A stretch of 33,058 bases of DNA. It comes from Thermodesulfobacteriota bacterium (lineage in GTDB: Bacteria; Desulfobacterota; Desulfobacteria; Desulfobacterales; Desulfosudaceae). Shown in pieces: positions 1-33,058 of this stretch; position 1 is the stretch's first letter; each line of letters opens with the position of its first letter. The DNA is taken from positions 12,931 through 45,988 of the forward strand of contig JBFMDX010000028.1 of assembly GCA_040753795.1 (NCBI GenBank). The letters run 5' to 3'. The position numbers were made by a program, and so were the translations under genes. The notes below the pieces were generated by a model that had not been told where the DNA came from, ran no database searches, and saw nothing but the letters and a program-made list of their open reading frames with translations.

Positions 1-215
1 AAACGCCTGACGGCGTCACTACGAACGGGAAGGTGCCTGTAACGTGAGATGAGTGCTTGTTCGTAGTGTGCCCGTAAGGGCATCTTTAAAGCGAGGTTGT
101 GCATACGCGAAGGCCAGAAAACGCCTGACGGCGTCACTACGAGCAGGAATGTGCCCGTAAGGGCATCTTGAAAGCGAGACAGGTATGTTTGTAGTGTGCC
201 CGTAAGGGCATCTTT
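1..215. repeat. Left REP/BIME-like palindrome array
   Basis: This array holds two kinds of short palindrome. Type Y is TGCCCGTAAGGGCA, a 5-bp stem with a GTAA (GNRA-type) loop, at 69-82, 152-165 and 197-210. Type Z is ACGCCTGACGGCGT, at 3-16 and 121-134. Type Y is preceded on the plus strand by GTAGTG, except the 152 copy, which lacks the head; type Z is preceded by GTAGTG on the minus strand. The two types therefore face each other, as in a bacterial interspersed mosaic element. The same sequences form the array at 1846-2300 in the same orientation. The array probably continues left of the window. Confidence 0.8.
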
Positions 216-300
216 AGCGTGATGTTGTACATCAGCGGCGCCGGATGGATCCCCTCTCCCGGACCGCCCTGTTCAGGATCCATCCAGCACCTCGCGCACC

Positions 301-480
301 TTACTGGCGAGGGATTCGGTTTTTCAGCTTCTCGGCCGCTGCTCCAATCGTCGGCAGATAGATTCTAAACGTGGTCCCCCTGTTCGGCTCTCTGTGGCAC
401 CACAGGACCTGTTCCATCACGTACAACAAGGTGGTTGCGCCGACGCCCGGGATAAAGGGCTTGAGCTTGAGGGGGGCAGG
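301..480 (-). pseudogene. Decayed C-terminus of a sensor histidine kinase
   Basis: On the minus strand a 59-codon frame runs between an in-frame TAA at 481-483 and the stop TAA at 301-303. Its last third reads EPNRGTTFRIYLPTIG, which is the classic end of a histidine-kinase HATPase_c domain (usually EPGxGTTFxIYLP). The upstream part (KPF, then GVGATTLLYVM) only vaguely recalls the EPFFTTK and GTGLGLS region, with residues missing. There is no start codon in context and no dimerisation/phosphoacceptor domain. I read it as a relic of a kinase gene that once lay back-to-back with the response regulator at 660. The rest of 216-640 shows no other coding signal. Confidence 0.6.
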
Positions 481-585
481 TTAGCGAAACAAGTCCTGTC
501 CGGCAGAGCGCTTTTTATTCGGCGGAACCAGGATTATTCAGTGCAACATGCTTATATCGTTATATAAAAATTTAATGTAATTGTT

Positions 586-601
586 TGGCATGATGATTGC
601 T
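586..601 (+). promoter_or_regulatory. Candidate sigma-54 promoter for the HD-GYP regulator
   Basis: TGGCATGATGATTGCT matches the -24/-12 consensus TGGCACG-N4-TTGCW at all but one position. GG lies at 587-588 and GC at 599-600 with exact spacing. Transcription would start near 612, about 48 nt before the regulator's ATG. The surrounding DNA is AT-rich. No upstream activator site was identified by eye. Confidence 0.6.
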
Positions 602-659
602 ATTCATACGGGCGGCAATAGAAACAAGATAAAGCCCCAATGGAGCGCAGGAGGGAAGA

Positions 660-1841
660 ATGCCACGGATCATCGATGATAAAATGATGTTAGTTGAAAA
701 TGAATTCGAACAATCGTTGATTGCGGAGACAGATAAATCGATGGTCCCTTTTCGCCCTCGCATTCTAATCCTTGAAGATGAGATCTCAATTCAAAAAGTG
801 ATCGGCCGGACACTGGAAACGGCACTTTATCAATACGACTCGGCTTTCTGCGCCGAAGACGCCCGCCGGTTATGCCAGACGACAACATATGATCTGGCCC
901 TCTGCGATATCGGGCTGCCGGGCGAAAGCGGGATATCGTTTATCCACTGGTTGACCAGGGTTTATCCCGAGACCATGGTGATTATGGTAACCGGCTGTGA
1001 TGATATGTCGGTGGCCGAGCAGACCTTGAATCACGGCGCATACAGTTATGTGGTCAAGCCGTTTTCAGGACGGACCCTGCTGATCAACATTGTCGGCGCT
1101 CTGAACGAGCGACAACGACATCTTAAATGCCGGCAGCAGACGAATCAGCTTCAGGAGGAAGTTTCTCTTCAGGCCATGGAACTGGCCGAAACCAACGCCC
1201 GGCTGAAACGGACCATGAACGGCGTTATTAAAGCCATGGCCGCCGCACTGGAATCCAGAGACCCGTACACCGTCGGTCATCAGCAACGTGTGGCCGAACT
1301 ATCCATCGCCATCGGTAAACGATTGTGCCTGGACGAAAACCGGCTTGAGGCACTTTATATCGCAGCCATGGTCCACGATATCGGAAAGATATCCATCCCG
1401 GCGCAAATTCTCAGCAAACCCGGAAAATTATCGCCGATCGAGTTCGGGCTGATCCAGACGCACGCGGAAACGGGATTCAGAATTATGAAGGAAATCGATT
1501 TCCCCTGGCCTGTTGCCGATATTGTACATCAGCATCACGAGCGGATCGACGGCTCGGGTTATCCGCAGGGCCTGAAGGAAAGCGAGTTGATGCTGGAATC
1601 GAAAATTCTGACCGTGGCCGATGTAGTTGAAGCCATGGCCTCTCACCGACCTTATCGTCCGGCGCTGGGAATTCAGCTGGCGCTGGCGGAAATCACGGCC
1701 AACAGAAATCGTTATTACGCCGCCGATGTGGTCCATGCCTGTCTGGAAGTCTTTGCCAATAATAGTGAACATCAATTTGCATTTCCAGGGGGAGTCTGTT
1801 TTAAAGCATCAGAATCCCGTAATGATTTGTTTATTCAATAA
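660..1841 (+). CDS. Response regulator with HD-GYP c-di-GMP phosphodiesterase domain (RpfG-like)
   Basis: 393 aa. Residues about 34-150 form a receiver domain: acidic pair E39/D40, phospho-acceptor D83 in CDIGLPG, T111 and K133. A helical, probably coiled-coil linker (150-185) leads into an HD-GYP domain (about 190-370) with H207, the HD pair H239-D240 in MVHDIGK, HHERIDGSGYP (292-302) and D321. All signature residues of an active phosphodiesterase that degrades cyclic di-GMP are present, so it is probably a cytosolic, phosphorylation-controlled regulator of biofilm or motility. AGGAGGG at 649-655 supports the first ATG. The only kinase-like sequence nearby is a decayed fragment at 301-480, so the cognate kinase is presumably elsewhere. 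The stop codon lies five bases before the first palindrome of the downstream repeat array. The family assignment is secure; the output is inferred. Confidence 0.93.
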   Translation: MPRIIDDKMMLVENEFEQSLIAETDKSMVPFRPRILILEDEISIQKVIGRTLETALYQYDSAFCAEDARRLCQTTTYDLALCDIGLPGESGISFIHWLTRVYPETMVIMVTGCDDMSVAEQTLNHGAYSYVVKPFSGRTLLINIVGALNERQRHLKCRQQTNQLQEEVSLQAMELAETNARLKRTMNGVIKAMAAALESRDPYTVGHQQRVAELSIAIGKRLCLDENRLEALYIAAMVHDIGKISIPAQILSKPGKLSPIEFGLIQTHAETGFRIMKEIDFPWPVADIVHQHHERIDGSGYPQGLKESELMLESKILTVADVVEAMASHRPYRPALGIQLALAEITANRNRYYAADVVHACLEVFANNSEHQFAFPGGVCFKASESRNDLFIQ

Positions 1842-2301
1842 AGTGTGCCCGTAAGGGCATCGTTAAAGCGAGGTTGTGCATACGCGAAGGCCAGAAAACG
1901 CCTGACGGCGTCACTACGAACGGGAAGGTGCCCGTAATGTGAGATGGGTGCTGTTTGTAGTGTGCCTGTAAGGGCATCGTTAAATCGAGGTTGTGCATAC
2001 GCGAAGGCCAGAAAACGCCTGACGGCGTCACTACGAACGGGAAGGTGCCCGTAATGTGAGATGGGTGCTGTTTGCAGTGTGCCCGTAAGGGCATCGTTAA
2101 AGCGAGGTTGTGCATACGCGAAGGCCAGAAAACGCCTGACGGCGTTACTACGAACGGGAAGGTGCCCGTAATGTGAGATGGGTGCTGTTTGTAGTGTGCC
2201 CGTAAGGGCATCTTTAAAGCGAGACAGGTATGTTTGTAGTGTGCCCGTAAGGGCATCTTTAAAGCGAGACAGGTATGTTCGTAGTGTGCCCGTAAGGGCA
2301 T
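1842..2301. repeat. Right REP/BIME-like array with 117-bp and 45-bp units
   Basis: The array fills the entire gap between two convergent genes. Type Y palindromes start at 1846, 1963 (one change), 2080, 2197, 2242 and 2287. Type Z palindromes start at 1898, 2015 and 2132. The Y+Z pair repeats with an exact period of 117 bp (1846 to 2197); the last copies are Y-only with a period of 45 bp. Each palindrome is headed by GTAGTG or a one-base variant, pointing inward from its own strand. The final Y ends at 2300, right against the stop codon (2302-2304) of the next gene. The RNA hairpins may also act as a 3' boundary for both transcripts (inference). Confidence 0.85.
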
Positions 2302-3144
2302 CTAAAACGACGTCACCGCCGTCAGCGGGATTTCGGGGTAGATCTGGCCGTGGCAGGGAGGCATGGAGTTGTAAACCCAATCGATGTCGATGACGGCCAT
2401 CGGCAGGCCGAGCGCGCCTTTTTGTCGGACAAAGTTTCCCCTGATCAGCACGTTTTCCATGACCATGGTCAGGCCGAATACGGCCACGGGCGCGCCATCC
2501 GGTATGGCGTCCAGTTCCCGGCCATAGGGGAAGCAGGTAAAGGCCAGCCGGCCGGAATCGGCCGCCTGGCACTGGACCACCGGCACCAGTTCCGGGAACC
2601 CATCCGGCCCGACCCAGGAGATGAACTTGAGGGAGGCCAGGTTGTTGAAAATGGCCCGTTCGGCAAAGGGCTTGAGCACCTGTCCGGGTTTATTCATGCT
2701 GAGCTTTTTTTTGGCCCAGCGGGTGTAAAGCGCCGACAGGATGATCCCCGGCAGGGGCAGGCTTTCCCGGCCGCTGGTTTCTATCAGGTCCAGGTAATGA
2801 ACGGTGTTGATGCCGAAATAGGCGTTATAGCGGAACATGGGAATATTGTTGTAGGCTTCGTATTCCGGGCCTTCTTTTTTCAGATGGGTCCAGACCGCCC
2901 GGCCGCGCCATATTTTCCTGTCCATGGTGAGGATGAGAAAGGCCAGACGCGGATTCTGCTGGAGATATTCCTTGCTTTTGCCTTTGGAGAATTCCCCCAG
3001 GGTCAGCTGCGTCGGGCTGCAGGCCATGATGGACGTGATCAGGGTGATGTGGGGCAGTCCTTCCGGGCTGACCGTGGCCACCAGGCCGATCTTTTCCGCC
3101 GGTTTGAAGGCGTCGATGTCCTGGGGGGTAAAGGTTGTTGCCAT
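2302..3144 (-). CDS. Pyridoxamine 5'-phosphate oxidase-like FMN split-barrel protein
   Basis: 280 aa. The N-terminal region EKIGLVATVSPEGLPHIT, followed by LGEFSKGKSKEYLQQNPRLAF, is typical of the flavin-binding split-barrel family: a beta strand, a glycine turn and a conserved strand with KS/K. A second barrel-like half (FISWVGPDGFPELVPV, then CFPYGRELDAIPDGAPVAVFG) makes it longer than a classical PNPOx. Members bind FMN, F420 or haem and reduce or bind varied small molecules, so the substrate is unknown. No signal peptide was seen. AAAAGGAG at about 3151-3158 supports the ATG. It is in line with the glycyl radical operon but separated from its activase gene by 283 bp containing repeats, so co-transcription is uncertain. 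Confidence 0.8.
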   Translation of the reverse strand: MATTFTPQDIDAFKPAEKIGLVATVSPEGLPHITLITSIMACSPTQLTLGEFSKGKSKEYLQQNPRLAFLILTMDRKIWRGRAVWTHLKKEGPEYEAYNNIPMFRYNAYFGINTVHYLDLIETSGRESLPLPGIILSALYTRWAKKKLSMNKPGQVLKPFAERAIFNNLASLKFISWVGPDGFPELVPVVQCQAADSGRLAFTCFPYGRELDAIPDGAPVAVFGLTMVMENVLIRGNFVRQKGALGLPMAVIDIDWVYNSMPPCHGQIYPEIPLTAVTSF

Positions 3145-3256
3145 TGGTGGTCTCCTTTTGACGGCCTAAATATTTTGCTCTGATTTCATTTAATAAGAGA
3201 TAGGGTCCGAGGGGTCAAGGGTCCAAGGGTTCGAGGGAAGGAATAATTTCTGTTTG

Positions 3257-3371
3257 ATCTGGATCCCCCGGTCAAGCCGGGGGATGACGCACAAAAAAGC
3301 AAGCCGGGGGATGACGAATAAAAATGTACGCCGGAGGATGACGAAACAAAAACGAAAAACTGGAGATAACG
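3257..3371. repeat. Palindromic element with 27-bp tandem half-copies
   Basis: A perfect 9-bp inverted repeat, ATCCCCCGG (3263-3271) and CCGGGGGAT (3277-3285), is followed by three direct copies of AAGCCGGGGGATGACG starting at 3274, 3301 and 3328 (the last with changes). A much worn fourth copy lies near 3356. The period is 27 bp. Similar CTGGATCCCCCGG... palindromes are common interspersed repeats in proteobacterial genomes. Just upstream (3206-3238) is a G-rich stretch of GGGTC/AAGGG motifs. The element lies between the activase and split-barrel genes and shows no coding content. Confidence 0.7.
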
Positions 3372-3426
3372 ATTCAGATTTCATATCCTTCAACTCCTCA
3401 ACACCTCAACGTCGCGCAGCGACATC

Positions 3427-4389
3427 TCAACCCTTCCCCGTCGCCCCGCTCCAGACGACGATTTCCGGGTTTACCCCTGACTTCCGGGCAACCGTAGCCA
3501 GGCGTTCCATGGTTTCGGCCGGGAGACAGGAGCAGCCCTCGAATGCCCAGCGGGTTCCGAGGCGCCGGTACTTGTCGGCGCACAGGTTGTTGAAGGCGCA
3601 AAGCTCCCAGCGGGTCACGGCTTTACCGCCGACGTCGGCAATATGGCGGCCGATGGCGGCGATATTGTCATCCTGATCCGTGGCGCCGGGGATGACCGGC
3701 GTGCGCACCCAGATCCCGGCCGGATAGAGATGACCGGCCGTGTAACCGGTGACATAAGCGAAGTTCTCCAGGATGCGGCGGTTGTCGCTGCCGGTCAGGT
3801 CCCTGTGGATCACGGGATCGGCGATTTTGAGGTCAAACAGCACCAGGGTCGCGTGGGGCAGCATCAGGTTCAGGGCTTCCCGGTTGCACAGGCCGCAGGT
3901 GTCCACGGCCGTATGGATGCCGTGTTCCCGCAATCGCGAAAGAAACGATGCCACGGCCGGGGCCTGCAGGGCGGGTTCCCCGCCGGACACGGTCACGCCG
4001 CCGGCCGATGTTTCGTAATAGGTCCGGTCCTTGAGCACCTCGTTGACCAGATCGTCGACCATCCATTGGGAACCGATCTGCTCCAGTGCCGTGGACGGGC
4101 ACTCTTTCGCGCACAGGCCGCAGCGGGTGCATTTATCCCGGTCGATGATCATGCCTTCAGCGGTCAGGTCAAGGGCCTTTTCCGGACAGAGGTCGACGCA
4201 GGTCCGGCACCCGATGCAGCGCACGGCAAACCAGACGATTTCCACCAGGGGGGAAATGCTTTCCGGGTTGTGGCACCAGCGGCAGCGTAAGGGGCAACCT
4301 TTAAGAAAAACGGTGGTGCGGATGCCGGGACCGTCTTCCGTGGAAAAGCGCTGGACCTCGAAAACCGTCAGGACATCAGAGCCGCTCAT
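3427..4389 (-). CDS. Glycyl radical enzyme activase (radical SAM)
   Basis: 320 aa. It installs the glycyl radical on its partner enzyme using S-adenosylmethionine and a [4Fe-4S] cluster. The radical-SAM cysteines are C32, C36 and C39 in GCPLRCRWC, preceded by the family signature [17 protein letters not shown]. Two inserted ferredoxin-type clusters follow (C58/C61/C64/C68 and C87/C90/C93/C97), as in activases of the non-PFL glycyl radical enzymes. TVSGGEP is the SAM-binding glycine motif. The start overlaps the end of the glycyl radical enzyme gene by 14 nt, so the two are probably translationally coupled and certainly belong together. The closest functional classes are activases of choline lyase, glycerol dehydratase and arylacetate decarboxylase type enzymes. 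The exact partner chemistry cannot be told from the activase. Confidence 0.95.
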
Positions 4390-6892
4390 GGCTGACCCGC
4401 TCGATGATTTCGTTCTGCAGTTCTCGTCCCACGGCGGTAAAATAGGCGTTGTAACCGGTGACCCGGACCAGCAGGTGCCGGTAGTCTTCCGGGTGCTTCT
4501 GGGCGTCCCGGAGCATGTCCGGGTCGACCATGTTGATCTGCAGGGCGGTGCCGCCGTTGCGGGCGTAAGCCTTGAGAAAAGCCTTGAATTTTTCCCGATG
4601 GGCCGGGTCCCGGACCATGGCCGGCTGAAAGGAGATGGTATGGCTGGCGCCGTTGGGCAGCATGTTGACGTATCCGTCCAGGTCGCCCTGGCCGTCCGGG
4701 CTCATGCCGCCCAGGGCCTTGCCCACGGAGTTGGTATTGGCCGTGGGGCCGTTGATGTCGGCGCCATTGGAGGGGCAGATGGCGTTGGAGAGAAATTGCC
4801 CCTTGCGGCGGCCGTCGGGGCTGGCCGCCATGACAAACCCGTCTCCGGCCCAGTAGTTCCAGCTGAGCATGCCCGGCCGGAATTGCCGGCCGGTGACGCG
4901 GGTCTTGTGTTTCCAGGTTTCGTCGCACCAGAGCGTCATCACCTCCCGGGCCATGGCGTCGGCCCGGTCGTCGTCCCGGCCGTACTTGGGCGCCCGGTTT
5001 TTCGCCAGGGTCTGCAGCATTTCATACCCTTCCCAGTTGGCCCGCAGGGCCCGGATCAGTTCGGCCATGTCGCATTTTCTGGCTTCAAATACCAGGTATT
5101 GAATGGCCAGCAGCGAGTCGACGGTGGTGGCGAAGGTGACCGCTTCCAGGGTGACAAAGCTGATCTGGGCGCCGCCCCGGGTGATATCCAGGCCCTTTTC
5201 CGCGCAGCCTTTGACCAGGCAGGAGAGGTAGGGCGTGGGGAAGTATTTTGCCCGGATGGATTCGCTGGTTTCATACAGGTCCACGCAGCGCTTGATAATG
5301 GCGGCGGTCTGAATTTTGTAGGCGTTCCAGAATTCCTCCCAGGCGGTAAACCGGGTGGCGTCGCCGGTGGCCGGGCCGTCCTGGCCGATTTTTTCGGTTT
5401 TGCCGGTGATGGGATCGGTAAAGGAGAGCAGGTCCCGGCCGTTGTTTAAGGCCAGCTCCACGGCCTTGAGCAGGTTCAGGTTGCAGTCCACCGTGCCGGA
5501 ACGGTCGTTGCCGACCATGGTGTTTTCCAGGCACCCCACCGGCGCGTATTCATGGACATTGGTCTCATTGATTAAATGTCCCAGTCCGGCCAGGCGCGCC
5601 TCGCGCATCATGCCGGCCATGGAGCGCTCGTCGAAGTTGAGCAGGAACGGGGCCCCCTGGCTGGCGCCGACCATGTCCACCACCTTGTCCAGCAGGGCGT
5701 CGGGAGAGTGCCGGTGCAGGCGGATGTTGGGCTTGGGCTCCAGGATAGGGGACATCTCGTCGATGACTTCCAGCATGGCAAAGGTCAGGTCGTTGGTCAT
5801 GTCCCGACCGTCCTTGCCCAGGCCGGACAGGGTGACGAGCTGGCCGAATCCCGAGGTGATGCCCTGGTAGCCGTTGCGGATCATGGCGTCATAGGCGGTG
5901 TTGCAGTGGATCCAGAAGCATTTTAGTATTTCCTTGCCGAACTCCCGGGACATGCCTGTTTTCAGAGAATTTTCCCAGAAGGGCAGCAGGTACTGGTCGA
6001 CACGGCCGAAGGAGACGCCGGGACCGGGATAGTTTTCGTCGCTCATGACCAGCATGTGGTTGATCCACAGGGCCTGGACCGCTTCCCAGAAGGTGACCGG
6101 CGGATACCAGGGGACCCGGTCCAGGTTCCGGGCCATCTGGTCCAGTTCCCGGCGCCGGACCGGATCGGTTTCCCAGTCCGACAGGCCGCGACAAATCCGG
6201 GCATATTGCGCCGCCAGCTCCCGCGGCATGGAGGCCGCCGTGATCATGGCCCGCAACTGCCGGCCCCGCGGCCCCTGTCGGTCCTCCTCGGACAGGGCGG
6301 TGTAGAGCGCGCCCAGTTCGCCGGCAATGCCCTGCCAGCCGATCTGCAGGGCCCGTTCGTGGCCGGGGACCAGGTGGCCGGAGGTGGCGCCGGCATTGCC
6401 GTAGCCGTGGTCATGAAACCATTTCATGGCCGAACGGGCCCCTTTTTTGCCGTTGATCAGCCGGTTGTATTCGGCCTGCTCGTCTTTCGTCAGGCACAGG
6501 GAGGTCTGGAGGTTGAACCGTCCGCCGGCGATCAGGTCGCCGGGCAGGACCTCTTTGGGCAGATGGTTGACCATGACTTCCTTGACAAACCAGGCCCGCC
6601 TTTCCGGCAGGCTCTGGTCCCAGAAATTATCGGGCAGGGGTACGTTGCGCGCGGCCTGGCGGAAGGAACCGCCCATGGTGCGGATCAGGGGATAGGTCTC
6701 GGGCACGATATAAAACGTCATTTCATTAAATTGCGTGTCCCAGGCCGTGCCGGTGGACCAGGCGGTGAACTCGTTGTTCCAGGCCCGGTCCGTGCCTTTA
6801 AAATAATAATCCCGCAGCCAGGTGATGCGGTCGGAAAGCGCGCCGGGCGCCTTCAGTGATTGTTCGAATTTTTTCGCGGTGGCGGATGACAT
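4376..6892 (-). CDS. Glycyl radical enzyme (pyruvate formate-lyase superfamily), substrate unknown
   Basis: 838 aa, the usual length. The radical site is RVTGYNAYF near the C-terminus (Gly about 813). The thiyl-radical cysteine lies in APVGCLENT (Cys about 454), with a glutamate two residues later (about 456). The CxE arrangement is shared with the eliminase/lyase branch (glycerol and diol dehydratases, choline lyase, 4-hydroxyphenylacetate decarboxylase) rather than the CC pair of pyruvate formate-lyase. A longer frame reaches 6988, but TGGAGGAA just before the ATG at 6892 fixes the start there, 13 nt after the crotonase stop. The enzyme is oxygen-sensitive, so it implies an anaerobic host. 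No small accessory subunits are encoded nearby. The family is certain; the substrate is not, and residues lining the pocket would have to be compared with characterised members. Confidence 0.93.
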
Positions 6893-6905
6893 CGGTTCCT
6901 CCAGT

Positions 6906-7718
6906 TTAAATATCCGGAAACTTCGCCGCTCTCTTTTCCAGAAAAGCGGTGATGCCGTGAACGCACTCTCCGGATTCGACCAGGGCAACGGCCTCGTCCA
7001 GTTCCATGGCCAGGGATTGATCCAGGGTCATGTTCCGGCTCTGCCGGATGACGGCCAGGGCATGACGCACGGCCCGGGGACCATTGGCGGATATGGCTTG
7101 GGCCAGGGCCAGGGCGTCCTCCAGGCAGCGGCCTTTTTCGCTGACCCGGTTGGCGAAGCCGAGCTGCAGGGCTTCGTCGGCGGAGACTTTCCGGGCGGTA
7201 AGGACCAGGTCCGCGGCCCGGGCCGCTCCCACCAGCCGGGACAGGGCGGCGCCGCCGCCCCAGTCGGGCATGAGCCCCAGGCGGACTTCGGAAAAACAGA
7301 CGACGGCGTCCCGGTCCATGACCCGCAGGTCGCAGCGGCTGGACAGTTCGGCCCCACCGCCGTAGGCCAGGCCGTTGATGGCCGCGATGATGGGGACGGG
7401 CAGGGCGACAAAGGCGTCGACCGCGTCCCGTACCACCTTCATGCCGTCGACCAGCCCCTGGTGGTCATTTTTTCCCATGGCCTCATGCATTGTCATGACC
7501 AGGGGGTTGTCGGGGTTGACGTCAAAACCGGCGCTGAAAGCCTTGTCCCCGGCACCGGTGATGACGACCACCCGCGGCATATTCGCCCGCAGCTCGCCGG
7601 TCACCCGGGCCAGCTCCGCGAACATGAAAGCGTTAAACGCGTTCCGTCGTGACGGCCGGTTGATGGTGATGATGCCGATTTTTTCTCTTATTTCCAGATG
7701 GATGCCTTCCGCTGACAT
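6906..7718 (-). CDS. Enoyl-CoA hydratase/isomerase (crotonase family)
   Basis: 270 aa. The fold signatures are clear: TINRPSRRNAFN at the N-terminus, the oxyanion-hole loops AFSAGFDVN (60-68) and GLAYGGGAELSSRCDL (117-131), and the two acidic catalytic positions E124 and E144 (FSEVRLG). With both glutamates present it could hydrate an enoyl-CoA, but crotonases also isomerise, cleave rings or decarboxylate. GAGGAG before the ATG supports the start. It is the first gene of the operon leading into the glycyl radical enzyme (13-nt gap) and its activase. This pairing suggests the radical enzyme's product is handled as, or formed from, a CoA thioester (inference). Confidence 0.9.
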   Translation of the reverse strand: MSAEGIHLEIREKIGIITINRPSRRNAFNAFMFAELARVTGELRANMPRVVVITGAGDKAFSAGFDVNPDNPLVMTMHEAMGKNDHQGLVDGMKVVRDAVDAFVALPVPIIAAINGLAYGGGAELSSRCDLRVMDRDAVVCFSEVRLGLMPDWGGGAALSRLVGAARAADLVLTARKVSADEALQLGFANRVSEKGRCLEDALALAQAISANGPRAVRHALAVIRQSRNMTLDQSLAMELDEAVALVESGECVHGITAFLEKRAAKFPDI

Positions 7719-7748
7719 GTTTCTCCTCGTTCCTTATTAATAATAATT

Positions 7749-7777
7749 ATTCTACAGGGGCGCCATGAAAACAACAA
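7749..7777 (-). promoter_or_regulatory. Candidate sigma-70 promoter of the crotonase/glycyl radical operon
   Basis: On the minus strand TTGTTG (7777-7772) is followed after 17 bp by TAGAAT (7754-7749). The -10 box is 5/6 to consensus and the -35 box is weak. It would start transcription about 20-25 nt before the crotonase ATG. It is supported only by motif and position. Confidence 0.35.
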
Positions 7778-7909
7778 CAGGAAAATATTCAAACAATTAG
7801 CCGGCTTCTGTCCATAACTGGTTTTTCCCCGCTGATTATTTTCTTTTCTTTTACATTCCCCTGATTTATAGGTAGCCAATTTCAACACTCGCGAAAAAGG
7901 ATGACGCCG

Positions 7910-10399
7910 ATGTCCGGAAGAAACGAACGCATTGAGATGTTTTTCGAGAACATGGCCAGGACGCTGTACACCCATCGTTTCAAAACCCTGGTGATTCTCG
8001 TTCTCTGCATTGGCGCCATGCTCTGGCGGCTGCCCCATCTGACGGTGGATACCAACGCCGATGCCCTGCTCAAGAACGATGATCCGGACAAGATCGTTTA
8101 TAATGAATTCCGCGAGCAGTTCGGCCAGGACCGGATGGTGGTCATTGCCATTACCTCCGACCATGTTTTCTCCGAAGACTTTTTCCTGAAATTAAAATCG
8201 CTTCACGATGATCTGGAGAAGAAGGTCCCCTATGTCGATGAGGTGACCAGCCTGATCAACGCCCGCCACACCTTTGGCGACGCCGACCGGCTGGTGGTGG
8301 AAGACCTGATGGACGGGTGGCCCGAGGAAAGGACCGTGGATTTTCCGGCACTCAAAGATCTGGTTTTAAACAATCCAACTTATCTGGATCAGATCATATC
8401 CCCGGACGGCCGCACCACCGCCGTGGTGATTAAGCCGGAGGTCTATCATGTAGAGGCCGCGCCAACCGCGGATGTCATGGCCGGTTTTGAAGAAAACGTC
8501 CCGGCCGCTGAGCCCGCCGCCCCGGTAAAACAAAAGTACCTGTCCCAGGAACAGAACGAGGAGCTGGTAAATGCCATCACCGCCATTGTAAAGTCGTATG
8601 AGGCGCCGGATTTTTCCATGGCGTATACCGGTACGCCGGTGGTGTTAAGCAAGTTCAATCAGTATACCATGAAGGACATGCGCCTGTGCTTCGCGCTGAA
8701 TTTACTGGTCAACCTGGTTTTCCTGGCCCTGCTGTTCCGGCGCGTTTCCGGCGTGATCCTGCCCCAGATCGTGGTATTTACGGCCGCCTTTTCCGCCCTG
8801 GGCCTCATGGCCTGGTTCAATGTTCCGGTCAAGATGACCACCACCGTGCTGCCGGCCTTTCTGGTGTGCGTGGGAGTGGCGGACTCGGTTCATATTCTGG
8901 CCATTTTTTACAAACAGATGGCCCGGGGGCTGGCCAAAAAAGACGCCATTTCCTATGCCATCGGCCATTCCGGTCTGGCCGTGGTGCTGACCAGCCTGAC
9001 CACCGCCGCCGGCCTGATTTCCTTTGCCACGGCCGATCTGGTGGCCCTGGGAGAACTGGGCTATTTCGCGGCCGCGGGCGTGATGCTGGCATTGCTGTAC
9101 ACCCTGATCATGCTGCCGGTCATGGTGGCGTTTTCACCCGTTAAAATACGACCTGTTAAAGAGGAGTCCGGCGAAAGGACCCTGATGGACCGGATCCTCC
9201 TGATGACGGGAGACGTTGCCAGCCGTCATCCCTTCAGCATCATTATCGTCAGCCTGATCCTGTTCGCCGTCAGCTATTACTACGTCTTCAACCTGCGCTA
9301 TTCGGATTTCGTGGCCGGGTATTTCCCCACGTCCATGCGGGTCCGCCAGGATATCGACCTGATCAACGACCGTCTCAACGGCGCCCTGAACCTGGAAGTC
9401 CTTATTGATACCGGCCGGGAAAACGGTGTGTATGAGCCGGACATTTTGAACCGCATCGAGCGCCTGGCCCGGGATCTGGAGACCATGCATTTCCCGCACA
9501 TCACCGTCGGCAAGGTGACCAGCATCAACGACATCCTCAAGGAAACCCATCAGGCCTTGAATGAAAACCGGAAAGATTATTACGTGGTTCCCCAGGACTA
9601 CGACGTCATCGCCCAGGAGTTGTTCCTGTTTGAAAATTCCGGGGCTGATGACCTGGAAAAGATCGTGGATACCCAGTTTTCAAAGACCCGGGTCACGGCC
9701 AAGATCCACTGGGTGGATTCGGTTTATCTGAATCACTATATCGGTCATCTGAATCGTCACCTGAAGATTCTGTTCGGCGACCGGGCGAAAATGGAGATTA
9801 CCGGTATGTCGGCCCTCATGGCCCGGAGCATAACGGCGGCCTTGGGCAGCATGGCCAGGAGCTACGCGCTGGCCTTTATCGTCATCGGCCTGATGATGAT
9901 CTTTCTGACCGGCGAGTTGAAAACCGGCCTGTTCTCCATGATCCCCAATTTTATTCCAATTGTCATGACCCTGGGCCTCATGGGCGCGCTCAACGTGCCC
10001 CTGGACATGACTTCATTAATGATCGCCAGCATCGCCATGGGACTGGTGGTGGATGATACCGTCCATTTCATCTACAATTTCCGGAAATATTATCTGAAGA
10101 CCGGCAATGCTTTCGCGGCGATCAATCTGACCCTGTCCGGCGTCGGCCGGGCCATGGTCATTACCTCGGTGGTGCTGGCCTGCGGGTTTTTAATGACCAT
10201 TTTCGCCAACCTGTCCCATACCTTCCGTTTCGGCATCTTTACCGCCATTCCCATACTCTTTGCTCTGCTGGCGGATTTCCTGCTCCTGCCGGCCCTGATG
10301 ATCGTCATCACCGGTTCCCACAATAAGCCGGAGGTGTTACATGCCCGGGATGAGGTGGTCGAACGGTTTTACCGGGATGCACGAACGGCGGAAGAATAA
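7910..10399 (+). CDS. RND/MMPL-family exporter 1 (COG1033 type)
   Basis: About 829 aa with the duplicated RND plan. One TM helix (about 26-45) precedes a large periplasmic loop, then a block of five TM helices (about 262-405). A second TM/loop/five-TM half follows, giving 12 TM in all. Both halves keep the acidic relay motif: GVADSVH (Asp about 325) and VVDDTVHF (Asp about 715-716). Such proteins use the proton (or sodium) gradient to move hydrophobic substrates such as lipids or lipid precursors across or out of the inner membrane; the substrate is unknown. AAAAAGGA ends 8 nt before the ATG at 7910, so I prefer it to the ATG at 7901, which would have no spaced binding site. The gene is divergent from the crotonase operon and convergent with the CNNM gene 14 nt downstream. 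Confidence 0.9.
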   Translation: MSGRNERIEMFFENMARTLYTHRFKTLVILVLCIGAMLWRLPHLTVDTNADALLKNDDPDKIVYNEFREQFGQDRMVVIAITSDHVFSEDFFLKLKSLHDDLEKKVPYVDEVTSLINARHTFGDADRLVVEDLMDGWPEERTVDFPALKDLVLNNPTYLDQIISPDGRTTAVVIKPEVYHVEAAPTADVMAGFEENVPAAEPAAPVKQKYLSQEQNEELVNAITAIVKSYEAPDFSMAYTGTPVVLSKFNQYTMKDMRLCFALNLLVNLVFLALLFRRVSGVILPQIVVFTAAFSALGLMAWFNVPVKMTTTVLPAFLVCVGVADSVHILAIFYKQMARGLAKKDAISYAIGHSGLAVVLTSLTTAAGLISFATADLVALGELGYFAAAGVMLALLYTLIMLPVMVAFSPVKIRPVKEESGERTLMDRILLMTGDVASRHPFSIIIVSLILFAVSYYYVFNLRYSDFVAGYFPTSMRVRQDIDLINDRLNGALNLEVLIDTGRENGVYEPDILNRIERLARDLETMHFPHITVGKVTSINDILKETHQALNENRKDYYVVPQDYDVIAQELFLFENSGADDLEKIVDTQFSKTRVTAKIHWVDSVYLNHYIGHLNRHLKILFGDRAKMEITGMSALMARSITAALGSMARSYALAFIVIGLMMIFLTGELKTGLFSMIPNFIPIVMTLGLMGALNVPLDMTSLMIASIAMGLVVDDTVHFIYNFRKYYLKTGNAFAAINLTLSGVGRAMVITSVVLACGFLMTIFANLSHTFRFGIFTAIPILFALLADFLLLPALMIVITGSHNKPEVLHARDEVVERFYRDARTAEE

Positions 10400-10413
10400 A
10401 CGCGGCGGACGGG

Positions 10414-11478
10414 TTACGTGAAATCAGCCTCAATGCCCATGGCTTTGGCGCGCTCTATCCATTGCTTGCGGGCCAGCACTCTCATGTCAACGTCTTTGTC
10501 CGTTTCATCCACGATTTCCAGGCCTATCAGCGTTTCAATCAGGTCTTCGAGAGTCACCAGGCCTTCTGTGGATCCATGCTCGTTGACGATCATGGCGATA
10601 TGCTGGCGGTTTTTCAAAAAACGTTCCAGCAGGGCGGTCAGCGATACCGATTCCGGAATCGCCATGAGGTCACGCTTCAGGGCCTTGAGCCGGTCGTCGC
10701 CGCGCTTTTGCGCCGCGGCAATCAGCACATCATCCTTGAGGATAAAGCCGACGATGTCGTTCATGTTGGATCGGTAAACAGGCAGTCGGGAGAACGGTGT
10801 CCGGGTGATCTGCGGTAAAGCGTCGGTGATCGTCATGTCTTCGGGAAGAGACGCCATTACCGATCGGGGCGTCATGATATCGGTTACCTTAATGGAGTCG
10901 AACCGCAGCAGATTCTGAATAATGCCTGACTCCTTGTCGCGCAGTTGGCCGGTTTCCGCGCCGGCCCGGGCCATGGCGATCAGTTCGTCTTTATTGAAGA
11001 TGTGCATGCTTTTCCCGCGGGCGATGAATTTTGTCAGCAACTCGGAAACCCAGACGATCGGAAAGAGGACGACAATAAGGATGGTTACAAAAAGCGCGGC
11101 GGGTCTGACCAGCGCCTGCCAGTAGACGGCGCCGATGGTTTTGGGAAGGATTTCGGAAAGAAACAGAATCAGCAGCGTCATCAGCGCGGAAAACAGGCCA
11201 AACCAGGTATCGCCGAAAATAATCGTCGCCTGGGCGCCGGCGCCGATGGCGCCGACGGTGTGCGCGATGGTGTTCAGGGTTAGAATGGCGGAGAGCGAGC
11301 GGTCGATGTTGTCCTGTTTTAACCGCTTTAATTGCGCCGCCAGCTTCGGGTTCGTTTCTCTTTTCCCTTCGATATAGGTCGGCGTGATGGATAAGAGCAC
11401 GGCTTCGGCTATGGAGCAGAGAAAGGAAAAGGTCAGGGCCAGCAGCACATAGACGGTTAACATCAGGACAGGCGTCAT
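10414..11478 (-). CDS. CNNM/CBS-domain membrane protein (CorC/HlyC relative)
   Basis: 354 aa. Residues 1-155 form a CNNM (DUF21) transmembrane domain with three to four helices and the SEILPKTIGA motif. Residues about 195-315 form a tandem CBS pair (VTDIMTPRSVMASLPED, then FSRLPVYRSNMNDIVGFILKDDVL and IAMIVNEHGSTEGLVTLEDLIETLIG). The usual C-terminal CorC_HlyC domain is absent; the protein ends about 40 residues after the second CBS. Relatives move or sense Mg2+ or other cations, with nucleotide binding at the CBS pair. AGAGGAT lies 7 nt before the ATG. A 6-bp hairpin (CCGGCT 11503-11508, AGCCGG 11513-11518) sits just upstream. Its transcription direction follows RND exporter 2 with a 115-nt gap, so it may be a separate unit. 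Confidence 0.9.
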   Translation of the reverse strand: MTPVLMLTVYVLLALTFSFLCSIAEAVLLSITPTYIEGKRETNPKLAAQLKRLKQDNIDRSLSAILTLNTIAHTVGAIGAGAQATIIFGDTWFGLFSALMTLLILFLSEILPKTIGAVYWQALVRPAALFVTILIVVLFPIVWVSELLTKFIARGKSMHIFNKDELIAMARAGAETGQLRDKESGIIQNLLRFDSIKVTDIMTPRSVMASLPEDMTITDALPQITRTPFSRLPVYRSNMNDIVGFILKDDVLIAAAQKRGDDRLKALKRDLMAIPESVSLTALLERFLKNRQHIAMIVNEHGSTEGLVTLEDLIETLIGLEIVDETDKDVDMRVLARKQWIERAKAMGIEADFT

Positions 11479-11593
11479 GGAATCAATCCTCTTTTATGGA
11501 CTCCGGCTCGGAAGCCGGGGGAACGATATAAGGCAGATTTTGACTTTTTCCGAAGCCATCAAAATCCTCGTGAAAAAATGTTATTCCCCCTGA

Positions 11594-14128
11594 TCAGCCT
11601 TTCGCGGGTTCACCGGGCCCGAAGGGTTTAAAAAGGACGATCAACACCGGCAGGAACGTCAGCGAGGCGAACAGGGCGAAGATCATCACCAGGCTGGTCA
11701 GCAGGCCGAAAAGAATGCTGGGGATGAAGTTGGACAAGGCCAGGATGGAAAATCCGATGGCCAGGGTGATGGTGGTATAGTACATGTCGTATCCGATGCT
11801 GGCGTGGCAGCGGTGCATGGCGGCAATATAGCTTCCATCCGTCTTGATCTCCTCCATGAACCGGCAGATATACTGAATAATATTGTCGTCGGCGATACTG
11901 ACGCTGATGGAGGCGATGGTGATGGTCATCATGTCCAGGGGCAGACCGGCCCAGCCCATGAAGCCCAGGATGGCGCCGATGGAAAACAGGTTCGGGGCGA
12001 TGGCGATTACCGACAGTCTCAGGGAGCGGAACAGGACGATGTACATGCACATCATGACCAGGACGGCGGTGCCCAGGGTGGAAAACTGGGAGGAAAACAG
12101 GCTCTGGAGCATGTTGTTGTACAACACCAGCATGCCCGTCAAATGAACGTTTTCGCTTTTGAGTCCCAGCCGGCCGGTCAGGTCCCGGGAAATCCGCTGG
12201 ATCAGTTCATTGCGCCGCAGGTTCGGTTCCGAATCTTTAATGCGCACGGAAAAGCGGACCTCGTTGTTGGGGATGGACACATAGGGCGTCAGGACCATGC
12301 CGCGGAATTCTTCCGGCAGCTTGGTGTATAGCAGGGACAGGGTGAAGTTGTCCAGGGGCTTGCCTTCATTGAATTTACGGGCGATCTTCATCATCGTTCC
12401 CAGGGACAGCACCTTGCCGATTTCCGGAACGCTTTCCAGGTAATCGTGGATTTTCAGGACCTCTTCCATTTTGGCGGCGGTGAACCAGTACTTGTCGTCT
12501 TTGCCGGCGTCATCGAACTCTTCAAAATCCTCAAAGGCGTCGTCCGATTCAACTGCAGCTAATTCCTGATCCGTCTTTTCCGCGCCGGCTTTACCCGGTT
12601 CTTCCGTGGTTTCCAGTTTGACGATGATATCCAGCGGCGTGGTTCCGCCCAGTTCCTGGTCGATGACCTTCATCCCCTGGTAGATTTCGGTCGATTTTTT
12701 AAAGTAGTTGATAAAGGAATTTTCCACTTCCAGTCGGGAGATGCCGACGTAGCTGAGCAGAACGATGACGGCGGCGGCAACCAGGATCAGGTTCTTGTTG
12801 TTCTCGGTAAATCGCGCCAGGGCCGGTGTAAAAGACAGGCGGGCTTCTTTCTCAGGGGGAAGCGGTGTTTTTTTCAGCAGCATCAGGGCCGCGGGAAACA
12901 GCAGAAAGGTCACCAATAGAGACACGGTGATGCCGGCCGACATCATCCAGCCGAAGGTGGCTACCGGCACCAGGTCGCACAGGATCAGGGATTCAAATCC
13001 GACCACGGTGGTCAGGGCGCCGTAAAAAGTGGGAATGAGCATGTACTGGATCATCTTGCTGCAGAGGGTATGCTGGTCATCATCGGGAAAACGGGCCTGG
13101 AGTTCCCGGTATCGCACCACCAGATGGATGGTGTAGGTCATGCTGATGATCAATTGCAGGGAGATGAAGTTGGATGACACCACGGTGACTTTCCATCCGA
13201 AAAACCCCAGCAGACCCAGTATGGCCACCGCCGAGTAGAAACAGCACAGCATGGGCAGCACCACCCAGCGGGCGCCTCTGAAGATCAGGGCCAGGGTGAT
13301 GGTCAGAAAGAAGAACACGCCCGTACCGAAAATCTTCAGATCGTTTTTGACGAAACGGATCATGTCGTCGGCGATCATGCTGATTCCGCCCAGGAAGATG
13401 CGGGCGTTTTTCTGATGTTGGGCGATGATGGCCCGGATGGCGGCGATATCCTGATGCCGCTGACGGTCGGAAATTTTCCGCACCTGGTCAAGGTCATCCA
13501 GAACTTTTTTATACCGGTTCGACTCTTCATCGGTCAGCCCTTCCGCGCCCTTTTTGTCGGCCAGGCGGTCCCGTTCCAGGACCAGATCGTAGAACCGGTT
13601 TTCGGGCTTGAAGGTGACCTGGATCGAAGTGGTCTTCAGGTCCGGACTGACCAGGAGATCCTGGTAGAGGGCGCTGTTGGCCAGTTCCGCCCGGGCCATG
13701 GAACGGTCGACATCAGGAGAGGTCAGGGTGCGGATGTTGCCGGACAGTTCCTTGACCGGCACGGGCGGGCTTTCCAGCAGGGGCACGTCCAGAATCGTGA
13801 TGACGGACTCCACCCGTTCCAGCTGCCGGAGTTCGTCCCGCATGTTGCCGATGTCGTTTAACACGTCGTCGGACAAAAGGTCTTTTTCCGGCGTGTAGGA
13901 CAGGAACAGAAAATCGGTGACGCCGTAACGCAGGCTGATTTCCCGGGCGTATCGGAAAGATTCGTCGCTCTGTTTGATGAGCGTTTCCGAGGACGCGTCG
14001 ATTTTGAAGTCTTTGGTGTAATATCCCAGTACGGCGATGAACAGGGTCAGGCAGAGGATCACCGTCCGGGGGTATCCCAGGATGACGCGGTCAAAAAAAT
14101 GATACAGCAGGGGTCTGATCTTAAACAC
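11594..14128 (-). CDS. RND/MMPL-family exporter 2 (COG1033 type)
   Basis: 844 aa beginning with GTG. A TM helix (about 20-36) is followed by a long periplasmic domain (to about 265), five TM helices, a second TM/loop and five more TM helices. The C-terminal half keeps the acidic pair D747-D748 (SIADDNIIQYI). In the first half the aligned acidic position is tyrosine (Y332, SMTYTIHL instead of VADSVH). The second periplasmic loop carries an unusually acidic, probably disordered insert (ESDDAFEDFEEFDDAG). The gene starts 14 nt after dedA in the same direction and is probably the last gene of the decarboxylase-dedA run. The ribosome-binding site is weak (AAGAG), so coupling to dedA translation is plausible. 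The substrate is unknown. Confidence 0.88.
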   Translation of the reverse strand: MFKIRPLLYHFFDRVILGYPRTVILCLTLFIAVLGYYTKDFKIDASSETLIKQSDESFRYAREISLRYGVTDFLFLSYTPEKDLLSDDVLNDIGNMRDELRQLERVESVITILDVPLLESPPVPVKELSGNIRTLTSPDVDRSMARAELANSALYQDLLVSPDLKTTSIQVTFKPENRFYDLVLERDRLADKKGAEGLTDEESNRYKKVLDDLDQVRKISDRQRHQDIAAIRAIIAQHQKNARIFLGGISMIADDMIRFVKNDLKIFGTGVFFFLTITLALIFRGARWVVLPMLCCFYSAVAILGLLGFFGWKVTVVSSNFISLQLIISMTYTIHLVVRYRELQARFPDDDQHTLCSKMIQYMLIPTFYGALTTVVGFESLILCDLVPVATFGWMMSAGITVSLLVTFLLFPAALMLLKKTPLPPEKEARLSFTPALARFTENNKNLILVAAAVIVLLSYVGISRLEVENSFINYFKKSTEIYQGMKVIDQELGGTTPLDIIVKLETTEEPGKAGAEKTDQELAAVESDDAFEDFEEFDDAGKDDKYWFTAAKMEEVLKIHDYLESVPEIGKVLSLGTMMKIARKFNEGKPLDNFTLSLLYTKLPEEFRGMVLTPYVSIPNNEVRFSVRIKDSEPNLRRNELIQRISRDLTGRLGLKSENVHLTGMLVLYNNMLQSLFSSQFSTLGTAVLVMMCMYIVLFRSLRLSVIAIAPNLFSIGAILGFMGWAGLPLDMMTITIASISVSIADDNIIQYICRFMEEIKTDGSYIAAMHRCHASIGYDMYYTTITLAIGFSILALSNFIPSILFGLLTSLVMIFALFASLTFLPVLIVLFKPFGPGEPAKG

Positions 14129-14142
14129 AACCGGCTCTTATA

Positions 14143-14817
14143 TTATTTTAATCCGTTTCGCTTTTTTTCTATCCGAAACCGGAAAAACTCTACCACAAGC
14201 GGCATGACCGATAGAAGAATAATGATGACCAGCACCAGGGAAAAGTTATCCTTGACCACGGGCAGGTTGCCGAAAAAATATCCCGCCAGAATAAAGATGA
14301 CCGGCCAGATGATGCCGCCGATAAGATTGTAGGCGATAAAATGCCAGTAGGTCATCCGGCCCATGCCGGCCACAAATGGCGCGAATGTCCGGATAATGGG
14401 AATGAACCGGGCCAGGATGATGGTCTTGCCGCCGTGGCGTTCATAGAATTCATGGGTCCGCTCCAGGTGCTTCCTGTTGAGAAACCGAACATTCTCCGAA
14501 TAGAATACCCTCGGCCCGGCGGCCCGGCCGATCCAGTAGTTAACCGTGTCACCGAGGATGGCGGCGGCGGAAATAATCACCAGCAGCCAGACCACGTCAA
14601 AGGCCCCGATGGCCGCGAAGGACCCGGCGGCAAAGAGCAGGGAATCTCCCGGCAGAAAAGGGGTGACCACCAGGCCGGTTTCGCAGAAGACGATGAGGAA
14701 GAGAATGACATAGGAAATTGCCCCATAATTTCTAATGATCTCTCCCAGATGCCGGTCGATGTGGAGCAGGAAGTCAACCCAGAATAAAAGCAGATCCATC
14801 ACGGTAGCCGAGCCCAT
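14143..14817 (-). CDS. DedA/VTT-family membrane protein
   Basis: 224 aa with about five hydrophobic segments. Family marks are CETGLVVTPFLPGDSLLFAAG (E46 and D58), ILGDTVNYWIGR (D90) and the ARFIPIIRTFAPFVAGMGRM block with R137 and R143. DedA proteins act at the inner membrane in lipid scrambling (undecaprenyl-phosphate or phospholipid) and depend on the proton or sodium gradient. The start could instead be the ATG at 14799; neither has a clear ribosome-binding site. It lies 66 nt after the biotin carrier gene, with a perfect 7-bp hairpin in the gap, and 14 nt before RND exporter 2. This suggests a membrane-lipid theme for the end of the operon (inference). Confidence 0.92.
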   Translation of the reverse strand: MGSATVMDLLLFWVDFLLHIDRHLGEIIRNYGAISYVILFLIVFCETGLVVTPFLPGDSLLFAAGSFAAIGAFDVVWLLVIISAAAILGDTVNYWIGRAAGPRVFYSENVRFLNRKHLERTHEFYERHGGKTIILARFIPIIRTFAPFVAGMGRMTYWHFIAYNLIGGIIWPVIFILAGYFFGNLPVVKDNFSLVLVIIILLSVMPLVVEFFRFRIEKKRNGLK

Positions 14818-14830
14818 TTCCGCGGCAATT

Positions 14831-14848
14831 GTCGGGCAGCGGCCCGAC
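14831..14848. other. Perfect 7-bp hairpin between biotin carrier and dedA genes
   Basis: GTCGGGC-AGCG-GCCCGAC lies in the 66-nt gap. There is no T-run on the minus-strand exit side, so it is not a standard terminator. It could slow RNA decay or reduce expression of the downstream genes relative to the pump genes (inference). Confidence 0.45.
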
Positions 14849-14883
14849 GGTTTATCGTTGTCTCCGTATCAAAAAAAACGCGG

Positions 14884-15315
14884 TTATCCGATCACCAGGA
14901 TAACGTCGCCGGTGGCGACCTGGGCGCCTTTCTGAAAACGGACCTCTTTGACCTGGCCGTCCACGGTGGTGATCAGGCGGTTTTCCATTTTCATGGCTTC
15001 CATGACCACGACCACCTGGCCGGCTTTAACCATATCCCCGACGCTGACCGGAATGTCAACAATTAATCCGGGTATGGGCGCCGTGATGGTGCCTGCTCCT
15101 GGAGCGGTCGCCGGTGACGGGGTCCGGGCCGGGGCAGGGGCCACCGCCGGCGCGGGAGCGGCTTGAAATACAGGAGCGGCCGCGGGCCGGTCAGCCTGCT
15201 TTTCCACTTGCACCTGGTAGGGGGCGCCGTTGACCGTTACCTGAGCGGTACCGTTGCTGATGGCGCCGATTTCGATCTCATATTTTTTCTGTTTTATGGA
15301 AATAGCGTATTTCAT
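14884..15315 (-). CDS. mmdC: Biotin carrier subunit of a Na+-pumping decarboxylase
   Basis: 143 aa. The N-terminal strand region (1-40) is followed by an alanine/proline-rich flexible linker (about 44-75). The biotinyl domain (77-143) carries the biotinylated lysine K109 in EAMKMEN, 34 residues before the end, as is standard. It would carry CO2 from the carboxyltransferase alpha subunit to the membrane beta subunit. It is last of the four subunit genes (alpha, beta, gamma, biotin), 23 nt after gamma. The same architecture occurs in MmdC, the glutaconyl-CoA decarboxylase gamma subunit and other biotin carriers; the MmdC choice rests on the alpha subunit. Confidence 0.9.
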   Translation of the reverse strand: MKYAISIKQKKYEIEIGAISNGTAQVTVNGAPYQVQVEKQADRPAAAPVFQAAPAPAVAPAPARTPSPATAPGAGTITAPIPGLIVDIPVSVGDMVKAGQVVVVMEAMKMENRLITTVDGQVKEVRFQKGAQVATGDVILVIG

Positions 15316-15338
15316 TTGGGCTTCCTTATTTTTACCGG

Positions 15339-16289
15339 TTAAACATGGGAATGACGCTTGAATACCTGCATCCGGTCGCTCATGATCTTCTGACGACCGT
15401 ACAGGCTCCAGGAATTCTGATTCTCATCCGTACCCAAGTCGCTTTTTATAACGGCCGGTCCGGACATTTCCAGATGAAGGGCCATGGCAACAGCGGCCAC
15501 CATCTCCGGCTCCATTTCAGTCTCTGCTGTGGCCGGCTTCGGCGTTGGAACAGCCGGCTTCGGTAACGGCGGCCTGGATTCCGCGGCTTTGGCGGCTTTG
15601 CGTTTGTCGGCCGATTCAAAGATCTTGCCGCAGACGATCATGCCGATCATCAGCACGCCCAGCACCAGGAAGACGCCGAAAAAGCGGATAAAAAGCGTGC
15701 CGACGGCATATCCCCAGAAAGAGTCCCGGGGACCGCAGTTCAGCAGGATCTTTCCGTCGATTGCGCCGTCAGTATCATAGGGACCGCCGTCCCGGACGGT
15801 GAAGGTCAGTTCGCGGACGCGGTCCGGATACGCCTTCTGCTGCGCCAGGGTGTCGGACCAGGCCGGAGAGGCGCCGGAATTATAGAGAAAGAACCGGGTG
15901 GAACTGGAAAAAAAATCCGATCCGGCGGTAAGGCTGACCTCGCCGCCGGGGGAGACATTTTCCAGAAGGACAGCGAACAGATCGCAGCGGAAATCCTTGC
16001 GGTCGATCCCCTCGTCCTTGACCGAAGCAAAATCCACGGCCTGAACATCCGCGACCTCGCCGCCGTCGGCTGTGAACCGGACCGTCACCGAGGTGCTTTT
16101 GCCCCGGGGCAGAAGTTTGGCGATAACGGCATCGCCGTCCCGGGTGAAAACAGGCTTGGGTTTTTCCACATCCTCACCAAAGGCGGCCAGGGCGGGGCCG
16201 GACCCGAGCAGGGCCAGAACGCACAGACCAACAGTAAAGAAAAAGGCTTTAGCCGGTAAAACAGCGAATGGTTTTGGTGTCTTTTTCAT
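15339..16289 (-). CDS. oadG: Extended gamma (OadG-family) subunit of the Na+-pumping decarboxylase
   Basis: 316 aa, far longer than the usual 80-140 aa OadG. There is a signal peptide (cleavage near ALA36), then a roughly 155-residue extracytoplasmic domain (about 37-190) of mostly beta character that I do not recognise. One TM helix (about 197-221) leads to a proline/lysine-rich tether and the OadG-type tail MVAAVAMALHLE (263-274) with SLYGRQKIMSDR (295-306). In known pumps gamma anchors alpha and beta at the membrane and can bind metal with its tail. The 9-nt gap to the beta gene and 23-nt gap to the biotin gene place it firmly in the operon. The extra domain is the odd part; it may be a gene fusion or a lineage-specific form. 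Confidence 0.8.
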   Translation of the reverse strand: MKKTPKPFAVLPAKAFFFTVGLCVLALLGSGPALAAFGEDVEKPKPVFTRDGDAVIAKLLPRGKSTSVTVRFTADGGEVADVQAVDFASVKDEGIDRKDFRCDLFAVLLENVSPGGEVSLTAGSDFFSSSTRFFLYNSGASPAWSDTLAQQKAYPDRVRELTFTVRDGGPYDTDGAIDGKILLNCGPRDSFWGYAVGTLFIRFFGVFLVLGVLMIGMIVCGKIFESADKRKAAKAAESRPPLPKPAVPTPKPATAETEMEPEMVAAVAMALHLEMSGPAVIKSDLGTDENQNSWSLYGRQKIMSDRMQVFKRHSHV

Positions 16290-16298
16290 TCCGGCCTC

Positions 16299-17447
16299 CT
16301 ATTGAAACATGGCGATGAACATGCCTGCCGCCGCCGCCGAGCCGATGACACCGGCCAGGTTGGGGCCCATGGCGTGCATGATCAGAAAGTTGGTGGGATC
16401 CGCCTTCAGACCCTCGGTATTGGAAACCCGGGCCGACATGGGCACGGCCGAGACCCCGGCCGAACCGATCAGGGGATTCATCTTTTCCTTTAGAAACATG
16501 TTCATGATATGAACCGTCAGAATCCCGCCGAAGGTGCAGATGACAAAATCCACCAGGCCGAAGGCGAAAATCAGCAGGGGCTTCCAGCTCAGGAAGGTTT
16601 CGGCCTTCATGGTGGCGCCCACCGAAACTCCTAAAAAGATGACCACGATGTTCATCAGGTCGTTCTCGGCGGTATCGGCCAGGCGCTTGACCACGCCGCT
16701 TTCCCGCATGAGATTGCCCAGCATGAACAGGCCCATCAGGGGTGCTACCGCCGGAATCAGCAGGACGATGAGCGTGGCCGCGATCAGGGGGAAGAGGATT
16801 TTTTCCCTTTTTGACACCGCCCGGAGCTGCCTCATCTTTATCATCCGCTGGGCTTTGGTGGTCATCAGCCGCATGATGGGCGGCTGAATCAGGGGCACCA
16901 TGGCCATGTAAGAGTAAGCGGCCACGGCATTGGCGCCCAGCAGGTGGGGCGCCAGTTTGGTGGTCAGGTAAATGGTGGTGGGACCGTCGGCCCCGCCGAT
17001 AATGCCCACCGAGGCTGCCTCTTTCAAGGTAAAACCGAAAAACAGCACGCCGATGTAGGTAACGAAAACGCCCAACTGAGCGCCGGCGCCGATGATCAGG
17101 GTTTTGGGATTGGCGATCAGGGGACCGAAATCGGTCATGGCGCCCAGACCCAGAAAGATGACGCAGGGGATGATCTCCCATTCCACGCCGTAATGATAAA
17201 AGGCCCGGATCAGTTCCGGTGCACCGTGTTCGGTGGTGCCCATGAGCGGCGTTAAGGGGAAATTGACCAGAAAAATTCCGAAGCCGATGGGCAGCAGCAG
17301 CAGCGGTTCAAAATCCTTGCCGATGGCAAGATACATGAAGACCAGCCCCACGCATAGCATCAGGGCCGCGCCGCCGGTCATGTGAGGGATGCCCGTCTGG
17401 GTGACGAGAATCTGTTTGATCAGTTCCAGAACACTTTCCCAGGACAT
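16299..17447 (-). CDS. mmdB: Beta subunit of Na+-translocating acyl-CoA decarboxylase (OadB family)
   Basis: 382 aa, about 9-11 TM segments. It decarboxylates carboxybiotin and pumps Na+ out of the cell. The family hallmark [20 protein letters not shown] (149-167) is intact, with D154 at the ion-site aspartate. The C-terminal conserved GNLMRESG and [10 protein letters not shown] blocks are also present. It sits 14 nt after the carboxyltransferase gene and 9 nt before gamma. OadB-family subunits are almost interchangeable between oxaloacetate, methylmalonyl-CoA, malonyl and glutaconyl-CoA systems, so the symbol depends on the alpha subunit. The start has an AGGAGAA-type site in the 14-nt gap. 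Confidence 0.93.
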
Positions 17448-17461
17448 GGTCGTTCTCCTTT

Positions 17462-19012
17462 CTACAGGGGGATGTTCCCATGCTTCTTGGGCGGGTTGGT
17501 TGCCTGTTTGGTCCTGAGCATCCGCAGGGCCTCGATGATTTTCGGCCGCGTGTCCGCCGGGTCGATGACGTCGTCGATATAGCCCAGCTCGGCGGCTTTG
17601 TACGGATTGGCGAACTTGTCCCGGTAATCGGCTACCAGCCGTTTTTTCTCGGCGACCGCGTCGCCGGCCTTCTTGATTTCATCCCGGAAAATGATGTTGA
17701 CCGCACCCTCGGCGCCCATGACCGCGATTTCCGCGGTGGGATAGGCGATGTTGATGTCGCCGCGGATGTGCTTGGAGCTCATGACACAATAGGCGCCGCC
17801 GTAGGCCTTCCGGGTGATCAGGGTGATGCGGGGCACGGTAGCCTCGCAGAAGGCGTAAATCAGCTTGGCGCCGTGCTTGATGATACCGCCGTGTTCCTGA
17901 TTGGTGCCCGGCAGAAAGCCCGGCACGTCCTCGTAAATGATCAGCGGGATATTGAAGGCGTCGCAGAAGCGAACGAACCGCGCGCCCTTGACCGAGGCGT
18001 TGATATCCAGGCATCCGGCCATGACGGCCGGCTGGTTGGCGACGATGCCGACGACGGCGCCGTCCAGGCGGGCCAGGCCGATGACGATGTTGGCGCCCCA
18101 GTGCTCCTGGATTTCGAAGAAGTAACCGTTGTCCACGTTGGAGCGGATGATGGCCCGGATGTCGTAGGGCTTGTTGGGGTCCTCCGGGACCACGGTCCGT
18201 AAGTTTTCATCCCGGCGGTCGGGATCATCGTCGCAGGCGACCCGGGGCGGGTCTTCCATATTATTGTTGGGCAGAAAGGCCAGCAGTTCCCGGATTTTCA
18301 CCAGACAGGCGCCGTCGTCGGGACTGGCGAAATGGGCCACGCCGCTGACGGCGTTATGGGCCATGGCGCCGCCCAGGTCTTCTTTGGTGACGATTTCACC
18401 GGTGACGGCCTTGATCACGTCCGGTCCGGTGATGAACATGTTGCTGGTATTCTGAACCATGAAGATCCAGTCCGTCAGGGCCGGGGAGTAAACCGAGCCG
18501 CCGGCGCAGGGGCCCATGATGGCGGTGATCTGGGGAACCACGCCGGAGGCGAGTACGTTCCGCAGAAAGATATCGGCGTAACCGGCCAGGCTCATGACGC
18601 CCTCCTGGATACGCGCGCCGCCGGAGTCACACAGGCCGATGACCGGTGCGCCGACCTTCATGGCGGTTTCCATGACCTTGCAGATTTTTTCAGCGTGGGC
18701 CAGGGACAGCGATCCGCCGAAAACAGTGAAGTCCTGGGCAAAAACAAAGACCTGACGGCCGTTGACCAGGCCGTATCCGGCCACCACGCCGTCTCCGGGG
18801 ATTTTTTCTCCGTCCATGCCGAAATCCGTGCAGCGGTGGGCCTTGAACCGGTCCAGCTCGACAAAGGTACCGGGATCGAGCAGTTTGTCGACCCGCTCCC
18901 GGGCCGTCAGCTTGCCGGATTCATGCTGTTTCTTGACTCTCCCGGCGCCTCCGCCTTCCAGGGCCTGCCGGCTCTTCTCCTCGAGTTTTTCCATCGGTGT
19001 TCTGGTTTCCAT
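17462..19012 (-). CDS. mmdA: Carboxyltransferase alpha subunit, methylmalonyl-CoA decarboxylase type
   Basis: 516 aa, the usual MmdA/PccB length. It moves the carboxyl group from an acyl-CoA to biotin. Two crotonase-like halves carry the oxyanion loops [11 protein letters not shown] (128-138) and [15 protein letters not shown] (167-181) in the first half. [17 protein letters not shown] and [16 protein letters not shown] lie in the second. The sequence is of propionyl/methylmalonyl-CoA type rather than the pyruvate-carboxylase-like alpha of oxaloacetate decarboxylase. With beta, gamma and biotin genes following it would drive Na+ export while converting methylmalonyl-CoA to propionyl-CoA. Mutase and epimerase genes are not in the window. 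GGGAGG lies 16 nt before the ATG, rather far, so the start could be M7. Glutaconyl-CoA is the main alternative substrate. Confidence 0.88.
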
Positions 19013-19199
19013 AGATTGCGCGCTGACGCCTCCCTTGTAAAGAAAATAGACCTGGGCCGTTCCAATAACATTCTGAAAAATTTAAAGATCAGTCCGTTAT
19101 CAGGGCCGGACATCTTTAACAGTAGCAAATGAAGGTGTCAATATTTTTCTTTTTTTGGGTGGAAAAGATTTTTTTTCACCGAGAAGTCTGATATCTGTA

Positions 19200-19215
19200 C
19201 CGAAACAATTTTCGG
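19200..19215 (+). promoter_or_regulatory. Hairpin next to the ribosome-binding site of RND exporter 3
   Basis: CCGAAA-CAAT-TTTCGG is a perfect 6-bp inverted repeat ending one base before the AAGGAG at 19217-19222. It could influence ribosome access. The 220-bp divergent gap between mmdA and this gene is otherwise AT-rich, with long T-runs at 19145-19176. I could not pick a confident promoter in it. Confidence 0.35.
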
Positions 19216-19233
19216 CAAGGAGTTTTTCTGGAA

Positions 19234-21675
19234 GTGGAGACGTTGCCTCAACCCACGCGGTTTGAATCCCTGATGAACCGGCTGGCGGAATCGTTCGAGC
19301 ACCTGGGCGGATTCGTCTATGACCATAAAAAGCTTGTTGTCGCCCTGACGCTGGTGATCGTCGGTGTTTCGGCCTATTTCGCCGAAAAAGTCCGTTTTGA
19401 CACCTCCTTTGAATCCTATTTTGACCGGGATGATCCCGCCTACGCCGCCTATCTGGATTATCGGGATGATTTCGGATCGGATGAAATGGCTTACATCCTC
19501 TATGAAGTGCCCGACAACGCCAATGGCGTCTGGGATCTGGAGGTGATGAAAAAAATTGAACGGCTGACCCGGGAACTGGAAGCGGAAGTTCCTTTCATCA
19601 AGGAAGTGACTTCCCTGGCCAACGCGGAATTCATCGAAGGCCGGGAGGACGAACTCCTGGTCCGTGAAATTCTTGACCCTTACCCGCAAACCCGGGAAGA
19701 GTTGCTGGCCATGCGGGACAAGGTGATGAAAAAACCCCTGCTGGCCGGGACCCTGACCAGCGCGGACGGGAAATACGGCGCCGTTTATATCGAAATGGAA
19801 AAGTCGTCCGTTGACGCCGAAGAGACCCTGGTCCTGGATCCGGCCAAAGGGCCGGAAATGGATAACGTCTATCCCCAGGTCACCAATGACGCCATCGAGC
19901 GAGTCCTGGCCCGGCCCGAGTACGCGGGCATCCGTTTCCATCACACCGGCGACGCGGCCCTGACCTCGACCTACAATCGCATCACCCGGGGGGAAAGCCT
20001 CCGCCTGGGGCTTCTCGCCGTGGCTTTTATCGGCGGCCTGCTGCTTCTCTTCTTCCGCCGGCCCATGGGCGTGCTGGGGCCGCTGTTGACCGTTTCCCTG
20101 GCCATCCTGGCCGCCATGGGCTTTGTGGGCATCGTGGGCTGGCATCTGGACATCATGTTCATGATGCTGCCCGGGACGATCATCACCGTCGGCGTGGCCA
20201 GCGCGATTCACATCCTGACCGGATACACGGTCTGCCGAAAACAGCTCAAGGATAATCGCGCCGCCATCCGCAAGACCATGCTGTTGGTGGGCGCGCCCTG
20301 CCTGTTCACCATGCTGACGGACGTGGCCGGATTCGGTTCCACCAATATCTCTCCCATCAAGGCCATCAATCATTTCGCCTACTACAGCTCCTTCGGGGTG
20401 ATCATGGCCTTTGCTTTCACGGTGACGGTATTCATCGCCATCCTGACGCTGTTCGGCAATCCGGCCGCGGCCGGCAGGCAAACAGCGGAAAGTCCGGCGG
20501 CGGCGGACGCGAGGCCCCGCAAAAAACATTTCTCCGTCCGGTTCTTTGCCGCCCTGACCCGTTTTGATGTCCGTCACCCCTGGAAGATCATCATCGTCTG
20601 GATGGTTTTTTTCGCGGTGACCGGATCCGGTACGGCGTTTCTGCAGGTGGACTCCAATTTTCTCAACGAGTTTTCGGAGGACCTGCCCATCCGCAAAACC
20701 ACCGAATATGTCGACCGGACCATGCTGGGAGCCGGCGGGTTCAGCTACGTGTTTGATTCCGGCGAGCAGGACGGCATCTGTGACCCGGAATTTCTAAAAC
20801 GGGTGGAAACCCTTCAGAACCGGATCAACCAGGAAACGCAACTGGTCATGAAGACCATGTCCATCGTGGACCTGCTCAAGGACATCAACCGCAGCTTCCA
20901 CGACGAGGATCCCGCCTATTATGTTCTGCCCGAAACCCGGGAACTGGCCGCCCAGTATCTGCTGCTTTACGAGATGTCCGGCGGCGACGAACTGGGGAAC
21001 TATGTCACCGGCGATATGCGGCGGGTCAACCTGCAGGTGCACAGCAAGCTGGTGTCCTCCAGCGTCTACAAAAAAGTGACCGATGACGTCAACGATTTCA
21101 TCACCAAGGAATTTCCTCCGGAGCAGCAACCGGTGTTGACGGGCAGCGGGTATCTCTGGATCAAACTGGTCCAGTATATTGTCCGCAGTCAGATCCTGGG
21201 ATTTTCAGTGGCCTTCGGCGTCATCGCCGTGATGATGTGCCTGGCCCTGGGGTCTATCCGGGTGGGACTGCTCTCCATGATCCCCAACCTGGCGCCGGTT
21301 TTCGTGACCCTGGGGTTCATGGGCCTGACCGGGATTCCCCTGGATTACGTCAAGCTGCTCATCGCCAGCATCGCCATCGGTATTGCCGTGGACGACACCC
21401 TTCATTTTCTCCTGAGGTACCGGCTGGAGTTCTGGCGGACACGAGACTACCAGGCGGCGCTGAACGCATCGCTCAACGATGTCGGCCGGGCCGTGTTCAT
21501 CACCACCCTGGTCTTGCTGGCCGGGTTCGCGACCAATCTGTTTTCGGTCATGAACAGCTTTGTCGAATTCGGTTATCTGACCCTGATTACCCTGTCGGTG
21601 GCGGCCCTGGCGGATTATTTTCTGACGCCGGCCCTGATCATCGTCACCAGGGCCTTTGGACCCGAGGCCAGATGA
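19234..21675 (+). CDS. RND/MMPL-family exporter 3 (COG1033 type)
   Basis: 813 aa, GTG start supported by AAGGAG at 19217-19222. It has the same two-half RND plan as the exporters at 7910 and 11594: TM1 about 33-50, a periplasmic loop, five TM (about 255-455), a second TM at about 485, a loop and five TM. The second half keeps D720-D721 (GIAVDDTLHF). In the first half the acidic position is serine (S323, GVASAIH). It is closer in sequence style to exporter 1 than to exporter 2 (shared SFESYFDRDDPAY-like and EVTSL segments). Its stop codon overlaps the start of the AI-2E permease gene (ATGA), so the two are translationally coupled and may work on a common substrate (inference). Confidence 0.9.
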   Translation: METLPQPTRFESLMNRLAESFEHLGGFVYDHKKLVVALTLVIVGVSAYFAEKVRFDTSFESYFDRDDPAYAAYLDYRDDFGSDEMAYILYEVPDNANGVWDLEVMKKIERLTRELEAEVPFIKEVTSLANAEFIEGREDELLVREILDPYPQTREELLAMRDKVMKKPLLAGTLTSADGKYGAVYIEMEKSSVDAEETLVLDPAKGPEMDNVYPQVTNDAIERVLARPEYAGIRFHHTGDAALTSTYNRITRGESLRLGLLAVAFIGGLLLLFFRRPMGVLGPLLTVSLAILAAMGFVGIVGWHLDIMFMMLPGTIITVGVASAIHILTGYTVCRKQLKDNRAAIRKTMLLVGAPCLFTMLTDVAGFGSTNISPIKAINHFAYYSSFGVIMAFAFTVTVFIAILTLFGNPAAAGRQTAESPAAADARPRKKHFSVRFFAALTRFDVRHPWKIIIVWMVFFAVTGSGTAFLQVDSNFLNEFSEDLPIRKTTEYVDRTMLGAGGFSYVFDSGEQDGICDPEFLKRVETLQNRINQETQLVMKTMSIVDLLKDINRSFHDEDPAYYVLPETRELAAQYLLLYEMSGGDELGNYVTGDMRRVNLQVHSKLVSSSVYKKVTDDVNDFITKEFPPEQQPVLTGSGYLWIKLVQYIVRSQILGFSVAFGVIAVMMCLALGSIRVGLLSMIPNLAPVFVTLGFMGLTGIPLDYVKLLIASIAIGIAVDDTLHFLLRYRLEFWRTRDYQAALNASLNDVGRAVFITTLVLLAGFATNLFSVMNSFVEFGYLTLITLSVAALADYFLTPALIIVTRAFGPEAR

Positions 21676-22865
21676 AGACGTCAATCGACCATACCGATCA
21701 CTGCGACCGGGATCTGCTGGATATGCCCGAAAACCGGCTGGCCGTCGGCTCCCAGCCTGAATCCGTTGGTTGCCGCCGGAACACCATTCTGGAAAAACAC
21801 CCCTATCTCTGCGGTTACGCATTCCTGCTGGCCATCGTCCTGCTGTTTTCCGTGTCCAGTCTGTCGATGTTTTTAATCTCGTTCCTGTTTCTTTATTTTA
21901 TTTCCGACTTTATCACCAATGACGTGCGCCGGTTTATCCCGTTTCTGCCCAAGGCCTTTCTGTTTTCGTTTCTATACGTTGCCGTCATCCTGTTTATTAT
22001 CCTGGCTTCCAATAAAATCATTCCGGAAATGATCCGGCAACTCCCCGATATCGCCCAGAAAGTCCAGGCCCAGGCTATCGACCAGTACGCGGACCTCTAT
22101 CAACGCTGGAATCTTCAGAAGTACGCCGACAAGTATATCAATCCGAATGAAGTACGTTCCGTCATCGTCAAGGGTACCACCACGGTCCTGCAGTTTGTGA
22201 TGGATCGCGTCAAGCCGGTTTACATGGGGGTGATCTATTTTATTTTCGCCCTGGTGATCAACCTGCTTTTTTACCACAACCGTGAACAGGCCGACCGGGT
22301 ATTTGCCCGCAAACCCGGGAGCCTGATGCATTATCTTTACCAGTTCGCCGAAATGCGGATCCGGGTGTTTTATTTTTACTTCAAGCGGGTCATGATCGGC
22401 CAGATCATCATTTCCACCATCAACACCAGCATATCCGCCGTCGCCATCCTGGCCCTGGAGCTGCCCAATCCGCTTTTCCTGGTTTTTATCGTGTTTGTCT
22501 GCGGCCTTTTCCCGGTGGTCGGCAATATCGCTTCCAACACTATCCTGACAATCATCGCCTTTGTGTCCGTCGGCCTCTGGGGGGCCCTGGTCTGTCTGGG
22601 ACTGCTGGTGGTGATTCACAAGCTGGAATATTTTTTAAATTCCAAGATCATCAGCGGCATCGTCAATCTGCCCATGGTGGTGACCCTGTCGGCCCTGGTG
22701 GTGTTCGAGGTGCTGATGGGCATCATCGGGCTGATCCTGGCGATCCCCATGCTTCTGTTTATCAGGCATGAACTGGAACATCTTCCGGGAATGGCAGGCG
22801 GGTCTTCAGGGGATGAGGAAAAGACGGAGAACAGTCAGATTTCAATTCCGCCGGCGGGGGCATAG
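21672..22865 (+). CDS. AI-2E family permease (YdiK/PerM/TqsA-like)
   Basis: 397 aa. A longer open frame runs back into the exporter gene, but the ATG at 21672 forms an ATGA overlap with the exporter's stop and is the natural start. Two close N-terminal hydrophobic segments (about 47-85) and a third are followed by a soluble stretch (KIIPEMIRQLPDIAQKVQ and on). A C-terminal TM block with the family's GLFPVVGNIASN and LILAIPMLLFIR motifs follows, giving about seven to eight TM. The family was named for AI-2 export (TqsA), but many members are Na+/H+ antiporters or of unknown substrate. The convergent neighbour is an LsrF-like gene 67 nt away, which is suggestive but not proof of an AI-2 link. 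Confidence 0.88.
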   Translation: MKTSIDHTDHCDRDLLDMPENRLAVGSQPESVGCRRNTILEKHPYLCGYAFLLAIVLLFSVSSLSMFLISFLFLYFISDFITNDVRRFIPFLPKAFLFSFLYVAVILFIILASNKIIPEMIRQLPDIAQKVQAQAIDQYADLYQRWNLQKYADKYINPNEVRSVIVKGTTTVLQFVMDRVKPVYMGVIYFIFALVINLLFYHNREQADRVFARKPGSLMHYLYQFAEMRIRVFYFYFKRVMIGQIIISTINTSISAVAILALELPNPLFLVFIVFVCGLFPVVGNIASNTILTIIAFVSVGLWGALVCLGLLVVIHKLEYFLNSKIISGIVNLPMVVTLSALVVFEVLMGIIGLILAIPMLLFIRHELEHLPGMAGGSSGDEEKTENSQISIPPAGA

Positions 22866-22876
22866 GGGATATTAAA

Positions 22877-22910
22877 AGGGGTCAAGGGACGAGGGTTGTT
22901 TTTGACCCCT
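22877..22910. terminator. Inverted repeat between convergent genes
   Basis: AGGGGTCAA (22877-22885) and TTGACCCCT (22902-22910) form a perfect 9-bp stem around a 16-nt loop in the 67-bp gap between two convergent stop codons. There is a T-run in the loop but none after the stem, so it is a possible bidirectional transcript end rather than a textbook intrinsic terminator. The G-rich GGGGTCAAGGG motif also occurs at 3216-3226, so it may be part of an interspersed repeat. Confidence 0.45.
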
Positions 22911-22932
22911 CGACCCCTGGAACCCTTTAAAG

Positions 22933-23829
22933 CTACTTCTTCTTTTTCTTCTTTTCGTTTTTCAGCGTGTTGTACAGATCAAAAGCCTTTTTCGGCGTCT
23001 CATTGTCATGAACCACGGCCCGGACCGCCTGGATCATGGCCGTGGGCGCGTCGGACTGGAAGATATTGCGGCCCATGTCCACGCCGGCCGCGCCCTGCTG
23101 TACGGCATTATACGCCATGGTCAGGGCGTCGAATTCCGGGATTTTCTTGCCGCCGGCCATGACGATGGGCACCGGGCAGGAGGCGGTCACGGTTTCAAAC
23201 CCCTTGTCGATGTAATAGGATTTGACGTAGTGCGCTCCCAGTTCGGCGCAGATCCGGGTGGCCAGACGGAAGTACCGGGCGTCCCGGGCCATGTCCTTGC
23301 CAACGGCCGTCACGGCCAGGGTGGGGATGCCGTAACGGGTGCCCAGATCGACCAGGCGGGTCATGTTGATGAGGGACTGGCGCTCGAATTCGGCGCCGAT
23401 GAACACCTGGACGGCCATGGCGCAGACGTTCATCCGGATGGAGTCCTCGATGTCCACGGCGATCTCCTCGTTGGACAGCTCCTTTAAGATGCTGGCGCCG
23501 CCCGAGGCCCGCACGACAATGGGAACGGTGGCGGAGGGCGGCACCACGCTCCGGAGGATGCCCCGCGTCAGCATGAGGGTGTCGGCATAGGGGACCAGGG
23601 GCAGAATGTTGATGTCGATCCGTTCCAGGCCGGTGGTCGGTCCCTGGAAATAGCCGTGGTCAATGGCCAGCATGACGGTCCGGCCGCTTTTCGGATTGAA
23701 GATCCGGGCCAGCCGGTTTTTCATGCCCCAATCCAAAGAGTTGCATCCCTTCAGATAGAAACCATCGCATTTCTGGGGAACATCCGTGTGATAATTTTTC
23801 CCTTCTTTTACCGCATCCGCATCCGGCAT
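22933..23829 (-). CDS. lsrF: LsrF-like class I aldolase/thiolase
   Basis: 298 aa. It strongly resembles E. coli LsrF, which transfers an acetyl group from 3-hydroxy-5-phosphonooxypentane-2,4-dione to CoA at the end of AI-2 breakdown. Shared landmarks from memory of that protein are [52 protein letters not shown], the Schiff-base lysine K203 in [18 protein letters not shown] and [10 protein letters not shown]. The C-terminus ends in a run of lysines (KNEKKKKKK), an oddity. GGAGGT lies 6 nt before the ATG. It is last of three same-strand genes (aldolase/SDR, VOC, this). No lsrK, lsrR, lsrG or Lsr ABC transporter is nearby, so a role in a different phosphosugar pathway is possible. Confidence 0.85.
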
Positions 23830-23861
23830 GATCGACCTCCATCGATTAGTATGGTTAGTGA

Positions 23862-24236
23862 TTATTTGATTTCAAACAAATTATTATCGTCGTCCCTGAT
23901 AAAGACAATAAACGTCCCGTCTCCCCGGGGAATCCGGTGAACCGGAACATCCATCCGCAAACATTTTTCAAAAAAACCATCACGATCATCGACAATCAGG
24001 CAGGAGTGGGAGACCGCGACAATTTCCCGCGCGGGGGTGACGAAGATCTCAAAAAGAAGTCCGTTGTTCCCGCTGTAATTGATCAGCCGTGCCTCTTCGC
24101 TGATGTTGAATATCTGCGACATTTTTTCCGCCGGAACCATTCGGACGTCCTTTTTTTCAAGGCCCAGCAAATCCCGGTAAAACCTGTCGCTCTTTTTTTC
24201 CGATGAACTGGCCAGGGCGATATGATGCAATTGCAT
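23862..24236 (-). CDS. VOC-superfamily (glyoxalase-like) protein
   Basis: 124 aa, two beta-alpha-beta-beta-beta modules. Candidate metal ligands are H5 (LHHIALA), E63 (LLFEIF), H77 (VSHSCLIV) and E122 (NLFEIK), the four-ligand pattern of an active VOC metalloenzyme. A longer frame extends upstream into the preceding gene, but the ATG at 24236, 14 nt after that gene's stop, fits both the fold's beginning and the operon. Members isomerise, epimerise or cleave small alpha-keto or aldehyde compounds. Here the context of two aldolases suggests detoxification or rearrangement of a sugar-derived aldehyde (inference). The substrate is unknown. Confidence 0.8.
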
Positions 24237-24250
24237 GGCTGTTATCCGTG

Positions 24251-26323
24251 TTACCTGGGAAATGCCGCCGGCACGCCGCCGTCCACCGGCAGGGCGGCGC
24301 CCGTTGTGGGAGTCAGGTTGGCGGCGAAAAAGACCACGGCATTGCCCACATGCTGGGCCGACACCGAAACCTTGAGCAGGTTCCGCTGCCGGTAATATTC
24401 TTTCAGCCCTTCGGGATCGAGTCCGCGCGCTTTCATCCGATCCGGCCCGATCAACGCCCACAGCTTGGAGGGAACGTTCTCGTCCCCGAAAACCGCATCC
24501 GGATTGATCATGTTCACCCGGACACCGAGTTCGGCCAGTTCCAGGGCCGCGATCTTCGCCATCTGATGGGCGCCTGCTTTGGAAGCGCTGTAGGCTCCGA
24601 AGGAAGCGCCGGGATCGAATACATTTTTGGTGCTGATCAGAACGATATTACCGCCGGTTTTCTGCCGGCGAAACACGGGAACCACCGCCTTGATAACATT
24701 AACTGTCCCCGTGAGGTTTACACTCATAACATTTTGAAATACTTTTATATCCAAATCTTCAATCTTTGCCACATGGGCGATTCCGGCATTGGGCACCAGG
24801 ATATCCAGTCCGCCGAATTTCAGACAAACTTTTTCCAGACCCGACTGAACGCTTTTTTCATCAGTAACGTCAAAATTGATGCCGGCGACCCGGTCGGCAT
24901 CATAACGATGGGCCAGAATCTGTCTCACGATCTCCAGCCCGGTTTCGTCAATATCGGAAACCGCCACCGTGGCCCCGGCCGCCAGCAGGCGGTCGGCGAT
25001 ACCGAAACCGATGGCGCCGGCCGCGCCGGTCACCAGGGCGATTTTCCCTGCCAGCAGGGCAGGAGGGGCACCGCGGAGTTTTTTCAGTTGAAGGGGCCAG
25101 TACTCCATGTCAAAAACATGGGCCTCGTCAATGGGCACGCATGACGCCAGGCCCGCCTGAAAACGGGTCAGGAGAGTATGCGCGGCGATATCCGCGGCGA
25201 CGCGGGCCGCCTTCCTTGTTTTTCCCAGGGCGAACAGGCCGACTCCGGCCACAAGAAATATCCGCGGGGTCGGGTCCAGCATGACCAGGTCGGAATCGTT
25301 CCGGAAAGCGTTGAAACCGGTTTCATAGGCCGCCCGCCAGGTCGCTACCCGCTCCCTGATCACCGCGGAAAGGTCTTCGTCCCCGGCCGGGACATTATCG
25401 ATATAAATATACCGGTTCCCCGTACGGATGACATGATCCGGTGTCAGCACACCCGCTTCGCATATGCTTGCCGCCATGGAACTCATGGATACGTTGATGA
25501 TGTCGTCCTCTTCGCGGACATCCACCAGCAGGGTACACGGGTTGCCCGCGGCATCGGAACCGGCGCAGGCCCCGCGGATCATCTGGGCGATTCTGGCCGG
25601 CGCGCCGTCGTCCCGGATAGCGGCCGACCAGTTGCTGTCGCCGGTCGGCTGGCCGTTCAGCCAGGCTTCGGCCCGGGCGATGAAATCCATCATGCGGCGG
25701 AAGGGGGTTTCCGCGTCTTCTCCAAAGGTGAAGATGCCGTGATTCAGCACCACGATGGCTTCCGCGTCCGCCTGTTTTTCCCAGGCGGTTACCGCGGATA
25801 AGGCCAGGGGAAGCCCGGATTTTTCATACGGGATGACGCATACCGCCGGGCCCAGGACTTGCCTGACAGCGGCATCGGCATCGGCGCGGCTGGTCAGGGC
25901 GAGAATGGCGTCGGCGTGGGTGTGATCAATGAATTTATGGGGCAGGAACACATGCAGCAGGGCCTCCACCGAGGGGTCCGGCGCGTCTGCCCGCAGCTTA
26001 TGGATCTTGAGCTGGTTGTCCATCTCCTCGTCGGTTATTCCGGTCAATTGCCTCAACCGGCGCAGGGGGGCCAGATCCAGGGACGTAAAACCGGCGGCAT
26101 CGATGGCGGCCAGATCCGCGCCGCTGCCTTTGACATAAATTACCGTCCGGTCTTCTCCAAAAAGGTCTTTTTCAACCGTTTTCATAGAGGTGTTGCCGCC
26201 GCCGTGCAGGACCCAGGCGGGGTTTTGCCCGATAAGACGGGAAGTATAGATCCGTTCGGCCATGTCCCGGGAAAGGCCGGGGCGGGAGATCATGATTTCC
26301 GCTATTTTTGATTCTTCAAGCAT
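24251..26323 (-). CDS. Bifunctional class II aldolase / short-chain dehydrogenase
   Basis: 690 aa. Residues 1-400 form a class II aldolase/adducin domain with GGGNTSMK (41-48), the zinc-binding HTH pair H134/H136 and NHG (194-196). Residues about 422-690 form an SDR domain with NAD motif TGAAGAIG (432-439), NAG (512-514), a catalytic serine in VLISTKN and YSASK (578-582). The fusion is known from bifunctional rhamnulose-1-phosphate aldolase/lactaldehyde dehydrogenases of L-rhamnose and related deoxy-sugar use. There the aldolase yields dihydroxyacetone phosphate plus lactaldehyde and the SDR oxidises the aldehyde. No rhamnose isomerase or kinase is nearby, so the sugar is open. It is the first gene of the three-gene run. 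Confidence 0.9.
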   Translation of the reverse strand: MLEESKIAEIMISRPGLSRDMAERIYTSRLIGQNPAWVLHGGGNTSMKTVEKDLFGEDRTVIYVKGSGADLAAIDAAGFTSLDLAPLRRLRQLTGITDEEMDNQLKIHKLRADAPDPSVEALLHVFLPHKFIDHTHADAILALTSRADADAAVRQVLGPAVCVIPYEKSGLPLALSAVTAWEKQADAEAIVVLNHGIFTFGEDAETPFRRMMDFIARAEAWLNGQPTGDSNWSAAIRDDGAPARIAQMIRGACAGSDAAGNPCTLLVDVREEDDIINVSMSSMAASICEAGVLTPDHVIRTGNRYIYIDNVPAGDEDLSAVIRERVATWRAAYETGFNAFRNDSDLVMLDPTPRIFLVAGVGLFALGKTRKAARVAADIAAHTLLTRFQAGLASCVPIDEAHVFDMEYWPLQLKKLRGAPPALLAGKIALVTGAAGAIGFGIADRLLAAGATVAVSDIDETGLEIVRQILAHRYDADRVAGINFDVTDEKSVQSGLEKVCLKFGGLDILVPNAGIAHVAKIEDLDIKVFQNVMSVNLTGTVNVIKAVVPVFRRQKTGGNIVLISTKNVFDPGASFGAYSASKAGAHQMAKIAALELAELGVRVNMINPDAVFGDENVPSKLWALIGPDRMKARGLDPEGLKEYYRQRNLLKVSVSAQHVGNAVVFFAANLTPTTGAALPVDGGVPAAFPR

Positions 26324-26392
26324 GCGTGGAATTCCAGAGATTATGATTTTTTCCGTTAGTATGATGAAACAGCGTTTCTGTCAAACAAAAAT

Positions 26393-26437
26393 AAGTGTTA
26401 AGTGATTAAGTGTTAAGTGATTAAGTGTTAAGTGATG
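26393..26437. repeat. Three 15-bp tandem repeats
   Basis: AAGTGTTAAGTGATT occurs at 26393-26407 and 26408-26422, and with a last-base change at 26423-26437. Each unit itself contains two AAGTG/AGTG motifs. It lies in the 365-bp divergent gap between the aldolase/SDR gene and the porin gene. It could be a simple-sequence array or a set of binding sites for a regulator. Confidence 0.75.
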
Positions 26438-26573
26438 AAGCGAAGCGGTTATTTTAAAAGTGGCCCCGGATTTTGATTCGCTCTGGCACGGCATCTGCTT
26501 TACGTTACCGGTAATCGCATGGCCGGATTGTTTCTTTGAAATATGCCGAAATGATACCGACCGGTTCCAGATT

Positions 26574-26603
26574 TTGGCGAGGGTATCGTAAGTGTTATAT
26601 AAT
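26574..26603 (+). promoter_or_regulatory. Candidate sigma-70 promoter of the porin gene
   Basis: TTGGCG (26574-26579), an 18-bp spacer and a perfect TATAAT (26598-26603) in an AT-rich stretch. The transcript would start near 26610 and have an untranslated leader of about 80 nt before the porin ATG. Confidence 0.5.
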
Positions 26604-26688
26604 TAAATGATTTCTTATATTTATTTTCCGGTCGGAAATTTCCGCCCGGATTCAATTAATGTCATTTAAGAAAAGAGAGGAAATGTGT

Positions 26689-28233
26689 ATGAAAAAAAAA
26701 TCGACTTCCTGTCACGTTTTCAGACATCGGTCCTTGTTTTCGAACTCATCGGAGGCGCTGTTGTATCCGTGGAAAACCGGAAAATTATTTTTAACGATTT
26801 TATTGCTCGCCGTTGCGGGCATGTTTATCTGCCAGGGACAGGCGATGGCTGAAGAGGAAAAGGTCAAGCGCGTCTTAAAAAGCAGCATGGAGGAGGATTA
26901 TCTGATCCTTCCGGACAAGGCCGAGTCGTTTCTGGATATTTTCCAGAAATCAATGATATACGGCCGGGCCCGGGCCCACTACATGTGGCTGGACAGGACC
27001 GACGAGGACAACTCCAAAAAGGCTGAAATCGACGGCAGAACGGTGCAGGGGGTTGATCCCACGGGCTTTGCCGTGGGCGGCAGCATGATCTGGAAAACAG
27101 CGCCGCTGGCCGGATTGAGCGCCACTCTGGGATACTATGTGGCGAATGATCTGGGGGTTATCGATGACGAAGACATCGCCCTGGGCAAGTCCGGCAAGGA
27201 CACTTTCGACCGGAGAAAGTACACCGGCAGGGACGGCAACACCCATTACGAGTCCAATGACCTTTACGTCATGGCCCAGTCTTATGCCCAGTATCACCTT
27301 GGCAAGACCGATATCCGGGGCGGACGACAGATCTTCGAGAGTTTCCTGACGGCCTCCAATGACACCAAAATGATCCCCAACACCTTCCTCGGCGCCAGCG
27401 TCGTCAGCCAGGATCTTCCTCAAACCACCGTCAAGGCCGGCTGGTTTGCCGCCCAGAAACTCAGGGATCACAATACTTTTCATGACGTCATCCTGGTGGA
27501 CGGCTGGCATGAAAACGACGACAGCGGCTCCCACGTCCGCTACACCGAAGCCAACGGCGGTAAAAAAGGCCATGATCTGATGGTACTTGGCGCGACCAAC
27601 AAGTCCGTCAAGGACCTGCAGCTGGATTTCTGGGTAACCGGCGTCACCGACCTGTTTTATTCCGTCATGTCCGAGGCCAACTACACCATTAAGCTTACCG
27701 ATGACCTGTCCATTACGCCGGGCGCCCGTTACTTCCGTCAGTATGACGAGGGGATAGACGATGTCACCATGAACGGGCAGACGGCGGCACAGATCGACGC
27801 CTTTGATCATGACGATGTCATCAATGGCCGCGCCGACGCCTATTTGTACGCCTTGCGTTTGGTCGGGGCGTTCAAGGATCATAAGTTAACCCTGGGTTAT
27901 CATAATAACTCCCAGAACGGTGACGTGATCGCGCCCTGGAGAGGATTCCCCACCGGCGGCTACACCCGGACCACCGGGGAGGTGAACTGGACCGCCGGCA
28001 CAAAAGCCGAATATGCCAGCTGGGCATGGAAAATCACCAAAGCTTTCCGTACGGTTTTGTCCGCGGCAAAGAACAACAGGAGCGGGGATAACACCAATAC
28101 GACCATCTGGCAGGGCGATTTCATTTACAGTTTCCGTAAGGATCTTGAGGGTAAAATAAAGCTGATGAGTCATGACGGATGGGGAGAATCCGATTATGAC
28201 GAAGCCCGGTTCGAGGTGAACTGGTTGTTTTAA
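26689..28233 (+). CDS. OprD-like outer-membrane porin
   Basis: 514 aa. The ATG at 26689 is preceded by GAGAGGAA; an ATG at 26659 lacks such a site. A long basic N-region (about 32 aa) leads to a hydrophobic core (LFLTILLLAVAGMFI) and cleavage near QAMA/EEE. The mature protein is rich in alternating beta strands with the family-like segments IRGGRQIFESFLTASNDTKMIP and QTTVKAGWFAAQKLRDHNTFH. It ends in NWLF, the terminal aromatic residue expected for BAM assembly. Members are 18-stranded channels for small organic acids, amino acids or peptides; the substrate here is unknown. The gene has its own AT-rich promoter and is followed 120 nt later by the OmpA-type gene with a separate promoter. Confidence 0.85.
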   Translation: MKKKSTSCHVFRHRSLFSNSSEALLYPWKTGKLFLTILLLAVAGMFICQGQAMAEEEKVKRVLKSSMEEDYLILPDKAESFLDIFQKSMIYGRARAHYMWLDRTDEDNSKKAEIDGRTVQGVDPTGFAVGGSMIWKTAPLAGLSATLGYYVANDLGVIDDEDIALGKSGKDTFDRRKYTGRDGNTHYESNDLYVMAQSYAQYHLGKTDIRGGRQIFESFLTASNDTKMIPNTFLGASVVSQDLPQTTVKAGWFAAQKLRDHNTFHDVILVDGWHENDDSGSHVRYTEANGGKKGHDLMVLGATNKSVKDLQLDFWVTGVTDLFYSVMSEANYTIKLTDDLSITPGARYFRQYDEGIDDVTMNGQTAAQIDAFDHDDVINGRADAYLYALRLVGAFKDHKLTLGYHNNSQNGDVIAPWRGFPTGGYTRTTGEVNWTAGTKAEYASWAWKITKAFRTVLSAAKNNRSGDNTNTTIWQGDFIYSFRKDLEGKIKLMSHDGWGESDYDEARFEVNWLF

Positions 28234-28256
28234 GCGGCCGGCCCCGGCAGTTTATG

Positions 28257-28285
28257 TTGACAATTATCAATTTATTTATTATTGT
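28257..28285 (+). promoter_or_regulatory. Candidate sigma-70 promoter of the OmpA-type gene
   Basis: A perfect TTGACA (28257-28262), 17-bp spacer and TATTGT (28280-28285), about 68 nt before the ATG at 28354. The AT-rich context fits a strong constitutive promoter. Confidence 0.5.
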
Positions 28286-28353
28286 CCGATACTCATCGGT
28301 GATGATTTTGCAGACAGGATCATGACAATATACTTGAACTAAAGGGGGAAACT

Positions 28354-28965
28354 ATGAAACATCGGAATTCTTTTTTACTGGTCGCGATGATTTGCCTGCT
28401 GGCGGTTCTGGCCGTTAATGCCGACGCCGGCAAAACAACGGAGAAAAGCCCGCTGACAATATCTCCCAAAACCGGCGTCATGCCTTCGGATTATGATCTG
28501 CAGGATCGCATGGCCGTAGGCGTCGGTCGGACGTTCTATCTCGGCGGCGCGCCTGACGGCGATAATGACGGCGTGGCGGACGAGATGGACGACTGCCCGG
28601 ATACCATAGCCGGCGTCGGCGTGGACCAGCGCGGCTGCTGGGTCGTTGCCTTTTTCGGGCTGGGAAAGGCGAAAGTCACCACCAAGTATTTCAAAAATCT
28701 GAACCAGGTCGTCGACATCATGAAAAAGAATCCTGACCTGAAGGTTGAGGTCCAGGGCCATACCTGCACCATCGGATCATTGAACGGTAATCAGAAGCTG
28801 TCGGAAAAACGCGCCCAGGCCGTCTACGACTATCTGGCCAAAAAGGGGATTGACGGCTCCCGCATGAGCTGCAAGGGGTACGCCTACAACAAACCGGCCG
28901 CCTCCAATGACTCGGCGGCGGGCAAGGCCCACAACCGGCGGACCACGTTACAGCCGGTTCGGTAG
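28354..28965 (+). CDS. OmpA-family protein with a TSP3-type calcium motif
   Basis: 203 aa. Signal peptide (cleavage near NADA25). Residues about 67-83 hold one thrombospondin type-3-like repeat (DGDNDGVADEMDDCPDT), a calcium-binding linker, with a likely C81-C95 disulfide. Residues about 100-203 form the OmpA C-terminal peptidoglycan-binding domain (LKVEVQGHTCTIG, NQKLSEKRAQAV, NRRTTLQPV). There is no N-terminal beta-barrel, so it is probably periplasmic or loosely membrane-associated. The usual GHTD aspartate that contacts diaminopimelate is a cysteine (C138), while the arginine R153 is kept. AAGGGGG precedes the ATG. A strong terminator follows 97 nt downstream. Confidence 0.9.
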   Translation: MKHRNSFLLVAMICLLAVLAVNADAGKTTEKSPLTISPKTGVMPSDYDLQDRMAVGVGRTFYLGGAPDGDNDGVADEMDDCPDTIAGVGVDQRGCWVVAFFGLGKAKVTTKYFKNLNQVVDIMKKNPDLKVEVQGHTCTIGSLNGNQKLSEKRAQAVYDYLAKKGIDGSRMSCKGYAYNKPAASNDSAAGKAHNRRTTLQPVR

Positions 28966-29061
28966 CCGGCAGGATATAGCCGGTCGGTTTAGTTAAGGCA
29001 AAGGCAATTTTAAAAAGGCAGTGAAACCGGACATGACGACCGGTTAATGTGTGACATCAGT

Positions 29062-29106
29062 AAAGCCCGGGCGGAAAACGTGAGATTTCGCCCGGGCTTT
29101 GTTTTG
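29062..29106 (+). terminator. Rho-independent terminator
   Basis: AAAGCCCGGGCG (29062-29073) and CGCCCGGGCTTT (29089-29100) form a perfect 12-bp stem followed by GTTTTG. It ends the OmpA-type transcript. It lies only 29 nt before the start codon of the next gene. A weaker stem, AACCGG/CCGGTT, lies just before it near 29025-29045. Confidence 0.85.
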
Positions 29107-29129
29107 ATCGTATCTTGTAGAGGATATCC

Positions 29130-30281
29130 ATGCGATTAGACAAGATGCTGGCCCCGGCCCGGCTGCTGCTGGCTGCGGTTTCGCTATTTCTGTTGTGCTG
29201 TTACGGCTGTGCCTGGTGGGGTGCTAAAGGGGATCAGGCCGGCGTGCTTCAAAAAACCGCGTCGACTGAAGATGCCGACCGGAAAGATCCCACTCAGGAT
29301 CAGGTCGTGTTCCGCGGTCAGGTGATGACGGCCGCGGAGAGACAGGCCGTTCTGGACAGGGAAAAAGCGGAGGCGGAAACGGAGGCGCTGCGCCGGCAGT
29401 CGGAAATCGCCCGGCTGATGGCCGACGGCAGGGCGCATTTACAGGAAAGCCGGTGGGACGCCGCCATCGAATCGTTTAACAACGTCCTGGCCCTGGACGC
29501 TGCCCACATGGAAGCGCGCCGGCTGCTGGCAAAAGCCGAACAGGGCAGGGAGGATGAATTCAAGAAAGCCTATACCAATGACCTTGGCATGACCTTTGTG
29601 TGGATAGAGCCGGGCGGTTTCCAGATGGGCAGCCCGTCAAAAGAGCAGGGCCGGTATGGTGATGAGGTCCAGCACCCGGTGATTCTGACCAGGGGATTCT
29701 ACCTGCAGACCACTGAAGTGACCCAGGGGCAGTGGAAAAAGATCATGAACGATAACCCGGCCTTTTTTAAAGAGTGCGGGGATAACTGCCCGGTGGAGCA
29801 GGTCTCCTGGAATGACGTCCGGGGCTTTATCAGCCGCTTGAACAAAAAGACCGGCCGGATTTATCGTCTGCCGACCGAGGCCGAGTGGGAGTATGCCTGC
29901 CGGGCGGGAACCACCGGGCTGTTTCATACCGGTGACTGCCTGACCGATGCCCAGGCCAATTATGACAGCGCCATTTCCTTTTACGGATGCCCCAGGGGGA
30001 AACTGAGGGGCAAACCCGTGCCGGTAAAAAGTTTCCCGCCCAACGCCTGGGGATTGTATGACATGCACGGCAATGTCTGGGAATGGTGCGCGGACTGGTA
30101 CGGGGATTATCCTTCAGGCAGCGTTAAAGATCCGGCCGGCCCGGATTCGGGCGCCAGCCGCGTGAATCGCGGGGGCTGCTGGAACCGGGATGCGGTTTAC
30201 TGCCGCTCGGCCATCCGCAATGACGATGCGCCGGACTCCCGGTTCAATAACCTGGGCTTCCGGCTGGTGCTTCAGCCGTAG
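29130..30281 (+). CDS. Lipoprotein-like protein with a formylglycine-enzyme-fold domain, probably non-catalytic
   Basis: 383 aa. A hydrophobic N-terminus with C23, C24 and C27 suggests a lipoprotein or signal anchor, though no lipobox is perfect. A charged helical region (65-100) and a TPR-like helix pair (about 98-138) precede a SUMF1/FGE-sulfatase domain (about 150-383). That domain carries FVWIEPGGFQMGS, TTEVTQGQW, YRLPTEAEWEYACRAG, GNVWEWCADW, RGGCW and NLGFRLV. The two active-site cysteines of true formylglycine-generating enzymes fall on Ala and Ser in my hand alignment of NRDAVYCRSAIR; the one nearby cysteine (C358) is out of register. It is therefore more likely a structural or ligand-binding module in the envelope than a sulfatase activator. 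AGAGGA sits 5 nt before the ATG. The 3' end overlaps the convergent VOC gene by 38 bp. Confidence 0.85.
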   Translation: MRLDKMLAPARLLLAAVSLFLLCCYGCAWWGAKGDQAGVLQKTASTEDADRKDPTQDQVVFRGQVMTAAERQAVLDREKAEAETEALRRQSEIARLMADGRAHLQESRWDAAIESFNNVLALDAAHMEARRLLAKAEQGREDEFKKAYTNDLGMTFVWIEPGGFQMGSPSKEQGRYGDEVQHPVILTRGFYLQTTEVTQGQWKKIMNDNPAFFKECGDNCPVEQVSWNDVRGFISRLNKKTGRIYRLPTEAEWEYACRAGTTGLFHTGDCLTDAQANYDSAISFYGCPRGKLRGKPVPVKSFPPNAWGLYDMHGNVWEWCADWYGDYPSGSVKDPAGPDSGASRVNRGGCWNRDAVYCRSAIRNDDAPDSRFNNLGFRLVLQP

Positions 30282-30648
30282 CGGAAGCTTCTTTACGCCA
30301 TATTTCCAGACGGTGCCCTTCCGGATCCCGCAGATAAAACACCCGGGCGCCCCAGGGATGCGTCCTGATATCCGTGGGGTTCAGTCCAATTTCTCCGGCC
30401 GCCCGATGGGCCGCTTCAATGTCGTCGACCTCCAGGGTAATGGTGACGCCCTGTCCCCGGCAACTTTTTACGGAAGACCGCTTTTCATCGGCGATGCTGA
30501 TGAACGCCCCGTCGCCTGACCGGAATTCCACGAACCAGTCCGAGGAAAAGGTCACCGGCAGTTCCAGCCGGTCCCGGTAGAACCGCACGGTTTCCTCCCA
30601 TTTGCCGCAGTACAGGATCGTATTGGCGGATTTGACGGCGATCGGCAT
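30244..30648 (-). CDS. VOC-superfamily protein (glyoxalase/bleomycin-resistance type)
   Basis: 134 aa. Two beta-alpha-beta-beta-beta units, with SANTILYCGKWEETVRFYRDRLELPV at the start and VFYLRDPEGHRLEIWRKE as the closing strand with a conserved glutamate. The N-terminal metal-ligand histidine is missing, so a binding or bleomycin-resistance-type role is as likely as catalysis. It starts 6 nt after the ppnP stop on the same strand. The C-terminal tail (ATAEAPAGSPGY) is coded in DNA overlapping the convergent FGE-fold gene, so this tail may be a recent extension by loss of an earlier stop. Confidence 0.8.
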   Translation of the reverse strand: MPIAVKSANTILYCGKWEETVRFYRDRLELPVTFSSDWFVEFRSGDGAFISIADEKRSSVKSCRGQGVTITLEVDDIEAAHRAAGEIGLNPTDIRTHPWGARVFYLRDPEGHRLEIWRKEASATAEAPAGSPGY

Positions 30649-30654
30649 TGTTCT

Positions 30655-30969
30655 TTATTTGATATAAGAACAGCAGTAGTCGGTAAGGCTTTTGACGTTC
30701 AGGCCGAATTTGGATTTGGCCGGGACTTCAAATTGTCCCCCGCCTTTTATCGTTTTCCATCCCTCGCTTTCCGATATCAATACATCCAGTTCGCCGGAGA
30801 GGATTTCCATGATCTCTTTAACATCCGTGTTGAACTCATATTTTCCCGGGGCCATAATGCCAAGGGTTTTGCGCGAGCCGTCCGGGAAGACAACCGTGCG
30901 GCTGGTGACTTTGCCGTCAAAATAAACATTGGCCTTTTTAATGACAGTCACATTCTTAAATTCGGACAT
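30655..30969 (-). CDS. ppnP: Pyrimidine/purine nucleoside phosphorylase (PpnP, DUF1255 family)
   Basis: 104 aa, one small cupin-like beta-barrel. It phosphorolyses a broad range of nucleosides to free base plus ribose 1-phosphate. Family landmarks are [54 protein letters not shown] and the C-terminal YCCSYIK. A longer frame extends to 31029, but GAGGAA just upstream and the family length favour the ATG at 30969. It is followed at 6 nt by the VOC gene, and the DUF3574 lipoprotein gene lies 79 nt upstream on the same strand. Confidence 0.9.
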
Positions 30970-31048
30970 ATCGTTCTTCCTCTTTTTACGGGTTGTATTC
31001 CAGGGCCGCTGAAAGCGTTCCCGCACCATTCGTTTATGAAGTTATCCC

Positions 31049-31441
31049 TTACTCGTTGAAATCGGCGTCCACTTCCGACCGGATCTGAAGAACCGACTCC
31101 TGATGGAACTGCTGTTTGTAGGACCGGGCTATTTCATCCAGCTTTCTGACGGTGCTTTCCCTGTCGGGAGATACGACCATCAGCATCATTGAAGGCTCGG
31201 CGTAGATTGTTGCCCCGCTTTGCCAGTATCCCTGGGCGCTGTACAAGGTAAACCCGTCAGGGAAGCGCGTGACGATTTGTTCATCCCTGAATCGTTCCCA
31301 GTCCTGATCGGAAATCCTCGTCTGGCCGGCATCGGAAGAAAGCCCGAAGCACACCTCATATTTTGTCCATTGCGGCTGACCCGCGCATCCCGAGACCAGA
31401 AGCAGTATGGCCGGTAAAGTGAGACGCAAGTAACGTTTCAT
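31049..31441 (-). CDS. DUF3574-family lipoprotein
   Basis: 130 aa from the ATG at 31441, chosen because it directly begins a lipoprotein signal (MKRYLRLTLPAILLLVSGC) with lipobox LVSGC and lipidated C19. A longer frame to 31507 would bury it. The mature part (YEVCFGLSSDAGQTRISDQDWERF, VTRFPDGFTLYSAQGYW) matches my memory of DUF3574, a small alpha/beta domain of unknown function, often periplasmic. With glycine at +2 there is no Asp inner-membrane retention signal, so outer-membrane sorting is expected. The ribosome-binding site is weak. Confidence 0.8.
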   Translation of the reverse strand: MKRYLRLTLPAILLLVSGCAGQPQWTKYEVCFGLSSDAGQTRISDQDWERFRDEQIVTRFPDGFTLYSAQGYWQSGATIYAEPSMMLMVVSPDRESTVRKLDEIARSYKQQFHQESVLQIRSEVDADFNE

Positions 31442-31544
31442 ATTGGTTTCGATTATTCCGGAGACGGCCACGGGTGACCCTGGAAACTTGTTGCCGGGGA
31501 AACACAAGAAGCGCTTTGATCTCCTGAGTGCATAGCCGTTAGAG

Positions 31545-31607
31545 GGCTAACGACAAGCCTCCGGGGTGCCGCGCCTCGCGGCGTCCTCCAGGAGGCACAT
31601 GTTGGCC
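31545..31607. other. attC-like structured site (possible integron recombination site)
   Basis: GGCTAAC (31545-31551) pairs with GTTGGCC (31601-31607), each 6/7 to the R-box consensus RYYYAAC/GTTRRRY. Inside are 5-nt and 4-nt spacers, then GCCTCC (31557-31562) pairing with GGAGGC (31591-31596) like L boxes. A terminal hairpin GCCGCG-CCT-CGCGGC (31568-31582) follows. The total of 63 nt is in the attC size range. A further stem CGTTAG/CTAACG (31537-31552) overlaps the left R box. Orientation cannot be fixed. No integrase or second attC was seen, so it may be an isolated site or an unrelated structured RNA. Confidence 0.35.
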
Positions 31608-31735
31608 GCTTTCCCATGTGACCTAAATTATGATTAGCTGAGCAAAAGAACAGCCTTAAACAAGAGCCGATGACAAGAGGAGCGGTGCGTATTTCATGGA
31701 TCATTTCCTTTTGGCCCTGGCGGTGAAGCAGCCTG

Positions 31736-31779
31736 GTTCCGCGGCAAGCGCAGCCCGCCGCGGGAACAGGCCGCGGAAC
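31736..31779. repeat. 10-bp perfect inverted repeat with an alternative inner arm
   Basis: GTTCCGCGGC (31736-31745) is the exact reverse complement of GCCGCGGAAC (31770-31779). A near copy, GCCGCGGGAAC, lies between them (about 31757-31767), so the left arm could pair with either. The region 31508-31963 has no credible gene on either strand: the only long frame there has an unnatural cysteine- and arginine-rich composition. Confidence 0.55.
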
Positions 31780-31963
31780 GAAGCAATCCCTTGTTGGCTG
31801 AAGCGATTCAATTGACAAGAAGAGTTTTGCAGTGTGAGACATTATTCAGCTATGCACGCAATGGAAATAGTAGCCCGCATACTTCTCGATGCTTTGCGGC
31901 AGAGACAAAAACGCGGCCCGCTCCGGATGACGGGATGGGGCGAAGTTCAATACGGACTATCAA

Positions 31964-32506
31964 TTAGTCGAAGTAGAAACGAACGCTGAGAAGGATGCGG
32001 ACTTCGTCATCCTGCACCTCTCCGTCTTCACTATCGACGAAGATATCATCGGTGGCAATAAGGTAGCTGCCGTCCACGGCAAGAGCAACGTCGTCGCGGA
32101 TGAAGTACTTCGCGCCGCCGCCGACCGAAAAGACGGCGGCGTCGGTGTCAATATCGCTATCGTCGGCTTCGGCATCGGCCCAGACAGCGCCGGCGCTCAG
32201 GAACGGCACAAGAGCCGAATCAAGTACGAGGTTGTACTCGGCACGGACTCCCAACTCGGTGCTCATGTAGAAATCGTTGTCGCGTAATCCAGCGACCGCG
32301 GCAACTTCGATGCCGTCGGCGACGAACTGGCCGTAGGCGAGCTGAATTTGGACTTCATCTCCCATCAGATAGATGTATCCTGCACCTTCAAGAACCTTGG
32401 TTCCCTTGTCCAGATTCGGGGTAACTCGGCTGGATTCCTTTTCAGCGGCGAACGCCGAACCCGCCAACATAGCTGCGAGTGCAAACACAAACCATTTTTT
32501 ACTCAT
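31964..32506 (-). CDS. Small outer-membrane beta-barrel protein
   Basis: 180 aa. Signal peptide MSKKWFVFALAAMLAGSAFA with cleavage before AEKES. The mature 160 residues alternate polar and hydrophobic in about eight strands (YIYLMGDEVQIQLAYGQF, STELGVRAEYNLVL, FSVGGGAKYFIRDDVALAVDGSYL) and end in ILLSVRFYFD. This fits an OmpA/OmpX/OmpW-like eight-stranded barrel, though the last residue is Asp rather than Phe. It has many acidic residues in loops (DAEADDSDIDTD). AGGAGGAA lies before the ATG. The role is unknown; it could be a porin, an adhesin or a stress-induced barrel. It is monocistronic as far as the window shows. Confidence 0.82.
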   Translation of the reverse strand: MSKKWFVFALAAMLAGSAFAAEKESSRVTPNLDKGTKVLEGAGYIYLMGDEVQIQLAYGQFVADGIEVAAVAGLRDNDFYMSTELGVRAEYNLVLDSALVPFLSAGAVWADAEADDSDIDTDAAVFSVGGGAKYFIRDDVALAVDGSYLIATDDIFVDSEDGEVQDDEVRILLSVRFYFD

Positions 32507-32581
32507 CTGCTGTTCCTCCTGTTTTGTTAACGTTTACGACACGGGAAAGGATCACCCTTCAAGTAGCCCATGACCCTACAC

Positions 32582-32610
32582 ATTGTAGCATTCGGTTAAC
32601 CGCTCAAATC
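32582..32610 (-). promoter_or_regulatory. Candidate promoter with an internal palindrome for the beta-barrel gene
   Basis: On the minus strand TACAAT (32587-32582) is a 5/6 -10 box about 75 nt before the ATG. The best -35 at 17-bp spacing is weak (GATTTG, 32610-32605). A perfect 10-bp palindrome CGGTTAACCG (32593-32602) sits between them, where a repressor would bind. Confidence 0.35.
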
Positions 32611-32750
32611 CTTACGCATGTTTCTTCTTATTCAACGGCGAAAGCCAATGGCAGCCAGGGCTTCCACAGACTTTCTTAAATGTTGTTGATGTTCAATTCC
32701 CCCGAGATTTCAAAACCCGTGTGCCCTGGCTGTCCACTTGAGCTTTCTGG

Positions 32751-32999
32751 TTATGTGTTTTTATATTTTTCAAATTTTAATCTAAAGATAGTTACGTAAA
32801 AATACCACAAAAATAAGAGCACGAATAAACCCAATAAAGTAATAGAAAGAAATGTAATTGTTGTTGGTTCAAAAAAATTTTTTCCAAAAGAATGTATAAA
32901 TATTGCCAGGCAAGCGATGACCACAAGTGGATACCTGAATTTTGCACGGCCATTAGCATAAAATAGAAGGAACCATCTGGGGCTCCTGTTATATTGAGG
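32751..32999 (-). pseudogene. Truncated membrane-protein frame in AT-rich DNA
   Basis: On the minus strand a frame reads ...RWFLLFYANGRAKFRYPLVV, then two hydrophobic segments (PLVVIACLAIFIHSFG and FLSITLLGLFVLLFLWYFYVTIF) and a basic end KFEKYKNT with TAA at 32751-32753. The frame is open to a TGA at 33051-33053 but contains no ATG; a GTG at the second hydrophobic V is the only weak start. Its low GC differs sharply from the rest of the window. I read it as the 3' end of a small membrane-protein gene that lost its start, perhaps cut by the element beginning near 32972. It could also be chance. Confidence 0.35.
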
Positions 33000-33042
33000 T
33001 TTGACGAAGAACCGACAATATAAAAGGAGGTACCCAGATGGT
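32972..33042. promoter_or_regulatory. Long imperfect hairpin burying a ribosome-binding site and start codon
   Basis: The left arm 32972-32996 (ACCATCTGGG...TATATTG) is nearly the reverse complement of 33016-33042, with a 19-nt loop. The right arm contains AGGAGGT (33025-33031) and the ATG at 33038. A transcript entering from the left would fold and hide the start. One started inside would not. The arms could also be terminal inverted repeats of a mobile element. Confidence 0.6.
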
Positions 33043-33058
33043 AAAACGCGTCAAGAAG
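33038..33058 (+). CDS. Start of an unidentified gene, cut by the window edge
   Basis: Only seven codons (MVKRVKK) are visible. The call rests on an excellent ribosome-binding site, AGGAGGT (33025-33031), 6 nt before the ATG. The basic N-terminus and the surrounding inverted repeat would suit a transposase or other DNA-binding protein, but nothing more can be said from this sequence. Confidence 0.5.

Follow-up and report, generated by a model that had tools for sequence, protein, structure and literature searches.

The window, a 33,058-nucleotide stretch of DNA, encodes an oxygen-sensitive glycyl radical enzyme (GRE; 838 aa from its ATG, 6892-4376, minus strand). Its usual companions in a gene set widespread among bacteria are an activase and a flavin-type protein, rather than the crotonase beside it here, which points to an undescribed anaerobic reaction. 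Our main reading, which we place at a probability of about 0.45, is that these three proteins form a conserved anaerobic set in which the GRE performs an elimination and the flavoprotein acts on the substrate or product. Judged from its sequence, the GRE is uncharacterized and probably an eliminase that works with a dedicated flavoprotein. The gene set, its co-occurrence, the family-specific residues and an operator are all visible at sequence level.

The sequence-only reading of this DNA had described three genes, and their order and spacing were borne out. A crotonase-family gene (7718-6906, minus strand, 270 aa; Pfam ECH_1, 160 bits) is separated by 13 nt from the GRE gene, which overlaps by 14 nt the gene for a GRE-activating radical SAM enzyme (4389-3427, minus strand, 320 aa; Pfam Radical_SAM, 51 bits, plus Fer4 modules). 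This three-gene observation is confirmed and lies far beyond chance, and the 13-nt gap indicates that the crotonase is probably cotranscribed with the GRE here. The GRE matched PFL-like (PF02901, 399 bits) and Gly_radical (PF01228, 77 bits), and belongs to the superfamily by its PFL-like barrel, glycyl radical domain and catalytic cysteine, with C454 and G813 kept. The two motifs previously claimed for it were present: GCLE at residues 453-456 (5525..5536, minus strand; G453-E456), where C454 is the thiyl cysteine and E456 the acid/base glutamate, and RVTGY at residues 810-814 (4451..4465, minus strand), with glycyl radical site G813. The ORF list also offers a longer TTG start at 6988 as an alternative to the ATG. 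Besides its SAM-cluster motif, the activase carries two four-cysteine motifs of ferredoxin-like clusters; it scored 300 bits against the GRE activase model TIGR02494 (cut-off 174). As originally delimited, the feature ended one gene short, leaving outside the gene for a 280-aa tandem split-barrel, PNPOx/FMN-binding-like protein (3144-2302, minus strand), the conserved partner of the GRE family.

Neighbourhoods were compared across 81 loci of the GRE family, comprising the window and the best 80 of 230 (L095 and L098 derive from one MAG). Counts were taken from profile searches; the gene caller gave lower numbers, since some genes, such as one in G104, were masked by overlapping ORFs. Within this sample of the window and the best 80 of 230 loci, the activase was found downstream of the GRE at 70 of 72 testable loci and the tandem split-barrel protein at all 62 testable loci. 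Upstream, among the 66 loci with room, a FadR-type regulator occurred at 45 and was absent at 21; a crotonase occurred at one, the window itself. Among the best 80 of 230 loci, the family turned up often in MAGs from lineages of sulfate reducers and syntrophs, and was also seen in MAGs labelled Spirochaetes and Bacteroidetes.

The proposal of a crotonase-GRE-activase core operon thus did not survive the conserved-neighbourhood check. Crotonase orthologues (E<=1e-60, 52-73% identity) occurred in 6 of 57 relatives, four without this GRE and two with it on another contig, and we rejected the crotonase as a core member since it stands upstream at a single locus and its orthologues are encoded away from the GRE. 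The RND exporter, suggested earlier as a partner, was absent from every neighbour cluster found in at least 4 of the 81 loci (window and best 80 of 230) and was likewise rejected. A route into CoA-ester metabolism built from crotonase, GRE and activase, and partnered by the RND exporter, is very improbable. The close same-strand spacing of crotonase and GRE in this genome favours such a route, which could hold in this single lineage; as a family trait it is contradicted, because neither the crotonase nor the exporter is conserved with the GRE and the idea therefore lacks comparative support. What stood of the earlier interpretation was its view of the GRE as lacking an assigned substrate.

Co-occurrence was assessed in a sample of 394 genomes from the window's phylum, 39 of which carry a main GRE (as in the 81 loci) or a GRE of a sister clade; the counts include related genomes, which are non-independent samples. 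The flavoprotein (E<=1e-30) was found in 30 of 31 genomes with a close GRE, the single miss falling at a contig end, and in one of the remaining 363 genomes, which carries a sister GRE; since this search missed 7 of 8 sister proteins, weaker homologues in GRE-free genomes are possible. Across the window's own genome and 57 relatives it occurred in 7 of 58, all among the nine with the GRE. All eight sister-clade genomes encode a homologue, the G104 copy being recovered by profile search, and main and sister flavoprotein profiles matched with a probability of 99.9.

Main and sister GREs reached no NCBIfam equivalog cut-off; the NCBIfam hits included no model for IslA. The window's GRE scored 354 bits against HypD (NF043068, cut-off 1100), 297 bits against choline TMA-lyase CutC (TIGR04394, cut-off 1050), 345 and 345 bits against sulfopropanediol HpsG/HpfG (NF048011/NF048009, cut-off 1000), and 171 and 222 bits against arylacetate decarboxylases (NF033715/NF033718, cut-offs 1150 and 1100). 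Among the best 37 matches to solved GREs, identity was 22-30%. In a tree whose ORFs were selected for GRE motifs and which took in 15 of the 81 main rows (L004, L006 and L073_15877 left out, and L124 absent as none of its ORFs had these motifs), main and sister GREs formed a clade with 100/100 support, apart from the CutC, HypD and HpsG rows. The sister clade stands at 45-51% identity, and by blastp its GREs are 43-48% identical to the window's. The scores, identities and tree support the view of the GRE as lacking an assigned substrate.

Family-specific residues, common to main and sister GREs and rare in others, numbered 78 positions, some of which were counted because other GREs are gapped there. 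They include D463, R464, S465, G466, V468 and D469 in NDRSGTVD (residues 462-469; 5486..5509, minus strand), the segment after the Cys loop, and W678, N679, Y680 and W681 in SWNYW (residues 677-681; 4850..4864, minus strand). C454 and E456 are conserved in the main and sister GREs as well as in at least 85% of 15 others, and the family keeps H173, C454, E456 and G813. H173, C454 and E456 correspond to HypD H160, C434 and E436. None of five further HypD residues described as essential or important in PMC7077986 (D278, S334, D339, Y450 and T645) is retained. The pocket positions were assigned by sequence alignment and shift by about one residue between methods, so that D278, D339, S334, Y450 and T645 face G290 or P291, G348 or F349, Q343 or G344, N471 and W678, respectively. 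The sulfonate-binding residues of IslA are R189, Q193 and R678 (PMC8473560); G674 lies opposite the arginine of VRYVPF in 5ymr, which would be IslA R678 if the presumed equivalence holds, and the N-terminal residues align insecurely. The GRE has P291, G292 and V468 aligned with the His/Ser/Asp residues of 1r8w that are the putative diol-binding residues of glycerol/propanediol dehydratase.

The characterized eliminases HypD, CutC, glycerol/propanediol dehydratase and IslA/HpsG share with this GRE the whole fold (Z 30.6-35.6 over 679-730 residues), the H173/C454/E456/G813 set and an activase with two extra cluster motifs, at 26-30% identity. The family differs from them in its flavoprotein partner and, as far as the alignment shows, in its pocket residues. 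The Trp-rich LSWNYW segment and an asparagine, N457, where Pro is usual depart from the aligned reference eliminases and would also suit an enzyme that decarboxylates or rearranges its substrate while its pocket happens to keep C-x-E. This motif is also found in decarboxylating GREs, so elimination is not proven. We nevertheless regard a non-eliminase as rather unlikely, given retention of the H173/C454/E456 triad and arylacetate decarboxylase scores of 171-222 bits, far below the model cut-offs. The best structural matches are mostly eliminases, but nearby ones span many functions and say little.

The flavoprotein chain comprises two barrel-like halves, which hhalign matched to each other with a probability of 77 (E 2e-5), and has invariant V257-Y-N and Y269-P at its C-terminus. 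Its PNPOx_N (PF01243) score of 27.9 falls just below the gathering cut-off of 28.1, and two sister proteins scored 40.8 and 21.6; flavin binding is putative. The N-terminal barrel best matched HupZ (Z 15.4, with an rmsd of 3.0 across 120 residues) and also matched the small Desulfovibrio FMN-binding protein (Z 12.3-13.0), both at 12-18% identity and both unlike the flavoprotein in lacking its two-halved architecture. HupZ is a haem-related protein, and a redox enzyme is not the sole reading of this fold. The protein might instead serve the GRE as a sensor, a chaperone or a protectant against oxygen, which we consider quite doubtful given that the other GREs of such a genome do without it: G000 has seven GRE genes and one flavoprotein at E<=1e-30, so there it is no general GRE accessory.

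That same genome bears on a second possibility, that the flavoprotein serves as the activase's own electron donor and leaves the metabolic step to the GRE alone. Activase and flavoprotein are usually neighbours, in G041 the pair lies together away from the GRE, and the match to the Desulfovibrio protein fits such a role; against it, the other GREs of G000 lack this partner, and at L041 and L058 the GRE and flavoprotein genes are neighbours that no activase separates. These three arrangements leave it ambiguous whether the flavoprotein partners the GRE or the activase, and overall we judge the electron donor role unlikely. LssP of the limonenylsuccinate synthase operon, a putative PNPOx-like protein likewise without an assigned function, is a precedent for such an annotation within a GRE operon (PMC12583861). 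The likeness is one of annotation and operon context; the GRE of LssP is an X-succinate synthase, unlike the one here. An open-access literature search for papers that pair a GRE and a split-barrel flavoprotein returned none on this family.

For the preferred set of eliminase, activase and flavoprotein, we infer both the elimination and the flavoprotein's step. The activase would place a radical on G813, which would pass to C454; the C454 thiyl radical would then abstract a substrate hydrogen, and 1,2-elimination of water or another leaving group would follow, aided by E456 and H173, in a pocket apparently unlike those of the compared characterized GREs. The tandem split-barrel protein would then act on substrate or product, most likely by reducing an unsaturated, carbonyl or imine product. 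A more tentative, possible but doubtful extension is a two-component radical-flavin system, in which the eliminase passes its product, unsaturated or derived from a radical, directly to the dedicated flavoprotein for a net reductive or isomerizing removal of the leaving group that neither enzyme manages alone. If so, the route would be an old anaerobic one, as main and sister clades share ~45-50% identity. The GRE eliminases described so far are not known to have such a flavoprotein partner, and the open-access literature search likewise found none. The GRE subfamilies now assigned to choline, isethionate and hydroxyproline each brought an anaerobic pathway to light once their function was known. 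Here, the strictly co-occurring flavoprotein and pocket-region residues distinct from those of the GREs compared turn a GRE without known substrate into a testable three-protein system, for which regulator and operator are handles. Propionate dismutation in Smithella was dropped as a function, the literature search giving no link.

At about two-thirds of loci the set lies behind a FadR-type regulator with a candidate operator; in the window's genome, where the regulator is missing next door, a stray crotonase gene takes its place. Of 43 regulator-bearing loci, 38 carried the operator-like TGGT-ACCA palindrome, TGGTNNNACCA, and five lacked it, against a mean of 3.0 and a maximum of 8 in 100 shuffles; among 20 loci lacking the regulator it occurred at 1. 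The exact operator did not occur in the window, and the best regulator homologue in its genome is 32% identical. The regulator of L074, the sole one scanned, exceeded the cut-offs for GntR and FCD domains, which it has in common with FadR-family FCD regulators (GlcC, PdhR, LldR, NanR); the TGGT-ACCA palindrome is counted as a further likeness. It passed no equivalog cut-off, the best being GlcC (91 of 301 bits). Regulator and operator together suggest a small carboxylate as signal, its acidic nature being presumed.

Two other neighbours were seen. Four loci (L024, L036, L038 and L062) have a sulfatase gene on the same strand, no more than two genes away from the set, but these are too few to serve as a functional clue. 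A second GRE, ~30% identical to the window's, lies downstream in L081, L092, L093 and L098, and also in L082; we took it as a paralogue rather than a member of the set.

The three minus-strand genes described in the sequence-only reading, encoding a crotonase-family protein (7718-6906, -), a glycyl radical enzyme (GRE; 6892-4376, -) and an activase (4389-3427, -), were present as stated, with the 13-nt gap, the 14-nt overlap and the GCLE and RVTGY motifs. Pfam and NCBIfam agreed on each at the family level. That gene set omitted the adjoining gene 3144-2302 (-), found 282 nt downstream of the activase gene. Its 280-aa product, here called the flavoprotein, matches PNPOx_N weakly (27.9 bits against a cut-off of 28.1). 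Downstream of this gene (window 1842-2303) lie 117- and 45-bp tandem repeats, and the stretch preceding it also carries tandem repeats.

GRE relatives were collected by scanning genome contigs with a seven-sequence alignment, and the best 80 of 230 (68-75% identity) were kept. Hosts of these 80 were Desulfobacteraceae and other Deltaproteobacteria, Syntrophaceae including Smithella, several Spirochaetes-labelled MAGs and a few with the label Bacteroidetes, Myxococcales or Poribacteria. Neighbouring genes were counted by running profiles over the six-frame translation of each of 81 loci (the 80 and the window), using only loci with room. An activase started ≤600 nt downstream of the GRE in 70/72 loci, and the flavoprotein was encoded ≤2.5 kb downstream in all 62. 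It lies directly 3' of the GRE in the two loci lacking an adjacent activase (L041 and L058); in genome G041 the activase-flavoprotein pair and the GRE are on different contigs. A crotonase gene occurred ≤600 nt upstream in one of 66 loci, the window itself, which removes it, as a family trait, from the core operon proposed earlier. Nor was the crotonase neighbourhood conserved among 57 relatives: orthologues (E≤1e-60, 52-73% identity) were found in six, none on the contig of this GRE, with four of these genomes lacking the GRE and two carrying it on another contig. Across five of the orthologue regions, the sole further match to a window gene was at 29%, to gene 24251-26323. A second GRE (~30% identity) follows the flavoprotein gene in L081, L082, L092, L098 and L093, the last called as a 1004-aa ORF overlapping the flavoprotein gene in a different frame. 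Four loci (L024, L036, L038, L062) have a same-strand sulfatase gene no more than two genes away from the set. In L016 (G001:C71) GRE and activase share one open frame, and the GRE of this MAG is also split across two frames; a sequence error is likely, a GRE-activase fusion possible.

Co-occurrence extended to whole genomes. Among 58 genomes (the window's own and 57 relatives) the GRE was found in nine and the flavoprotein in seven, all among those nine; in the other two the GRE is either at the edge of its contig or on a contig of 3.1 kb. Across 394 genomes of the phylum, 39 gave a GRE match at E≤1e-120: 31 of these were close (65-100% identity), and the remaining 8 (45-51%) belonged to a sister clade. 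The flavoprotein (E≤1e-30) was detected in 31 of the 394, namely 30 of the 31 close-GRE genomes and G085, a sister genome; in the exception, G293, the activase is 40 nt from a contig end. The 355 genomes lacking both GREs gave no flavoprotein match at this threshold. A sister-flavoprotein query found homologues in all 8 sister genomes, 3' of the activase on the GRE contig in seven and on another contig in G085. These sister proteins were 23-28% identical by blastp and matched the main-family profile with 99.9% probability. Counts are reported rather than a probability, since the genomes are related and the samples not independent.

The predicted flavoprotein model (pLDDT 88.5) has two halves with similar strand order that match one another (hhalign probability 77, E 2e-5), and we therefore read it as a putative tandem split barrel. 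Its N-terminal barrel resembled HupZ (Z 15.4, rmsd 3.0 over 120 residues) and the FMN-binding protein of Desulfovibrio (Z 12.3-13.0), and FMN binding is putative.

The earlier view of a GRE without assigned substrate was borne out. In an NCBIfam profile scan, the window's GRE reached no equivalog cut-off: it scored 390 bits against subfamily TIGR01774 (cut-off 678), 354 against HypD (1100), 345 against HpsG/HpfG (1000), 297 against CutC (1050), 265 against NF007437 (1109), and 222 and 171 against arylacetate decarboxylase models (1100 and 1150). Fifteen of the best 80 and the eight sister sequences formed one branch (support 100/100), separate from CutC, HypD and HpsG and from further GREs found in genomes of that kind. 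The predicted GRE model (pLDDT 84.6) matched solved GREs at Z 29-36 and 22-30% identity over the best 37 rows, with no single structure standing out. The enzyme class is already known; this subfamily, paired with a flavoprotein, was not found among the searchable papers. A 2025 paper places a PNPOx-annotated protein, of role unknown there, in another GRE operon (PMC12583861).

C454, E456, H173 and G813 are conserved in the main family (81 rows), in the sister clade (8 rows) and in no fewer than 85% of the 15 other GREs compared. A further 78 positions are fixed in both clades and rare in other GREs, some through gaps in the latter, including E286, Y288, K387, N389, N457, D463, R464, S465, V468, D469, N471, W678, N679, Y680, W681, S750 and H751. 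Because both clades share these residues and the flavoprotein partner, the sequences suggest that they catalyse one reaction. Comparison residues were drawn from PMC7077986 (HypD residues and mutants) and PMC8473560 (IslA). None of the five HypD residues compared is retained in our alignments: T645 aligns to W678 and Y450 to N471, and, according to the alignment used, D278 to G290 or P291, D339 to G348 or F349, and S334 to Q343 or G344.

We favour a mechanism in which the activase would install a glycyl radical on G813, giving a thiyl on C454 that would abstract hydrogen, with elimination assisted by E456; the flavoprotein would then act on the product. Everything up to elimination is what established GRE chemistry and the conserved residues lead one to expect, and the flavoprotein step is a guess from co-occurrence alone. 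The flavoprotein might instead be an electron donor, a role weakened by the seven GREs of the window's genome sharing only one such protein.

A GntR/FCD regulator gene lies ≤600 nt upstream of the GRE in 45/66 loci. A TGGT-ACCA palindrome, searched from 200 nt before to 60 nt after the regulator's called start, was present in 38 of the 43 loci offering 200 nt or more upstream of the regulator, against a mean of 3.0 and a maximum of 8 loci in 100 mononucleotide shuffles; it occurred in 1/20 loci without a regulator. An FCD domain (72 bits) was found in the one regulator scanned, and known members of this fold sense small carboxylates. Neither an exact site in the window nor a close regulator homologue in its genome (best 32% identity) was found, so control here is different. 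The seven GRE genes of this genome account for eight matches, one gene being hit in two pieces. One GRE, at L006, lacks the glutamate of C-x-E. A single 1123-aa ORF (G000:C7:161343-163403, -; locus L004:1087-4455) carries, according to Pfam, both a radical SAM activase domain and a GRE with its glycyl radical domain. Just 5' of it are a TGGTACTACCA site and the gene for a GntR/FCD-type homologue with 32% identity.
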